DNA of 64,000 nt, taken from contig SGYN01000006.1 of the NCBI GenBank assembly GCA_004321715.1, positions 1-64,000 on the forward strand, given 5' to 3'. Below are positions 1 to 64,000 of the stretch, piece by piece (position 1 is the stretch's first letter; each line of letters starts with the position of its first letter). The position numbers were made by a program, and so were the translations under genes. The notes beneath the pieces are model-generated. The model saw nothing but the letters and a program-made list of their open reading frames with translations. It made no database searches and was not told the DNA's origin. This stretch comes from a bacterium (lineage in GTDB: Bacteria; Fidelibacterota; Marinisomatia; Marinisomatales; TCS55).

Positions 1-534
1 GAAAACTTGATAACTGGTATTGGCAGCATCCATGTCTTTTCTACTAACATCTCGCTTTTCTTTGTATAATAATAACAAAGCAACATCTGTTTCTGTCCAA
101 TACAGCGTTTGATAATTATTATAATCATCTAAGTATTCATCGTATTGGGATTTATAATTCATGGTAGCAGCTAACAATGCAGCCTCAATACCCATCCATA
201 AATACCCGATTCGTTTATTATCATTATATATATGTCCTAAACCTGGTACTGCAACACCTCGTAGAAGTGCGCCCATCTGCGTTTTTGGCTTTTGAATCTT
301 TGGAGGTTTGGATTTTTTTTCTTCTGTTGGTTTTTCCGCAGCATCAACAGGCATTGCCTCTTCTGTTACTGTGTTTTGATCTTTGGGAGCTACGCCTTGA
401 TTTTCTGGTACTGCATTGGGATCTTCCGTTGCTTCGATATCTTCTTGATCTTCTGTATCCGAAGGTGGCGCATCCTGCGCAGTGATTACACCAATAAAAA
501 GTACAAATAGTAGTGGATATATTTTTTGAAACAA
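1..534 (-). CDS. Partial envelope protein, DUF5683-like
   Basis: The gene runs off the left edge, so only its first 178 codons are present. I chose a TTG start because a strong GGAGG ribosome site (540-544) sits five bases upstream and no ATG precedes it in frame. Residues 1-19 look like a signal peptide (cleavage near TAQD). About 60 residues rich in Pro, Glu and Asp follow, a probable flexible acidic linker. Near residue 97 a PGLGHIYN motif leads into a hydrophobic helix. That motif-plus-helix pattern is what I recall from DUF5683-type small envelope proteins, so this name is tentative. No function can be stated. The next gene to the right (605) points the same way, 70 bases upstream. Confidence 0.6.
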   Translation of the reverse strand, partial: MFQKIYPLLFVLFIGVITAQDAPPSDTEDQEDIEATEDPNAVPENQGVAPKDQNTVTEEAMPVDAAEKPTEEKKSKPPKIQKPKTQMGALLRGVAVPGLGHIYNDNKRIGYLWMGIEAALLAATMNYKSQYDEYLDDYNNYQTLYWTETDVALLLLYKEKRDVSRKDMDAANTSYQVF

Positions 535-604
535 ACTTTCCTCCAGATTGAATATTATATTATCATAAAAAAGTGATGCAATGCAAGCGCTTAATATCCA
601 ACAA

Positions 605-1372
605 TTATAGACTATTTAATAGAGATTTACAAACCCATTTTATAGATAAATTATGCCCCAAACGAAGATCACCCCAATGGGAAGGCAAGTCAATGTAATG
701 CCCATTGTATAATGTTGTGATCTGAGGATCTGTTTCCATCTTCTTGAATGCTCCATCCTGTTCGTGTATTGTTCTCCATTGTGTAAACTGTACGTTATCT
801 TGAATAAAATAGCCGGTTTCCTTGGAAAATTTGCATTCAGATCGCATACGATCCGTTCCTGCTAATGCAGCTGCAATAGAATGTACTGTTAACGGCATGG
901 AACCATTCCACTGTTCCGAAAATAAAGCAGTAATCATCCCGCCATAACTATGTCCCAAGACCCATAACGAATCTAGATAAGGATTGTCCATCACAAACTC
1001 CATCATTTCTTCGGAATACTGTTCCATAATTTGCTCTGGACACTGATTCCAATCATAACGGTATAACCAAATGGGAACCTTTAATTTGCTTAATTCATGC
1101 AATGGCTCGGCCCATTCAAATCCTTTGGTAGTCCAACCCCAAGGATAATAACCGTGCAATACAATGATTCCATGCGCTGAGTCTGCAACCGGATACCCGG
1201 TCAGTTGATGGAACCCATAATCTCGATTAATGATATATTCATCGTAATCTTTTTTGATATAATGAAATTTTGTGAGATTAAAGTCTGTATATTGCTGTTG
1301 GTCGCATCCAACTGCATACAAGACAGCAATGATCCATAGATGGTATTTGATACGCATTATCATGGAAACCAT
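605..1372 (-). CDS. Alpha/beta hydrolase lipoprotein
   Basis: A 255-residue predicted lipoprotein. The N-terminal hydrophobic stretch ends in an AVGC lipobox-like site (Cys 23), so the mature protein is probably lipid-anchored in the envelope. The alpha/beta-hydrolase fold is indicated by an oxyanion-type VLHGYYPWG near residue 72 and a nucleophile elbow GHSYGG with Ser at about residue 142. A late His is plausible in the LRLGHNLS segment. The substrate cannot be read from sequence; lipase, esterase or lactonase are all possible. Three in-frame Met codons (1, 4, 6) compete as start, and none has a clear ribosome site. It follows folD by 17 bases and is probably the last gene of the thrS-pheT operon. 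Confidence 0.75.
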   Translation of the reverse strand: MVSMIMRIKYHLWIIAVLYAVGCDQQQYTDFNLTKFHYIKKDYDEYIINRDYGFHQLTGYPVADSAHGIIVLHGYYPWGWTTKGFEWAEPLHELSKLKVPIWLYRYDWNQCPEQIMEQYSEEMMEFVMDNPYLDSLWVLGHSYGGMITALFSEQWNGSMPLTVHSIAAALAGTDRMRSECKFSKETGYFIQDNVQFTQWRTIHEQDGAFKKMETDPQITTLYNGHYIDLPSHWGDLRLGHNLSIKWVCKSLLNSL

Positions 1373-1389
1373 ACCCGAATTAAAGAGGA

Positions 1390-2274
1390 TTAGGTATATA
1401 CGTTTTCGGTAGCCTCTACCGTATTTTCTACTAACATGGCAATTGTCATCGGCCCAACACCACCAGGAACAGGGGTTATACTATGGGCAATACCCTGCAC
1501 GGCATCATAATTTACATCCCCCACCAACGTATATCCTTTTTCAGAGCTATCTTTTACGCGGTTAATACCCACGTCAATAATTACTGCACCTTTTTTGATA
1601 TATGTATCATCAATCATTTCCGGCACACCAAGTGCAGCTACCAGAATATCCGCTTGTTTAGTAAACGTACGCAAATCAGTAGTTCCCGAATGACAAATGG
1701 TTGTAGTTGCATTGGAATAAGACTGTTTCTGGCTTAACAAAATAGACATAGGTCTTCCAACAATATTGCTTCTTCCCAATACCACTGCATGCTTACCAGA
1801 AGGATCAATATGGAAGTGCTCCAAAATGCGCATAATACCTTTAGGAGTACAGGGTGTAAATCGAGGGTTTCCTGCGGTTAATTGACCAAGGTTTTCTGGA
1901 TGAAATCCATCCACATCTTTTTCTGGAGTAATTGCCTTAATTACCACATCTGTATCAATATGTTTTGGTAGTGGTAATTGGACCAAAATCCCATGAAATA
2001 CAGGATCACTATTAAGTGTTCGTATGGTTGATAATAGTTCTTTTTGTGAGGTCTCTTCCGGCAGTCGGATTGTTTCAGAATGTAGATTCATTTTCAGAAA
2101 TCTACGTGTTTTATTTCGAACATATACTTGCGAGGCAGGATCATCTCCGACAATCACAGCAGCAAGACCAGGTACAGCAGAATATTGATGCGCAAGAGAT
2201 GTAATACGATTTTCTAACGCCGTATACACTGCATCTGAAACCACTTTTCCTGATAAGATATTGGTTTCAGACAT
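1390..2274 (-). CDS. folD: Bifunctional methylenetetrahydrofolate dehydrogenase/cyclohydrolase
   Basis: FolD interconverts 5,10-methylene-, methenyl- and 10-formyl-tetrahydrofolate in the cytoplasm, feeding purine and formyl-methionine synthesis. The 294 residues match the usual family length. Visible signatures are YVRNKTRR with the catalytic Lys, the HGILVQLPLP substrate motif, the Rossmann signature GRSNIVGRPMS, and VDVGINR followed by a C-terminal PVPGGVGPMT. The gene sits 14 bases after zapA, within the same leftward run as pheT. No unusual residue is visible. Confidence 0.97.
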   Translation of the reverse strand: MSETNILSGKVVSDAVYTALENRITSLAHQYSAVPGLAAVIVGDDPASQVYVRNKTRRFLKMNLHSETIRLPEETSQKELLSTIRTLNSDPVFHGILVQLPLPKHIDTDVVIKAITPEKDVDGFHPENLGQLTAGNPRFTPCTPKGIMRILEHFHIDPSGKHAVVLGRSNIVGRPMSILLSQKQSYSNATTTICHSGTTDLRTFTKQADILVAALGVPEMIDDTYIKKGAVIIDVGINRVKDSSEKGYTLVGDVNYDAVQGIAHSITPVPGGVGPMTIAMLVENTVEATENVYT

Positions 2275-2288
2275 AAAGATAATCTTTT

Positions 2289-2582
2289 TTAATTCAGCTC
2301 TTCGTCAACCAATTCAATGATTGACTGAACTTTTCCTTCAATATCTGAAGAAAATTGTTCTTTATCATTGCGCATGGCAAAATATTCATCCGCAATGTTC
2401 ATTGCAGCTAACATAGCGATTCGCGTTGTGGATTGCGGATCAGATAATCCTTGTTGTACTTCGCGCATTTTTTCATCTACAAACTTTGCAATCGATTGGA
2501 TGTAGGTTGAATCAGCAGGTGCTTTGACCGTATAGTCTTGGCCAAAAATTGTTACGCGTACAAAACTGTCATTGTCATCCAT
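2289..2582 (-). CDS. zapA: Cell division protein ZapA
   Basis: A 97-residue ZapA-family protein. ZapA binds FtsZ and bundles its protofilaments at the division ring. The N-terminal half has the typical short beta-rich head (VRVTIFGQDYTVKA), followed by the conserved YIQSIAKFVDEKM helix and a long C-terminal helix for the antiparallel tetramer (IAMLAAMNIADEYFAM). The start is well supported by a GAGGAGG ribosome site just upstream. Its place between pheT and folD matches the pheST-zapA order seen in many bacteria. Confidence 0.9.
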   Translation of the reverse strand: MDDNDSFVRVTIFGQDYTVKAPADSTYIQSIAKFVDEKMREVQQGLSDPQSTTRIAMLAAMNIADEYFAMRNDKEQFSSDIEGKVQSIIELVDEELN

Positions 2583-2600
2583 AATTTCCTCCTCAAAAGA

Positions 2601-4991
2601 TCAATTAGACGATCGTAATTTAGCGTCAAATTCAGACAAAACAAGACGCTTAATTTTATTTATTACGGAACTTACCTCTTTATCTTCAAGCGTTTTATCC
2701 GGATGTTGAAACCGAAAATGAAAGGTAACGCTCTTTTGTTCATCTCCCACACTTTTGTGCCGAAAAATATCAATAGGAAAGACCTCGGTTAAGTTTGGGA
2801 AGTTCTGTTGCAAAATCTTCTGAGAAACAACTCCTGTCTCTGCTTGCTCTGGAAAAACAAAATCTATATCGCGTTCTACGATTGGATAAACATTAATAGG
2901 AGCAAATAATTGTTTATGTCTCAATAACGGCATGAGCTTATTGATTTCCAAACTGAAACAATGAATTGTATTATCAATTTCTAAACCTAAATTTTCCACA
3001 AATGTATTATCAATGGTACCTACCATACCTAACTCTTCTTTTTCCACAGATACCGCAAATGCTTTTTGGTAGCCTTGTGCTTCTACCAATTCATAGGTAG
3101 GCGCATTTTCTCCAAAAGATTTGCATAATCTATCCATATGACCCATTATGGTAAATAAAGAAGTAGGTTTAGCCTGCTCATGCGCAGAAAGTGAAACTCG
3201 ATCCCCGTACACTAACCCACAAATCATTGGAATCTCTTTTATTCCAGATAAACCTTTTTTTTGTTGAATAAAAACATTTCCAAGTTCAAATAGATACAAA
3301 TCCGTAGAACCATTTTTAATATTAAAATCTACTGCCTCTAATAGACCGGGTAATAAATCGGTTCGCATATGTGTCATATGCTCTGTGAGTGGATTCATCA
3401 TGGGGATTGATTTTTTTCCATGAATGGTTGTCCATTGCTTACTTTGCAATGTATTGGACTGGCATTCTTGATAGCCAAACGCACTAAATAAGTTTCGCAA
3501 ATCCTCCAATGGTTGTTCCGGGTCTGGATGATCTACTACATATGAGGATGCATACTTTGTGGATGATGGGATATTATCGTAGCCATATACACGTATAATT
3601 TCTTCGATAACGTCTGCTTCTCGTTCTAAATCTGGGCGAAAACTCGGTGGAGTGCATTTCCAATATTCTTTCTTCTTTTCAAATTTAATTTCTAGTCCAT
3701 CCAAAATTATTTTTACTTCTTTATCAGATATCGCGCATCCCGCAAATAAATCTAATTCACTTCTTCGCATAGATATATTTATTGATTTGAATTTTCCTGG
3801 GTATTCATCAATTATTCCAGGAACCAATTCTCCTCCTGCAAATTCTTGCAATAAATTAATCACTCGCCATAGCGCTGTTTCCGCAGCATGTACATCTGCA
3901 CCCCGTTCAAATCTTCTGGATGCTTCTGTAAGCAAACCAAGCTCTTTGGATCCCTTTCGTATCGCCACAGGATCAAAATAGGCACTTTCTACAAATACAG
4001 TTGTTGTCTTATCTTGCACAGCAGATTCCAAACCACCCATAATTCCAGCAAGTGCGATTGGTTTCTTTCCATCAGTAATCAATAACTGCTGTTTAGATAG
4101 TTTTCTTTTTTCTTCATCAAGAGTAGTTATTGTTTTGTCATTCTTAACTCTCCGAATTGTAATAGTATTGGAAGAAATTTTATCGTAATCAAAAATATGC
4201 GTTGGGTGACCCATTTCTAGTAAAACATAATTAGATATGTCTACAAGATTATTGATACTGCGTTGACCCGCTGCTTTTAATCTATCTACCATCCAATCAG
4301 GTGATGGACCCACGGTAACATTATTTAATACGGCCCCCATATATCGTGGGCAATCTTTTGCATCATCGATAGTAACTTTTGCAATCTTATGAATATTTTT
4401 GCTTTTTGCATTCGAAGTTTTTACAGAAATATCGTTGAGTTTTCTGCGAGTTTTGAGTGCGATTTCTCTAGCAATACCATAATGAGAAAACCCGTCTGGT
4501 CGATTTGGGGTCAGATCTATCTCCAACGAAGAGTACATTTTATCCAAATGAGGGTGAATTGGCCTACCAACTTTAAGAGTATTGGGAAGTACCATTATTC
4601 CATCGTGTTCATCAGAAATTCCTAATTCCCTCTCCGAACAAATCATTCCCCTACTTTCTTGTCCACGAATTTTCGCTTTTGATATAACAAAATCTCCAGG
4701 TAACACAGCCCCAACTCGAGCAAAGGCTATTGTCTGGCCTGCATCTACATTTGGTGCTCCACAAACAACACTTAAGGTATCCGTTCCATCGTTTACTGTA
4801 CATAGCTTCAATCGATCTGCATTAGGATGTTTTTGCGCCGTAACTACTTTCCCAATTACTATTTTTGATAATAAGGAAAAATCATGTACCACTTCTGCTT
4901 CAAAACCAAGCATAGATAACATGTCCGCAAGAGCACTAGTACCCTCTTTTACATCAACAAATTCTTTTAACCATTCAATAGAAATACGCAT
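2601..4991 (-). CDS. pheT: Phenylalanyl-tRNA synthetase beta subunit
   Basis: The beta chain of the alpha2-beta2 enzyme that charges tRNA-Phe. At 796 residues it is the full bacterial length. Domains visible in order are the N-terminal EMAP/Myf-type tRNA-binding domain (VVTAQKHPNADRLKLC near residue 50), the B3/B4 editing domain (HPTHIFDYDKI), the B5 domain, the pseudo-catalytic core (PMMNPLTEHMTHMRTDLLPG) and a C-terminal ferredoxin-like anticodon-binding domain (VYPIVERDIDFVFP ... HPDKTLEDKEV). Its ATG overlaps the pheS stop by one base (TAATG), implying translational coupling. Confidence 0.97.
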   Translation of the reverse strand: MRISIEWLKEFVDVKEGTSALADMLSMLGFEAEVVHDFSLLSKIVIGKVVTAQKHPNADRLKLCTVNDGTDTLSVVCGAPNVDAGQTIAFARVGAVLPGDFVISKAKIRGQESRGMICSERELGISDEHDGIMVLPNTLKVGRPIHPHLDKMYSSLEIDLTPNRPDGFSHYGIAREIALKTRRKLNDISVKTSNAKSKNIHKIAKVTIDDAKDCPRYMGAVLNNVTVGPSPDWMVDRLKAAGQRSINNLVDISNYVLLEMGHPTHIFDYDKISSNTITIRRVKNDKTITTLDEEKRKLSKQQLLITDGKKPIALAGIMGGLESAVQDKTTTVFVESAYFDPVAIRKGSKELGLLTEASRRFERGADVHAAETALWRVINLLQEFAGGELVPGIIDEYPGKFKSINISMRRSELDLFAGCAISDKEVKIILDGLEIKFEKKKEYWKCTPPSFRPDLEREADVIEEIIRVYGYDNIPSSTKYASSYVVDHPDPEQPLEDLRNLFSAFGYQECQSNTLQSKQWTTIHGKKSIPMMNPLTEHMTHMRTDLLPGLLEAVDFNIKNGSTDLYLFELGNVFIQQKKGLSGIKEIPMICGLVYGDRVSLSAHEQAKPTSLFTIMGHMDRLCKSFGENAPTYELVEAQGYQKAFAVSVEKEELGMVGTIDNTFVENLGLEIDNTIHCFSLEINKLMPLLRHKQLFAPINVYPIVERDIDFVFPEQAETGVVSQKILQQNFPNLTEVFPIDIFRHKSVGDEQKSVTFHFRFQHPDKTLEDKEVSSVINKIKRLVLSEFDAKLRSSN

Positions 4992-5986
4992 TAGAATTGA
5001 TCCAAAAACCGCTTATCATTTTGAAAGAAAAGACGAATATCACTAATTCCATACTTTAACATAGCAATTCGCTCAATTCCCAACCCAAATGCGTAGCCGT
5101 GCCACACTTTAGGGTCATAACCAACATTTTCAAACACAGCTGGGTCTACCATACCGCAACCAAGAATCTCTAACCATTGACCTCTTTTTTCATCCCATAT
5201 ATCTACTTCCGCGCTGGGTTCAGTGAAAGGAAAGAAGCTTGGACGGAAACGCATCGTAACGCTACTACCAAATACGCGTTTCACAAAGTATTCAAGGGTC
5301 CCTTTCAAATCACCAAATGAAATATTCTTATCTACTACTAACGCTTCAACTTGATGAAACAAACAATAACTTTTAAAACTAATAGCTTCATTTCGATATA
5401 CTCGACCAGGAACAATATATCGCAATGGTGGTTCACTATTTTCCATTAAATGTATTTGCACATTGGATGTATGGGTGCGTAATACGACATCTTTCTGCAC
5501 AAAAAAAGTATCCTGCATATCCCTAGCAGGATGATGTTCCGGAAAATTTAATGCTGTAAAATTATGATAATCATCATCCACTTCGGGCCCATAAGCAATA
5601 TGAAACCCTACCGAAGTAAAAATATCTTTAACTTCTTGTAAGGTTTTAGAAATTGGATGTTTTGAACCCAAACGTTGTGCTTCTCCGGGTAATGTATAAT
5701 CTAACTGATCAGTTTGAGTAGAATCCGGAGTTATATATTTTTTCTCCTGCTCTTCAAATAAGCGAGAACATTCTTCCTTTAGTGCATTAATTGCTTTTCC
5801 AGCATTTGGCCGGTCCTCATGTGAAATAGAACCCATTTGAGCATACAATTTTGCAAGCTCTCCTTTTCGACCAAAATAGGAACTTTTTAGAACCTCAATC
5901 TCATGAGTATCAGATGGAAACGAATCGAGAGCAGTCAGAAAAGATTTCCGGACTGCCTCGATAGTTTCTTTTAAGGAATTGGTCAC
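4991..5986 (-). CDS. pheS: Phenylalanyl-tRNA synthetase alpha subunit
   Basis: The catalytic alpha subunit of phenylalanyl-tRNA synthetase, a class II enzyme. The 331 residues include an N-terminal coiled-coil arm, class II motif 1 around [17 protein letters not shown], motif 2 ([26 protein letters not shown]) and motif 3 ([18 protein letters not shown]). It starts in a 4-base ATGA overlap with the stop of rplT, so it is probably co-translated with the ribosomal protein genes upstream. Confidence 0.97.
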
Positions 5987-6330
5987 TCGTTTACGTTAGT
6001 AACCAATTCAGCAAAGGCTTCTGGGCTATGCACAGCTAAATCCGCTAGGACTTTTCTGTCTAACTCAATACCCTTGCGTTTTAATCCGCCAACAAAAGCG
6101 GAATACGACATTCCATTCAATCGTGCAGCAGCATTAATACGTGCAATCCATAATCTTCGAAATACACGTTTTTTTTGCCTACGATCTCTATAAGCATAGG
6201 TTCCAGCTTTCCAAACAGCATCTTTTGCTACTTTGAAAGTGCGGCTCCGGGCACCATAGTAGCCTTTGGCCTGCTTAATGATCTTACGATGTCGTCTATG
6301 TCTAGGTACAGAACTATTTGCTCTAGGCAT
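5983..6330 (-). CDS. rplT: Ribosomal protein bL20
   Basis: The 115-residue large-subunit protein L20, which nucleates 23S rRNA folding early in 50S assembly. The N-terminus carries the long basic extension ([21 protein letters not shown] cut across residues 10-30) that threads into rRNA, followed by the conserved [18 protein letters not shown] globular region. It lies 12 bases after rpmI and overlaps pheS by four bases. In other bacteria L20 represses this operon by binding the mRNA; no such structure could be confirmed here by eye. Confidence 0.97.
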
Positions 6331-6342
6331 GATTCATCTCCT

Positions 6343-6537
6343 TTACGAGCCCAACATACGACGAACTCTTTTTTCTTCCGTACTATCAACGAGTCCTGCT
6401 TTACGCATTTTTCGCTTAGCACTATTAGAGCGCCGGATGAGCATATGGCTATGGTTTGCTTTGTTACGTTTAATTCGACCGCTACCAGTGATTTTAAATC
6501 GCTTTGCAGCAGCCCTTCTTGTTTTCATTTTTGGCAT
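6343..6537 (-). CDS. rpmI: Ribosomal protein bL35
   Basis: A 64-residue large-subunit protein of the usual size. It shows the family start MPKMKTRRAAAKRFK and the basic KANHSHMLIRRS segment. It sits between infC (12 bases upstream) and rplT (12 bases downstream), the canonical infC-rpmI-rplT order. It is very rich in Arg and Lys, as expected for an rRNA-binding protein. Confidence 0.97.
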   Translation of the reverse strand: MPKMKTRRAAAKRFKITGSGRIKRNKANHSHMLIRRSNSAKRKMRKAGLVDSTEEKRVRRMLGS

Positions 6538-6549
6538 AAGATTTTTCTC

Positions 6550-7065
6550 CTATAACGCATTGAAATATACAGAAATACGTCTTCCTTCAAGATCTGTTTT
6601 ACCTTCCGGTTCGGCAATATCTTCTAACGCATCTGCAACTCGATTTAACAAATCTTCCCCTAAATCAAGTCGACTTATTTCTCGACCACGAAACATGATG
6701 GTAACCTTTAATTTAAAACCTTCCTTCAGGAACTTTCGCCCCATATTATTAACCTTGGTATCAAAATCATGATCACCTATTTTTGGTCGTAATCGTATTT
6801 CTTTTACTTTTATAACATGTTGTTTCTTTTTACTTATTTGAATTTTTTTCTTTTTCTCGTATTTGAGTTTTCCAAAATTCACGATTCTACATACTGGTGG
6901 TTTTGTATTCGGTGATACTTCCATTAAATCTAAACCCACATCATCAGCTCTTTGCATTGCATCTTCAATTGAGACTACGCCCAATTGCTCTCCGTCTTCC
7001 GATATTAATCGAACCTCTGTAGCATCGATTCGTTCATTTATTTTTGCTTTATCAATTAGTGCGAT
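6550..7065 (-). CDS. infC: Translation initiation factor IF-3, AUC start
   Basis: IF-3 binds the 30S subunit, prevents premature 50S joining and proofreads the start codon. I place the start at an ATC codon (7063-7065), giving 171 residues. It is preceded by AGGAGG (7073-7078) with a seven-base spacer, and the resulting N-terminus (AKINERIDATEVRLISEDGEQLG) is the conserved IF-3 N-domain opening. The first in-frame conventional start, a TTG at 6984, would delete that conserved segment. Rare AUU/AUC starts are known for infC and let IF-3 repress its own synthesis. The gene overlaps the end of thrS by 14 bases. Linker helix and C-domain (HVIKVKEIRLRPKIGDHDF) are intact. Confidence 0.93.
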   Translation of the reverse strand: MALIDKAKINERIDATEVRLISEDGEQLGVVSIEDAMQRADDVGLDLMEVSPNTKPPVCRIVNFGKLKYEKKKKIQISKKKQHVIKVKEIRLRPKIGDHDFDTKVNNMGRKFLKEGFKLKVTIMFRGREISRLDLGEDLLNRVADALEDIAEPEGKTDLEGRRISVYFNAL

Positions 7066-9004
7066 AAGTATTCCTCCTAGTTATTATTTCATTATGTAAT
7101 TCTTTTACAACTTCATCTAAAGGCCGAACGCCCAAGTCTCCTTGAAAACGTCTACGAACAGATACTTGATTTTTCTCTGCTTCTTTTTCTCCAACAACAA
7201 GCATCACGTTAATTCGTTGTAACTCTGCTTGACGAATTTTAGCACCCATTTTCTCTGCTTGCGCATTCAATTGAACACGGATTCCCGCATCATATAACGA
7301 TTTTTCAACCGATTTTGCATAATCAATCACCTTATCAGAAATAGGCAATACGGCTACTTGTATCGGCGCAAGCCACAAGGGAAAATCTCCACCATAATGT
7401 TCGATTAAAAATCCAATAAAACGTTCATGTGTGCTTAATGGTGCGCGATGAATACATAAAGGAGTTTGCTCTTTTCCTTCTTCATCTGTATATGTCAATC
7501 CAAATCGTTTTGGTATTGCAAAATCCACTTGATTTGTTGCAAGGGTAAATTCTTTTCCAATAGCACTCCATACCTGTACATCTATTTTTGGACCATAGAA
7601 TGCCGCCTCACCAGATATCTCCACATGATCAATGTCTCCCTCAATTAGAGCTTGACGAACTTCGGATTCAGTCTGTTCCCAAAGAGTAGGTTCATTTATA
7701 TATTTTTTACCTAAACCAGCTGCGTCATGAAGACTTAATCGCATTTGATACTTATCAATACCAAAAATATCAAAATAATGAAGATACATGTTGCAAACAG
7801 CAAGAAATTCTTCTTTGAACTGTTTTGCTGTACAGTATATATGTGCATCATTCATCTGCATACTTCGAACCCGCATTAAACCAAATAACTGACCAGATTT
7901 TTCGTAACGGTAACAAGTCCCATATTCTGATAGTCTCACTGGCAAATCACGATAACTTTTGGGTTGTGCATCATAAATTTTATGATGATGAGGACAATTC
8001 ATTGGTTTCACGTAATATTCTGTTCCATCTACATCCATACTTGGGTACATGGCATCCCGATAATGATCCAAATGTCCAGATTTCTCATACAAAGAACCTT
8101 TTGTCAAATGAGGAGTGCGAACACGATGAAAACCAGCAGTACGCTCTGTTTCTTTTGCAAGAGTTTCTAATTCATCCATAATCACTGCACCATTAGGCAA
8201 CCATAAAGGAAGACCCGGCCCAACCTCTTCATCAAAAGCATATAAAGAAAGCTCTTTCCCAAGCTTTCGATGATCGCGCTTTTTGGCTTCTTCAAGGAAA
8301 TTTAAGTATTGATTTAACTTTTTCTTTGAAGTAAAAACTGTACCATATATACGCTGTAGCATTTTATTATTTTCATCCCCTCGCCAATACGCTCCAGATA
8401 TATTTAATAATTTGAAATATTTAAGTTTTCCAATCGATGGAATATGTGGACCACGACATAAATCGATAAAGTCACCTTGCGCATAAGATGATAATTGTTC
8501 ATCACCATCAATACTTTCGATAATTTCTAACTTATAGTCTTCACCCATGTCTTTAAAAATATTTATAGCTTCATCTCGAGTTAGATTTGTTCGTATACAA
8601 GGAAAATCTTCTTTTGATATTTCGAGCATCTTTTCTTCAATCTTTAATAAATCATTATCAGAAAAAGTAAAATCAACATCAAAATCATAATAAAATCGAT
8701 TTTCAATAGCAGGCCCAATCGTAAGTTTTGCTTCTGGCCAAAAAGATTTTACAGCTTGCGCCATTAAATGGGCGCAGCTATGCAATAGAACAGCATGTCC
8801 TTCTGGGCTATCTCCAGTTAATATGGCAACATCTGCATCGGTATTAATAGGAACGTTGAGATCAACTAATTCATTATTAACTTGCGCAGCTAAAGCATCC
8901 TCAGCAAGACGAACGCCTATACTTTCTGCTATCTCATGGGAAGTAACGCCTGGGGTATATGTACGCGTACTTTTATCCGGTAGTGTAACGGTGATTTGAC
9001 TCAT
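7052..9004 (-). CDS. thrS: Threonyl-tRNA synthetase
   Basis: A class II synthetase charging tRNA-Thr, with 650 residues, full length. Domains in order are the N-terminal TGS domain (residues 1-62), the SAD editing domain with the zinc/catalytic HxxxH pattern (HSCAHLMAQAV) and later GDFIDLCRGPHIPS, the catalytic core with MNCPHHHKIY (zinc-binding Cys) and RYEKSGQLFGLMRVR, and the C-terminal anticodon-binding domain (LAPIQVAVLPI). It is the first protein gene of the infC-rpmI-rplT-pheST run, and a structured leader (9067-9104) precedes it. Confidence 0.97.
   Translation of the reverse strand: MSQITVTLPDKSTRTYTPGVTSHEIAESIGVRLAEDALAAQVNNELVDLNVPINTDADVAILTGDSPEGHAVLLHSCAHLMAQAVKSFWPEAKLTIGPAIENRFYYDFDVDFTFSDNDLLKIEEKMLEISKEDFPCIRTNLTRDEAINIFKDMGEDYKLEIIESIDGDEQLSSYAQGDFIDLCRGPHIPSIGKLKYFKLLNISGAYWRGDENNKMLQRIYGTVFTSKKKLNQYLNFLEEAKKRDHRKLGKELSLYAFDEEVGPGLPLWLPNGAVIMDELETLAKETERTAGFHRVRTPHLTKGSLYEKSGHLDHYRDAMYPSMDVDGTEYYVKPMNCPHHHKIYDAQPKSYRDLPVRLSEYGTCYRYEKSGQLFGLMRVRSMQMNDAHIYCTAKQFKEEFLAVCNMYLHYFDIFGIDKYQMRLSLHDAAGLGKKYINEPTLWEQTESEVRQALIEGDIDHVEISGEAAFYGPKIDVQVWSAIGKEFTLATNQVDFAIPKRFGLTYTDEEGKEQTPLCIHRAPLSTHERFIGFLIEHYGGDFPLWLAPIQVAVLPISDKVIDYAKSVEKSLYDAGIRVQLNAQAEKMGAKIRQAELQRINVMLVVGEKEAEKNQVSVRRRFQGDLGVRPLDEVVKELHNEIITRRNTYRTN
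7073..7078 (-). promoter_or_regulatory. infC ribosome binding site
   Basis: AGGAGG on the minus strand, seven bases before the ATC codon at 7063-7065. It lies inside the thrS coding region. It decides the infC start because no ATG, GTG or TTG is suitably placed after it in the IF-3 frame. Confidence 0.85.
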
Positions 9005-9066
9005 AATATTATAAATTCTTGATACAAATTAAATTATGAAGTCTGTTACAAAGTCAGAAACGTTAT

Positions 9067-9104
9067 CGGCGATCATCCTTTGATGATTCTTTGCATATAA
9101 GCCG
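9067..9104 (-). promoter_or_regulatory. Possible structured leader of thrS
   Basis: Between tRNA-Val and thrS the minus strand can form an outer CGGC/GCCG stem enclosing an ATCATC-aaag-GATGAT hairpin. It lies 63 bases or more before the thrS start. Leaders of thrS are often regulatory in other bacteria (operator mimicry, T-box), but I see neither the T-box consensus nor a clear anticodon mimic here, so only the inverted repeats are claimed. Confidence 0.3.
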
Positions 9105-9152
9105 AAGTCAGTATTTATTTTTATTCCTATAATATATTCCTATATAATTCTG

Positions 9153-9226
9153 TGGGCGATACTGGACTTGAACCAGTGACCTCTTGCATGTCAAGCAAGC
9201 ACTCTAACCACCTGAGCTAATCGCCC
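9153..9226 (-). tRNA. tRNA-Val (GAC)
   Basis: A complete cloverleaf on the minus strand. The acceptor stem is GGGCGAT/ATCGCCC, there is a D-arm with AGCTCAGGTGGTTAGAG, an anticodon stem CTTGC/GCAAG with loop TTGACAT (anticodon GAC), and a T-arm with GGTTCAAGTCC. The discriminator base is A and CCA is not encoded. It reads toward thrS. Confidence 0.95.
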
Positions 9227-9316
9227 CAAGTGGAGCTGAAATTCGTCGAGAAATCTGATTTTTGCAACCCATTTTTCATATAATATTATTACCAATATAA
9301 TTTGAAAATTAAAAAA

Positions 9317-10999
9317 TTAATTACTGGTAGTCTCTGTATCTTGATTAGGAATAAATGAACTAGTATATGCAATGGGATCTTGTAAAATTTCTTTTGCTTT
9401 CATTACAATCGGATCATCTTTTATTGATTCTTCAACTTGGTATTCAGAACCTTTCATTATTCCAATCAGTTCTAAATACAATCTTCTTTTTAAAAAATCA
9501 ACTTCCTCATCGTACAATATTGCCTCACGATCAATAATGAATGTTTCCACAAAATCAAAAGCATGGGTTAAATCCATGTTGGTGCTATCTAAAGAAAGTA
9601 TTTTCTCTCTCGCTTTTTCCAGATCTTTTTCACCATCAGTATTCACATCTATTTCTTGACTATCAAGATAAGATTTAAAATCATCTAAAATCGTTACATC
9701 AACCAATGCATCATCATAAGTATCGTATCGGTGTTGACGTTCTTGCGCAAAATTAAAAAATAAACCTTTCCTCCAACATTCCAAAACCAATGGAGTAACC
9801 TTAGGCATTTCTACTTCATAATCAGGAGATATTCCACCGCCGCCTTTAACTCTTCTTCCGCCTATTGTATAAAACAAGCTATCTTCTAGATCATCATTGA
9901 TAATTACTTCATCATCAATATATCCTGGCTTTTGAATTAATCTACCGCTCGGAATATAGTATTTTGCAGTTGTCACCTTTAAACTTCTCTTACCACTACC
10001 ATCCAAACCATACACAGATTGAACTAAACCTTTTCCAAAAGATCGAGTTCCTAAAATTATACCTCTATCAAGGTCTTGCACGGCTCCAGCTATTATTTCA
10101 CTTGCAGAGGCACTTCCTTCATTGATTAGAATAGCTATTTTAATATCCTCATCAATGATGGGATCTTTTCTGGATATATAATGTTTGTTCGCTTCTGGCA
10201 ATCGACCTTTTGTAGATAGAAGAGTGCTTCCCTTAGGGGTTATCATATCTAATATTTCAATAGCAGATTGTAATAATCCACCAGGATTATCACGTAAATC
10301 AATGACAATACGTGAAGCGTTTTCTGTTTGAATATTTTTTATTGCTGAACGCATTTCTGGCGCTGAATTTTTTGAGAATCGAGTCAAGCGAATATAACCT
10401 GTTTCATCATCAAGCATTCCAGTATACGCAACATCTTTTACCGTTATATTATCTCTTGTCAATGTAAAATCAATTAGCTTATCATCTCCAAATCGCTTAA
10501 TAGATAGAATAACATCCGTTCCCTTTGGACCACGAATATGTTTTGCCGCATCATCCAATGACATTTCTTTTGTTAATAATCCATCTATTTTGATAATAAT
10601 ATCTCCAGAAATGACGCCTTTTCTTTTTGCAGGTGAATTATCCATGGGTGAAATAACTGTTAGTTTCTTTTCCCGTACTCCAAGATTAATTCCTACTCCA
10701 CCATATTTTCCTTTTGTTAATAAATCCAATCCTTCTTTTTCATCTTCTTCCATATAGACAGTGTATGGGTCTAAATCATCAAGAATATTATTAATAACTA
10801 TCTTTGTAAATTTTTCCGTATCGAGACGATCTGCATACCTTGTGATTAATGATTTATACACTTCATTTATAAGCCGTTGTGAACGAGCAAGCTCACGATA
10901 TATGTCTGATTTAGTAAAAGCAAATGAAACAATGCTAATTAATAGCACTGAGAAGAATATTGTAAAATAATGTAAAGAAAACTTTTTATAAGATTTCAC
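9317..10999 (-). CDS. S41 C-terminal processing peptidase
   Basis: A 560-residue Ctp-type serine protease acting in the periplasm on C-termini of envelope proteins. An uncleaved signal anchor spans residues 10-29. A PDZ domain follows, with the GGVGINLGV loop and KGVISGDIIIKIDG. The protease core shows IDLRDNPGGLLQ, the catalytic Ser in NEGSASASEI near residue 300 and the Lys in RSFGKGLVQ. It has a long C-terminal extension of about 200 residues beyond the core, larger than minimal CtpA. The GTG start overlaps the tmk stop by four bases (GTGA), so the two are co-translated. Confidence 0.9.
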   Translation of the reverse strand: MKSYKKFSLHYFTIFFSVLLISIVSFAFTKSDIYRELARSQRLINEVYKSLITRYADRLDTEKFTKIVINNILDDLDPYTVYMEEDEKEGLDLLTKGKYGGVGINLGVREKKLTVISPMDNSPAKRKGVISGDIIIKIDGLLTKEMSLDDAAKHIRGPKGTDVILSIKRFGDDKLIDFTLTRDNITVKDVAYTGMLDDETGYIRLTRFSKNSAPEMRSAIKNIQTENASRIVIDLRDNPGGLLQSAIEILDMITPKGSTLLSTKGRLPEANKHYISRKDPIIDEDIKIAILINEGSASASEIIAGAVQDLDRGIILGTRSFGKGLVQSVYGLDGSGKRSLKVTTAKYYIPSGRLIQKPGYIDDEVIINDDLEDSLFYTIGGRRVKGGGGISPDYEVEMPKVTPLVLECWRKGLFFNFAQERQHRYDTYDDALVDVTILDDFKSYLDSQEIDVNTDGEKDLEKAREKILSLDSTNMDLTHAFDFVETFIIDREAILYDEEVDFLKRRLYLELIGIMKGSEYQVEESIKDDPIVMKAKEILQDPIAYTSSFIPNQDTETTSN

Positions 11000-11637
11000 G
11001 ATACGAATCCTCTTCTTTTCATTTCATTAAGCAATTTTTCTTGAATATCATTTATAGAGCTATGACCATCCAATAATACATAACGTTCTTGGAACTTTTC
11101 TGCAAGATCATGGTATGTCTTCCGTACCCGTGATTGGAACTCAATTCCTTCCCCTTCAATCCTATCTGAACTTTGATCCATTCTACGTAATGCTTCTTCT
11201 GGTCGAATATCTATTAAAAATGTAATATCAGGAACCAATGCAAAGGTAGCATAATTATTTAGATCTACCAACCAATCGATATCTATTCCTCTACCTCCAC
11301 CTTGATACGCCAAAGTTGAATCGCTATATCGATCTGCAATTACGCACTTACCTAATTCTAAATTAGGTATAATTACATCTTGGGTTAATTGAGCTCTACT
11401 AGCAGTCATAAGTAAAGATTCGGAACGATCACCCAACTCACCTCTGTTACTGTGCAGTAGAATTTCTCGAATAGATTCTGAAATAGTCGTTCCACCAGGT
11501 TCTCGGACAAGTATTGTATCAATAGAGAGATTCTTATTTAAAACATCTAATAACATTCTTGCCTGCGTAGACTTACCGCAGCCATCAATACCTTCAAAAG
11601 TAATAAATTTCGCGTTATTTGAAAAAGACATTGGCAT
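10996..11637 (-). CDS. tmk: Thymidylate kinase
   Basis: A 213-residue kinase that phosphorylates dTMP to dTDP for DNA synthesis. The P-loop FEGIDGCGKSTQ is at about residues 14-25, the REPGGT substrate motif follows, and the DRYSDSTLAYQGGGRG segment with the conserved DR(Y/F) is present. It overlaps the end of rsmI by 23 bases; a second in-frame Met two codons later would reduce the overlap to 17. Confidence 0.96.
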   Translation of the reverse strand: MPMSFSNNAKFITFEGIDGCGKSTQARMLLDVLNKNLSIDTILVREPGGTTISESIREILLHSNRGELGDRSESLLMTASRAQLTQDVIIPNLELGKCVIADRYSDSTLAYQGGGRGIDIDWLVDLNNYATFALVPDITFLIDIRPEEALRRMDQSSDRIEGEGIEFQSRVRKTYHDLAEKFQERYVLLDGHSSINDIQEKLLNEMKRRGFVS

Positions 11638-12316
11638 CGTTCTTTCCTATGATTATTACAAATTCTCCACGTGGTTTATTACTAGTAAAATACGTTAATA
11701 AGTCTAAAACAGTTCCACGAATAATTTCCTCATTCATTTTTGTTAATTCTCTTGTAATCACTGCAGGTCTATCTCCTAATATTTCTAAAATCTCTTTCAG
11801 CGTTTTAATTAATCGATAAGGGCTTTCATAAAATACTATGGTTGCATCTTGATCTATTAGGTTCGTTAATCTTTTTATTCTACCTTTCTTTGGAGGTAAA
11901 AATCCTTCAAAAAGAATACGGTCAGTTGGTAGACCTGATGATACAATACCAGAAATTAAAGCGGTTGGCCCTGGAATAGATTCAACAGTTATATCTTCAG
12001 CAATTGCCTCTCTAATGAGTTTGTATGCCGGGTCACTAATTCCTGGAGTTCCTGCATCACTTATTAGAGCTACATGATTTCCCTTTTTTAAATTTGCAAC
12101 TATCTGAGGTATTCGAGCTGTACGATTATGTTCGAAAAAGCTAATTGATGGGGTAGATATGTTGTAATGCTGAAACAGTTTTTTAGAATGTCTTGTATCC
12201 TCTGCAGCAATCATAGAAACGGAAGATAAAGTTTCAACAGCTCGAAACGTAATATCTTTTAAGTTACCTATGGGTGTTGCGACAATATAAAGAGTACCGT
12301 AAGAATCAGTTGTCAC
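11615..12316 (-). CDS. rsmI: 16S rRNA 2'-O-methyltransferase RsmI
   Basis: RsmI methylates the ribose of C1402 in 16S rRNA using S-adenosylmethionine. It is a tetrapyrrole-methylase fold protein of 233 residues. Conserved blocks are LYIVATPIGNLKDIT, AAEDTRHSKKL, ISDAGTPGISDPAY and PGPTALISGIVSSGLP. The GTG start forms a GTGA overlap with the stop of the lysine aminotransferase gene. It lacks the extra C-terminal domain found in some longer homologues. Confidence 0.94.
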   Translation of the reverse strand: MTTDSYGTLYIVATPIGNLKDITFRAVETLSSVSMIAAEDTRHSKKLFQHYNISTPSISFFEHNRTARIPQIVANLKKGNHVALISDAGTPGISDPAYKLIREAIAEDITVESIPGPTALISGIVSSGLPTDRILFEGFLPPKKGRIKRLTNLIDQDATIVFYESPYRLIKTLKEILEILGDRPAVITRELTKMNEEIIRGTVLDLLTYFTSNKPRGEFVIIIGKNDANVFFK

Positions 12317-13656
12317 AATCGAGCAATAGCTCTCCTGATAATCTGATCAGCAAGATCTATTTCTTCCTTTGAAATAGTTAAATGTGGACGAAAACGAATT
12401 GATTTTTCCCCAGAACCAAGAATAAGAGCACCCTCTGATACAATTAAATTTGCCAAAGAATCTCTTTGTGAAGAATCTTGCAGGTCAAATGCAGAAAACA
12501 ACCCACTTCCTCGAGTGTTACTTACAATACCGCTATAGTCCTCTTGAATATTATTAAGTTTTTTCAAAAGATAACTACCGTTAGCAGCAGCATTTTCTAC
12601 TAGTTTCTCCTGTGCGATGATTTCTAAATAAATTGTAATTCGAACCATATCCACTATATTGCCACCCCAGGTAGAGTTTATGCGACTGGATTCGTGAAAC
12701 ACATTATTTTCTACTTCATCCAATCTTTTACCTGCAAAAATTCCACAAACTTGTGTTTTTTTACCAAAACTTATTATATCAGGTTTTACGTTTACACCTG
12801 TACAATCGCAATCACAATTATTTGGATTGAATTGCTGATGAGCCCACATTGATCCAGTAATACCAGCCCCTGTTTGCACCTCATCATAGATCAAGATAAA
12901 CTCATGCTCATCTGCTAATTGTCTCAATTGTTGAAAGAATTCACATCTAAAATGATTATCTCCACCTTCCCCTTGGATTGGCTCAATAATTAAACCAGCA
13001 ATTTCATTTTTATTTTTATCTAAAGCTTTTAAAATCTGACTCACTGCAATTTTTTCAGATTCTATTACATTATTTAACGATTCATCATCAAGCGGAAATT
13101 TAATTTTTGGATTGTCAATTCGAGGCCAATCAAACTGCGGATAATACATAGTTTTTCTTGGATCAGGAGAATCTGTCATGCTCATTGTATAACCTGTTCT
13201 ACCATGAAAGCATTCTTTAAAATGAATAATTTTTGATCCTTTTTCACCATTACCTGCTTTTATATTTTTCCTGACTTTCCAATCAAACGCTGCTTTTAAT
13301 GCGTTTTCCACACCCAACGCACCACCCTCTACATAAAAAGCATATGGTAAATAATCAGGCTGAGCAATTTTCCCCATTGTGGAAACAAATTCCGCCATTT
13401 GTGCTGAGTATATATCTGAATTAGTAATTTTATTTAAGGCGGGTGCTATTAATCTTTCCTGGTTCTCTAGTAAATATGGATGATTATAACCAACAGGCAT
13501 AGATGCAAACATTGAAAACAGATCCAAATACTCCGTACCATCACGCGCATCCACTAACCAGGAACCATGACTTTTATCCAAGTCGATTACTTGTTCCATT
13601 CCATCCGCCAACATATGTTTACCAATAGTTGCATGAACTGTTTTAGGATCAATCAT
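12313..13656 (-). CDS. lat: L-lysine 6-aminotransferase
   Basis: A class III PLP aminotransferase of 447 residues. The opening (VHATIGKHMLADG, DGTEYLDLFSMFASMPVGYNHP) and overall length fit the lysine-epsilon aminotransferase subgroup, which moves the side-chain amino group of lysine to 2-oxoglutarate and gives 2-aminoadipate semialdehyde. PLP-site features are LIIEPIQGEGGD, LIYDEVQTG and the probable Schiff-base Lys in ISFGKKTQVCG. Its upstream neighbour, an ALDH7-type dehydrogenase, would oxidise that product, which supports the substrate assignment. Confidence 0.88.
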   Translation of the reverse strand: MIDPKTVHATIGKHMLADGMEQVIDLDKSHGSWLVDARDGTEYLDLFSMFASMPVGYNHPYLLENQERLIAPALNKITNSDIYSAQMAEFVSTMGKIAQPDYLPYAFYVEGGALGVENALKAAFDWKVRKNIKAGNGEKGSKIIHFKECFHGRTGYTMSMTDSPDPRKTMYYPQFDWPRIDNPKIKFPLDDESLNNVIESEKIAVSQILKALDKNKNEIAGLIIEPIQGEGGDNHFRCEFFQQLRQLADEHEFILIYDEVQTGAGITGSMWAHQQFNPNNCDCDCTGVNVKPDIISFGKKTQVCGIFAGKRLDEVENNVFHESSRINSTWGGNIVDMVRITIYLEIIAQEKLVENAAANGSYLLKKLNNIQEDYSGIVSNTRGSGLFSAFDLQDSSQRDSLANLIVSEGALILGSGEKSIRFRPHLTISKEEIDLADQIIRRAIARL

Positions 13657-13678
13657 TTAATACCACCTTTTGCCATTA

Positions 13679-15202
13679 CTATTTAATATCAAATTTTATA
13701 CCTTGAGCTAATGGTAAATCATCGCTCCAATTAATTGTATTCGTTTGTCGACGCATATATTGCTTCCATGAATCCGATCCAGACTCTCTACCTCCACCAG
13801 TTTCTTTCTCGCCTCCAAATGCTCCTCCTATTTCAGCGCCTGATGTACCAATATTTATATTTGCTATTCCACAATCACTACCAATAGAAGATAAAAATAA
13901 TTCAGCATTTTGAACATTTGTTGTAAACATAGAAGATGATAAGCCCTGTGGAACGTTATTATGCATTTCAATCGCCTTCGATAAAGTATCATATTCCATT
14001 AAGTAAAGAATTGGCGCAAATGTCTCTTCTTGTACAATATCCCATTGGTTTTCTACCTTTGCAATAGTTGGTTCAACAAAATAACCATTTCTATCAATTA
14101 TTTTTCCTCCGTAGATAATTTCACCACCAGAATTTTTTACTTTTTCTATAGCACTTACATACGAATCTACAGCGCCTTGATTAACAAGTGGACCCATTAA
14201 TGTACCTTTTTCCGATGGATCACCAATATTTACCTGACCATATGCATTTAACAATCGTTCTGTTAGGCTCTCTGCTACTGAATTATGTACTATAACTCTT
14301 CTTGTAGAAGTACACCGTTGACCAGCGGTACCAACAGCACCAAACACGATTGCCGGAGTTGCCAATTCAAGATCTGCAGTATCATCTACTACAATAGCGT
14401 TATTGCCGCCCAACTCTAATATTGTCTTACCAAAACGTTTTGATACTACTTCTGCTACATGCCTTCCCATTAAAGTTGACCCAGTAAATGATATGAGGGG
14501 TAAGCGTCTATCAGATAACATTTTTTCACCAATCGTTGACCCTTTACCAATAATCAAATTAAATATACCAGTATAGCCTTGACGCTCTAATACGTCATTA
14601 CAAATATGCTGAACAGCTACAGCTGTTAAGGGCGTACTACTAGAAGGCTTCCAAATAACAACATCCCCAGCAATAGCAGCAATAAAGGCATTCCACGCCC
14701 AAACAGCAACCGGAAAATTAAATGCACTAATAACACCAATAGGTCCTAAAGGGTGCCACTGTTCGTACATACGGTGATTTGGGCGCTCAGAGTGCATCGT
14801 TTTCCCATATAACATGCGTGACTGCCCTACGGCAAAGTCTGCAATGTCAATCATTTCTTGCACTTCGCCATAACCTTCTTCTTTAATTTTTCCCATTTCT
14901 AATGATACAAGATTTCCTAATACTTCTTTTTTATCTCTTAATGCATTTCCCATTTCTCTAACTAGGTCTCCCCGTATTGGAGCAGGTACTTTTCGCCATT
15001 GTTCAAATGCAGAAGTTGCTCTGGTAACAATATGCTCATAATCATCATCGTTCGCTTCATAAACACTTGCTATTAGCGATTCATTACTTGGGCAATACGA
15101 ACTATTCTCGCCTGCATCTTTCGTAGATATCCAATCCATACCACCAACACAACTTCCAAAGTTGTTTTCATTAATACCGCACTGTATGAGTAAATCTTTC
15201 AT
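13679..15202 (-). CDS. 2-aminoadipate semialdehyde dehydrogenase (ALDH7 family)
   Basis: A 507-residue NAD-dependent aldehyde dehydrogenase. The sequence resembles the ALDH7/antiquitin subfamily: EQWHPLGPIGVISAFNFPVAVW, WKPSSSTPL, the catalytic Glu in ILELGGNNA, and the nucleophile Cys in GTAGQRCTSTRR. Members oxidise 2-aminoadipate semialdehyde (or its cyclic form) to 2-aminoadipate. It lies 22 bases upstream of lat in the same direction, so the pair forms a lysine degradation module. About 110 bases separate it from the membrane-protein operon upstream. Confidence 0.88.
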   Translation of the reverse strand: MKDLLIQCGINENNFGSCVGGMDWISTKDAGENSSYCPSNESLIASVYEANDDDYEHIVTRATSAFEQWRKVPAPIRGDLVREMGNALRDKKEVLGNLVSLEMGKIKEEGYGEVQEMIDIADFAVGQSRMLYGKTMHSERPNHRMYEQWHPLGPIGVISAFNFPVAVWAWNAFIAAIAGDVVIWKPSSSTPLTAVAVQHICNDVLERQGYTGIFNLIIGKGSTIGEKMLSDRRLPLISFTGSTLMGRHVAEVVSKRFGKTILELGGNNAIVVDDTADLELATPAIVFGAVGTAGQRCTSTRRVIVHNSVAESLTERLLNAYGQVNIGDPSEKGTLMGPLVNQGAVDSYVSAIEKVKNSGGEIIYGGKIIDRNGYFVEPTIAKVENQWDIVQEETFAPILYLMEYDTLSKAIEMHNNVPQGLSSSMFTTNVQNAELFLSSIGSDCGIANINIGTSGAEIGGAFGGEKETGGGRESGSDSWKQYMRRQTNTINWSDDLPLAQGIKFDIK

Positions 15203-15312
15203 ATAATGTTATTTTATGAATAATACATTTATAAGTATGATGATAAGATCGAAGTATTTAGAGCAAGATTTATTAAAATAATATTCAATTGCAAACGTTT
15301 AAATCTAAACAA

Positions 15313-16140
15313 TTAATCCAAAGTTGATTTATTTTCAGAAGTATTTTTATCTGAAAAAGCAGAATAACCTAATAACAGAATCATTGCCAATAATAACCAT
15401 AATGTTGCATGATTATAAGCGGAACCAGAGTAAGTAATTAAGTCAACAAAACGACCAATTAATAATGAAATTCTTCCCATTACCGCAAAACCAAATGAAG
15501 CACCAAAACTTATCATTAAAAAATAGATACCAAGCTTACTTAATTTTCCAAAATTTCCAGTATGCTCCCGACTAAAATAAAAATACATCAGACCAGTAAT
15601 TGTCCCGATTAATATTATAAAATTGTTAAAAATACTTTCACTTGCTAAAGCAAAGAAAGGTAAATCAGAATTAAATATCTGGAAAGCAGAACCTTTAATT
15701 TGACCTAGTACATTCGAATTTAGAAAACCATATGCTCTCAAACCAGCCGCCATTCCTACCGTATACGCTATACCCCATCGCGCCATCCAACTAAGTTTAG
15801 CGGACACACTTAATAACATCATTACACCCAATGCAAATGGCAATAAATAAAGCAATTCCATATGATGGCCTTTATTAATACCCCCATCAGGAAATACCGA
15901 ATTAAAAATTCCAAGTACATTATAGAATTTATACCATAAGGTATCAGGATTATATTCTGAAGCGGGCCATAATCTTCCAAATAAATTTGGCTGTATTTGA
16001 GTCCAGAAAAACATAGATGTCCAATAGCCAGTAGATATGCCAACGAATAAATGTTCTGCTACTTTATAAAAAGGATTGTCTTTATATAAATACGAGAAAA
16101 TCGCAAGAGTAAGAAATGCTGCTATCCAGGGACCGATCAT
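15313..16140 (-). CDS. Polytopic membrane protein of the MutL-like operon
   Basis: I do not recognise this 275-residue protein. It has about seven or eight hydrophobic segments (for example near residues 3-20, 95-112, 165-187, 200-222 and 245-262), short loops and a hydrophilic Ser/Lys-rich C-tail. It is the last gene of the seven-gene unit, one base after the preceding stop, so it is almost surely co-translated with it. With the other polytopic protein of the operon (16987-17805) it may form the membrane core of a complex. A transporter or channel role is possible, but no transport signature is visible. Confidence 0.7.
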   Translation of the reverse strand: MIGPWIAAFLTLAIFSYLYKDNPFYKVAEHLFVGISTGYWTSMFFWTQIQPNLFGRLWPASEYNPDTLWYKFYNVLGIFNSVFPDGGINKGHHMELLYLLPFALGVMMLLSVSAKLSWMARWGIAYTVGMAAGLRAYGFLNSNVLGQIKGSAFQIFNSDLPFFALASESIFNNFIILIGTITGLMYFYFSREHTGNFGKLSKLGIYFLMISFGASFGFAVMGRISLLIGRFVDLITYSGSAYNHATLWLLLAMILLLGYSAFSDKNTSENKSTLD

Positions 16141-16141
16141 A

Positions 16142-16987
16142 TTAGTACTTCTTTGACCTTTGCAATTCTATAAAATAAGTAATATTTCCAAATACAATAA
16201 AAAGAACGATAACTAAATGGGCAATAGATTGAGCATCCATTCCGCTAGTTCCTATCCCAGGAGAACCGATCAGCGCTTCATATTCAGCAGCGCCAGGCAT
16301 CCCAGCTAATATACCTTGAACCTGGTCACTATTAACCATAGGCATAATATCGTTTACCATTATGGATGTGGTTCCCGTACTTAATGGAACACCTGTAGGA
16401 TCCGACGCATATTGAACCCATTCAGTTGTTCCAGGATAACCTGCTGATGCTGAAAAAATAAAATCAAAGTCTGCAACTTTATTAATATTATTCATCAAAG
16501 GTATTTCATCAACTAATGTACCTCGAGCATCCGTGGTATATAGTTTGCGAATATTACTTACCATTCCTTTGACTACAGCCTCATTCCCAGGACGGAATCC
16601 TAATATAACGTAGTCTTCACCATAGGTTAAATTAAACTCTTCTTCAGCCACTTCAGCCAACGCCTCATCTGCCATAAACTGGCCATCTGGCCATAGACAT
16701 GTCACATACACTTTATGACCATTGGTAAACAAATGTTTTAATACACCAATAGCCATTGGATGAATTTCAGGCTTGGTGCTTGGACCATATTCAAAAGAAA
16801 AAAGAACTTTTGAGTTTTCTTCTAAAGATTCTACTGCATCGTATACTTTTTGAGTAGCAAGTGTTGCTCGAATAGGAAGACCAAGAGGAAAAAATAAAGG
16901 CAAAAGCACAGCCAAACCAATAATAAGAAAAATCCATCTTCTATCAATTGCGCCAGCTTTTAATATGTAATCAAAGATCTTATCCAT
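16142..16987 (-). CDS. Bitopic membrane protein of the MutL-like operon
   Basis: A 281-residue protein with one membrane segment at residues 18-36, a soluble domain of about 220 residues and a second segment at 258-275. The soluble part has an alternating strand/helix pattern (KVLFSFEYGPSTKPE, HKVYVTCLWPDGQFMADE, VILGFRPGNEAVVKGM), suggesting an alpha/beta fold. No catalytic motif is recognised. Its ATG overlaps the stop of the gene upstream by one base (TAATG). I cannot assign a family. Confidence 0.7.
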   Translation of the reverse strand: MDKIFDYILKAGAIDRRWIFLIIGLAVLLPLFFPLGLPIRATLATQKVYDAVESLEENSKVLFSFEYGPSTKPEIHPMAIGVLKHLFTNGHKVYVTCLWPDGQFMADEALAEVAEEEFNLTYGEDYVILGFRPGNEAVVKGMVSNIRKLYTTDARGTLVDEIPLMNNINKVADFDFIFSASAGYPGTTEWVQYASDPTGVPLSTGTTSIMVNDIMPMVNSDQVQGILAGMPGAAEYEALIGSPGIGTSGMDAQSIAHLVIVLFIVFGNITYFIELQRSKKY

Positions 16988-17805
16988 TATTCACCTATAT
17001 AAGACTTTTCGATTCCAAGAATATATCGTATTGACGTAGCAAAAATACCCAAACCAATGCCAATCATAATTGCTCTAGCACCAGCAACATTTGGATTATT
17101 ATATATCCAGTCCTGTAAAATAGGTAAGTAAAATAATGCTGGCTGATCAACTGGCCATCCTAAAATAGATCCCCAAATAGTTACTATTAATACACCAGCT
17201 AGTAAAGCGCCGAATGTTATTTTTTTATCTTTGAGCTTAACGTTAACAACTAAACTAGCTATAAGAACAAGAAGATACATGACAAACCAACTGGAAATAC
17301 TACTTCCTAAAGGAACTCTACCAACCATTATAATGATTCCTGATACAAGTAGAAGCGTAGCCTCAAGATTTCGAACTCGAAATGCCCTATAGGAAGCTGA
17401 AGCAACAAAAAACGCTAAAAGAGCAAACATTGTAGCGGATAATGGTGTAAACATATATTCAAACATCCATTTGAATAAAGTACCTTTACTGGTAACATGA
17501 ACACCCCATTCAACTGCATCATTTCCTTTATAAACAAAACCAGCAACTATTGCAAAAAAGAACCCACCAATTGCAAATAAACTATACTGCCAACCAGACT
17601 GTTGTTTGAGCACTTTTTTACCTTGCAATTTCATAAGATTTAAGGCTCCAAGAAATATTGCAAAACTAGCTAAAATATCATACCATTGCGTAGCATCATC
17701 ATTAACAAATCGCTCAAAGGTGGGATTATCAATAAACCAGCCAAACAACGTCGATAAGCCAACAACTGTGGCTATTAAAATAGGTATTTGTCTTTTCCAA
17801 AGCAT
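16987..17805 (-). CDS. Polytopic membrane protein of the MutL-like operon
   Basis: A 272-residue protein with about eight predicted membrane helices, beginning directly at the N-terminus (PILIATVVGLSTLFGWF). A loop of about 30 residues with NDDATQWYDI and a later loop with GWPVDQPALFYLP are the main hydrophilic parts. No known transporter motif is visible. It starts ten bases after the preceding gene and overlaps the following one, which ties it into the operon. Function unknown. Confidence 0.7.
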   Translation of the reverse strand: MLWKRQIPILIATVVGLSTLFGWFIDNPTFERFVNDDATQWYDILASFAIFLGALNLMKLQGKKVLKQQSGWQYSLFAIGGFFFAIVAGFVYKGNDAVEWGVHVTSKGTLFKWMFEYMFTPLSATMFALLAFFVASASYRAFRVRNLEATLLLVSGIIIMVGRVPLGSSISSWFVMYLLVLIASLVVNVKLKDKKITFGALLAGVLIVTIWGSILGWPVDQPALFYLPILQDWIYNNPNVAGARAIMIGIGLGIFATSIRYILGIEKSYIGE

Positions 17806-17815
17806 AATTAGATAT

Positions 17816-18700
17816 TTACTGTACCGTTAATATGGATATTATGTTCCATTTAATTAATCCAAGATCAAATAATATTCGCATTAATAATGATCCTATGATA
17901 GCTGCTATCACACCTGCTTTCATCATATCTTGTCCTTTAAGACCACCCATTAATTCGGGTGATTGGGATAAATAGGCACTTGCAGCAAAAAATTCTTCTC
18001 CTATTAGCGTATAATCACAAGCGGTGACAAAGAATGGAATTTGCGATTGAGAGGCTGTTCCTGCTATTTGAATTGCACCAATAGAATTTCCAGTTTCAGC
18101 TAAAATTAAAGATTCGGCAAAAAATTTACCCATATAAAGACACGCTGCTGGTTTTTCTCGAACCATAATACCATTTACACCTGCAGCATAAGCAAATTGA
18201 TCATCTGTAAGATAATGTACCATATCATCTTGAAAAAGATCCGGGCGACCTTCCATTGTATATGCCTCTCGGACCGTTTCTCTTGCTGCTTTCATGACTA
18301 TTGATCGAGATACTGGCACATTTAAGCTAGTTTCATAACGCGAGGTCATTTTTGATACATGTCCCAAAATAATTACACCAGCTACTGTTTCAACCTGATC
18401 CATGTCCATAATACCAGGAACATATAAAACAGATTTACCCATCTCTGTTGAACGACCCACAGCTTCTTCTACGGCTTTTAATCCAGGTATTGCACGAAGA
18501 AAAATTTCTCCACCTCTCTGAGCAAACCTAGTATAATAAATAAGATTAGCTGACATAATCACAATAACAAGCAGCATGACAATTCGCTCTTCTTTAAGAA
18601 AAGGATGGCCAGCTAACCAATAAACTATAAACGCAAGCGATAAACCGCCTGCAACTAACCAAAATTGTTTATCTTTCAGCATGGATAATTTTTTCTTCAA
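17816..18700 (-). CDS. Membrane protein, DUF6754-like
   Basis: A 294-residue protein with two N-terminal membrane segments (about 14-30 and 41-57), a soluble region of about 200 residues and a C-terminal membrane helix (about 262-280). The soluble part has small-residue-rich motifs such as VSRSIVMKAARETVREAY and QIAGTASQSQIPFFVTACDYTLIGEE cut across residues 205-232. From memory it resembles the family catalogued as DUF6754, which has no known function. The start overlaps the small upstream gene by 32 bases; Met 7 would cut the overlap to 14. Confidence 0.7.
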   Translation of the reverse strand: MKKKLSMLKDKQFWLVAGGLSLAFIVYWLAGHPFLKEERIVMLLVIVIMSANLIYYTRFAQRGGEIFLRAIPGLKAVEEAVGRSTEMGKSVLYVPGIMDMDQVETVAGVIILGHVSKMTSRYETSLNVPVSRSIVMKAARETVREAYTMEGRPDLFQDDMVHYLTDDQFAYAAGVNGIMVREKPAACLYMGKFFAESLILAETGNSIGAIQIAGTASQSQIPFFVTACDYTLIGEEFFAASAYLSQSPELMGGLKGQDMMKAGVIAAIIGSLLMRILFDLGLIKWNIISILTVQ

Positions 18701-18953
18701 AGTTTTCTATTTCTTGAATAAGCAATTCAACATTTTCTGGTTTTTCAAATATTTCTGCAGCTTTATAATATCCTTCTGTATTAATAAACGCATTGATTAT
18801 AGGTCCGAAAAATATCATAGCATGGCTTCCAATCAAAGATAATGGTTTAGATAATTCTAAAAAAAATACTGCCGGGGTGATAAAACCTGATTCATGAATT
18901 CTGACTGCAATATTGCGAATAAATTCTTTTTCAGTATTTATATTTTCATTCAT
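18669..18953 (-). CDS. Small protein of the MutL-like operon
   Basis: A 94-residue protein of unknown family. A central hydrophobic, Pro/Gly-containing stretch (KPLSLIGSHAMIFFGPI, about residues 37-53) is flanked by charged helices. The C-terminal third is a strongly charged helix (ELLIQEIENFEEKIIHAE). It could be a peripheral membrane or linker subunit of the complex encoded around it. It lies eight bases after the upstream gene and overlaps the downstream one. Confidence 0.65.
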   Translation of the reverse strand: MNENINTEKEFIRNIAVRIHESGFITPAVFFLELSKPLSLIGSHAMIFFGPIINAFINTEGYYKAAEIFEKPENVELLIQEIENFEEKIIHAER

Positions 18954-18961
18954 AATTAATT

Positions 18962-20086
18962 TTAAGAAGTTTCCACCATTTCTAGATTTGCCCTAGGAAT
19001 AACAAAGTCTTGATTATCAATTTTTACTTCTGCAACTCTAACCATTGTCTCGGATTCCATTTTCTGTAGTTCATGAGGTAAGGATGTTACCGTACCTATG
19101 TGACCAAAATAAGGTGATCTTATTACTCGAACTAAACTTCCTTCAGTAATTCCTCCCTCGCTATTCATTACTATAGAATCTAAGTCGTCAACATCATTGA
19201 AAGGTATAACTATTTCTGGGCGAATTACGCCTGCTCTGATTTGTGTTGCACCATTTACAGATGTAAAATTACCATCATACTTTTTTAAGATATCAAAAGA
19301 TCTTGCACCCATTGGTATCTTACCATAACCTTCGGTTATAATTAATGATGTACCAATTTCTTCGGATCCTGTTATTGCAACACCTAATGTATACCCAAGA
19401 ATATCTTCCAAATCATGGTAATTAAACCCACCTACAACTACTGCAGCTACTCCCACACTAATTGCTTTTTTATATGTATTAAGACTTATATGTGACCCAC
19501 CTACAATTACGCATCCTTTCATATCATTAGAAATCATCTTTTCAGTTAATTCTTCTTCACGATTATCTACTAGGACACGTAAATCACCTCTATTTTCTCC
19601 ACCCATCCCAAATATTCCTTGTATGAAAACTCCATTGGAACTTATCACAACGCCTTCTTTATCCATTACTTCTGATACATTTCCATTCATATACGCATCT
19701 ATTTCTACAGGTATCGGTGCTTCACGAATGACAACTTGTCCTGTGACTTTCGATACAGATTCAAGAATACCATCAACAGGGCTCTTTACTTCCGATTTAA
19801 ATAATCCAAAAAGACCTTTTGTTTCGGCAAGCAGATCACCTTTTAATATATTTTTTCCAAGATCAATTAACATAAACTCAGGCACATCTTGCGCATCAAC
19901 ATTTAATAGATTTGCAACATTTACCATCTGGACGTTTCCAGGTAAATGTGTCCTGGCAACAATTTTTTCTGGAACAACATCAGCGCCTTTATCTACAAGA
20001 ACTTCACCTTTAAGAGGTAGCCTTCTTTCTTTTTTAACAGAAGTGCTTTCCAATACTTTTAATCCGGGTGTATATGCATGTGCCAT
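18962..20086 (-). CDS. Sandwich-barrel/KOW-like protein of the MutL-like operon
   Basis: A 374-residue soluble protein without signal peptide. Residues 20-130 (LKGEVLVDKGADVVPEKIV, LIDLGKNILKGDLLAE, VKSPVDGILESVSKVTGQV) have the spacing of a lipoyl/RnfC-type barrel-sandwich domain, although no lipoylated or biotinylated Lys motif is obvious. The middle (VIVGGSHISLNTYKKAISVGVAAVVVGG) looks like an alpha/beta domain. Residues 305-345 (GSLVRVIRSPYFGHIGTV) match a KOW-like beta-roll. I know no described family with this order. It lies five bases after the MutL-like gene, so it is likely its partner. Confidence 0.7.
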   Translation of the reverse strand: MAHAYTPGLKVLESTSVKKERRLPLKGEVLVDKGADVVPEKIVARTHLPGNVQMVNVANLLNVDAQDVPEFMLIDLGKNILKGDLLAETKGLFGLFKSEVKSPVDGILESVSKVTGQVVIREAPIPVEIDAYMNGNVSEVMDKEGVVISSNGVFIQGIFGMGGENRGDLRVLVDNREEELTEKMISNDMKGCVIVGGSHISLNTYKKAISVGVAAVVVGGFNYHDLEDILGYTLGVAITGSEEIGTSLIITEGYGKIPMGARSFDILKKYDGNFTSVNGATQIRAGVIRPEIVIPFNDVDDLDSIVMNSEGGITEGSLVRVIRSPYFGHIGTVTSLPHELQKMESETMVRVAEVKIDNQDFVIPRANLEMVETS

Positions 20087-20091
20087 AATTA

Positions 20092-21912
20092 TTATTTTAT
20101 CTCATCTGGGTATTCATTCATCGCATTGCTCCATATATTTAAACTACTTATACGCTTATCATTTTCTACGGGTAAATTAAAAGGTCTTCCTCTACCATCA
20201 AAAACTAACCCGATAACACCCCCATAAACTGTTGTGTTAATTTGTTCATTCTTACCTGCGCCAACATCCATTCCTTTTGCTGGATTAAGCGTGGCATTAA
20301 TTGGTTCATATTCTGCAGGTATTGCCAAAAGCTCTCCTTGATGTAATATTACTTGTTTTTCAGATCCATCTTGCATCGCTAATGTAACTGATAAAATTTC
20401 ATCTCCAACATTTGCTTTACCTACTGGCGCAACACATGTCCCTAGACGAATTAAACAATCTTTATTAAACACTTCCAATGCAGCCTTCCTTGCGCTTTCA
20501 GCAAGATCTTTCTGATCAATATTCGCTAGAACTCCAAGCTGAGGCATCATAAAGATTGAATCTACAGCTAATTGTGTTATGCCTTCAGGTAGAAATGAAT
20601 CGATTAACATTCTTGCAGACTGTTCTCTTCTAGGTGCGTGAGAAAGCACCCCCCCTGATCCTACAAGCAAATCTAATTCCATCATATTTACAAGTGACAA
20701 CCCGGAATCTGACTGCTCAAATGCATCTGATATAGTTCTTTCTTTCTGAACACCTTTTAGATTTACAGCAAAAGATTTATGCTGAATAAATGATAGCCTT
20801 AGTGCTTCTCTTGCAATAGCTTGTTCAATTTTTAATTCCTCCATAGACTGCGGTACAGTTGTAGGACGAATCATTTTATTACCTATCCGATTTGTCAGTT
20901 CTTTCTCATCCATATCAAGAGGAACCCATCGTAAAACATTTTTAAGTGAAGCTTCAGCAAGAACATTACAAATTGAATAACTCATTCCAAGGTTTGCGCT
21001 AACTGTTCTATTAAATTGATTTTGAAATACCGAAAATATATCAGTAGTTGCACCCCCAATATCAACACCAACAACAGAAATGTTTTCTTCTTCAGCGATC
21101 ATTTCAATTAAAGAACCTACAGCACCAGGGGTTGGCATAATTGGGGCATCTGTCCAACTCATTAATTTATTATACCCTGGAGCCTGTTGCATAACATGTT
21201 CCATAAATAAATCATGAATTTTATCTCTACTTGGATTTAAGTTTTCCCTTTCTAATATTGGGCGAATATTTTCTACAATAGTAAGATCTGTTTGTTCTCC
21301 TAAAGTTTTACTTATTTCGTCACGCGCTTTGTTGTTTCCTGCATATATTACAGGCAATTTATAATCACTACCTAATCTTGGCTGAGGATTGGCTGCCTTT
21401 AAGATTTCTGCAAGTTCAACAACATGCTTGGTTGTGCCGCCATCAATACCACCAGATAATAATATCATATCTGGACGCAATTGTCGAATACGAGTAATTT
21501 TTTCATGGGGTTTACGACCATCATTTGAGGCTAAAACATCCATTACAATAGATCCTGCACCAAGAGCTGCCCTCTCGGCACTCTCACCACTCATAGATTT
21601 CACTACACCTGCAACCATCATTTGAAGACCTCCACCTGCTGAACTTGTGGATACATATATATCAACACCTTCATTATCTTTATGAGGAGTAATTATTTTT
21701 TCCCCTTCTAATAATTTTCTACTAGATAATTCTTCAACTTCCATAACAGCATTCAAAACCCCTCTAGTGACATCTTCAAATGGAGCTTCGACAGTTGTAG
21801 GCGCTTCTCCTCTAAAACGCAATCTATATTCACCATCAATAAATTCAATTAATATTGCTTTTGTAGTAGTACTACCACAATCAGTTGCAAGTATGGACTG
21901 TAATTTCTTCAT
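20092..21912 (-). CDS. MutL/GlmL-family ASKHA ATPase
   Basis: A 606-residue protein of the actin/hexokinase/Hsp70 ATPase superfamily. Phosphate-1 is DCGSTTTKAI (residue 11), phosphate-2 is VGVDIGGATTDIF (about 277) and the adenosine motif is GSGGVLSHAP (about 427). The closest named family I recall is GlmL/MutL, thought to be a chaperone or reactivator for cobalamin-dependent glutamate mutase. No mutase gene is in this window, and the neighbours are membrane proteins, so mutase repair is doubtful here. A C-terminal beta-rich region (VYGGVIGLVFDGRGRP) is additional. The ATG overlaps the cdsA stop (ATGA). Confidence 0.85.
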   Translation of the reverse strand: MKKLQSILATDCGSTTTKAILIEFIDGEYRLRFRGEAPTTVEAPFEDVTRGVLNAVMEVEELSSRKLLEGEKIITPHKDNEGVDIYVSTSSAGGGLQMMVAGVVKSMSGESAERAALGAGSIVMDVLASNDGRKPHEKITRIRQLRPDMILLSGGIDGGTTKHVVELAEILKAANPQPRLGSDYKLPVIYAGNNKARDEISKTLGEQTDLTIVENIRPILERENLNPSRDKIHDLFMEHVMQQAPGYNKLMSWTDAPIMPTPGAVGSLIEMIAEEENISVVGVDIGGATTDIFSVFQNQFNRTVSANLGMSYSICNVLAEASLKNVLRWVPLDMDEKELTNRIGNKMIRPTTVPQSMEELKIEQAIAREALRLSFIQHKSFAVNLKGVQKERTISDAFEQSDSGLSLVNMMELDLLVGSGGVLSHAPRREQSARMLIDSFLPEGITQLAVDSIFMMPQLGVLANIDQKDLAESARKAALEVFNKDCLIRLGTCVAPVGKANVGDEILSVTLAMQDGSEKQVILHQGELLAIPAEYEPINATLNPAKGMDVGAGKNEQINTTVYGGVIGLVFDGRGRPFNLPVENDKRISSLNIWSNAMNEYPDEIK

Positions 21913-22745
21913 GAGGTGACTCTTGGAAAATAAAATAAAGTTAAATATGTATATGTTAATGGACTTGAAAAAATAATTGAATCAAAACGATCTAGAACTC
22001 CACCATGACCCAATAATATTGTTCCGGAATCTTTAACTCCAAGATCTCTTTTAATTAAAGATTCAGCAAAATCTCCTGCTTGACCAAAAATACCAGTGAT
22101 CAAAGCTAGAACTAAAATATCGATAATAGAGATATATGGCAATAATCCTTGCTCTTTAAAAATAATAAATATAAAAAAAGCAGATGACAAACCTGCAATG
22201 GAGCCAACCCATGACTTATTTGGACTAATTCGAGGTAAAATCTTCTTTGTACCCCATTTAAGGCCAAATACATATGCAGCAGAATCACACATCCAAATAG
22301 ATAAAATCATGCATATTGTAAAATTAGTATTATGTGTACTGTCTAAGTTTCGTAGCGCAATCAAACTTCCCAATAATAAAGGCACATACATAATACCAAG
22401 AATGGTAATGGCAATATTCTTAGTTGAATGCTTAATATTTCTTCTCATTTCCAAAAGAAAAAGAACAACCATTAATGTCGATAGTAAATATGATAATGGT
22501 TCTCCAACTAGATTGTTTGGGAGTGTATAATAATATCCAGCAAAAATAAAAGTAAAAATATATCCAAATATTTTTAGAGGAAATTGATCTTTCGCGCTTG
22601 TTAATCTATAAAATTCATTAATACCAATCATCATAACCAATAAAACAAATAGAGCAAATAATAATCCACCCTGCCATAACAAATACGTTATAACAGGTAT
22701 ACCAATAATGTTAATAATTGTTCGATTATTTGAAAGTTGATTCAT
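21909..22745 (-). CDS. cdsA: Phosphatidate cytidylyltransferase
   Basis: CdsA converts phosphatidate and CTP to CDP-diacylglycerol, the precursor of membrane phospholipids. The 278-residue protein has about eight membrane helices and the family signature near the C-terminus (SLIKRDLGVKDSGTILLGHGG, Lys-Arg then Lys-Asp, about residues 230-250, followed by DRFDS). It is the first gene of the run that includes the MutL-like ATPase, sharing an ATGA overlap with it. Confidence 0.94.
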   Translation of the reverse strand: MNQLSNNRTIINIIGIPVITYLLWQGGLLFALFVLLVMMIGINEFYRLTSAKDQFPLKIFGYIFTFIFAGYYYTLPNNLVGEPLSYLLSTLMVVLFLLEMRRNIKHSTKNIAITILGIMYVPLLLGSLIALRNLDSTHNTNFTICMILSIWMCDSAAYVFGLKWGTKKILPRISPNKSWVGSIAGLSSAFFIFIIFKEQGLLPYISIIDILVLALITGIFGQAGDFAESLIKRDLGVKDSGTILLGHGGVLDRFDSIIFSSPLTYTYLTLFYFPRVTS

Positions 22746-22816
22746 GTTAAGCGATGAAAACCGAGGCGAAAATACATCTAATTAGCTCTATTATCAATGA
22801 TGGATGAATATATTAT

Positions 22817-23278
22817 TTATGAATCTGATTTATGCTTCATGTATTTGTTATCACCAATCTCAATCAATTCTATTCTTACTTTTGTTATTCCTTGTGCAAT
22901 AAACCCGAGTTTCTTGGCTGCCCCATAAGAACAATCTAGAATTCTCCCTTTTACATACGGACCACGATCATTTATTCGCAATATTAATGATTTACTATTC
23001 GATAAGTTTGTTACACGAACAATTGTATTTAATGGTAAGGTCTTATGAGCAGCAGTTAGTCCATACATATCATATACTTCTCCATTTGCCGTTAATTTTC
23101 CATGAAAATCTGAACCATAATAAGAACTTATTCCAGTAAGTACTTTTGGCACCCGTTTCATTGTTTTAAATGATTTAGGGTTCAGTCTTCCTTTAGAAGA
23201 AGCCGAGCTGCCATATCGAGGTGAATTAGTACATGAAAACAATATAAAAGCTAATATAATAAATAATATTTTATTCAT
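22817..23278 (-). CDS. rlpA: RlpA-like septal/peptidoglycan lipoprotein
   Basis: A 153-residue lipoprotein with lipobox LFSC (Cys 16). The rest is a double-psi beta-barrel: ISSYYGSDFHGKLTANGE, TAAHKTLPLNTIVRVTN, LRINDRGPYVKGRILD, GAAKKLGF. Family members are lytic transglycosylases that cut denuded glycan strands. The His and Asp positions of the barrel are present. There is no C-terminal SPOR domain, so this is the short form. It lies between a DHODH-like gene (31 bases upstream) and cdsA. Confidence 0.88.
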   Translation of the reverse strand: MNKILFIILAFILFSCTNSPRYGSSASSKGRLNPKSFKTMKRVPKVLTGISSYYGSDFHGKLTANGEVYDMYGLTAAHKTLPLNTIVRVTNLSNSKSLILRINDRGPYVKGRILDCSYGAAKKLGFIAQGITKVRIELIEIGDNKYMKHKSDS

Positions 23279-23308
23279 TTACCTAATTTAACTCTAGCAA
23301 TAACTTCA

Positions 23309-24040
23309 TTAATCTCTTTTATTTATAAGGGTCTTAACCCGCCATGGAGTAAAGCAAATTGTTCCTAGTGAAATATGATTAGCACCTAATGATAGATAAT
23401 CATTAGCATGTTGATAATTTTCCACACCACCCCCTGCTATAATTTCAATTGATTCTCCCCAATTATCACGAATGTTTTTTATCATTTTATTTACGTAGGG
23501 ACGTAAAGTTTTTCCAGATAGCCCACCTTCTTTAACTGGTAGCGTATTACAACAGTGGATCTGCTTAAAACCAATTTCTTCAATAAGAAATTTCAGTTCG
23601 TCAACAGTGGTTAATGGAGATACTTTTACTATACAAAATTTTCTTTTAGATGAGTTCGTAAACAACCGAGTGTCATCCCATGACAATTTGCTATTATGTT
23701 CAATATTTGGACAGCTTAGATTGATTTCTACAGATTGTTCATCAGAAACAATATTTGCAATTTTTTTAAAATCTCCGGATTCTACTTCACCAATCGAAAG
23801 AATTTCATTTAGAGAAGTTTTTCTAACTCCAACTAAAATTCCTGGATTTGGCAATCCCAGTTTATTTGTCCACCCGCGATATACACTGTTATAACGAAGA
23901 GTAGTTGCTATTTTCCATAGTCTTTTTAGCAATCCTCCTCTCGATTTCATGGTCCAGGTACCTGTTACAGGATATACATTCGAAAAAGATTTATATTTTA
24001 AATAATTACCAAATGGTGCAGCTATAAAATATTTCATCAT
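23309..24040 (-). CDS. Dihydroorotate dehydrogenase-like flavoprotein
   Basis: A 243-residue TIM-barrel protein of the DHODH superfamily. The motif VEINLSCPN near residue 105 carries the active-site Cys loop of class 1 enzymes. FMN-phosphate contacts are suggested by AGGGVENYQHA and GANHISLGT near the C-terminus. It is about 60 residues shorter than typical PyrD, mainly at the N-terminus and between barrel elements, so it may act on another substrate. No pyrimidine gene is adjacent. A 15-bp palindrome (24053-24067) lies 12 bases before the start. Confidence 0.7.
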   Translation of the reverse strand: MMKYFIAAPFGNYLKYKSFSNVYPVTGTWTMKSRGGLLKRLWKIATTLRYNSVYRGWTNKLGLPNPGILVGVRKTSLNEILSIGEVESGDFKKIANIVSDEQSVEINLSCPNIEHNSKLSWDDTRLFTNSSKRKFCIVKVSPLTTVDELKFLIEEIGFKQIHCCNTLPVKEGGLSGKTLRPYVNKMIKNIRDNWGESIEIIAGGGVENYQHANDYLSLGANHISLGTICFTPWRVKTLINKRD

Positions 24041-24052
24041 CGATATAGAATG

Positions 24053-24067
24053 TAAAGTATTACTTTA
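24053..24067. promoter_or_regulatory. Palindrome TAAAGTATTACTTTA
   Basis: A perfect 15-bp inverted repeat with a single central base, 12 bases upstream of the DHODH-like start and overlapping the stop codon of the TPR lipoprotein gene. Near-identical copies lie before the MerR gene (31163) and tRNA-Leu (53504). It is probably an operator; the regulator is not proven. Confidence 0.45.
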
Positions 24068-25882
24068 ATTATCTACCTCATTTGCGATCGAGTCATTAGT
24101 TGCTGTATTATTAATTAAACTTGATGTATCAATTACCTGGCTTGATTTCAATGAATCCACTTCTTTCAAAATTGATATAGTATTTTTTAATTCATTAAAT
24201 CGATTAGCAGTTATCAAAGCTTGTTCACTTTCAGGTTTAAATTTCTGAAGCCATTGATAATAGAAAAAAGCACTATCAGCTATAGAGAAAAAACGATCAT
24301 ACTTAACAGCAAGGTACATTGCAGATCGTGCAGAGACATCACTTTCTCTATCTTGTTTAAGAATTGTTCTAAATATACCTAATGCATCTATTGGATTATC
24401 GCGCCACACAATTTCCCCTTCGCGAAATAGTTGATTTGATGACCCATCCAAATCAGGCATATTATAACGCATACGCAAAAATTCTGCATATTCAGACCTT
24501 GGGAATTGATTTAAAAGTGAATCTCTTAACAAGACTGCTAAAGTTGTATCACCTTGTTGATTTGCAATGTAGGAAGAGGTGAATAATGATTTACTATATT
24601 GAGATGTTCTTGGTAAACTATCTACTATAATTAAAAAATTAGAAATTGCTTCCTTAGATTGATTAAAGTGGAATGCCTCTAATTCGGCCAAATTATAGTA
24701 ATGTTTTGCTAAAGATTCATAATTAACGTGAGGATCAATCATATCCGAATTAACATCAAATGTTGAATCTAAATTGGTTGTATCATTATTTATTTTTGTC
24801 AATACTTCCTTTCTCAATTCAATTATTGATGATTTAGAATCATTATAAGACTTAATTTGTTTTACACGGAGATTAGCTGTTGGTGTATACTCTGATTTAC
24901 GAAATTCACGCGTAACCTGACTATATTGTTTTTCTGCATCATCCAAATCCCAATTTTCATTAATTGCAATTTCTCCTAACATATAATATGCCTCAGCAGA
25001 AGTTTCAGTTCTTGGATATTCCGTGATAATGGATTCCAGTCTATTCTTTGCTAAAGTATTTTCACCCTTCATTTGATAAAGCTGTACTAATTCTAATTCT
25101 AAGCTTCCATGAATTCTTTTAAACCTATCATCAATGAGTATTGTTTTAATTTCGGACATTACTATATCCCAATTACCTAACATACGATGAATTCGAACAA
25201 TCTGTAATCTTGCTTCTTCGATCCTTTTTTTAGAAGTTGTATATCGTATGAGGTTTGTATTAGCCTGTAAGGCTAAATCATAATCTTCTTTATCAAATGC
25301 CAGTAATGCAATACGATAATATATTTGCCCTCTCTGCTCAGTGTCAGTTGTTAGTTCTGCTCCTTTTAATAAATTATGTAAAGCAGATGTGTCCGCGTTT
25401 AATTCAAGTTGAATTTCTGCAATTGATAAATATATTTTAGATTGATTATCAGAGATTAAATTATTATCTAAAAGTTCATTTAGATCTTCTAAAGCAGCTT
25501 GCGACTTACCTTGTCTCCATTTCACCATGGCTTTCCAAAAGCTACTTTTAAAAGGAAACTCAGTTCCAAACTCATCATCAAACTGTTGAAATGTTGCTTC
25601 TGCTAAACGAAACTCTTGTCGATAAAAATGAGATTTTCCAATTAATAGGATAGCATCTTTCCTATAATTTGATTCAGGAAATTCATCAATTACTATCTTT
25701 GATTTTTCAATAACCTTTGAATAATCATCAATAGCAGAAACAGGAATTGATTCTCCTGCTTTTTCTAATCGTACCTTTTCTGCTTTCTTGAAATACTGTT
25801 CGGCATTATAAAATGTATTGAAATATGCACAGGAAAAGGTGCAAATAAGCATTAAAAACATTAGATGATTCTTATATTTCAA
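24065..25882 (-). CDS. TPR-repeat lipoprotein
   Basis: A 605-residue lipoprotein with lipobox FSC (Cys 18), probably facing the periplasm from the outer membrane. From residue 45 on it is built of TPR-like helical hairpins (AILLIGKSHFYRQEFRLAEA, YYRIALLAFDKEDYDLALQA, AYYMLGEIAINENWDLDDAE). The first repeats resemble BamD/YfiO, but the protein is more than twice as long, so a plain BamD role is unlikely. It probably scaffolds an envelope complex. The C-terminus is Asn/Ser/Thr-rich. Confidence 0.8.
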   Translation of the reverse strand: MKYKNHLMFLMLICTFSCAYFNTFYNAEQYFKKAEKVRLEKAGESIPVSAIDDYSKVIEKSKIVIDEFPESNYRKDAILLIGKSHFYRQEFRLAEATFQQFDDEFGTEFPFKSSFWKAMVKWRQGKSQAALEDLNELLDNNLISDNQSKIYLSIAEIQLELNADTSALHNLLKGAELTTDTEQRGQIYYRIALLAFDKEDYDLALQANTNLIRYTTSKKRIEEARLQIVRIHRMLGNWDIVMSEIKTILIDDRFKRIHGSLELELVQLYQMKGENTLAKNRLESIITEYPRTETSAEAYYMLGEIAINENWDLDDAEKQYSQVTREFRKSEYTPTANLRVKQIKSYNDSKSSIIELRKEVLTKINNDTTNLDSTFDVNSDMIDPHVNYESLAKHYYNLAELEAFHFNQSKEAISNFLIIVDSLPRTSQYSKSLFTSSYIANQQGDTTLAVLLRDSLLNQFPRSEYAEFLRMRYNMPDLDGSSNQLFREGEIVWRDNPIDALGIFRTILKQDRESDVSARSAMYLAVKYDRFFSIADSAFFYYQWLQKFKPESEQALITANRFNELKNTISILKEVDSLKSSQVIDTSSLINNTATNDSIANEVDN

Positions 25883-25982
25883 ATTAATTCCAACAAAATA
25901 TAATGGAAAATTCTAATTACTATATGTTAAATACAACCAATTAACTAGTTGAATAAAGAATGTTCTAAGAATAGTTTGTGGT

Positions 25983-26420
25983 ATGCATTTTATAAAGTTA
26001 TGCTTGATTTATGCTTCCATCTCATTTATTTATGCCCAAGAAGTTGATACAGTAAGCTCGGGCTTTGCAGTATACACAGGATTTTTAGATATAAAAGCAG
26101 ATAGCCTTGGTGTTCCTCTTTTTATTGATGGGGTTTTTATTGGAGAGACTCCCATAATAGATCCAATTCCTGTTTTACCTGGATTTCATGAAGTTAGTTA
26201 TTTACCGCCAGAAGAGACAGAACGAGTAAGAGATCATATTATGTTTTCAGATGCAGTAAAACGAATCTATGTACCTCCAGGAGCAGTTAAACAAGTTTTT
26301 TTATATTATCAAAACCAATATAGTTATCTAAAAGCAGCGAGAGCTCAAGCTCGTGTGGTTAGATACGTTGGAATTGCATTTATTATTTTTGTAATGGAAT
26401 TGATATGGCTATCTATCTAA
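25983..26420 (+). CDS. PEGA-domain membrane protein
   Basis: A 145-residue protein with a signal peptide (residues 1-18, cleavage near YAQE). A PEGA-like beta-domain covers about residues 33-75 (LDIKADSLGVPLFIDGVFIGETP, then PVLPGFHEVSY), and a C-terminal membrane helix lies at about 126-145. PEGA domains occur in surface and S-layer associated proteins with no fixed enzymatic role. It reads rightward, divergent from the TPR lipoprotein gene, with 100 bases between them that could hold two promoters. Confidence 0.75.
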   Translation: MHFIKLCLIYASISFIYAQEVDTVSSGFAVYTGFLDIKADSLGVPLFIDGVFIGETPIIDPIPVLPGFHEVSYLPPEETERVRDHIMFSDAVKRIYVPPGAVKQVFLYYQNQYSYLKAARAQARVVRYVGIAFIIFVMELIWLSI

Positions 26421-26471
26421 ATACACAAATAAGATTATTGTAGCTTAGTATAATATCTGTAAATTTGCATT

Positions 26472-26669
26472 ATGAATGAGCACCATACACCTGATCCAGC
26501 ATTAAAATTTAGACCAGATTATAAATGGCCAGATGAAGGAACAGAGCGGAACTGTCCACAATGTGAATCAGCAATGCAATTAAATGAAGATAACCCAGCT
26601 TATTATGGAAAACCATGGTGGTGTCCTAAATGTCAGTTCCAGTTTTGCGAAGAAGAACTAGATAAATAA
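26472..26669 (+). CDS. Small zinc-ribbon protein
   Basis: A 65-residue acidic protein with two CxxC knuckles (CPQCESAM and WWCPKCQFQFC), spaced as in a zinc ribbon. It has no signal peptide, so it is probably cytoplasmic. Function unknown; such proteins can bind nucleic acid or act as rubredoxin-like metal sites. It lies 51 bases after the PEGA gene in the same direction. Confidence 0.7.
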   Translation: MNEHHTPDPALKFRPDYKWPDEGTERNCPQCESAMQLNEDNPAYYGKPWWCPKCQFQFCEEELDK

Positions 26670-26677
26670 ATTAATAA

Positions 26678-27064
26678 TTATGCTTTGATGATATCTATAT
26701 TATCATCAATTATATCATCTACAATCCATCGTACTACCGCAGCATCATCAATAAAACCCAAACTAGGAATACTATCTGGAATATCATCATTTGGGTCAAC
26801 AAAATATTGTAATGCAAATAGGATTTTTTGTTTCAGTTCTTTACTTTGAATTGGATAAGTAGAAATAAATTGATAAAGCTTTGCAACATCATTAACTAAT
26901 TGTAATTGTGCATTATCCAAATTTGGAGAACTAATTAACACTTCTAACTTATCCGGAATTAATTTGATAATTGAATTTTCAATATTTACATCAATTGCTT
27001 CAATTTCTTTTTTATAACGTTCTTTATCTTTTTGTGTAAGTTGTATTTGATTTGGTGTATCCAT
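26678..27064 (-). CDS. YkvA-like DUF1232 protein
   Basis: A 128-residue protein. The C-terminal half has the DUF1232 signature DDIPDSIPSLGFIDDAAVV, which normally forms a short membrane-associated helix pair. The N-terminal half is a charged helical region. No known function. It is convergent with the zinc-ribbon gene, whose stop lies eight bases away, and divergent from bolA with a 43-base gap. Confidence 0.75.
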   Translation of the reverse strand: MDTPNQIQLTQKDKERYKKEIEAIDVNIENSIIKLIPDKLEVLISSPNLDNAQLQLVNDVAKLYQFISTYPIQSKELKQKILFALQYFVDPNDDIPDSIPSLGFIDDAAVVRWIVDDIIDDNIDIIKA

Positions 27065-27107
27065 AAGCGTATAATTTACATAGTAAATTAAATTAATATT
27101 TATTTAA

Positions 27108-27380
27108 ATGAATTTAGATGATAAAATTAAATCACGATTAAATAAGGCAATGGATATTGATTATTTATCAATCAATAATGATACTAATAAACATATTAAT
27201 CATAAAAATTATGATGGTGGAGCTCATTTTAAACTTGAAATAGTATCTAGCTCCTTTGAAGGATTATCTTTATTGGATCAACATAAACTTGTTTATAATA
27301 TATTAAATGATATGATAAAGAAAGATATTCATGCGTTAGCGTTAAAAACAATTCCAACCAGCGATTGGAAAAAGGAATAA
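27108..27380 (+). CDS. BolA family protein
   Basis: A 90-residue BolA-like protein. The class II KH-like fold is indicated by GGAHFKLEIVSSSFEGLSLLDQHKLVY with the conserved His residues, and ALALKTIP at the C-terminus. BolA proteins pair with monothiol glutaredoxins and bind [2Fe-2S] clusters; no glutaredoxin is adjacent. The stop is one base from the next ATG, so the next gene is probably co-translated. Confidence 0.85.
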   Translation: MNLDDKIKSRLNKAMDIDYLSINNDTNKHINHKNYDGGAHFKLEIVSSSFEGLSLLDQHKLVYNILNDMIKKDIHALALKTIPTSDWKKE

Positions 27381-27381
27381 T

Positions 27382-27777
27382 ATGACAGTAAATAATCTCA
27401 CACCTTTAGAACTAGTAACTCATTTGTTTTCTTGTTTGCAAATTTCAGATAACCAAATTGATTGGGAAGAAAAAGAAGTTTGGGCAGATACGTTAAGTGC
27501 TTTGTTTCCAGACCATACGCCAGACAGAGCTCAAGAAATATTACAAAGTGCCTATCAAACTATTCTTCCTATGGATAATTTTGGTCGTAAAAACCATCTT
27601 ATTGCTATATGTAAAAAATTGAAAGATCACTATAGCAAGGAAGAGCTTCAAAATGAATTAGCACCAAAAATTACCGAATTAATTAATGCAGATGGTATGG
27701 TGCTTACCGCTGAAGTCGATTCTGCTACTATCGTTGCAGAGAAATTAGGAATTACAATTGATATTTCTGAAAATTAA
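27382..27777 (+). CDS. TerB-like protein
   Basis: A 131-residue all-helical protein. The order of helices with an acidic C-terminal stretch (LINADGMVLTAEVDSATIVAEKLGI) resembles TerB/DjlA N-domain folds, which in some families bind metal. The assignment is by pattern only. It directly follows bolA. Confidence 0.55.
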   Translation: MTVNNLTPLELVTHLFSCLQISDNQIDWEEKEVWADTLSALFPDHTPDRAQEILQSAYQTILPMDNFGRKNHLIAICKKLKDHYSKEELQNELAPKITELINADGMVLTAEVDSATIVAEKLGITIDISEN

Positions 27778-27789
27778 TTAATAAAAATA

Positions 27790-28203
27790 TTACTGAATAT
27801 CATGCCAATGCCCATGCTCGGGAGACCACACTTTTCCTGGTGGCGCTTCCCCAGGTGGTTGCTGTTTTAAATTATTATTTTTAGGCAAAGAAGTTGGGGG
27901 AATATTTGTATTAATATCATGCCAATGTCCATGCTCAGGTGACCACACTTTTCCTGGTGGTGCTTCCCCAGCTGGTTGCTGATTGCTCGCATTTCCAACT
28001 GGTCCACTAGGTAATGGAGACAGATTTGAAGATGTTGATGTACTTGAATCAGATAAAATAAAAAATAAAAGGAAAAATATCGCACCAATCGTAGTAATTA
28101 TTATCCATTGTTGATTTAATCCTTTTTCTAATTTTCCGTGACAAAGTTTATATTTTTTTCCACTACCACAATCACAAGGTTCATTTCTTCTTATTTTTTT
28201 CAT
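27790..28203 (-). CDS. SEC-C motif membrane protein with duplicated [10 protein letters not shown] repeat
   Basis: A 137-residue protein. Residues 6-22 form a SEC-C zinc motif ([17 protein letters not shown]) as in the SecA tail. Residues 34-50 form one membrane helix. The C-terminal half carries two near-identical copies of a Pro/Gly/His-rich unit, [18 protein letters not shown], separated by about 20 residues and ending at the C-terminus. The unit is rich in His and Trp, so it could bind metal. This domain order (zinc knuckle, helix, His repeat) is not one I can name. Confidence 0.75.
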
Positions 28204-28258
28204 GTTTTGCCAATCTAACTTAAAATTATATATAAAGCATCTTTCATTTTATTGCTGA

Positions 28259-28606
28259 TTAAAAATGTCCATTAAATTGATCAGAAGGGTATTTTTTTTC
28301 ATTTTTTTTCATTTTATTAATTAAAGCCTCACTAATATCAATTTCATTCGTATTACAAAAAGCTAATACATATATAAAAATATCAGCAATTTCATCTAAT
28401 GCTTCTTCTCTTATTTCACCAGATTTCATAACATTCTTTGCTTGCTCGAGATTTAGCCATTGGAATAGCTCCATTAATTCTGATGCTTCAACCGATAGCG
28501 CCATAGCAAGATTCTTTGGACTATGAAATTTTTTCCAATCACGTTCATCAACAAACGAATCTACTATTTTCTTTAAATCTGTAATGGTTGTTTTATTATC
28601 TGCCAT
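28259..28606 (-). CDS. MazG-like nucleotide pyrophosphohydrolase
   Basis: A 115-residue all-alpha NTP pyrophosphatase of the MazG/RS21-C6 (dCTPase) group. The metal-binding EASELMELFQW (ExxE) and EEALDEIADIFIYVL (ExxxD) motifs are intact. Such enzymes clean the nucleotide pool of modified or excess dNTPs. It stands alone between unrelated small genes. Confidence 0.85.
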   Translation of the reverse strand: MADNKTTITDLKKIVDSFVDERDWKKFHSPKNLAMALSVEASELMELFQWLNLEQAKNVMKSGEIREEALDEIADIFIYVLAFCNTNEIDISEALINKMKKNEKKYPSDQFNGHF

Positions 28607-28636
28607 TTTTCAAACTTTCAAGTATAATGATTAAAA

Positions 28637-29317
28637 TTATATATGTTTTTTAATATTTATGGAACATGTTTTACGCCATTTTTTATAAAATTTTGCAAAC
28701 TTCCACCATCCCCAGAGTGTATCTTTTTGCATCGCCGCAAATATTTCTCTTTGATATTCAATGGATTGAGAAGGAGTCATGCGATATATTCTCCTTGGTG
28801 ATCCATGTAAACCTTTTAGTACAAGCCACTGTCGTTTAACATATATTAAGGAATGGCTAGAAGCATTTTTTCCAGATGGATTTAATAAATAGACATGCGT
28901 TAAATCTTCTACACCTGCTAATTTTCTTCTCCAATTAACTGATAGTACAGGAGTCTCAAGTGTAACTCGTGTCATTGGTGTAAATAAAACATCTAATATT
29001 CTCCATGATTCATTTTCACTAATTTTACCATCCTGGGAATGTCTTACCATGTTTTCAATATTTGCAATTTGTAATGGTACTACAAAATCAACTTTTTCCT
29101 TAACTATTCCTTCTTTAAAAACAAAAGCGTCTCCTGTATGATGGATTGGAAAACTCTCTCCAGTTTCATCAATAACTACACCTAAATGATTAAATATCCC
29201 ATTAAAGTAATTTACTAATTCTGGCGTCTGCAGGATGCTCTCCCATGTTTTAAGTGAAGAAGATCCTTGAGCAATTATGAATTGAAAAAATATTAAGAAT
29301 AAAAAAATTTTATACAT
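28637..29317 (-). CDS. Secreted protein of unknown function
   Basis: A 226-residue protein with a clear signal peptide (residues 1-16, cleavage after IIAQ). The mature part is mixed alpha/beta with several conserved-looking aromatic segments (ESWRILDVLFTPMTRV, WLVLKGLHGSPRRIYRM) and a basic C-terminus. I do not recognise a family. It lies 13 bases after the methyltransferase gene, so the two are likely co-transcribed. Confidence 0.65.
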   Translation of the reverse strand: MYKIFLFLIFFQFIIAQGSSSLKTWESILQTPELVNYFNGIFNHLGVVIDETGESFPIHHTGDAFVFKEGIVKEKVDFVVPLQIANIENMVRHSQDGKISENESWRILDVLFTPMTRVTLETPVLSVNWRRKLAGVEDLTHVYLLNPSGKNASSHSLIYVKRQWLVLKGLHGSPRRIYRMTPSQSIEYQREIFAAMQKDTLWGWWKFAKFYKKWRKTCSINIKKHI

Positions 29318-29330
29318 AAGTACAATATTA

Positions 29331-29939
29331 CTATAAGTTTGCTTTTATAACTAAAGTTCCTTCGAAATCATTACCCGAATTTATTTGAGATAATTGCACA
29401 TGACTAAAACCAGCTTGTCTAAAACATTCAAACCATTCTTTTTTACTTAACAAAGTCATCTTGGTATTTAATCGCTCAGGCCATGAATGAGAAATTAAAT
29501 TTTCTTTATAAAAATCTACACCAACTATTAATGTTCCTTCTTTCTTTAACCAATAATCATAAATATTTTTTAATAGTTTTGATGGATTTTCAAAATAATA
29601 TAAAACCTCCATACTATGTACAAAATCAACTTTTTCTTTTGGCTTCCATTGTATCAGGTCTGAACAAACATAATTACCTGAGGGATCTATTTTTTTCGCC
29701 TTATTTATCATGTTTTTAGAACCATCAACTCCAATTGAATACGAACATAAATCATGTAAATTTATCTTACGTATAACCCAACCATTACCACAACCAGCAT
29801 CAATAAAAGAAAATTCCTTATTCGATTTTCCAATAAGCATCTGAATCATAGAATTAACTGCTATCGAATGGTTTTTCTGCATTCCTTCATCTTTACCATT
29901 AAGGACCCAGCTATTAAAAACATCTATTGGACTAATCAT
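29331..29939 (-). CDS. Class I SAM-dependent methyltransferase
   Basis: A 202-residue methyltransferase. Motif I is FIDAGCGNGWVIRKI (about residue 42), followed by GVDGSKNMINKAKK and VDFVHSMEVLYYFENP, the usual order of the Rossmann-like class I fold. The substrate cannot be deduced. No signal peptide is present, so the enzyme is cytoplasmic. Confidence 0.82.
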   Translation of the reverse strand: MISPIDVFNSWVLNGKDEGMQKNHSIAVNSMIQMLIGKSNKEFSFIDAGCGNGWVIRKINLHDLCSYSIGVDGSKNMINKAKKIDPSGNYVCSDLIQWKPKEKVDFVHSMEVLYYFENPSKLLKNIYDYWLKKEGTLIVGVDFYKENLISHSWPERLNTKMTLLSKKEWFECFRQAGFSHVQLSQINSGNDFEGTLVIKANL

Positions 29940-29980
29940 TATAGTATTGTCTTATTGATATAGAAATTACATTTATTTAA

Positions 29981-30676
29981 CTATTTTAATAAAGATGAAG
30001 CTTTTTGGAATATTCTTTTAACAATTTTACTATATGTTAATTCACTTAAATGTAGTCCATCTGATGCTATTAACTCAGGTTCATCTAACCCCAATACTGA
30101 AATATCTGTTATATCTTCAAAATAAACGCCCTTTTGTTCGCATATGTTAGATGCAAATTCATTATATTGATTAATCTCAATTGAAACTAAATCTGTGTTC
30201 GAATAAAACTGCCCAAAAGGAGTAAAAGAATAATCTGGTATAGAAATTACAATTACTCTATTATAATCATTTTTAGCTAATGAAATTGCTTTATCCAATA
30301 AATAAGGAAATTCCTCCTGATACACCGTAAATGGAATATTCTGAAATTGATTGTTTACACCAATGAGTAAAGTAACAATATCAAAATTATTTGATGGATT
30401 TATTATAAATATTTGATCTATCAGATTAGTTGTAGTCCATCCAGTTTGAGCAATACTTAATAAGTTAATTTCTTGATCAAAGTAAGTATATAACGTATCG
30501 GATAATTGTACTGGAAAAGCACAGGATTCACACACACCTTCACCATATGTATAACTATCTCCCAAAGCTAAATATTTATATATATATGTTTGAGAAGACT
30601 CATTATCGTAACAAGCACAAAAAAATAAAACAAAAAAGTACAGTATTAATGATATAGCAGGCTTCATAATTGACAT
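29981..30676 (-). CDS. SGNH/GDSL hydrolase lipoprotein
   Basis: A lipase/esterase-like protein of the SGNH fold, probably lipid-anchored (lipobox FCAC near residue 20). Block I is ALGDSYTYGEG with the nucleophile Ser, block III is LLIGVNNQF, and block V is ASDGLHLSELTY with the catalytic Asp and His. The frame stays open 29 codons further upstream, but those codons fall inside tRNA-Pro, so I chose the ATG at 30676; ATG 30667 is equally possible. The natural substrate is unknown. Confidence 0.8.
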   Translation of the reverse strand: MSIMKPAISLILYFFVLFFCACYDNESSQTYIYKYLALGDSYTYGEGVCESCAFPVQLSDTLYTYFDQEINLLSIAQTGWTTTNLIDQIFIINPSNNFDIVTLLIGVNNQFQNIPFTVYQEEFPYLLDKAISLAKNDYNRVIVISIPDYSFTPFGQFYSNTDLVSIEINQYNEFASNICEQKGVYFEDITDISVLGLDEPELIASDGLHLSELTYSKIVKRIFQKASSLLK

Positions 30677-30693
30677 ATTACAAAGTTCTATTT

Positions 30694-30769
<76 letters not shown>

Positions 30770-30773
30770 AATT

Positions 30774-31151
30774 TTACTTACGTAATAATTCCAGCAGCGT
30801 TTCTAATTCTTGTTTAATTTTTACTAGTGTTTCTTTTTTTGCTGGTACAACTTTAACAGGTTTTTCTTCATCGATTTTTTTTTCAGTCTTATCATCCTCT
30901 CCCATCGAAACAATTTGTGTTCGAGCACCCTCAATGGTAAACTTTTTATTATATAATAAATCCTTAATAAATAAAATCAAATCAACATCACTTTGTCGAT
31001 ATGTTCGATTACCAGCTCGATTTTTAGGAGGTTTTAGCTGTTTAAACTCTGTTTCCCAATATCGCAAAACATAAGCTTTAAGTTCGGTCATCTTACTTAC
31101 TTCACCTATTGAGTAATATAATTTTTTGATTTGTTTTGGGTCTGAGGTCAT
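30774..31151 (-). CDS. MerR-family transcriptional regulator
   Basis: A 125-residue regulator. The winged helix-turn-helix spans about residues 11-75 (YYSIGEVSKMTELKAYVLRYW, then NRAGNRTYRQSDVDLIL). A short charged coiled-coil tail follows, with no metal-binding Cys cluster and no large effector domain, like the CarA/HspR-type or minimal MerR proteins. The upstream 90 bases hold a 15-bp palindrome and two ACTTTAAGT sites about 30 bp apart, which suggests autoregulation. The stop lies four bases from tRNA-Pro. Confidence 0.88.
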   Translation of the reverse strand: MTSDPKQIKKLYYSIGEVSKMTELKAYVLRYWETEFKQLKPPKNRAGNRTYRQSDVDLILFIKDLLYNKKFTIEGARTQIVSMGEDDKTEKKIDEEKPVKVVPAKKETLVKIKQELETLLELLRK

Positions 31152-31162
31152 ATCCTTATATT

Positions 31163-31177
31163 TAAAGTGTTACTTTA
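31163..31177. promoter_or_regulatory. Palindrome TAAAGTGTTACTTTA upstream of merR-like gene
   Basis: An inverted repeat with one mismatch pair, 11 bases upstream of the MerR-type start. It matches the palindromes at 24053 and 53504. It is the best candidate operator for the regulator encoded next to it. Confidence 0.5.
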
Positions 31178-31193
31178 TATTAATGCATATATT

Positions 31194-31232
31194 ACTTTAA
31201 GTCAAAGGAAATTTGATATTATCACTTTAAGT
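31194..31232. promoter_or_regulatory. Two ACTTTAAGT sites upstream of merR-like gene
   Basis: ACTTTAAGT occurs at 31194-31202 and again at 31224-31232, thirty bases apart. Each is itself a nine-base palindrome around a central T, and the pair is in register with the 15-bp palindrome at 31163. Probable repeated regulator sites; no binding data. Confidence 0.4.
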
Positions 31233-31240
31233 AATAACCT

Positions 31241-32671
31241 TCAATAAGGTGATTGAATGAAACGATTATGGAAACGTATCCAGTCTGGTAGGAATCTTGT
31301 TATTGATTTAACAGATGGTAAGAAAGCAATCCGAAGATGATTTGTTCCAGGTTGCTGTCCAAATCCGCCCCCATTAACTGTACAAATTCCAGTTTCTTCT
31401 AATAATTTCATACAATAATCAAAATCAGTTATACCTTTTGGTAACGAATCAATTCTTGGGAAAAGATACATTGCTCCCGTATTACCAAAACATTCTACAC
31501 CTTGCATTTGTTTAAAGCTTTCCTTTATTAATGCTGCTTTTGTTTCTAATTCACTTAATATGGCATTTTTTTCTTGTGTATAGGTTTCGTATAGGTTCGA
31601 ACCTTTTTTTGGTGGTTTAACCATCATATATAAGATAGCTTGCCCAGCTGTATTTGAACATAGACTTACTGATGCTTGTTTAATTAATAATTCTGATAAA
31701 TTAATATTTGAATCTTTCATAGTAGGCATATTGCGAATTTCCATATACCCTCCTCTATGACCACACTCACCACTGAATCCTTTTGAAATACTGTGTAGGC
31801 TAAATAAAGGAATATCTCGTGATCCTACTATACTAGCCATTGATATAAATGACCCGCCATATAGATTTTCTTGATATACTTCATCAGCAATAATTGATAA
31901 ATTATATTCTTCTGCAAAATTAACTATGCCCTCTATACTATTCTTATTTAGAATTGCCCCTGTAGGATTACCGGGATTAATAATAACAATACATTTAACA
32001 TTTACTCCATTTATTGAAGCATTTTGATATGCATCTTTAAGAATATCTGGAGTTAATGCCCAATCTTCTTCCTCATTGGGATAATACCCCACTTCTACAC
32101 CTCCACATCTTTTAACTGTAGCTGAGTATAATGGATATTGAGGTATAGGTATCATTATTCCATCATTTGGTCCCGTGATAAGCAATTCTAATATTCGCCT
32201 TGCTGCATCACTAGCTCCATCAGTAAGAAATATTGAATCAGGATCAGAAACAATATCAATCTTATCTCTCATGTTAATAAAATTCGATACTGCTTCTCTA
32301 ATAAACTTAGGACCTTGACTTTCCGTATATGCACCCATCCCAGTAAGACTTTTTTGAATAAATTCTTCACTATAATCAAGAATATCTGTTGGAATAATTG
32401 AAATGCCATTTTCTTCCAATAAATGAGATTTTTTTTTGGCAAATTTAACGAGATTCCGCTCACGTGGAATATTATCAGAGGATTCTAATAACGCAAGAAC
32501 TTGACGATAAAAAGATATCGGCTTTTGTTTAAGAGCCTGAGGATTACCAATATTGCAAGCATATATTGTACGTCCTGCTCTTTGCATTTCCATTGCTCTA
32601 CGTGGAATTGGTCCACGAACGGCATACTCCATATCAATCAAATTTTGATTGACTGGAATATTATTAGGCAT
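31241..32671 (-). CDS. Alanine aminotransferase-like PLP enzyme
   Basis: A 476-residue class I/II aminotransferase. The opening (VRGPIPRRAMEMQ, YACNIGNPQAL) and length resemble the alanine aminotransferases of plants and animals more than short bacterial AlaA, though this is a judgement by eye. PLP-site motifs are FLTDGASDAARR, VIINPGNPTGA, IIADEVYQENLY and the Schiff-base Lys in SLHSISKGFSGECGHRGGY. It would interconvert pyruvate/glutamate and alanine/2-oxoglutarate. It ends 90 bases before the MerR gene and starts 14 bases after pnp. Confidence 0.85.
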   Translation of the reverse strand: MPNNIPVNQNLIDMEYAVRGPIPRRAMEMQRAGRTIYACNIGNPQALKQKPISFYRQVLALLESSDNIPRERNLVKFAKKKSHLLEENGISIIPTDILDYSEEFIQKSLTGMGAYTESQGPKFIREAVSNFINMRDKIDIVSDPDSIFLTDGASDAARRILELLITGPNDGIMIPIPQYPLYSATVKRCGGVEVGYYPNEEEDWALTPDILKDAYQNASINGVNVKCIVIINPGNPTGAILNKNSIEGIVNFAEEYNLSIIADEVYQENLYGGSFISMASIVGSRDIPLFSLHSISKGFSGECGHRGGYMEIRNMPTMKDSNINLSELLIKQASVSLCSNTAGQAILYMMVKPPKKGSNLYETYTQEKNAILSELETKAALIKESFKQMQGVECFGNTGAMYLFPRIDSLPKGITDFDYCMKLLEETGICTVNGGGFGQQPGTNHLRIAFLPSVKSITRFLPDWIRFHNRFIQSPY

Positions 32672-32685
32672 ATTAAGACCCTATT

Positions 32686-34878
32686 TTAAAAGCGTTTTTT
32701 CCGATTGGAAGATCTATTATCACGACGTCCTCCACCACCAAAGCGTCCACCACGACCACCACGTCCACCATCACGGTTGCGCGGTGGTGGCTCAACATAT
32801 CCTTCAGGTTTCTCCATTAAAGCTTTGCGACTTAAATCTAACCTACCTTGATCATCAACTTTAATAAGCTTTACCCGCATTTTATCACCAGATTTACATA
32901 CATCTTCTACTTTATCAGTCCTTTTCCAGTCCATTTCAGAAATATGCACTAAACCTTCTTTTCCAGGAACAATTTCAACAAACGCACCAAATGTCATCAA
33001 TCTGGTAACAACACCATCAAATTCCATACCAACTTCAGGATCAAGCGTAACTGCTTTCACTATCTCTGCTGCTTCATCTAAACGAACCTTATCCACGCCA
33101 GAAATTGTAACTAAACCATCATCATCCACATTGACATCACATTCAGTATCAGCAATAATCTTTTTGATTGTCTTACCACCTGGCCCAATAAGACCACCTA
33201 TTTTTTCCGGATTTATGCTAAATGAAACAATCTTTGGTGCGTAATCAGAGATTTCACTTGGCTCACTTAACGCTTGATTCATTTTATCAAGTATATGTAA
33301 TCTACCAACCCTTGCCTGCTCAAGAGCTTCTTCCAACAACTCAAACGAAATACCTTCAATTTTAAGATCAAGCTGAATTGCTGAAATCCCATCTTTTGTA
33401 CCTGCAACTTTAAAATCCATATCACCTAAATGATCTTCTGCACCAAGAATATCGCTTAAAACTGCATGACGATCACCATCAAGAATTAACCCCATTGCTA
33501 TTCCTGCAACATGCTCCTTTAGAGGACATCCTGAATCCATAAGAGCAATAGACCCACCACACACACTTGCCATTGATGACGATCCATTTGATTCCATAAT
33601 TTCAGATACAATTCGTATTGTATAAGGAAAATCATCATAAGCAGGCATAACTGGCTTTAAAGATCTCTCTGCTAGATTTCCGTGACCTACCTCACGCCTA
33701 CTAGTGAATCCAACTCGACCTACTTCACCAACACAATATGGGGGAAAATTATAATGTAGATAATAATTCTTTTTATAATCCTCATCCATACTATCAATTA
33801 TCTGCTCATCCCTCTTACTACCTAAAGTTGTTACAACAAGTGCCTGTGTTTCGCCCCTAGTAAATAAAACAGAACCATGTGTCCTAGGTAAAAAAGATGG
33901 ATCTATTGTAATGTCTCTTATATCTGTTGTGCTTCTACCATCACTTCTTACACCAGTATCCAAAACCTTATTCCGAAAAGCTGTTTTAAATTTATCATCG
34001 ATAATTTTTTTAACTTCTTTTTCATTTTCAGGGAATTTCTCTTCTAAAGATTCTAGAGTATCTTGATGTAATTGAGAGGTAGCAGATTCTCTTTCAGATT
34101 TATCTGCAAGCTGAATAATATCATCAATTTTATTACTAATTGATTTATCTATAGCTGCAGTAAGATCATCATTAGCTGCATCATCTGGAATATCTCTTTT
34201 CTGAGGGTTTACTTCTTTTACAACATCTTCTTGCAAGGCTATAATTTTCTTTATATCCTCATGAGCAAATTTTAGCGCATTCACAAATACATCTTCTGCA
34301 ATTAAATCTGCTTCTCCTTCGACCATTACAATAGTATCCTTATTACCAGATACTACTAATTCCATTGAAGATTCCTCCATCTGTAATTTCGTAGGATTCA
34401 CAACAAAATCTTCATCAACTTTTGCCAATCGAACAGTGGCTATTGGACCCTTCCATGGTATATTTGATACCATCAATGCAGCAGATGCTGCTACTCCAGC
34501 AAGAACATCTGAAGGGTTTTCTCCATCAGTAGTTAAAACAGTTATAATTACTTGAGTTTCGTACTTGAAAGACTTTGGAAATAAAGGCCGTATTGGTCTG
34601 TCAGTTAAGCGGGAAGTAAGAATCTCTCTTTCAGAAGGTCTAGCTTCACGCTTAAAAAATCCTCCTGGTATTTTTCCTCCAGCATAATGTCTTTCCCTAT
34701 ACTCAACTTGTAACGGGAAAAAATCAATATTTTCACGCATTTCTTTAGCAGCGTTTACTGCCGCGATTATTGTGGTTTCTCCATAGGAAACCATTACAGA
34801 TCCCGCAGCTTGTTTTGCTACTTGTCCTGTACTTATTTTTAATGTTTTTCCATTAATTTCTATTTCTTTATTTATCAT
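32686..34878 (-). CDS. pnp: Polyribonucleotide nucleotidyltransferase
   Basis: PNPase degrades RNA 3' to 5' by phosphorolysis, as a trimer and often in the degradosome. The 730 residues contain two RNase PH domains (GRSTTDIRDITIDPSFLPRTHGSVLFTRGET in the second, cut across residues 320-350), a KH domain (SINPEKIGGLIGPGGKTIK) and an S1 domain (GVVTRLMTFGAFVEIVPGKEGLVH). The last 30 residues form an RG/RGG-rich tail, which is not part of the core and may add RNA contacts. It starts 12 bases after rpsO. Confidence 0.97.
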   Translation of the reverse strand: MINKEIEINGKTLKISTGQVAKQAAGSVMVSYGETTIIAAVNAAKEMRENIDFFPLQVEYRERHYAGGKIPGGFFKREARPSEREILTSRLTDRPIRPLFPKSFKYETQVIITVLTTDGENPSDVLAGVAASAALMVSNIPWKGPIATVRLAKVDEDFVVNPTKLQMEESSMELVVSGNKDTIVMVEGEADLIAEDVFVNALKFAHEDIKKIIALQEDVVKEVNPQKRDIPDDAANDDLTAAIDKSISNKIDDIIQLADKSERESATSQLHQDTLESLEEKFPENEKEVKKIIDDKFKTAFRNKVLDTGVRSDGRSTTDIRDITIDPSFLPRTHGSVLFTRGETQALVVTTLGSKRDEQIIDSMDEDYKKNYYLHYNFPPYCVGEVGRVGFTSRREVGHGNLAERSLKPVMPAYDDFPYTIRIVSEIMESNGSSSMASVCGGSIALMDSGCPLKEHVAGIAMGLILDGDRHAVLSDILGAEDHLGDMDFKVAGTKDGISAIQLDLKIEGISFELLEEALEQARVGRLHILDKMNQALSEPSEISDYAPKIVSFSINPEKIGGLIGPGGKTIKKIIADTECDVNVDDDGLVTISGVDKVRLDEAAEIVKAVTLDPEVGMEFDGVVTRLMTFGAFVEIVPGKEGLVHISEMDWKRTDKVEDVCKSGDKMRVKLIKVDDQGRLDLSRKALMEKPEGYVEPPPRNRDGGRGGRGGRFGGGGRRDNRSSNRKKRF

Positions 34879-34890
34879 ATTATTTACTTA

Positions 34891-35160
34891 TTATCCTCTT
34901 ATATTCAATTCATTTACCACTTTCTCATATTTTTCCAGATCTTTTCTACGTAAATATTTCATCAGTCTTTTTCGTTGGCCAACAAGCATTACTAAACCTC
35001 GACGAGAATGGTTATCTTTTTTATTATTGTTAACATGTTCAGTCAATTGTCTGATTCTACTTGTTAATAAAGCAATCTGAACAGTAGATGAACCAGTATC
35101 CGTATTATTTTCTCCAAATTTAGATACAATATTTTCTTTTTCTTCTTTATTTAAAGGCAT
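34891..35160 (-). CDS. rpsO: Ribosomal protein uS15
   Basis: The 89-residue small-subunit protein S15, binding the central domain of 16S rRNA. Conserved TGSSTVQIALLTSRIRQLTEH and SRRGLVMLVGQRKRLMKYL segments are present. The start has an AAGGAG site. It sits between ribF and pnp, the common order; only eight bases separate it from ribF, so there is no room for a long leader structure of its own. Confidence 0.97.
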   Translation of the reverse strand: MPLNKEEKENIVSKFGENNTDTGSSTVQIALLTSRIRQLTEHVNNNKKDNHSRRGLVMLVGQRKRLMKYLRRKDLEKYEKVVNELNIRG

Positions 35161-35168
35161 ATTACTCC

Positions 35169-36104
35169 TTATTCATATTTCTTTTTCAATTCCATACAAT
35201 ATTTCCTGTCCTGATGTAATTGCTGTACCAGTTGATCCGAATCATCAAATTTCTTTTCATCACGGATTCTTTCCAGGAATTCTATATATATCTCACGATT
35301 ATAAATATCGTCCAAGCTAGATGTAAAAAAATTAATTTCCATAACCAACTCTTTCTCATTAAAGGTTGGACGTGTTCCGAAGTTACACATTCCTACAATA
35401 AAATCATCATTAACTCTTCCTCTTGCCAAATATACACCAGTTTTAGGCATTAATTGATTTTTTTCAGTTGCAACAATATTAGCTGTTGGGAATTCTAATT
35501 CTTTTCCTCTACCAGATCCATGAACGACTTTTGCATAAAATCCATAAACCCAACCTAATTCAAAAGAGGCTCTTCTTACGAACCCTTTTGATATTAAATC
35601 ACGTATGTGAGTACTAGACAATACAACTTTGTCATCTGCAACAGCATCTATTATATCAATATTAATATTTCGACGTATTGCATATTGCTTCAAAAATTCT
35701 GGTGAACCCTCTCTATTGTGTCCAAAATGATGATCATATCCTATTACAATGCCCGATGGTGAAAAATATTTCATAATAATATCATCCATAAAATTTTCAG
35801 CAGTTCTATTAGAAAATTCTTTAGTAAAGGGTATAATAAGAAGCAAATCTATACCTAGTTTTCTTAATAAGTATTTCTTTTGCTTTATAGACATAATCAA
35901 AGACAGTTTATTTTCCTTATCAAGAACATGCCTTGGATGCGGATCGAAAGTAATTAATGCTGATTTTCTTCCTTTTGCAATAGCGGTAGTTTTGAGAGTT
36001 TTTATAATATCTTGATGGCCTCTATGAAGACCATCAAAAGAACCAATTGTTAATACACAGCCTTCACAATCTTTGACCTGGTCAATTTGATTATATATTT
36101 TCAT
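35169..36104 (-). CDS. ribF: Bifunctional riboflavin kinase/FAD synthetase
   Basis: A 311-residue enzyme making FMN from riboflavin and FAD from FMN. The N-terminal nucleotidyltransferase has GSFDGLHRGHQDIIK and later SSTHIRDLI. The C-terminal kinase domain has the signature GRGKELEFPTANI and a glutamate-containing MEINFFTSSLDDIYNREIYIEF. It overlaps the truB stop by four bases (ATGA). Confidence 0.96.
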   Translation of the reverse strand: MKIYNQIDQVKDCEGCVLTIGSFDGLHRGHQDIIKTLKTTAIAKGRKSALITFDPHPRHVLDKENKLSLIMSIKQKKYLLRKLGIDLLLIIPFTKEFSNRTAENFMDDIIMKYFSPSGIVIGYDHHFGHNREGSPEFLKQYAIRRNINIDIIDAVADDKVVLSSTHIRDLISKGFVRRASFELGWVYGFYAKVVHGSGRGKELEFPTANIVATEKNQLMPKTGVYLARGRVNDDFIVGMCNFGTRPTFNEKELVMEINFFTSSLDDIYNREIYIEFLERIRDEKKFDDSDQLVQQLHQDRKYCMELKKKYE

Positions 36105-36736
36105 GATATGGTAATTTCATTAATTAATTTTGATTCTTTTATATTATACGGCCCAACGCTTATTCGTTTCAATGCAGATAAAAAACCTACTGTTCCTAGT
36201 TTTTTTGCAATATCATATCCTAGAACTCTTACATATGTACCTTTTGAACAAGTGACTTCAAATGTAATTATCGATGATTTCAATTTAATTAATTTAATAT
36301 CACTAATATTAATTTCTACTGGATCTCGTTTAATAATCTTATTCTGGCGTGCAAGCTTATATAAACGCACTCCATTAACCTTTTTTGCTGAGTACATAGG
36401 GGGAGTTTGTTTAGTAACACCTTCAAATAATGATAGAATATTTTCAATAACTTTTTTAGATAATTCTGGCACCGGTTCTCTTAAAACAGTACTTCCATCA
36501 CAATCATATGTATCAGTTTCAATTCCTAAGGTTAAGTCAGCTATGTAAGTTTTATTTGATAATGAAATATCAGATAGTTTTTTTGTATCCGGCCCGGTTC
36601 CTAATATCAATACACCTGTTGCAAAGGGATCAAGAGTACCAGCATGACCAACCTTTTTTTCATTAATAATACCACGAACTTTTTTTACAACATCGAAAGA
36701 TGTCCAACCTGCGGGTTTATTAATATTTATAATCAT
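36101..36736 (-). CDS. truB: tRNA pseudouridine-55 synthase
   Basis: TruB converts U55 to pseudouridine in the T-loop of tRNAs. The 211-residue protein has the family opening NKPAGWTSFDVVKKVRG and the catalytic Asp in KVGHAGTLDPFATGVL. It is a short version that lacks the C-terminal PUA domain of longer homologues. It overlaps rbfA and ribF by four bases each. Confidence 0.95.
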   Translation of the reverse strand: MIININKPAGWTSFDVVKKVRGIINEKKVGHAGTLDPFATGVLILGTGPDTKKLSDISLSNKTYIADLTLGIETDTYDCDGSTVLREPVPELSKKVIENILSLFEGVTKQTPPMYSAKKVNGVRLYKLARQNKIIKRDPVEINISDIKLIKLKSSIITFEVTCSKGTYVRVLGYDIAKKLGTVGFLSALKRISVGPYNIKESKLINEITIS

Positions 36737-37095
36737 TTATCTTTTGAATCAATCTCCTTAAATAACTTATCTATTTTTTTTGTGAATTTATGAGAATCAT
36801 CAATATAGAATTTTAATTCAGGAGTATATTTTGTATTTAATTGTAAACCAAGATACTTTCGAAATGCTTTTCGCAACTTATTCATTTCATGTTCAATTAA
36901 TTCAATCTTTATTTTTGGATTAAGGATACTATAAAACACTTTTGCATTACGCAAATCTTTAGATACATCTACAGATGTAAAGGTGATAAATCCAATATGG
37001 TTTAAACTGATATGTTTAAGAACTATGTCACCAAGGATTGACTTTATTTGCTGACCAACTCTATCAGTCCGCTTGAACGGGAGTTGTTGTTGCAT
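36733..37095 (-). CDS. rbfA: Ribosome-binding factor A
   Basis: A 120-residue 30S maturation factor acting on the 5' region of 16S rRNA. It has the KH-like pattern with RTDRVGQQIKSILGDIV at the N-terminus and FITFTSVDVSKDLRNAKVFYS in the middle. It follows infB by two bases, as in many genomes. Confidence 0.93.
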   Translation of the reverse strand: MQQQLPFKRTDRVGQQIKSILGDIVLKHISLNHIGFITFTSVDVSKDLRNAKVFYSILNPKIKIELIEHEMNKLRKAFRKYLGLQLNTKYTPELKFYIDDSHKFTKKIDKLFKEIDSKDK

Positions 37096-37097
37096 AA

Positions 37098-39500
37098 TTA
37101 TAATTCAAGAGTTCTCTTTATTGATTGAATTTCAAAAGTAACAATAATATCGTTTTCTTTAAATTTTCCAGCTCCTTCTATCCCAATTCCACATTCCATA
37201 CCTTCTTTAATTACTTTAACATCATCTTTAAATCTTTTTAATGAAGTTACCGATCCTTCATGTATTACTTCATCATCGCGTATTAATCTTGCTTTATCTC
37301 CCCTATGAATTACGCCTTCTTCTACTCTTGTACCAGCTATAAATCCCTGTTTGGGAATTTTAAACATTTCTAATACTAATGCTCTACCTAAAACTTCCTC
37401 TTTTTTCTCAGGCTCCAATAAGCCCTCCAATGTCAACTTTAACTCTTCTTCAACATTATAGATAACACTATAGGACCTAATATCAACACCTTCTTGTCTT
37501 GCTTGTAATTTGGCATTGGAATCAACTTGAACATGAAAAGCAATTATTACTGCTCCAGATGCAGATGCAAGTAAAACATCTGATTCTGTAACTAATCCAA
37601 CAGATTTATGAATTACTTGGATTCCCACTTCATCATTTTTAATTTTTTCTAAAGTTTGACTTAATGCTTCTATAGAACCATCAACATCACCTTTAATTAC
37701 TAGAGGTAAAGTCTTTATCGAACCCTCTTTAATTTTTGCTGATATTGAATCAAGCGTAGTTGCTTTTATTCTACGTTGATCAATTTCACGTTTCGTACGC
37801 TGACGATCAGACGCTAATCTTTTAAGGTCTTTTGCATTATCAACTACAGAGAAGATATCTGCAGCCTGCGGTACTTGATCAAATCCTAATATTTGAACTG
37901 CATCAGCAGGGATAGCACCTTTTATTCGATTACCCCGTTCATCCATAATTGCTCTAACACGTCCAGCATAATTATTACATATAAATGGATCACCTACATT
38001 TAGTTTTCCTTTTTGAATCAACACTGTAGCAACAGGACCATATCCTTTATCAAGTTTGGAATCAATGACTGTCCCACGTGCAAGTGTATCTTGATTTGCT
38101 TTCAGCTCAAGAACTTCTGCTTCGACAAGAATAGATTGAAGAAGATCTTTTACACCCGTACCCTCTTTAGCAGAAATTTCAACACCTTGAACTTTCCCAC
38201 CCCAATCTTCAAGAAGAACATCATTTTCAGATAATTCTCTTTTTACACGATCGGGATCAATATCCGGTAAATCGATTTTATTAATAGCCACAACTAATGG
38301 AACAGATGCCGCTTTTGCATGATTTATCGCTTCAATTGTTTGAGGCATTACACCGTCATTCGCCGCTACAACTAAAACGACAATATCAGTCACCTGCGCA
38401 CCACGAGCTCGCATTGCTGTAAATGCTTCATGTCCAGGAGTATCTAAGAAGGTAATACTTTTATTTTCTGGTAAATCAACTTGATAAGCACCAGTATGCT
38501 GAGTTATTCCTCCAGATTCACCCGCAACAACATTAGCATCTCTAATATAATCTAATAAAGAAGTTTTTCCATGATCAACATGCCCCATAATCGTAACTAC
38601 TGGAGATCTATGTATCGCGTTTTTAATATCATCATCAGATTCTTCTAGAGAAAATAATTCCTCTGCAACATCTTCAACCGGTTCAGCCTGATAACCGAAT
38701 GTTTCTGCTAGCATTTCAATCACATCCCAATCTAAACGCTGATTTATTGTAGCTAATTTTCCTAATGAAATACATTCTTTAATAATATCACTAGCATCTA
38801 CATCCATTAATTTTGCAAGCTCATCAACACTTGAATATTCAGGTATCTTTAAATTTAAAACATCATCCTCATTTAGGACTTCATCTTGATCTTGTTTCCG
38901 GTCTTTTTTATAAACTTTCTTTTTTGATTTTTTATCCATAGTAGCCAATGTTTGTTTAACTGCATCTTTTGCTGAACGTGTTGCAGGTTCATCATCTCCG
39001 GTTTTTGGAGGAGGCTTTCTATTAACATTACCTATTTGAGATTTAATTTCTGATAAATCAATTTTTCGAAGTTTATGTTGCTTTGCTTTAGGTTTTTTGA
39101 CCTCTTTTATTTCTTCCTTATTCTCTTTCTTTTTATCTTTTAATTTTTTGCGTTCTTTATCAGCAGCCTGTTCTTTTTGTTTTTTCTCTTCGAATTGTTT
39201 TTCTTTTTGCTCAATATTTCGCTGTTCATCTAGACTTAATAAATTGAGTTTCTTATGTGCTTTTTGTTGCTCATCAATTCGGGTTTGGTGTATTTCTCTC
39301 CTTACTTGCTCTTTGCGAAACCGGTCTATATCTTGACGTTCTTTACGAAATTCACCTTTTATCATTTCTTGAATATCTTCATCAACAGGCGTCATATGAC
39401 TGGCAACCTCTACGCTTTTCTTTTTCAAAAATGTTAATATTTCTGTATGAGAAATATTTAAATCTTTTGCAATCTGAAAAATTCTAATATTTTTTGCCAC
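37098..39500 (-). CDS. infB: Translation initiation factor IF-2
   Basis: IF-2 is the GTPase that brings initiator tRNA to the 30S subunit. The 800 residues have an N-terminal IF2-N helical domain ([21 protein letters not shown]), a long Lys/Glu/Gln-rich linker (about 50-215), a second IF2-N ([18 protein letters not shown]), the G domain with [14 protein letters not shown] (G1), DTPGHE (G3) and NKIDLP (G4), then domains II, III and the fMet-tRNA-binding C-domain. It lies 39 bases after nusA. Confidence 0.97.
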
Positions 39501-39539
39501 GACTATCCTATCTTATTATCAATTCGATATATTTTAATA

Positions 39540-41081
39540 TTAAACTGATTCACTCTCTGCTACTTCTTCAGTATCTTCACTCTCTGCTACTTCTTCAGTA
39601 TCTTCACTCTCTGCTACTTCTTCAGTATCTTCACTCTCTGCTACTTCTTCAGTATCTTCACTCTCTGCTACTTCTTCAGTATCTTCACTCTCTGCTACTT
39701 CTTCAGTATCTTCACTCTCTGCTACTTCTTCAGTATCTTCACTCTCTGCTACTTCTTCAGTATCTTTTTCAAGTTTTTCATCAAGGTTCTGAATTAATTC
39801 TTTAACATCAACTTCTTCTTCTATATCTTTTTCTTTATCTGATTCAATAAATAATTCTATAGCATTATAAATTTTCTCAATCTTATTTGAAGTAATACCT
39901 TTAACTTTTGTTAAAGTTTCTTCTTCAGCATCTAGCATATCGGATACTGTAAGAATACTCGAACTTTCTAATAATAAAACGTCCTTTTGAGAAATATCAT
40001 CTATTTCTGAAAGAAGAGTTGATTGTTGTTTTTGATTACGTTCGTATTCATTTTTGCCATAAGCATCAATGCGATAGTCCGTTATACGACTAGCTAAATT
40101 AATATTAATGCCACCTCTACCAATGGCGAATTCTAAATCCTCATCATTAAAAACCGCAACACAATACTTATCATCCTCATCAATATAGAGGTCCAATGGA
40201 GTAGCTGGAGATAGAGCTCTTGAAAGAAGAATCTCTGGTTGGTGACTATAATTCACAATATCTATTTTTTCATTATTCAATTCTCTAACAATAGCTTGAA
40301 TCCTACTACCTCTCATACCAACGCATGCTCCAACAGGGTCTATTCTTCTATCATTAGATTTTACGATTATTTTTGCTCGCTCACCCGGCTGACGTGCAAT
40401 ACCATCAATTTCAATGATCCCATCTTCAATTTCTGGAACCTCCATTTCAAATAATTTATATAAAAAATGATTATCTGCTCTTGAAACAATTATTTCTGGG
40501 CCTCTTGGAGTTACTTCGACTGATTTAACAACTGCACGTAATGTATCACCCCTTCGATGCCTTTCAGAAAGAATCTGCTCTCTTCTAGGCATTAACAATT
40601 CAGCTTGATCTATATTTATGTATAAATTATCACGTTGAATTTGGCGAACACTTCCAATTACAATTTCACCAACACGTTGAGAATAATCTTCATATATATA
40701 TCTCTTTTCTACATCATTTAAACGCTGATTAAAAAACTGCTTTGCTGCTGTAACCAATCTACGTCCAAAAATTGCAGGATCAATTACTTCAACAAAAACA
40801 TCTCCAACTTCAAAACTTTCACCAGGTGCCAACTTTTGAGCATCTTGTAACATGATTTCTAATACTGGATCCATTAAATCATCAACAATTTCTCTTTCAG
40901 CGTATATTTCAAGTTCACCCTTATCAAGGTTCACTATCACACTACAATTTGAAGAATCACCACGCTCACGTTCTATTAAGTGCAGAAACAACTGTTCAAT
41001 AATAGAACCTAGTTCAGAACGCTCTACATTTTTTTCTCTTGCTATCTCAGAGAATACATCAATTAACGCACGATTAATCAA
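39540..41081 (-). CDS. nusA: Transcription elongation factor NusA with repeat tail
   Basis: NusA binds RNA polymerase and modulates pausing, termination and antitermination. The 513 residues show the N-terminal domain, S1 domain (GEIVIGSVRQIQRDNLYINI), KH1 and KH2 (GACVGMRGSRIQAIVREL, then FAIGRGGININLASRIT) and a helix-hairpin-helix region (LLLESSSILTVSDML). The tail is eight copies of a nine-residue acidic unit DTEEVAESE, encoded by a 27-bp tandem repeat. The start is TTG, six bases after a GGAGG site. Confidence 0.95.
   Translation of the reverse strand: MINRALIDVFSEIAREKNVERSELGSIIEQLFLHLIERERGDSSNCSVIVNLDKGELEIYAEREIVDDLMDPVLEIMLQDAQKLAPGESFEVGDVFVEVIDPAIFGRRLVTAAKQFFNQRLNDVEKRYIYEDYSQRVGEIVIGSVRQIQRDNLYINIDQAELLMPRREQILSERHRRGDTLRAVVKSVEVTPRGPEIIVSRADNHFLYKLFEMEVPEIEDGIIEIDGIARQPGERAKIIVKSNDRRIDPVGACVGMRGSRIQAIVRELNNEKIDIVNYSHQPEILLSRALSPATPLDLYIDEDDKYCVAVFNDEDLEFAIGRGGININLASRITDYRIDAYGKNEYERNQKQQSTLLSEIDDISQKDVLLLESSSILTVSDMLDAEEETLTKVKGITSNKIEKIYNAIELFIESDKEKDIEEEVDVKELIQNLDEKLEKDTEEVAESEDTEEVAESEDTEEVAESEDTEEVAESEDTEEVAESEDTEEVAESEDTEEVAESEDTEEVAESESV
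39550..39765. repeat. 27-bp tandem repeat, eight copies, in the 3' end of nusA
   Basis: On the plus strand, GCTACTTCTTCAGTATC recurs every 27 bases from 39559 to 39748, eight times, within an almost unchanged unit. In the nusA frame it encodes the acidic unit DTEEVAESE. Near-perfect identity and exact multiples of three bases point to recent slippage or unequal recombination that keeps the frame. Confidence 0.95.
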
Positions 41082-41096
41082 TTTTAGCCTCCATAT

Positions 41097-41534
41097 CTAA
41101 CTAAATTTAACTATCAGTTTTGCATGAACAATTTGAGTTATAGGCACCAATTCATTATCATAACCTTTTCTTTTAATTTCTATACAATCATCTTTTACAT
41201 CAACAATCTGAGCTTGAAAAGAACAGGTCTTGCCATCCCTAACTATACTTAAACTAATAGATTTATTTATATTTTTTCTAAACTGGTATTCATCCTTTAT
41301 CGGTGTATCAATTCCAACAGAAGAAACAGATAAAGACATACCTTTAGGATAGGAATTTTCTAAAATTCCAGATTTATGAATATCTTTTGAAACTGAAGTC
41401 GTTAGATTTAAATCTACAGGGCTTTCTGCATCTATAACGCAATTTAACATTCTTCTACGATTATCTTCTTTTAGATCTACTAGAAATACACCCTTAGGTA
41501 ACAATGATTTTATATCTTCTTTTAATATATCCAT
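41097..41534 (-). CDS. rimP: Ribosome maturation factor RimP
   Basis: A 145-residue protein needed for 30S assembly. N-domain features (VFLVDLKEDNRRRMLNCVIDAESPVDL cut across residues 15-42) and the conserved SVSSVGIDTPIKDEYQFRKN motif (normally S-PG-(L/I)-x-RPL) are visible. I start at the ATG at 41534; the frame stays open 15 codons further, but those overlap a strong terminator hairpin (41549-41576). It leads the nusA-infB operon, 15 bases before nusA. Confidence 0.85.
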   Translation of the reverse strand: MDILKEDIKSLLPKGVFLVDLKEDNRRRMLNCVIDAESPVDLNLTTSVSKDIHKSGILENSYPKGMSLSVSSVGIDTPIKDEYQFRKNINKSISLSIVRDGKTCSFQAQIVDVKDDCIEIKRKGYDNELVPITQIVHAKLIVKFS

Positions 41535-41548
41535 AACTATCCAATAAA

Positions 41549-41576
41549 TAAAAAGTGGGTGCTTGCACCCACTTTT
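41549..41576 (-). terminator. Rho-independent terminator after TPR gene
   Basis: A 12-bp perfect stem AAAAGTGGGTGC/GCACCCACTTTT with a two-base loop, continued on the minus strand by a T-rich run. It ends the transcript of the TPR membrane protein (41621-42313) and separates it from rimP. Confidence 0.85.
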
Positions 41577-41620
41577 CATCCAGCGAAGTTATTCTTTATT
41601 AGTATGATCTACAAGCGATA

Positions 41621-42313
41621 TTAACTTGCAGATTGGGTATATTTTATTCGTCCAAACAGTTCTTCTGCTCTAGTATGATTAATTGATCTAGGTTCAGAAT
41701 TATCAAGAACCAGTTGAACAAGTTCTATACTTCTACTGTAATCTCCCGTGGTCAATGCGATATCAGCTAAATCTAGGGAAATAAGATGTTGCTGTTCTTG
41801 AAGATCTGCATTTGATAGCGACCTCTCATAATATGAAATTGCCTCATCATAATCTTCATTTTCCATGGCAATTAATGCCATCATTTTGTATTTACTGATG
41901 TTAAAATGATTAAGAGCAAATTTAGCATTTCGTATCTCGTTCAAATAACTTGTCGCTCCTAAATAGTCTTCTTCATTAAAATGAAGTCTAGCAAGATAAT
42001 ATTTGGCTAAACTTCCTGATTCATTATTACCATATTCATCAGAAACAAATTCAAATTGTATTCTTGCATTATCAATATCCCCATTAGCCATTGTAATTAA
42101 TGCCTTTCCTAATAATTCTTTAGAAATAGCTTTATTACCTTGATTATTATTAAGTAAAAAAACGATAGCAAAGATTGCCACTACTGCCCCTAAAAGTATT
42201 TTTTGATAAAAAGACTGATTTTTATCTAGATTTTCTTTGGCGTTAGCTAAAAATTCAATATATGGATCTTTCTTTAATTCTTTTTTAATTATTTTTCTTC
42301 TTGGTTTTAACAT
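41621..42313 (-). CDS. TPR membrane protein, YfgM/TolA-binding-like
   Basis: A 230-residue protein with a basic cytoplasmic N-terminus, one membrane helix (about residues 39-55) and TPR-like helices beyond (YYLARLHFNEEDYLGATSYL, IALTTGDYSRSIELVQLVL). This layout resembles YfgM-type ancillary SecYEG chaperones or tol-pal-associated TPR proteins; the exact role is not certain. Confidence 0.7.
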   Translation of the reverse strand: MLKPRRKIIKKELKKDPYIEFLANAKENLDKNQSFYQKILLGAVVAIFAIVFLLNNNQGNKAISKELLGKALITMANGDIDNARIQFEFVSDEYGNNESGSLAKYYLARLHFNEEDYLGATSYLNEIRNAKFALNHFNISKYKMMALIAMENEDYDEAISYYERSLSNADLQEQQHLISLDLADIALTTGDYSRSIELVQLVLDNSEPRSINHTRAEELFGRIKYTQSAS

Positions 42314-42343
42314 ACGATCTCCGAACTATTTATTTTATTTATG

Positions 42344-42415
42344 TGCCCTTGGTAGGAATCGAACCTACATCTAATCCTTAGGAGGGACCTATTCTATCCA
42401 TTGAACTACAAGGGC
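42344..42415 (-). tRNA. tRNA-Arg (CCT)
   Basis: Cloverleaf on the minus strand. Acceptor GCCCTTG/CAAGGGC, D-arm AGTTCAATGGATAGAAT, anticodon loop CTCCTAA (anticodon CCT), T-arm with GGTTCGATTCC. Discriminator A; CCA not encoded. It is followed at once by the TPR gene in the same direction. Confidence 0.95.
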
Positions 42416-42449
42416 CAGCCATGAAATTAGTTTATGTTTTAAATATTAT

Positions 42450-43445
42450 TCAGCTATTTTCAGGTCCTAACTTCCTTGTCATTAATTCTTTTACTACTTT
42501 TAGAGGATTTTTCTTATTAAATAATATATCATATATCGACTGAGATATTGGCATTTCAATATTATACTTGTTCACTAAATCTGGAATTGCCTTACATGTG
42601 TTGATACCTTCGGCAACCATTCTCATATTATCTGTAACTTTTTCTAAAGATTCTCCCTTTCCAATCTTTTCTCCAACAAATCGATTTCGACTATGTTTAC
42701 TTAAAGCGGTGACCAGCAAATCACCAATACCGCTTAGTCCAGAGAACGTAGATTTATTTGCTCCCATTTTTAATCCTAATTTTGTCATTTCATTCATGCC
42801 TCTTGTCAAAATTGCTGCTTTACTATTATCTCCATATCCTATCCCATCACATACTCCTGCAGCTATAGCCATTATATTCTTTAATGAACCTCCAATTTCA
42901 ACTCCTAATATATCATCATTTCTATAAATACGTAAATATTCTGATGACATTAATTCCTGAACACGGGTGGATATATCTTTATCAACACAACCTGCAACCA
43001 AAGTAGTTGGAAGCTTCCTTATTACTTCTTCAGCATGACTCGGTCCATATAAGGAAACTATTTGATTTTCATTAACACCGCTCTCAGCATATATAACTTG
43101 ACTCATTGTCATCAATGTATCATTCTCAATTCCTTTTGCTAAATTCACAATAATAGTATCAGTTGTAAATGCTTTTGAAGCTCGTGAAGTAATATCTCGA
43201 ATAACATGAGAAGGAACAGCAAGAATAATTATATCTCCAAATGTTATCGCACTATCAAAATTAGCTGTAAATGTTATATTTCTATTAAATTCAAAATCTG
43301 TTAGAATTGGATGTTTACGTGTTGATTCCATTTGTGAAGATTTATCTTCATACCGTTGCCAAGCAGTAACCACAATTCCTTTACATGCCAATGTTTGAGC
43401 TACGGCACTACCCCATGTTCCACATCCTAAAACTGATACGTTCAT
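42450..43445 (-). CDS. gpsA: NAD(P)-dependent glycerol-3-phosphate dehydrogenase
   Basis: GpsA reduces dihydroxyacetone phosphate to sn-glycerol-3-phosphate, the backbone for phospholipids. The 331 residues have the Rossmann motif VLGCGTWGSAVAQTLA at the N-terminus, GPSHAEEV, the catalytic-Lys region GGSLKNIMAIAAGVCDG, and the C-terminal FSGLSGIGDLLVTALSKHSRNR signature. Standalone, downstream of the acyl-CoA synthetase gene. Confidence 0.96.
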   Translation of the reverse strand: MNVSVLGCGTWGSAVAQTLACKGIVVTAWQRYEDKSSQMESTRKHPILTDFEFNRNITFTANFDSAITFGDIIILAVPSHVIRDITSRASKAFTTDTIIVNLAKGIENDTLMTMSQVIYAESGVNENQIVSLYGPSHAEEVIRKLPTTLVAGCVDKDISTRVQELMSSEYLRIYRNDDILGVEIGGSLKNIMAIAAGVCDGIGYGDNSKAAILTRGMNEMTKLGLKMGANKSTFSGLSGIGDLLVTALSKHSRNRFVGEKIGKGESLEKVTDNMRMVAEGINTCKAIPDLVNKYNIEMPISQSIYDILFNKKNPLKVVKELMTRKLGPENS

Positions 43446-43492
43446 TTTTACTTTTATTTCTGTTTGACTACAAAGATATACCTAGATCAATT

Positions 43493-45271
43493 CTAGGAAG
43501 AATACATATTGTTAATTTCTGTTGCCCAATTATCATTAATAATCTTTCTTCTAATTTTTAATGTTGGCGTCAATTCACCATCATCAATAGAAAAATCTCT
43601 TGGCAAAATTGTAAATTTCTTTATTTGTTCGGGACTAGAAAATTTCAAATTCATTTCGTCTATTTTTTCCTTAATCTCATTAAAGATTTGCTCACTACCC
43701 GTAAAATCTGATAAAGAGCTTCCTTTATCAACTATCATTTCATTTTGCTTTATGGGATCTTTTGGGACGCTATTTGGATCAACGCCAAATTTGTCTCTTA
43801 ATATTATTCCCATATCAAGAGTTATTAATGCACTGCAAAATTTCCTACCATCTCCAACTAGATAACATTGTGAAACAAGTGGGATCGATTTCATCGTTTC
43901 TTCAATAACTAATGGAGCAACATTTTTTCCACTAGAGCTTACATAGATTTCTTTCATTCTTCCCGTTATAAACAAAAATCCATCATCATCAATTTTTCCA
44001 ACATCACCTGTATGCAACCATCCATCAATTATGGTTTCATCTGTAGCTACTTTATTTTTATAATATCCTTTCATCACATGATCTCCGCGTATTAATACCT
44101 CTCCATCTGCAGCTACTTTAATTTCTGTATCTATAACTGCTCTTCCAACGGATCCAATTTTATTATTACCATGATAATTCAATGTAGCGCCAGCAGTATT
44201 TTCTGTCATTCCATACCCTTCAAATAATGGAATTCCTAAACGTTGAAACAATTGTAAAATATCAGGATTTATAGGAGCAGCACCTGAAATTGCAAATCGA
44301 GTATTACTAAAACCTGCTGCTTCTTTAAGCTTCTTTTTTAATAAACTTGATAGACCAGGAATTTTTAAACCAATTTTTAAGATAGCTTTTGATTCAATAG
44401 CTGCAATTAAGTTTGCATATACCTTTTCATATATTCTTGGTACACTGATAAATAAATGCGGTTGCACTTCTTTTGCATAATCTATTGTATTTAGTGGACT
44501 ATCAACAATTGTCATATGCAATGCCCTTCTAACCCAGTAATGATTATCAACCATTTGGCCAAATACATGAGCAAGCGGCAGCCATGAAACATATTTTTCT
44601 CCCTGGTTAAATGCCATGACTTTTAAAACCGAATCCAACTGAAACTTAAAATTATTATGCGTTAACTCTACTCCCTTTGGGTTACCAGTAGTTCCAGATG
44701 TATATATCAATGAGCAAGAGTCATTTAGCTCAATTTTATCTTTCAAATCTAAGACTTCCGAATCAGAAACATCTTTACCTTTAGCAATAAATTTTTCCCA
44801 AGTAATTACCTTCTCATGATCAAATTTTCCCACACCATCCATCACTACTATTAATTCAACTGAATCTAATTTTTCAATTATAGAATGTAGTCGATGAATA
44901 GGCATTTTCTCTTTTTCCCCATTATCATTTGGGTTATTTCCTACAAATACAATTTTTGATTCTGAATTACCTACAACCCATTCAACTTCTGCTGGTGATG
45001 AGGTATGATAAACTGCTACTGCTACTCCATTTACCATTTGTAACGCACTATAGCAACCAAACCATTCTTTTCTATTATAACTATAAATGGCACATTTGTC
45101 TTCTTGCTTAATACCATATGAGATTAATGATTTCGATATGGTCATAACAAATTCATAATAATCCGACCATGTATCCGTATTTGTCTCACCATTACTATCT
45201 TTAAATGATAGCGCTGGTTCATTGGCGTATTGCTCATTGTTTTGTAATAGATAATGAGATGTGGTTTTCAT
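43493..45271 (-). CDS. Long-chain acyl-CoA synthetase (AMP-forming)
   Basis: A 592-residue adenylate-forming enzyme that activates fatty acids to acyl-CoA. The P-loop-like A3 motif is LIYTSGTTGNPKGVELTH, A5 is EGYGMTENTAG, and A7/A8 are GWLHTGDVGKIDDDGFLFITGRMKE. The C-terminal domain is complete. It resembles the FadD/ACSL-bubblegum type. No fatty-acid oxidation gene is next to it. Confidence 0.9.
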   Translation of the reverse strand: MKTTSHYLLQNNEQYANEPALSFKDSNGETNTDTWSDYYEFVMTISKSLISYGIKQEDKCAIYSYNRKEWFGCYSALQMVNGVAVAVYHTSSPAEVEWVVGNSESKIVFVGNNPNDNGEKEKMPIHRLHSIIEKLDSVELIVVMDGVGKFDHEKVITWEKFIAKGKDVSDSEVLDLKDKIELNDSCSLIYTSGTTGNPKGVELTHNNFKFQLDSVLKVMAFNQGEKYVSWLPLAHVFGQMVDNHYWVRRALHMTIVDSPLNTIDYAKEVQPHLFISVPRIYEKVYANLIAAIESKAILKIGLKIPGLSSLLKKKLKEAAGFSNTRFAISGAAPINPDILQLFQRLGIPLFEGYGMTENTAGATLNYHGNNKIGSVGRAVIDTEIKVAADGEVLIRGDHVMKGYYKNKVATDETIIDGWLHTGDVGKIDDDGFLFITGRMKEIYVSSSGKNVAPLVIEETMKSIPLVSQCYLVGDGRKFCSALITLDMGIILRDKFGVDPNSVPKDPIKQNEMIVDKGSSLSDFTGSEQIFNEIKEKIDEMNLKFSSPEQIKKFTILPRDFSIDDGELTPTLKIRRKIINDNWATEINNMYSS

Positions 45272-45370
45272 AGCTAAATATCCTATTGATTATTTCTAAA
45301 ATTTAACGAATGACTTAATGTTTATCTAATTAAATAATTTTATCAATTTTTTTCAAATTATTACTAGAAA

Positions 45371-45397
45371 CAAAAAACCCCACTGATGTGGGGTTTT
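45371..45397 (-). terminator. Rho-independent terminator after DUF4397 gene
   Basis: Stem AAAACCCCAC/GTGGGGTTTT with loop of four bases, followed on the minus strand by a T-run. It lies 22 bases after the stop of the DUF4397 gene. Almost the same hairpin recurs at 49483 and 52775. Confidence 0.85.
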
Positions 45398-45418
45398 ATG
45401 CTTAAAAGAAAAATGAGA

Positions 45419-46402
45419 TTATTTTAGAAAAATCATTTTTTTGGATTGGCTAAAATTACTTGTTTGTACCATGTATACATACATTCCAGCAGATACCGGT
45501 TCCCCAATATCATTAGTGGCATCCCAGCGTACAGAATGATATCCTGCAGCTTGATTGCTACTTACAAGTGTTTTAACTGAACGACCCATAAGATCATATA
45601 TACTTATGGTAACCATGTCATTCTGTGGCAGGTTATAACTAATCTTCGTTGATGGATTAAATGGATTAGGGTAGTTCTGATTTAAACTGAACATTTTGGG
45701 TGTTGCAGCATCATATTCAGATACAGAAAGTGCAGTACTTGTAGCCGGTAATTCTACTGTATAGCCACTAGGTGTAGCTAGTATTAAAGTAAAAGCAGAG
45801 TCCGTGGATGTTGGTGCTAAAAATCCTGAAGCATATACAACTCCTGATCCACCACCTAGCGTAGCAAGCGGCGCTGAAAAGGACGCTACAGGTGTTGTTG
45901 TTCCGTGTGCTGTAACATCAATCGTGTAATCAGCAGCTGGCACCTGAAGATACCCTGCGTAGCTACCATAGCTGAGGTTCTCAACTAATAATGAACCATT
46001 TGCATAAATGTCTACTGCGGGCGCATCGGTTACTCCATGTAGCACTTTCAATGCGAAACTTTGACTATTTTCTGCTGCAGTATCTAAACTAGAAGCTTTT
46101 AAGTCAAATGGTGTATCTGCATTATTAAGTATGCCTGATGCAGTAACCACATAGGATCCATTTTCCATTAAAGTGAATGGAAACTCTGCGATTACAGCGT
46201 CACCTGTTGGTGCAATACCTACAGTCGTACTAACTGGCAGGTCAACTAAGCCAGTGCAAGCTCTGTAGCTTACCCCTTCTAAAGCAAGCGCATCATCTAC
46301 ATATATATCCACAACTGGATACGGAGAATTATGTATTATTTGCACTTGGGCTGTTTGCGCGATTAAAAAAGACGAAAACATTAATAACATTAGTTTTTTC
46401 AT
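45419..46402 (-). CDS. Secreted DUF4397 protein with type IX-like sorting domain
   Basis: A 327-residue exported protein. A signal peptide (about 1-15) is followed by two DUF4397-like beta-domains (VQIIHNSPYPVVDIYVDD at 20, and LKVLHGVTDAPAVDIYANG at about 118). The last 85 residues are a C-terminal sorting domain (NQNYPNPFNPSTKISYNLP ... GMYVYMVQTSNFSQSKKM). Such domains direct export through the type IX system in the Bacteroidetes/FCB lineage. Probably an adhesin-like or surface protein. Confidence 0.85.
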   Translation of the reverse strand: MKKLMLLMFSSFLIAQTAQVQIIHNSPYPVVDIYVDDALALEGVSYRACTGLVDLPVSTTVGIAPTGDAVIAEFPFTLMENGSYVVTASGILNNADTPFDLKASSLDTAAENSQSFALKVLHGVTDAPAVDIYANGSLLVENLSYGSYAGYLQVPAADYTIDVTAHGTTTPVASFSAPLATLGGGSGVVYASGFLAPTSTDSAFTLILATPSGYTVELPATSTALSVSEYDAATPKMFSLNQNYPNPFNPSTKISYNLPQNDMVTISIYDLMGRSVKTLVSSNQAAGYHSVRWDATNDIGEPVSAGMYVYMVQTSNFSQSKKMIFLK

Positions 46403-46669
46403 TTATTTTTCCTTTTATTTTACTATTTATTACTATAAAACGCTTATAACGCTCATATTTCGTGGAAAACTTATTTAATATAATTGTTGATACCAAGCAC
46501 TATTTACTTAAAAATATTTTTTTTTGATTACAGTAAATGTATTTCTTATGATTTGGACAGAACTTGCTGTTTGATTATTGGGGATACTGTGTGCAGATAA
46601 TTAAATTTATATTCATCATTCAACATAAAAATCCATTAATATTGAATTTGATGTGTAAAAAAAGTGAGA

Positions 46670-48127
46670 TTATTTTAGAAAAATCATTTTTTTAGTTTGA
46701 ATATTATCCCCAGCATGTATTTGATATAGGTAGATACCGGTACTCACTGGATGCCCAAAATCATTAGTAGCTTTCCATACTATTGATCTCTGTCCAACAT
46801 CCTGCGATTGATTTATAAGAGTTTTTATCTTCCTTCCCATCATATCATAGATGGTAATATTTACCAATGAACTTTGTAGAAGATTATACCGAATTGTTGT
46901 AGTTGGATTAAACGGATTAGGATAATTTGGATATAACATAAATGTTTTCAATAGGCTCTCGGTATCATTATAGCTAGCTAGAATGTTTTCATGAAATGCA
47001 GACTGCACAAATCGGTAAAGATATAAATGTCCAAAACCTACATACCAAATATCTTTCCTGTTACTTATATGTTCTAAATGAACCCAAGTAAAATCTTCAT
47101 CCCACTCCAGAATATTTGGATGAGTAACTAAATGATAGACTCCATTTGAATCGACAACATTATCAAAAGCAGTATTCAGCTCATTAATATTGGTTGAACC
47201 CCAATAATCTGAACTCCCTACTTCTATTGTAGCCCCAACAGGATCAAACTTATATAAATCATTATTCCAATTTGAAAAATAATTTTCATTATAATAGAAT
47301 AATCTAGATACAAGATATTTAGCATTACTGGTTGCACTATCAATAGCTGCATCATAGTCACCAAAAGGTGCTACCCATGCATAGACATACTCATTTATAC
47401 CTGAACGATTATGATTTAAAAGATTTAAATTATTTATTATATCTTGCTTGCTACCTGCCACCTCACCTTCTAAATCATTATAGGGAGCATAAGGGTGAGT
47501 TCTTGAGTGCGCTACTACTTCAATTAATCCATCATCAAGCTGAGCTTGAATATCATCCCATGTGTTTTGATTCGATATCCAACCAGTAATTATTGCAACA
47601 GAATACCATAAATTATAACTACGAAAATTTTGACAAGCCTGTATGAATTTTGCATTACTGTAATCAGCCCAATCATCTGCAGTTACGGTCACAACCGCTT
47701 CTCTATTATCATAATACTCACTCATACGCATGTAAGATGCGTTAATATTTTCATTAGTGCTATTTACTATTCTAATAAAAATACTATCTGAAATAATTGA
47801 AAATCCTACTGATATATACGCTATATTTTCATTATAATCAAATCGCACTGCCTCAATTCCATTAAAAAAATCATCATCAGTTTTTTCATCAATTAAATTC
47901 CAATCTTGCGCGCTTCTATATTTTCGATAGGCATTTAAATTTTCTAAACCTTGAGGTATGTCAAACTCGTATGTAATTGGATATGATAAGCCATAATCAA
48001 TATGAATTTGAGAATCGACTGATACTATTACCTCATTTTGTGCATCTATATTAATAGTTAGAATAGATGTATTCTCTTGACTAATTAAGAAACTATTAAT
48101 AATTAAAAGTGATAGGAAAATCTTCAT
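46670..48127 (-). CDS. Secreted polysaccharide deacetylase-like protein with sorting domain
   Basis: A 485-residue exported protein. Signal peptide at 1-16. The middle domain resembles NodB/CE4 deacetylases: VTVTADDWADYSNAKF (Asp), VVAHSRTHPYAP (HxxxH metal site) and YAWVAPFGDYDAAIDS. These would remove acetyl groups from glycans with a bound metal. A type IX-like C-terminal domain (NYPNPFNPTTTIRYNLL, KKMIFLK end) follows. Catalytic activity is inferred from motifs only. Confidence 0.75.
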   Translation of the reverse strand: MKIFLSLLIINSFLISQENTSILTINIDAQNEVIVSVDSQIHIDYGLSYPITYEFDIPQGLENLNAYRKYRSAQDWNLIDEKTDDDFFNGIEAVRFDYNENIAYISVGFSIISDSIFIRIVNSTNENINASYMRMSEYYDNREAVVTVTADDWADYSNAKFIQACQNFRSYNLWYSVAIITGWISNQNTWDDIQAQLDDGLIEVVAHSRTHPYAPYNDLEGEVAGSKQDIINNLNLLNHNRSGINEYVYAWVAPFGDYDAAIDSATSNAKYLVSRLFYYNENYFSNWNNDLYKFDPVGATIEVGSSDYWGSTNINELNTAFDNVVDSNGVYHLVTHPNILEWDEDFTWVHLEHISNRKDIWYVGFGHLYLYRFVQSAFHENILASYNDTESLLKTFMLYPNYPNPFNPTTTIRYNLLQSSLVNITIYDMMGRKIKTLINQSQDVGQRSIVWKATNDFGHPVSTGIYLYQIHAGDNIQTKKMIFLK

Positions 48128-48190
48128 AAAATCAATATTAAAAAGTAGAAATTCAAAACTTAAACGAAATTATAAAACTGAATTGGCGTT

Positions 48191-49438
48191 TTACGGTTGA
48201 ACAATCCAGTCAGCGTTGTACACATCAACAAATGCTGGTGCAATTCTTTCTGATCGCCTATCTTTAGCTAAAGTAAAATAAAAGCCAATATATCCAGAAT
48301 CAGGACTATTTTTTCTACCATTATTTTGAGTTTTTCCTTTGCGTTTTCCTATTGATACCATTTCGAATTTTGTAAACTTATTCAACTCAACATTATATGA
48401 GGCATAACCAAGTAAATTTGTACTCATACCGTGATCAAGTTCGTAGCTAGGCGTCCAATCATTTTCACCAAGCAACCAAGGTCCTTTTGAAACAGCCATA
48501 GAGTTTCCAGTAATTTTAATTTCGATCAAACTGTTACGAATATCTTGTATTTCTATTTCAATTTTTGATTCTTTAATCTCTTGAGGTGCAAATGGAAGAG
48601 TTTGACCACGAGTATTATCTACCAGATGAAAACAGAAAAGGCGATTTAGCAATATTTCAGGAAGATTGTATATATCTCCTATATTAGGATTTTCTGGTAA
48701 CCAAAGACGTGTTTCCTGATTATCAAACCATACATAATCTCTATTCCATCGTTCACTTCTCTCTGATTGTATAGGAGGATCTGTAAATAAATCAATTTTT
48801 GATAAGTTAAGAACCATTCCATTTTCTGGATAACTATTTTCCCATCGATGTCTTGCTTCAGGGATTGAATTACTAGGAATATTTCGATCAGAAACCGGAA
48901 GCGAATTCCACATTTCTAATCCATCCTCAATCATTTTTAGTACATCGTCAGGATTAAGAGAATTAATAGAATTCAACAATATACCATTAGGACTGCAAAC
49001 ATAGATACCCTGCCTAGTACCTCCAACTCTTTGATAATGACCTTCATTTGCCATTTCCTGAAAAACAAAAGCATCTTCATCTTGGACTCTCTGCAGCCTC
49101 CATACTTCATCAGTTGTTGGAATAAAGTTTTTTGCAATTTCAATAAGTCTAGGATCTGACCAAACGAGCCTCCGGCCCGCAACACCGTTATTTCAAGTAC
49201 AGCCTAGTGGATGTCCATTCATTGCCCAAAGCAGCATAGGTTTTTGTTTTTCAATCGATTCAACTAAACCTTTTTGGAATGATGTACGCCATGGAATGAG
49301 TGTCCATGCTAAATCTTTTTCAGTTGGCTCAATAAAATCACGCCATTTCTGATAAGTTTTTTCTGTTAGACTGAAGGGTTGTTCAATATCTTTATTACAA
49401 CTAATTATAATGAGAAACGCGAATAATAATTTTATCAT
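48191..49438 (-). CDS. Candidate selenoprotein: lipid-anchored thioredoxin-like protein
   Basis: A 415-residue reading frame with one in-frame TGA (49193-49195) at codon 82, read here as selenocysteine. Both sides are open without frameshift, and protein quality continues through it. Residues 1-14 end in the lipobox IISC, so the mature protein should be a lipoprotein. The region before the TGA (QKPMLLWAMNGHPLGCT) looks like a thioredoxin-type strand plus active-site loop, giving Cys80-Thr-Sec82. The fold seems to continue through LVWSDPRLIEIAKNFIP and GIYVCSPNGILLNSI, and a beta-rich domain of about 230 residues follows. A SECIS-like hairpin lies just after the TGA. Alternative: a pseudogene or a sequence error. 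No recognised family. Confidence 0.8.
49164..49180 (-). promoter_or_regulatory. Candidate bacterial SECIS element
   Basis: On the minus strand a 7-bp stem (GCGGGCC/GGCTCGT, with two G-U pairs) closes a three-base loop GGA. It begins 12 bases after the in-frame TGA. In E. coli fdhF the minimal SECIS is also a 17-nt hairpin 11 bases after the UGA with a G early in the loop. SelB would recognise it in the mRNA. Confidence 0.75.
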
Positions 49439-49482
49439 GCTATAGTAATATTACACTTTATAAATACAAAATGTCTAGAAAC

Positions 49483-49508
49483 AAAAAACCCCACAAATGT
49501 GGGGCTTT
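49483..49508 (-). terminator. Rho-independent terminator after HMA gene
   Basis: Stem CCCCACA/TGTGGGG followed on the minus strand by a T-run. It lies about 25 bases after the stop of the HMA-domain gene, and separates it from the selenoprotein candidate. Confidence 0.8.
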
Positions 49509-49532
49509 TATAATATGATCTTTAATTAGTTA

Positions 49533-49856
49533 TTAGGAACTACCAAAAAAACGTCCCAAGAATGAACCGCTTTTCTTTTCTTCCGCTTTTTTATCACTCA
49601 CATCATAATCAGTAGCCGCATTAATTGCTTCCGCAAGTGCCTTGCTGTCTATTTTATTTTGATCGTAAGTGACTGTTGCGGTATTTTGATCAAAATTTAC
49701 ATCGCAGGTTTTTACACCATCAATTTTTTTGATTGCTTCGGTAAATTTCACTGGACAACTTTGCGCACACTGCATCCCTTTTACCTTATATTTAGCAATA
49801 TTATCTTCAGCGAATAAAAATCCAAAAAACATAAATATTATTAATGTTTGTTTCAT
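49533..49856 (-). CDS. Secreted heavy-metal-associated (HMA) domain protein
   Basis: A 107-residue exported protein: signal peptide (1-16), then an HMA ferredoxin-like fold (about 22-90) with the metal motif MQCAQSCP, giving Cys-x-x-x-Cys rather than the usual CxxC. The C-terminus is Lys/Ser-rich. HMA domains bind Cu(I) or other soft metals; the spacing change makes the metal uncertain. It has its own terminator. The selenoprotein candidate lies directly downstream, but no link is shown. Confidence 0.82.
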   Translation of the reverse strand: MKQTLIIFMFFGFLFAEDNIAKYKVKGMQCAQSCPVKFTEAIKKIDGVKTCDVNFDQNTATVTYDQNKIDSKALAEAINAATDYDVSDKKAEEKKSGSFLGRFFGSS

Positions 49857-50046
49857 TTATTTTCCTCTTAATTTTATAATTTTTGTTTAAAGCATTTCAA
49901 AATTAGTATCATATGTACTAAATCCAAAGCACTACATTATTTAAATATTATTTTAGAAATGATGTAAATATTTAATATTTTAGATTAAGTATTCTATTAA
50001 ATAATAAATATTCCATTCATAAATAAATTAAGGCATCAGATTATCC

Positions 50047-51315
50047 ATGAAAAATAAAACAACGGTTAAAATAGGGGTTTATATTGGAATTCTATCCATG
50101 ATATGGCAATGTGATGATAACAATGTAGGAAGCACTAATAATTGCGGTATAGAAACAACATTTATCCAAGAGTTGGATAATATTGATAGTTTAGGTAATG
50201 CTTCAAGCAGTGATCTAAAATTAATGGATGATTGTAGTTATGTTGCAGTTGGACATAGATCTAGTAGGCCCTGGATTACAAAATTTAATGAACTTGGAAA
50301 CGAAGTCTGGAGTACAACTTTTGATGAAATTCCTATTCCTCAAGGGAATTATGGTTCGGGTCTCATCTATGCCACAGCAGTTGATAAAACTAATGATGGT
50401 GGTTATGTGATCTCCTGTGCTACCACAGTTAATCATCCAAGCTATAATGCCACAGGACGCATAATAAAGGTTGACTCTCTAGGTACAACAGAATGGATCA
50501 GAAAATTTCCAGGAAACCGAGCTCATCATGGAAGAGATATCATACAAACCATGGAAGGAGATTATATAGTCGTTGGAGGCTGGTTCACTACTTCTGCGGT
50601 CACTAATGAGAAATCTGCATTCATGGCGAGATACGATGTATATGGTAATTTGATATGGATAGAACGTTATGGTGGAGAATGTGATGAGGATGAATTTTAT
50701 TCCGTGATACAAAAATCAGATGGTGGTTTCATAGCAGTAGGAAAATTTGAGCATGAGAGTTCTGAATACAATTGCGACTTTTATGGTTACACTGATCTTT
50801 GGTTTATCAGTACAGATAGCGAAGGTCAAGTGCTTGAGGAAAGTAAGACTGGAGAATCGTACTGGGAATCTGCATATGATATTATCGATCTTCAAGATGG
50901 GACATACGGCCTAGCTGGCAAGAAAAGACATCAGCGTCAAAAACCAATAAATGCTTGGTATATTAGGATGGATGGCTATGGTAATGTTTTATCAGAGTGG
51001 AATGAACCAGATTATGTCAATAATTCAGGACGTGGAGATGCTTTATATAGTCTTATTCTTATGCCTGATAGACAAACCATTGTAGCAATGGGTTCAAAGT
51101 ATGAGGGAAATAGTTCTAATAGCAGTCAATATCTCTGGGCTTTTAACACCAATTCGAGCGATGAAATTTGGAATAATAATTATAATGAGTTTGGTAGAGG
51201 ATTTGCTCTTGGTTTATCCAATGCTCATGATGGAGGAATTATATTTTTTGGAAAAAAAGATAATAATCGATTGAAAATCATGAAAACAGATGAAAATGGA
51301 ATTGTTATTTTTTAA
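50047..51315 (+). CDS. Secreted repeat protein, beta-propeller-like
   Basis: A 422-residue exported protein with a hydrophobic N-terminus and an early Cys (MIWQC, Cys 25) that may be a lipobox. It has repeated units of the type DGGYVISCATT, GDYIVVGGWFTT and DGGFIAVGKFEH, each with a W and Gly-Gly turn, as in blade repeats. The repeats read like a reporter beta-propeller. No enzyme motif is seen. It stands alone on the plus strand with 190 bases upstream. Confidence 0.7.
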   Translation: MKNKTTVKIGVYIGILSMIWQCDDNNVGSTNNCGIETTFIQELDNIDSLGNASSSDLKLMDDCSYVAVGHRSSRPWITKFNELGNEVWSTTFDEIPIPQGNYGSGLIYATAVDKTNDGGYVISCATTVNHPSYNATGRIIKVDSLGTTEWIRKFPGNRAHHGRDIIQTMEGDYIVVGGWFTTSAVTNEKSAFMARYDVYGNLIWIERYGGECDEDEFYSVIQKSDGGFIAVGKFEHESSEYNCDFYGYTDLWFISTDSEGQVLEESKTGESYWESAYDIIDLQDGTYGLAGKKRHQRQKPINAWYIRMDGYGNVLSEWNEPDYVNNSGRGDALYSLILMPDRQTIVAMGSKYEGNSSNSSQYLWAFNTNSSDEIWNNNYNEFGRGFALGLSNAHDGGIIFFGKKDNNRLKIMKTDENGIVIF

Positions 51316-51383
51316 CAACCCTATAGCCTACTATTTAAGATTTTAGTTTAGCTATCCCCTATATATTGGTAGAAATCGCCTGA

Positions 51384-52748
51384 TTATTTCAACAGCACCA
51401 TTTTCTTAGTATGTATATATTCACCAGTCTGTATCTGATATAGATATATGCCAGCGCTCACTGGTTTACCGTAATCATTGGTGGCATCCCATATTACTGA
51501 TGCGTAACCAGCGTTTTGAGTTTGATTTACTAAGGTTTTCACCTGTCTACCCAGCATATCATAGATAATTATGCTAACCAGACCGTTTTTTGGTATGGTG
51601 TATCGCAGTTTAGTAACTGGGTTGAATGGATTGGGATAGTTAAATATACCGCCGATACTATATTCATTTTTTGTTTGGACTGAAACATTCGCATCATCAA
51701 AAACTGATACTGCATCCAGCAACTGTCCGTCAAAATCAAATAGGGCCTGATTTTCCCATGGGCTTCCAAATTGGCTTGTCGAAATCCAATCAGGTGCCCA
51801 ATAACAGATACCATACCCAAAATCATTGTCATGTACGAGTGAAATTAAGTCATAAAGAAATGAAAGCTGACCCTCCTCGCTTGCTTCGTAACCATCAAGC
51901 AACTGAGTTTCTAAACCTAAAATATTATTTGAGTTATCATTCCAAGAAAGAGTAAAAGGATATGCGGTTTCAACTATTAATACAGGCTTTCCAAATTGAG
52001 TCGCAAGCATATTAATATTTTGGTTTAAATCAGCAAATGTACCATGCCACATAGGGTAGTATGATATTGCTAAAATATCAATAGGGATATTTTCCTCTAA
52101 TAGATTACTAAAGAACCAATTACCTCCACTACTAACATGTGAAATAATTTTTAAAGAATCTTCAAAATCCAGTGCTGTATTTACACCTTCGATGGCATGC
52201 ATGAATAAATCTCTTAGCTTATTCCATTGAATATCATTATTTGATTCACCACACACATATCCATCTGGCCATAAAAACCCGCAGTCTGTTTCATTACCAA
52301 TTTGCACATATTTTGGCAATGTATTTTGATTCTTCAATTTAGTAATAACATACCTGCTATATTGCTCAATGCTATCGCATAAAGTTTCAAAATTTAAATT
52401 TTCCCATGCTGCAGGTTTATTTTGATTTGATGGATCTGCCCAAGTATCTGAATAATGAAAATCTAATAATAAATCCAACTCAGCATTTTTTACTCGCTCA
52501 GCTATTTCAAGGACACTTTCTAAATCGTTATAGTTTTGTAGTGGATTGTGCCAAATTTTAAGCCTGACAGTATTAATGCCTTTACTATTAAATTCTTGAA
52601 TTGGGTCAATTTGATTCCCATTTTCATAAAATAAGCCCCCGTTATCCTCCACCTGTTTTAACATAGATAGATCAACACCTTTCATAAATTCATTGCTTTG
52701 AGTGAATAATAAAGAATTAATAAATCCAATTAAAAGAATTCTATTCAT
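51384..52748 (-). CDS. Secreted GH53 endo-beta-1,4-galactanase with sorting domain
   Basis: A 454-residue exported glycoside hydrolase of family 53. The barrel shows FMKGVDLSMLKQVEDNGG, NTVRLKIWHNP, LLDFHYSDTWADP, the acid/base Glu in QIGNETDCGFLW and the nucleophile Glu in VLIVETAYP. GH53 enzymes cut beta-1,4-galactan side chains of pectin. The last 85 residues are the type IX-like C-terminal domain (NYPNPFNPVTKLRYTIP, end KKMVLLK). It points to use of plant or algal galactans. Confidence 0.85.
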   Translation of the reverse strand: MNRILLIGFINSLLFTQSNEFMKGVDLSMLKQVEDNGGLFYENGNQIDPIQEFNSKGINTVRLKIWHNPLQNYNDLESVLEIAERVKNAELDLLLDFHYSDTWADPSNQNKPAAWENLNFETLCDSIEQYSRYVITKLKNQNTLPKYVQIGNETDCGFLWPDGYVCGESNNDIQWNKLRDLFMHAIEGVNTALDFEDSLKIISHVSSGGNWFFSNLLEENIPIDILAISYYPMWHGTFADLNQNINMLATQFGKPVLIVETAYPFTLSWNDNSNNILGLETQLLDGYEASEEGQLSFLYDLISLVHDNDFGYGICYWAPDWISTSQFGSPWENQALFDFDGQLLDAVSVFDDANVSVQTKNEYSIGGIFNYPNPFNPVTKLRYTIPKNGLVSIIIYDMLGRQVKTLVNQTQNAGYASVIWDATNDYGKPVSAGIYLYQIQTGEYIHTKKMVLLK

Positions 52749-52774
52749 TCCTAAATCTACCCATCATCCCACAA

Positions 52775-52801
52775 ACAAAAAACCCCACGAATGTGGGGCT
52801 T
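52775..52801 (-). terminator. Third copy of the CCCCAC hairpin terminator
   Basis: Stem CCCCAC/GTGGGG in the same sequence context (ACAAAAAACCCCAC) as at 45371 and 49483. It lies upstream of the GH53 gene and downstream of the cold-shock gene, probably a second terminator of the latter. Confidence 0.7.
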
Positions 52802-52884
52802 GATGTAATTATAAAATTATTAATCCAACCAGCGGATTATTAAACGATTCATAATAGCTACTATCAAACCATTAATGTCTATAA

Positions 52885-52916
52885 ACAAAACAGCCCCCTA
52901 ATAATTAGAGGGCTGT
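52885..52916 (-). terminator. Rho-independent terminator after cold-shock gene
   Basis: A stem of CAGCCC/GGGCTG plus CTAAT/ATTAG with one mismatch, followed on the minus strand by a T-rich run. It lies about 65 bases after the cold-shock stop. Confidence 0.75.
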
Positions 52917-52979
52917 AGAGGTTTTTCCTGGAGAGGTATATAAAATTAAATTCTCTCTCCTGTGTATGGAGTAATGAGA

Positions 52980-53192
52980 TTATTGAGGGATTACTTGTGT
53001 CGCACAAGGCCCTTTGTCGCTTGTCCCTTCACTATAATCAACAGATTGTCCTTCACTTAAGGTTTTAAACCCATCCATTTTTATCTCACTCATATGAACA
53101 AATAAGTCTTTTTCACCATCATTTGGGGTGATAAATCCATAGCCTTTAGAGGCATTGAACCACTTAACTGTTCCTGATTTTTTTTCACTCAT
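52980..53192 (-). CDS. Cold-shock domain protein
   Basis: A 70-residue single cold-shock domain. RNP1 is KGYGFITP and RNP2 is DLFVHMSEI, as in CspA-type RNA chaperones that melt mRNA structures. The length is the usual one. It has a separate terminator and an A/T-rich upstream region. Confidence 0.95.
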
Positions 53193-53587
53193 TATTGTTC
53201 CTTAACTTATTTTATTTAACTTTATTATTTATCCTTTACTTAAAGAAAACAACCATAAAAAGGCAGGCTGTAAAATGTAAATTAAAGCACTTAAGAATGC
53301 CTATATAATATACTTTTTCTATAAATAAGGCGATGAATATAGTATAATTTATATTATATCTGAAAAAAACTTTATTATTCAGACATCAGAGTATCAAAAC
53401 TATTGCGATATGCCTAAAAGCTATGGTAGGGGAACCGGAGATGGGATTTAGTATTCTTCAGTACCACCAGTCCTAAATATCTATAAACAAATATCTTTAT
53501 ACTTAAAGTAATACTTTAATATTAAGTTTTGTTAATAATATTAATTTTCTCCTCAACAAAGTATAAATATTGTGTATATTCTTCCAT
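53193..53587. other. Intergenic stretch between cold-shock gene and tRNA-Leu
   Basis: This 395-base A/T-rich stretch has no convincing gene. It holds the palindrome at 53504-53518 and, in the last part before tRNA-Leu, likely promoter-type TATATT sequence. A 13-codon ORF starting with ATG near 53409 is too short to call. Confidence 0.4.
53504..53518. promoter_or_regulatory. Palindrome TAAAGTAATACTTTA upstream of tRNA-Leu
   Basis: A third copy of the 15-bp palindrome, perfect around one central base, about 70 bases before tRNA-Leu. It overlaps an ACTTAAAGT site (53501-53509), as at the MerR gene. Confidence 0.4.
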
Positions 53588-53671
53588 GCCGGGGTGGCGG
53601 AATTGGTAGACGCGTCGGTCTCAAACACCGATGGGGGCAACCTCGTGCCGGTTCGATTCCGGCCCTCGGCA
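53588..53671 (+). tRNA. tRNA-Leu (CAA)
   Basis: A class II tRNA of 84 bases with a long variable arm. Acceptor GCCGGGG pairs with CCTCGGC (one G-U); the anticodon loop is CTCAAAC (anticodon CAA) on TCGGT/ACCGA; the T-arm holds GGTTCGATTCC. Discriminator A; CCA not encoded. Confidence 0.96.
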
Positions 53672-53727
53672 CAAGTCCTACCAAAAAAAATTAACTTGCA
53701 AATAGAATATTAAACTTTTACTTTAAG

Positions 53728-53816
53728 CTAAGAAGGTGCTGGTTTGGTACCTTTGGTATGTGGAAGGGGTAGATCTTCATTCGGTTCCGAGGTCCTTATG
53801 AAATCTACCCCACTTT
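53728..53816 (+). ncRNA. Possible small structured RNA or complex terminator
   Basis: Downstream of tRNA-Leu the plus strand has a small hairpin GGTGC/GTACC, then a larger one, GGGGTAGA...TCTACCCC extended by TTCAT/ATGAA, with a nested TCGG-TT-CCGA, followed by a T-run (TTTTTT). It could be the tRNA transcript's terminator or an independent small RNA. It lacks the SRP and 6S consensus motifs that I know. Confidence 0.35.
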
Positions 53817-53963
53817 TTTCCTATATTTGTTTTCTATAATATCTATTTTTCCAAATATAATCTTTATCTACTATATTACTTTAATCAGCTATTTAAATAG
53901 TTCAATAATAGGTTTAAGTGATAATTAGGATTATTAACTTGATCTTCTATTTTTATAATGTTA

Positions 53964-54000
53964 TAAAAAAAAGGCTGATGATTTTTTAATCATCAGCCTT
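53964..54000 (-). terminator. Rho-independent terminator after coiled-coil gene
   Basis: A 13-bp perfect stem AAGGCTGATGATT/AATCATCAGCCTT with a four-base loop, followed on the minus strand by a run of T. It ends the transcript of the coiled-coil genes (54028-54933). Confidence 0.88.
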
Positions 54001-54027
54001 CGTTATACTTTAATTAAATATAAATTA

Positions 54028-54549
54028 TTAGTTCTTCTTCTTTTTCTTTCCCTCTTCTTCTTCAGGTATACCAAAAACTTTATCATTTAAAGCTTTTATT
54101 TCGCTCTGCATAGCAGTTATTGTTTGCTTAATGTCTGAACGTTCATTCTTCGTACGTCTTCTTTCTCTATTAAAAGTATCCGTTAAATCTTGAATATCCG
54201 CTTCTACATTATCGAATTTTTTGGATACAGTACGATCAAGTTCATCAAGATTATACTGCACTAACTGTATTGCATTTCCTAGTGAATCAGTTACATACTC
54301 TATGTATTCTGTATTAGCTATAATATCTTGTTGCGCTTTTTGAAGATGCTTACCTCTACCAATAAACTGTAAATTTAATTTTCTTAAATCTTCTCGAAAC
54401 TCATTATGAACTACATCAACATGCTTAGAATCATTCTCATTTAACTCATCCATACGACTTATCATGTTTGTTGCCATATATTGAAAATACCCGGCAACGG
54501 CTATCAAAATAATCAATACTCCAAAAATAATCTTATCCTTAACGCTCAT
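54028..54549 (-). CDS. Membrane-anchored coiled-coil protein
   Basis: A 173-residue protein with one N-terminal membrane helix (about residues 7-25), then a long, mostly helical charged region of heptad-like pattern (MDELNENDSKHVDVVHNEF, DLTDTFNRERRRTKNERSD) and a Lys-rich tail. It probably forms a coiled-coil oligomer in the envelope or cytoplasm. I do not know its family. It follows the gene below by 24 bases. Confidence 0.65.
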   Translation of the reverse strand: MSVKDKIIFGVLIILIAVAGYFQYMATNMISRMDELNENDSKHVDVVHNEFREDLRKLNLQFIGRGKHLQKAQQDIIANTEYIEYVTDSLGNAIQLVQYNLDELDRTVSKKFDNVEADIQDLTDTFNRERRRTKNERSDIKQTITAMQSEIKALNDKVFGIPEEEEGKKKKKN

Positions 54550-54573
54550 TTTACTGGTTCCACTCCTTAAATT

Positions 54574-54933
54574 TTACCCTAATTTTTCTAATTTCTTTTC
54601 CCATTCACTCATTTCTCGTGAATCATCCGCACCAGCTGATGACTGAGGAGAGTCAGAACTTGTTTCAACTGCGCTATCATCACCAGATGAAGGTGCGCTT
54701 TCTCCAGCAATTAAATTGGAAAGGATTTCTTTTTTATTTGCTGCATTCTCCAACATCTGCTCCATAACTTCACCAACTTCATCCTTAAAATCAGTAATAG
54801 TATATTCTAGCCTAGTAACTAATTCATCTAGAATAACTTTACCGTAACTGTCGCCAACTCCATCAAGGAATTCATTTAATTTTGCTGATAACATTGCAGC
54901 AATTTGATCTTTAGTATTTATTTCTGTAGACAT
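54574..54933 (-). CDS. Small helical protein with acidic Ser-rich tail
   Basis: A 119-residue soluble protein. The first 75 residues are helical (KDQIAAMLSAKLNEFLDGVG, ELVTRLEYTITDFKDEVGEVM), and the rest is Ser/Asp-rich and probably disordered, ending in an amphipathic SEWEKKLEKLG. Family unknown. It likely shares a transcript with the coiled-coil membrane protein. Confidence 0.6.
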   Translation of the reverse strand: MSTEINTKDQIAAMLSAKLNEFLDGVGDSYGKVILDELVTRLEYTITDFKDEVGEVMEQMLENAANKKEILSNLIAGESAPSSGDDSAVETSSDSPQSSAGADDSREMSEWEKKLEKLG

Positions 54934-55021
54934 ATATAACGCTCCAAATTACCGATACTTAAATAAAATAAGAAATTTAATTTCATGAAGACATAAGCTC
55001 GAGTCAAATATTATTTTTCAA

Positions 55022-55483
55022 TTACGCATTATTTTTTAATGTTATATCCGATACTTCTACTAACCCGTTCATTGAGAACTCATCAATTATAGGATAAAAT
55101 ATTGAACGTTGCAAACTATAAGGTAATTTATCAGATATTTGATTTTGTATTAAATCTTTTCCTCCAATAGATGCTTCCGAATCACGTTTAAATATTTGCC
55201 TTTGTGCTACGATAACAACTTCTACTCTATCTTCTACAATAACTGCAATACGATAACTATATTTACGAATATCCTTTTCAACCGGTTGCGGCTTAGTCAA
55301 AAACAGATAACCTTCAGGAGCAGATAAATCAATTTTATATCCTAAATCAAGCAAGGAATCCTTTGCAACAACCAATGCTTCTTTTTGAGTGTATTCATAA
55401 TCAAAATAACGAATCATCCTTGGGCGTTCTGGACAAAAGGAAAATTGAAGAGCTAATACTACTGAAAGAAAGGTTCGTATCAT
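55022..55483 (-). CDS. Secreted protein of unknown function
   Basis: A 153-residue protein with a hydrophobic N-terminal segment (signal peptide-like, Cys 17). The mature part is alpha/beta with a basic mid-section (EDRVEVVIVAQRQIFKRD). No family is recognised. The 14-base gap to the gene upstream suggests co-transcription. Confidence 0.55.
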   Translation of the reverse strand: MIRTFLSVVLALQFSFCPERPRMIRYFDYEYTQKEALVVAKDSLLDLGYKIDLSAPEGYLFLTKPQPVEKDIRKYSYRIAVIVEDRVEVVIVAQRQIFKRDSEASIGGKDLIQNQISDKLPYSLQRSIFYPIIDEFSMNGLVEVSDITLKNNA

Positions 55484-55497
55484 TAATAGAAGAAATA

Positions 55498-56211
55498 TTA
55501 ATAAATATCAAAAATAGATGGAGGTGGTTCTTCTACAGTGACTTCTTCTGATATGATCATGTAATCTGGATTATAGTAAACCAATTTTAAAGTTGACATA
55601 TCATCACCAAAAATATTCAGATCGTCATTCCTTGGGACTTGAACAATGCTATTAAGTAACAAACTAATTTTTACAGGAGAAACATTCCATGATGAAAAGT
55701 GAAAAGCCCTTTCAAAGCCAACATTGATTTCATCATGCAGACCCATCGCTCCAGCTTCAATTCTATCAGTTGTTTCGGGCCATCCATAAACCTCTGAAAC
55801 ACTTTTCTCAATTTTTGCAAATAACTCTAAATGAGATTGGAAGTCATTTGGGTTAAGTGTATATCTTACTTCAACCTTCCAAAAACCACTATCTGAGAAA
55901 GCGTATTCAATAAACACTCTTTCATTTCCTAGATTTCCAGACATAACAACGGCTGCACTATCTTTCACAAACTGACCTTGATCCATATATGCTAGAGATG
56001 GCATTTGAGATCCTTTTGGCACTCCCCACATAAAACCCTTATATCCATAATCTAAATCCATTGGTGGGCCAAGAGTATCCACAACCACAGAAAGTGAGTC
56101 ATTAGAAAGTGATAATGAATCAGACAGATCCAAAAGATTTGCCTGCGAAGTATCTACATCCTGTGCAAATACAATAGAAATATATAATATAAAAAATATA
56201 ACACGATTCAT
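55498..56211 (-). CDS. Secreted protein of unknown function
   Basis: A 237-residue exported protein with a signal peptide (1-16), a Ser/Asp/Leu-rich linker, then a beta-rich domain beginning YKGFMWGVPKGSQMP, which looks like the repeated WG-type motif seen in some envelope proteins. The C-terminus is Pro/Glu-rich. Function unknown. Confidence 0.55.
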   Translation of the reverse strand: MNRVIFFILYISIVFAQDVDTSQANLLDLSDSLSLSNDSLSVVVDTLGPPMDLDYGYKGFMWGVPKGSQMPSLAYMDQGQFVKDSAAVVMSGNLGNERVFIEYAFSDSGFWKVEVRYTLNPNDFQSHLELFAKIEKSVSEVYGWPETTDRIEAGAMGLHDEINVGFERAFHFSSWNVSPVKISLLLNSIVQVPRNDDLNIFGDDMSTLKLVYYNPDYMIISEEVTVEEPPPSIFDIY

Positions 56212-56309
56212 ATGGAATCCGAGATAAAGCCTATTACAGAGTATGGTATTACACCCACAATATACCCTAAAATACGCACCAATCTAAGATGTAGGCAAGG
56301 CCAAATATA

Positions 56310-57266
56310 TTAATTCAATACAGTCCCAATTCGGTCAAATCGGGGAAATTTACTCTTAAAGTCTAGTGACATATAAACAAATAAAGCTTCACCTAAAAGA
56401 TATTTTCTAGGTACAAATCCCCAAAATCTTGAGTCGTAGCTATCATCACGATTATCGCCCATAGCCCAAAAATAATCCTGTTTAACAGTGTAGCTAGAAA
56501 TATTATTGATGGATTGATCATCAATAAACAACTCCCCGCTTGGTAAATTTTGCATCCAAGGATTAATTTTATCCCCAATTGGATAATAATCATCAAGAAA
56601 TGAGTGGTTCTTTTTTCTTCTAAGTAGATTCTCAGGATCAGTCATTGTAAAAAAGTATTCTTTTGAACCATTTACTATTTTTACTTCATGACCATCTAGA
56701 ACCATTAAATGTAATAATAATTGAGCATTGGTTGGATTAACCGTTATTAAATCTCCTTTTTTTGGAATCCGTATTGGTTTAAAATGATCTTTATTACCCT
56801 TATTGCCTAAAAATATCATCGGGTTTGACCAGTTTTCTGAGTTCATCCTACTTTGGAATTTGCCATTCTCTGGCTTAATATATTCTTGATCATTTATATA
56901 GATTCTTCTTGATCGAATCTCTAAAGTATCACCTGGTAAAGCGACACAACGTTTTACATATTTTTGATGTGTATCTCTTGGGTATTTAAAAATTATTATA
57001 TCACCCTGTTCCGCTTCACGAAATTTAGGAAATACAATATAGGGTATATCAAAACCTACATCGGTATAAGGAATTCCAACCCAATCTGGCGTACGCATTC
57101 CATATACAAATCTACTACCAATAAGAAAATCTCCAGTCATAATAGTGTTTTCCATACTACCAGTTGGTACAATATATGCTTCGACTAAAGTAGCCTTCAA
57201 TAAGAAGGCTATAATCACTAAAATTGAAAGAGATCGAAATTCTTTATATATTTTTGATTGTTTCAT
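56310..57266 (-). CDS. lepB: Signal peptidase I
   Basis: LepB removes signal peptides of exported proteins at the inner membrane. The 318-residue protein has a single N-terminal membrane helix, the catalytic Ser in VPTGSMENTIMTGD, the Lys in KYVKRCVALPGD and the GDNRDDSYDSRFWG box. It is longer than minimal LepB, with an insertion of about 100 residues between the Lys and GDNR boxes. Confidence 0.95.
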   Translation of the reverse strand: MKQSKIYKEFRSLSILVIIAFLLKATLVEAYIVPTGSMENTIMTGDFLIGSRFVYGMRTPDWVGIPYTDVGFDIPYIVFPKFREAEQGDIIIFKYPRDTHQKYVKRCVALPGDTLEIRSRRIYINDQEYIKPENGKFQSRMNSENWSNPMIFLGNKGNKDHFKPIRIPKKGDLITVNPTNAQLLLHLMVLDGHEVKIVNGSKEYFFTMTDPENLLRRKKNHSFLDDYYPIGDKINPWMQNLPSGELFIDDQSINNISSYTVKQDYFWAMGDNRDDSYDSRFWGFVPRKYLLGEALFVYMSLDFKSKFPRFDRIGTVLN

Positions 57267-57310
57267 CTATTTTGAATTTATACCAGATCCTAATTGGATA
57301 AAAAAGGTAT

Positions 57311-57871
57311 CTATAAAATACTCGATACTGGTTTAAATGTTTTTCGGTGTATTTCACATGGTTTATATCGTTGTAACAATTCTATATGTTCTTTAGTTCC
57401 ATAACCTTTATGTTTCTTAAATACATACAATGGATACTCCGTATCGTAATCGATCATGATAGTATCTCTAGTAACCTTTGCTATAATTGAAGCAGCTTTA
57501 ATAACATCTATTTTTTCATCACCTTTTATTATGCCACGATTTGGTATAATCTGAGTTTTTAATGGAAATCCATCAATTAATGCTTCATCTGGGAAAGGTT
57601 TTAATTTCCCCAAGGCCATTTTCATTGCCTTAAAGGTTGATTCAAGAATATTAATTTTATCTATTTCATAGTGCGATACTATACCTACCCCAATGGAAAT
57701 TGCTTGATTAGTTATTTTTGCAAATAATTTTTCTCTTTTTAATGGAGATACTTTCTTGGAATCATTTAAGCCAACAAGATCATATTCATCTGGTAAAATT
57801 ACAGCAGCAGCAACAACTGGACCAGCTAACGCCCCTCTACCTGCCTCATCTACTCCTGCAATTAATTTCAT
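57311..57871 (-). CDS. rnhB: Ribonuclease HII
   Basis: RNase HII cuts the RNA strand of RNA-DNA hybrids and removes single ribonucleotides. The 186 residues have the catalytic block AGVDEAGRGALAGPVVAA, LNDSKKVSPLKRE, and the later acidic residue in IMIDYDTEYP. It is at the normal length and lies upstream of lepB. Confidence 0.95.
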   Translation of the reverse strand: MKLIAGVDEAGRGALAGPVVAAAVILPDEYDLVGLNDSKKVSPLKREKLFAKITNQAISIGVGIVSHYEIDKINILESTFKAMKMALGKLKPFPDEALIDGFPLKTQIIPNRGIIKGDEKIDVIKAASIIAKVTRDTIMIDYDTEYPLYVFKKHKGYGTKEHIELLQRYKPCEIHRKTFKPVSSIL

Positions 57872-57978
57872 TGTAATATTAATTTACCTTTTTATTTAAT
57901 CTAATTGCCAGTTGAACATCGTTCACGTAAAATCCATCTTATATTATATTTAAACTTAATAGAATTGATTACACCAAG

Positions 57979-59340
57979 ATGAATAATATTTCTTCAACCT
58001 TAACAAACTGGACTGAAATTTTTAGCGGATGGATCGCTATGCCTTTAACCATAACTCTTATTGGTACAGGATTATTTGTAACGCTTTCATTGGGGTTTAT
58101 ACAAATAAAAAGATTGAAACACAGTTTTCAAGTTGTTTTAGGAAAATATGATAATCCAGAGGATGAAGGTGATGTTACGCATTTTCAAGCGCTATCTGCA
58201 GCTCTATCAGCAACTATTGGTATCGGTAATATTGCAGGAGTTGCCATAGCAATTCGCCTTGGTGGTCCAGGTGCTCTTTTCTGGATGTGGGTTACTGCAT
58301 TATTAGGTATGGCTTTAAAATACGCAGAATGCACCCTTTCTCATCGATACAGAGTTATCAATGAAGATGGTTCTGCTTCTGGTGGTCCTATGTATTACAT
58401 TGAAAAAGGGCTTGGGCCAAAATGGAAACCCCTCGCTGTCTTTTTTGCTACATGTGCTGTTATTTGTTCATTTTGTACAGGTAATATGAATCAAGCCAAT
58501 ACGATTGCACAAACATTTGCATCTTATAATGTTCCTATATGGTTTTCAGGTTTGTTTATCGCCCTTTTCGTTGGTCTAGTAATAATTGGTGGAATAAAAC
58601 GTATTGCAGCTGTAGCAAGTAAATTAGTTCCTACTATGGCTATTCTTTATGTTCTTGGTGCTCTAGTAATATTAATTAACCATGCAAATTATATTTTGCC
58701 CAGTTTTATAAGTATTTTTAAGGAAGCGTTTTCGCTTGAAGCTGGCTGGGGAGGACTTTTAACTGTAATTATGTGGGGAGTTCGAAGAGGTTTGTATTCT
58801 AATGAAGCAGGACAAGGATCAGCTCCAATTGCACATGCAGCAGCTAAAACAAAAGAATCAGCACGAGAAGGTGCGGTTGCATTAATGGGGCCATTTATTG
58901 ATACAATCATTGTATGTACAATGACAGGACTCGCAATTTTATCTACTAATGTTCTAAATACTACTGAATTTACAGGTGCGCTTTTGACTAGGGAAGCATT
59001 CCGAAGCGGATTTTCCTTTGCGCCAGATATAGGAAGTTTTATTGTAAATATAGCTGTCCTTCTTTTCGCATATACAACAATGGTAGCTTGGAGTTATTAT
59101 GGTGATCGATCAATTGAATATTTAGCTGGGCCTAAAGCTATCAAACCATATCGATGGGTATATGTCTTCTTCAATTTTTTGGGTGCAGTATTGCCTCTAA
59201 CATTTGTATGGAATTTTGGAGATATTGCTCTAAGCTTGATGACTATACCTAATTTAATTGGAGTAATATTATTAACTGGAACTCTTAAAAAGATTACAGC
59301 AGATTATTTTAATAGATCTCATATACCGTATAATTCATAA
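57979..59340 (+). CDS. AGCS-family sodium:alanine symporter
   Basis: A 453-residue inner-membrane transporter with about 11 helices. The family signature RRGLYSNEAGQGSAPIAHAAA and the conserved LSATIGIGNIAGVAIAIRLGGPGALFWMW stretch (cut across residues 70-100) are visible. AGCS proteins import alanine or glycine with sodium. It reads rightward from an A/T-rich 107-base gap next to rnhB. Confidence 0.94.
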   Translation: MNNISSTLTNWTEIFSGWIAMPLTITLIGTGLFVTLSLGFIQIKRLKHSFQVVLGKYDNPEDEGDVTHFQALSAALSATIGIGNIAGVAIAIRLGGPGALFWMWVTALLGMALKYAECTLSHRYRVINEDGSASGGPMYYIEKGLGPKWKPLAVFFATCAVICSFCTGNMNQANTIAQTFASYNVPIWFSGLFIALFVGLVIIGGIKRIAAVASKLVPTMAILYVLGALVILINHANYILPSFISIFKEAFSLEAGWGGLLTVIMWGVRRGLYSNEAGQGSAPIAHAAAKTKESAREGAVALMGPFIDTIIVCTMTGLAILSTNVLNTTEFTGALLTREAFRSGFSFAPDIGSFIVNIAVLLFAYTTMVAWSYYGDRSIEYLAGPKAIKPYRWVYVFFNFLGAVLPLTFVWNFGDIALSLMTIPNLIGVILLTGTLKKITADYFNRSHIPYNS

Positions 59341-59378
59341 ATACACCCTAATTTAAATTATAAGTAGAAATTAATATT

Positions 59379-60173
59379 TTGGAAGAAACTAGGTTAATGT
59401 TATCTGTGGCAAAATCTGCAGCTAGAGATGCGTCAGAACTAATATTACATGCCAATGAAATTGATCGAGAAGCAACAAATAAATCCACTATAACAGACCT
59501 TGTTACCCAAACAGATAAGAATGCTGAAAAAGTAATCAAAGATGATATATTAGCAAAATTTCCAGATCATACTATTCTTGCAGAAGAATCTGGTAAAACA
59601 TCATCAAATTCAGATTATTTATGGGTTATTGATCCATTAGATGGTACTACAAATTTTGTTCACGGACTTTCTCCATATTGTGTTTCAATTGCATTATTTA
59701 AAAATGATAAGCCATTATTATCCGTAATATCAGAATTACCTAGTGAAAATTTGTTCTGGGCAGTTAAAGGAAATGGTGCATTCTGTAATGGAGAAAATAT
59801 CTCAGTTTCTTCAAGAAAACTAATGAGTGACTCATTATTAATTACAGGATTTCCCTACGAACATGATTCCAAATGGGAAACAAATATGAAATTATTTAAA
59901 AATCTTACAAAAATAAGTCATGGGGTTAGGAGGCTTGGTTCAGCAGCAGCTGATTTATGTTATGTAGCCTGTGGTAAAGCTGATGCCTTTTGGGAAATCG
60001 GTCTTCATCCTTGGGATAGTGCTGCTGGTATATTACTAGTTGAAGAAGCTGGAGGTAAAATCACTAGAATGGATGGGAAACCATACGATATTTTTGAAGA
60101 ACAAATATTAGCATCTAATAGTTTAATCCATGATGAAATGCTTGAAAATTTCAGATCTGAAATTTTATCTTAA
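59379..60173 (+). CDS. Inositol monophosphatase family protein
   Basis: A 264-residue Mg-dependent phosphatase (IMPase/SuhB family). Metal-site motifs are AEESGK, WVIDPLDGTTNFVHGL and HPWDSAAGILLVEEAGG. In bacteria these act on inositol-1-phosphate or other sugar phosphates. I keep the TTG at 59379; ATG 59397 is an alternative, since neither has a strong ribosome site. Confidence 0.9.
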   Translation: MEETRLMLSVAKSAARDASELILHANEIDREATNKSTITDLVTQTDKNAEKVIKDDILAKFPDHTILAEESGKTSSNSDYLWVIDPLDGTTNFVHGLSPYCVSIALFKNDKPLLSVISELPSENLFWAVKGNGAFCNGENISVSSRKLMSDSLLITGFPYEHDSKWETNMKLFKNLTKISHGVRRLGSAAADLCYVACGKADAFWEIGLHPWDSAAGILLVEEAGGKITRMDGKPYDIFEEQILASNSLIHDEMLENFRSEILS

Positions 60174-60211
60174 AAAATAATTATTGTTAATTACTTTTGA
60201 CGAGAAAAAAT

Positions 60212-61249
60212 ATGAAAATTACTATATTAACTTTTTTAATTATTTCTATGTTTACTATTTTGTTTTCTAAAAATTATTCAAATGAATATTTTGATAAAAG
60301 TAAGGAACACCATACACCTCATGGTTTTACAAACCCTTTTCTTTCAGATGGGCTACAAAATAAAAATTTTTATGATTTGATTAAAATGATGCGTGAAAAA
60401 AGACCTGATAAACCTAAGAAAATTAAGGTTGAAGAAATTTCATCAAGTGAAATCGAAGACTTGATTAAAAAGGGAGAAAATTTTTATTTATGGATAGGAC
60501 ATTCAACTGCTTTTCTACACATAAATGGTAAAAATATTCTTACAGATCCAATTTTTTCCGACAGATGCTCACCTTCGCAGTTATTCGGTCCAAAGCGCTA
60601 TTCTGAACCTTCTATTTCTATAAATTCATTACCTAAAATTGATCTTATAGTAATTAGCCATAATCACTATGATCATCTTGATTATCATACAGTGAAGTTG
60701 ATTGGTGATTCAACTTTTTGGTTTGTGCCTTTAGGATTAAAAAAGTGGTTTAATGATAACGGTGTTAAGAATGTAATCGAAATGGACTGGTTTGAATCAT
60801 ATGACTATGGTGGTATAAAAGTAGATTGCCTGCCTTCGCAACACTGGTCAAAACGAACTGCGTTTAAAAGTTTTGACACTCTTTGGGCATCTTGGTCAAT
60901 TAAAGTGGAGGATTTTAAGTTTTGGTTTGCTGGAGATACTGGATACAACGATGAACAATTTAAATCAATTGGTAGAGACTATGGGCCATTTGATTTTGCG
61001 GCAATACCTATAGGTGCTTATGAGCCAAGGTGGTTTATGAAGGATTTTCATATTAATCCTGATGAAGCAGTTCAAATCCATTTAGATGTTTTATCAAAAA
61101 AGAGTGTAGGAATTCATTATGGAACTTTTATTCTTACTACTGAACCAATTGATGACCCTATAAAAAAATTGGATATTGCTAGGCAAAAATATGGGCTTGA
61201 TATAAATGATTTTTCAGATTCAAAATTAGGGAAAATTATTAAATTATAA
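60212..61249 (+). CDS. MBL-fold metallo-hydrolase, NAPE-PLD/UlaG-like
   Basis: A 345-residue protein with an N-terminal signal or anchor segment (1-18). The MBL metal motif is SHNHYDHLDYH (HxHxDH), followed by SQHW, FAGDTGYN and HYGT. The GHSTAFL before it, and the length, resemble the NAPE-PLD/UlaG group. I chose the ATG at 60212 over the upstream TTG at 60197. Substrate unknown. Confidence 0.85.
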   Translation: MKITILTFLIISMFTILFSKNYSNEYFDKSKEHHTPHGFTNPFLSDGLQNKNFYDLIKMMREKRPDKPKKIKVEEISSSEIEDLIKKGENFYLWIGHSTAFLHINGKNILTDPIFSDRCSPSQLFGPKRYSEPSISINSLPKIDLIVISHNHYDHLDYHTVKLIGDSTFWFVPLGLKKWFNDNGVKNVIEMDWFESYDYGGIKVDCLPSQHWSKRTAFKSFDTLWASWSIKVEDFKFWFAGDTGYNDEQFKSIGRDYGPFDFAAIPIGAYEPRWFMKDFHINPDEAVQIHLDVLSKKSVGIHYGTFILTTEPIDDPIKKLDIARQKYGLDINDFSDSKLGKIIKL

Positions 61250-61341
61250 ATATTTACATTGGTACTGAATTTAGTATTTCTATTGAATTATAAAATTTTA
61301 AAAGTTGGTTATGAAAAAAATAATTATTTATATATCAATAA

Positions 61342-62622
61342 TTACCAACCAACTGCTCTATAATAAGGAGTAGTTAGTTTAAATTCCCCAAACCCATTTT
61401 CATCATAAAAAGTGAAATTTCTGTTTATTGAGTAATAATACCAGGTTTCATAAGTATTACGCTGATTCTGTCCAAATGTGCGCTGCATATCATCCGGGGG
61501 TCCAAATAATATATATATCATACCCATATCGGTTTTCCACCCCGGTAGAAAACTAGCAAACTTCTCATTTGAATACTTTACTCTATAGTAGTATTGATCC
61601 ATTAATTCATTGGCTATTGTTCCAGGTGTGGGGTCACGATCATCCCAAAATTGGTAGAACAATTTTTCGCGTTCTTTGCGCTTAGATTTTTTTATAAGCT
61701 TATATTCTTCATCCGTTACAATATATCTCATTTGATCAAGCGCTTCATCAACATTATTTATAAAAAACGATAAACCTGGCTTTCTCATACGCAAGCTGAT
61801 CTCTTTCGTATCAGATACCTTATTTTGTTTCAGTGTGACGGATACTTGCATAGTTAAATTTTCTTCTGGTTTCTTATCAATGATTATGCGTTCTGAAAAA
61901 ATATTATTATCCGAGATAAGTTCAATATTTTTATTCCAAAAAATTTCATCATCAGAATTCTTAGCGGTAAGAGAAACAGTAAACTCTCCAGGTTTAATCT
62001 TTCCAGAAATAAATAAGGGAAATTCTTTTATTTTATGATTGATATCTCTAGTTGTTACTGGAATCTCATCCTCTTCAAATCCCCAATTTCCTGGATATTC
62101 ACCAATTATAAATGGTGGGTAAATACAAACCTCCTTTAATAATCCCTGTAAATTAATTGTCTTTTTTACTATTCCCTTTGTTCGAGTATCTTGATCAATT
62201 AATTCTCCTACAACTGTATATTCTTGATCTTTAACAAAAAAATCAGCCATCACTACCTCTCGAAAAGATCTGTCTACTGTACTTAAATAATTATCTACTT
62301 TAACTTCAGATTGAAAGGTCTTTCTATCTAATTGATTCCCGTCTTTATCACGAATAGTAATACTAGTCTCATATCCAGCAATAAATGTCTCATTATTTTT
62401 TAAAAACTGCAATGACTGGTATGGAATCATCCCATATACTTTAAGTTTAATTCCTTCATTTTCAGTTACAATTGGATATGCATTTATTTTTAATTGATCA
62501 ATATTCCTTTTTTCTTGATCTTTTCTTCTACTCCGATTTTGTGCATCAAGTTCACAATAGATAAAACATAAAATTATTAATACAATTTGAAATAAATTTT
62601 TCACTATAGATCCTTTTTCCAT
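61342..62622 (-). CDS. GWxTD-domain protein
   Basis: A 426-residue secreted protein. The C-terminal third has the GWxTD region: FYQFWDDRDPTPGTIANE, then GWKTDMGMIYILFGPPDD and YETWYYYSINRNFTFYD. It carries an N-terminal signal peptide and a beta-rich middle. This family is found in FCB bacteria, function unknown. It overlaps the upstream propeller gene by 19 bases. Confidence 0.82.
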   Translation of the reverse strand: MEKGSIVKNLFQIVLIILCFIYCELDAQNRSRRKDQEKRNIDQLKINAYPIVTENEGIKLKVYGMIPYQSLQFLKNNETFIAGYETSITIRDKDGNQLDRKTFQSEVKVDNYLSTVDRSFREVVMADFFVKDQEYTVVGELIDQDTRTKGIVKKTINLQGLLKEVCIYPPFIIGEYPGNWGFEEDEIPVTTRDINHKIKEFPLFISGKIKPGEFTVSLTAKNSDDEIFWNKNIELISDNNIFSERIIIDKKPEENLTMQVSVTLKQNKVSDTKEISLRMRKPGLSFFINNVDEALDQMRYIVTDEEYKLIKKSKRKEREKLFYQFWDDRDPTPGTIANELMDQYYYRVKYSNEKFASFLPGWKTDMGMIYILFGPPDDMQRTFGQNQRNTYETWYYYSINRNFTFYDENGFGEFKLTTPYYRAVGW

Positions 62623-64000
62623 TTGAATTGAATTAACCCATTATTCGTTGCAAGCCATACATCGTTATTCTCAACATATATATCATTAATTGAACCAATG
62701 AATTGATAATCATACTTTTTATAGAATTCCTCATTCATTCTTAATCTTATCAAACTATTATCCATAACAATAAACAATTGGTCTTTATACACATATATTA
62801 TTTTTACAAATTTATTATTATATATCGTTGACTCAGTAATTAGTTCCCATGTTGAATTTACATTATTGTATGCAATGATACCTTGATTTGTAGCTACATA
62901 TAATTTTAATCCATCAAAAAAAACATCATAAAATTTTGTAATTACATCTATACGATCTTTAATAGCATCAACATTTCCAATATAGTTAAATGGTACAATT
63001 ACATCAGAATTAGTATTATAACACAAAAGTTTGTATTGTGTAGAAATCCATAGATAATTGTTCATTAGAGATAGACCATTAATATATGAATTACTAAAAT
63101 TATTACTCAGTCTTGTGCTCTCCGAACGTTTCGTTTTTATATTAATTTTTTCCATTTCATAGTTGGATGCAGCCCATACAAAATTTGTATCTGGCTCAAG
63201 AAAACGTACTTGTCCAAAAGGCACTCCTCTAGTCGCATCTAACGTTCTCCAAAAATCTCTTTTTGAATCATATACTATAATTGAATTATCACTACCAAAC
63301 CAATATTCATTATTTACTGTACAGTTTTCATATATATCTAAATTATTAACATTAATTATTGATTCTGCTTCATACCATTCGAAATATGCATTATCAGGAT
63401 CAACGAAAGACAAAGAGCCCTCATCTCTAGAATGATTTCTCCCTCCAACCCATGAAGGAAATGAATGGGTGAATGTTTGAACATCCGAATTAGAAAGACC
63501 ATATTTTATAGGGTAAAAAGATTTCATATATGGATCTCCCTGAAAAATGATCCCGGCATCTGTTCCAACCCATATTGTATTATTATTACCACTAAAAATT
63601 GTAGTTATTGATACGCTCTTCCCCTTCGGGCTTATAAATGTATTAAGATTTAATAACCATCCATCCATAACTGTATAATCCATTAATATATCATCTACAA
63701 CACTACTATATTTTACAAGACCACTTGACCATTTAATTTCCATTTCATCTGGAAAAGAAAATGTACCCAAGAACACACCAGAGGTACGATCAAGTTTAAG
63801 ATATGATGATCCTGCTAATATCCATAAATAGTTATTGCTGGAACCTATCTGTTCAATTCTTACGCCGGAAAGTAAATTGTAATTTTCTAAACTTCTTGAA
63901 ATCCAATTACCTTCCCCATTATAGCTGTAATCAATAGATTTATCCGTCGCTACCCATAAAATACCGGTCCTTTTATCAAAATGGATGGCATTGACTTGAT
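62604..64000 (-). CDS. Partial beta-propeller protein
   Basis: This reading frame stays open to the right edge of the window, so the start is missing; at least 465 residues are seen. It has repeated blades of the kind GILWVATDK, IWVGTDAGIIF, LWISTQYKLL and VWLATNNGLI, as in two-component-regulator-type propellers. No catalytic motif is visible. It is probably an exported sensor or binding protein. It is linked to the GWxTD gene by an overlap. Confidence 0.75.
   Translation of the reverse strand, partial: QVNAIHFDKRTGILWVATDKSIDYSYNGEGNWISRSLENYNLLSGVRIEQIGSSNNYLWILAGSSYLKLDRTSGVFLGTFSFPDEMEIKWSSGLVKYSSVVDDILMDYTVMDGWLLNLNTFISPKGKSVSITTIFSGNNNTIWVGTDAGIIFQGDPYMKSFYPIKYGLSNSDVQTFTHSFPSWVGGRNHSRDEGSLSFVDPDNAYFEWYEAESIINVNNLDIYENCTVNNEYWFGSDNSIIVYDSKRDFWRTLDATRGVPFGQVRFLEPDTNFVWAASNYEMEKINIKTKRSESTRLSNNFSNSYINGLSLMNNYLWISTQYKLLCYNTNSDVIVPFNYIGNVDAIKDRIDVITKFYDVFFDGLKLYVATNQGIIAYNNVNSTWELITESTIYNNKFVKIIYVYKDQLFIVMDNSLIRLRMNEEFYKKYDYQFIGSINDIYVENNDVWLATNNGLIQFKWKKDL

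Follow-up and report, generated by a model that had tools for sequence, protein, structure and literature searches.

More than a hundred families of bacterial selenoproteins are already known, and a list from 2026 comprises 119 prokaryotic families (PMC13188914). Two bacterial members of that list, the thioredoxin-like Sec.1 protein (PF13192) and the rhodanese-like form 3 (NF041203), carry a C-x-U motif, and the former is thioredoxin-like (PMC13188914). Judged by its name, the Trx7/PDZ domain selenoprotein (NF041199) also joins a Thioredoxin_7-like domain to selenocysteine (Sec). In the GOS survey of marine metagenomes, every new selenoprotein family had Cys homologues (PMC2398784).

The locus studied here lies in the window, i.e. 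the whole 64,000-nt stretch of bacterial DNA that was analyzed. It almost certainly encodes one intact secreted redox protein with selenium at its active site, Sec being predicted at an in-frame UGA. Within the bacterial selenoproteins, a kind already known, it would form a new family, unusual in that no Cys form was found.

The Gene and Its In-Frame TGA

The gene occupies positions 48191..49438 of the minus strand. Its frame runs from an ATG (49438-49436) to a TAA (48193-48191) and comprises 415 codons plus the stop, giving a 415-residue protein if UGA is read as Sec. The frame holds exactly one in-frame TGA (codon 82, 49195-49193). A preliminary description of this DNA had reported a frame open except for one TGA, with no frameshift, and its coordinates proved exact. 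It had also held that annotation would fragment the gene around the TGA; standard ORF calling (table 11) indeed yielded pieces of 81 (49193-49438) and 287 (48191-49054) amino acids.

Exactly these two pieces would be expected of a pseudogene or split gene, in which the TGA either truly terminates translation or stems from a sequencing error and an 81-residue peptide is followed by a separate 287-residue protein begun at a later ATG. We consider this account extremely improbable, as 152 distinct relatives, drawn from many assemblies, share the identical TGA, and codons 83-128, which separate the TGA from the next ATG, are highly conserved under strong purifying selection. Nonsynonymous differences were several times rarer than synonymous ones both upstream of the TGA and in codons 83-128; downstream, they were likewise several times rarer in most pairs. 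Because nonsynonymous differences fall far below synonymous ones on both sides of the TGA, the stretch after it is evidently translated in the same frame. A TGA conserved within a conserved frame, which is a criterion for selenoproteins, was therefore observed (152 of 160 relatives, with purifying selection on both sides).

Gene Neighborhood

Neighboring genes were considered as a functional clue and rejected, the context not being conserved between loci. The upstream gene (49533-49856 of the window) codes for a small HMA-like protein that has a signal sequence and a CAQSC motif; a terminator-like hairpin followed by a T run is found near 49500, between that gene and the selenoprotein gene. 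Three neighbors (45419-46402, 46670-48127, and 51384-52748) have the common tail YPNPFNP...KKMIFLK, which we take to resemble the tails of type IX secretion sorting domains. A search of the downstream gaps for a second TGA gene revealed nothing clear.

Codon 82 among Relatives

The residue at the codon-82 site was read in most of the matches that span it, 160 distinct sequences from Neomarinimicrobiota, Planctomycetota, and a few other MAGs. The site was TGA in 152, Ser in six, Asp in one, Pro in one, and Cys in none. An alignment of homologues had been proposed as a check for Cys or Sec at this position; it revealed a conserved UGA and never a Cys. A Cys form is a usual, though not obligatory, trait of a selenoprotein family, and the customary argument from Sec/Cys pairs cannot be made here because no Cys orthologue was found among the 160 sequences.

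The residues around the TGA read G79-C80-T81-U82, confirming the Cys-x-Sec motif noted earlier. Cys80 (TGT, 49199..49201, minus strand) is the predicted resolving partner of Sec82, and its equivalent, two residues before Sec, is kept in 131 of the 152 TGA-bearing relatives. Some divergent members (L139, L131, L155, and L165) have kept the TGA and lost this Cys.

Several further arrangements were observed. Ser replaces Sec in two separate clades (L128, L129, and L133; L130, L131, and L132), and a Ser form and a TGA form occur side by side within genomes G385 and G266. Five very divergent planctomycete sequences (L217, L218, L220, L222, and L224, from G407, G282, G567, G321, and G438, respectively) have the TGA in another setting, for example RCU-VFAGAAREAVFS, with a Cys immediately before the TGA; from their sequences, these appear to form another Sec subfamily related to the main one. 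At L141 (G280:C42:49500-52800), two TGA-bearing paralogues lie in tandem with ca. 60 bases between them, and more copies are present in G280.

The SECIS-Like Hairpin

A 17-nt hairpin with a 7-bp stem and a GGA loop had been described 12 bases past the TGA, and this position is exact. The hairpin, GCGGGCC-GGA-GGCTCGT (49180-49164, minus strand), has seven base pairs (two of them G-U) and a folding energy of -9.8 kcal/mol; it starts 12 nt after the TGA, and 19 nt precede its loop. The published rules for bacterial SECIS elements (bSECIS) call for a stem of at least 4 bp, a loop of 3-9 nt with a G in loop positions 1-2, a location 16-37 nt after the UGA, and a minimum free energy of -7.5 or lower (PMC13188914). 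The hairpin of the window falls within all of these limits (7 bp, GGA, 19 nt, -9.8). Its energy is ordinary for a sequence of this makeup, 126 of 200 dinucleotide shuffles having folded just as well (z = 0.30), so the hairpin alone would prove nothing, and energy was dropped as evidence for a SECIS. A search of Rfam with the region returned chance matches only.

Synonymous sites were more informative. Among 59 codon columns with a conserved amino acid, the lowest synonymous entropies were those of codons 88, 92, 91, and 89, every one of which is inside the hairpin; the Gly88 codon was GGC in 38 of 38 sequences. The chance that the four eligible hairpin codons would be the four lowest is ca. 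1 in 455,000 by a simple count that ignores relatedness. In 56 close windows following the TGA, the pair +18C/+24G was formed in all, +16/+26 in 55, and +17/+25 in 53, and position +20 was G in all 56; the third stem pair (+15/+27) was unpaired in about one-third of the sequences. Over 144 distinct windows, 78% of the cells for the six inner pairs were formed, compared to 70% after column shuffling (none of 1000 shuffles reached the observed 78%, relatedness uncorrected), and only 33-43% were formed when the pairs were slid by 1-3 nt.

The bSECIS geometry was found in all 144 distinct post-TGA windows and in 199 of 288 shuffled ones (69%), again uncorrected for relatedness. With the addition of the energy threshold (≤ -7.5 kcal/mol), the figures were 111 of 144 (77%) and 27%, respectively. 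Hence the SECIS check that had been suggested came out in favor of the element, with the geometry in every window and selection on synonymous sites at the hairpin.

Selenocysteine Machinery

The SelD gene of the window's own genome (L092, G000:C42:3173-4099, minus strand) contains an in-frame TGA of its own, in the usual position (HGSGU-ACK). Conventional annotation would break this gene too because of that codon, and its presence indicates that the lineage uses Sec. SelA, SelB, and tRNA-Sec above cut-off were not found in this MAG, which is 67% complete. All three were present in five of five congeners searched. In several congeners selC is on a different contig from selA-selB, so two separate loci would have to be absent from the MAG; that its incompleteness accounts for this is plausible, not certain. 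The tRNA-Sec model gave weak matches in nearly all genomes, Sec-free controls included, and thus only matches above cut-off were counted.

SelB was above cut-off in all 37 other tested genomes that hold the gene. Among 392 planctomycete genomes, a strong SelA was found in 86 of the 90 that have the TGA gene and in 159 of the 302 that do not (Fisher p = 3.7e-16, uncorrected for phylogeny). A search for the Sec genes in the same genome, as proposed at the outset, was thus borne out in part: the Sec-containing SelD, the five congeners, and the 37 genomes with SelB speak for the machinery, and SelA, SelB, and tRNA-Sec were not found in the MAG itself.

An amino acid other than Sec might be inserted at the UGA, by near-cognate suppression or under a reassigned code. 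The Ser, Asp, and Pro of the non-TGA paralogues and the lack of the usual Cys signature would suit such decoding. Nevertheless, we judge it very improbable. TGA terminates eight of the 43 window ORFs of at least 200 amino acids, so the code is not reassigned; moreover, the gene is found together with SelA and SelB, the downstream hairpin with its early-loop G is under synonymous-site constraint, and the SelD of this genome is itself a standard Sec gene. Insertion of Sec, inferred in the preliminary description, we still infer, now with support from the conservation of the UGA, the constraint on the hairpin, and the co-occurrence with Sec genes.

Predicted Fold and Export, and Proposed Mechanism

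The N-terminus (49394..49438, minus strand) is hydrophobic and appears to be a signal peptide with a lipobox-like IISC; Cys14 of this motif was invariant across the first eight orthologues aligned. To judge from such N-termini, most Neomarinimicrobiota members look like lipoproteins, and many planctomycete members look as if they bear a plain signal peptide.

AlphaFold2, supplied with 40 relatives, modeled the protein with a pLDDT of 92.0 for the whole chain and 92.5 for residues 24-184. Those residues (48887..49369, minus strand) form a predicted thioredoxin-fold domain that contains the C-x-U site. When they were submitted to Foldseek, thioredoxin folds were returned, the best being 3f9u (E 1.5e-5, probability 1.00), with further matches to AGR2/AGR3, DsbH, DsbD-gamma, and ERp18. 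The preliminary description's "thioredoxin-like loop", initially a guess, therefore now has the support of structure prediction. The predicted order is a strand (68-73), NGHPLGCT, Sec82, and a helix (83-92). In this predicted order, Sec82 stands at the N-terminal end of the active-site helix that comes after the first strand, where a thioredoxin fold carries its active residue; in thioredoxin itself, the attacking Cys has this position. Invariant residues near Sec82 are W71, M73, N74-G75-H76-P77, T81, N84, G85, and R89. Judging from the alignment, the loop that leads into the next strand seems to be T-R/K/W-Q-G, lacking the usual cis-proline.

The remainder of the protein (residues 185-415; 48194..48886, minus strand) is modeled as a largely beta domain, for which a Foldseek search of the PDB with the full model gave weak matches, none convincing. 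In one A2 member (L069:4374-5633), the C-terminal half instead matches SCO1/SenC (E 1.7e-17), the usual beta domain being replaced; this may be a fusion or an effect of assembly.

Taken together, the gene is very probably an intact selenoprotein gene whose UGA82 is decoded as Sec by means of SelB and the hairpin, and whose product would be an exported thioredoxin-like oxidoreductase. SelB carrying Sec-tRNA-Sec would bind the hairpin 12 nt past UGA82, and the ribosome would insert Sec there rather than terminate. The product would then be exported, in this organism as a lipoprotein according to its signal sequence, and would fold like thioredoxin, with Sec82 at the start of the active-site helix and Cys80 two residues earlier. 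From the fold and the motif, the protein is most likely an extracytoplasmic oxidoreductase in which the selenol of Sec82 makes the attack; Cys80 would resolve Sec82 as a selenenylsulfide, and relatives that have no equivalent of Cys80 would need an external thiol.

Distribution and Evolution

Relatives of the window's genome are Candidatus Neomarinimicrobiota MAGs. In ca. 100 near genomes, seven matches besides its own had exactly one in-frame TGA (six were near full length, and one was ended by the contig end); one further genome had a C-terminal fragment only. Across the phylum, the gene was found in 14 of 245 genomes, the window's own included, and full-length relatives were 55-64% identical. 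An alignment-profile scan of ca. 85,000 species genomes located 59 loci, mostly in Planctomycetota; a scan of genome contigs with single-sequence patterns gave no loci, the patterns being too specific. Members or fragments were found in 104 of 392 sampled planctomycete genomes, and viral contigs and plasmids that were searched contained none.

In a tree of 75 sequences, the Neomarinimicrobiota formed one clade nested within planctomycete diversity (100/100; midpoint root), which fits one transfer into the marine Neomarinimicrobiota. The Ser forms fell into two separate, well-supported groups, and the Asp form was elsewhere.

These patterns raise the idea, to which we give even chances, of a Sec-obligate thioredoxin-fold family: Sec would be kept even where the neighboring Cys is gone, and where it was lost it would have given way to Ser or Asp, with loss of the redox centre, and never to Cys. 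If so, chemistry not easily done by sulfur would be the task of a protein that is found in about a quarter of the sampled Planctomycetota genomes and would have passed once to marine Neomarinimicrobiota. As Sec- and Ser-bearing paralogues share a family, and sometimes a genome, they lend themselves to asking, in a natural setting, why Sec is retained in preference to Cys. With this family, the biology of uncultured marine bacteria also gains a redox protein that is widespread and probably extracytoplasmic.

Comparison with Known Families

The family is large, occurs in marine and other uncultured bacteria, and has apparently gone undescribed so far. Searches for bacterial selenoproteins mostly begin with Cys homologues, and standard gene callers halt at UGA. 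A family without Cys forms would escape both approaches, which would explain how one found in 104 of 392 planctomycete genomes went unlisted. In Pfam, NCBIfam (June 2026), and the PDB sequences, no family match was found save the SCO1 match of the one member. For Pfam Thioredoxin_7 (PF13899), three of 40 members gave matches (best E 0.078), short of the curated cut-off, and the window's protein gave none. Even with an E limit of 10, the window's protein retrieved no selenoprotein model from NCBIfam, and none of the 40 members reached the cut-offs of such models (e.g. NF041199, NF041374, NF045500, and NF041198). No counterpart was evident among the 119 listed families (PMC13188914). Searches of the freely available literature on selenoproteins of Marinimicrobia/Neomarinimicrobiota and planctomycetes turned up no description; planctomycete candidates are given in the supplement of PMC4807772, where an earlier mention is possible.

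The family could be known by another name, such as the marine metagenome GOS_B or GOS_C, Trx7/PDZ, or UshA-like families. In favor of this, several of the families on the list carry CxU or CxxU motifs or are thioredoxin-like, and the earlier surveys drew on marine data. We think this unlikely, given that none of 40 members matched any NCBIfam model at E < 0.1 and that the GOS families had Cys homologues, whereas none were found here.

Compared to PF13192 and NF041203, with which the C-x-U motif is shared, there is no sequence match, and the present protein has ca. 415 amino acids and an extra beta-rich domain, and has no Cys forms among the sequences found. NF041199 gave no hmmscan match; it has CxxU, while the present family has CxU, and no PDZ domain was found in it. 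The Sec-containing SelD (TIGR00476), likewise encoded with an in-frame TGA in this genome, is an unrelated protein. A further likeness is to the Thioredoxin_7, DsbH, DsbD-gamma, and AGR2/AGR3 folds (PF13899; 3f9u, 3ph9, 9i3u, 2ju5, and 1uc7), which resemble the predicted fold of residues 24-184 and the position of its active site; sequence identity to them is 10-17%, and the present family has GHPLGCTU in place of CxxC.
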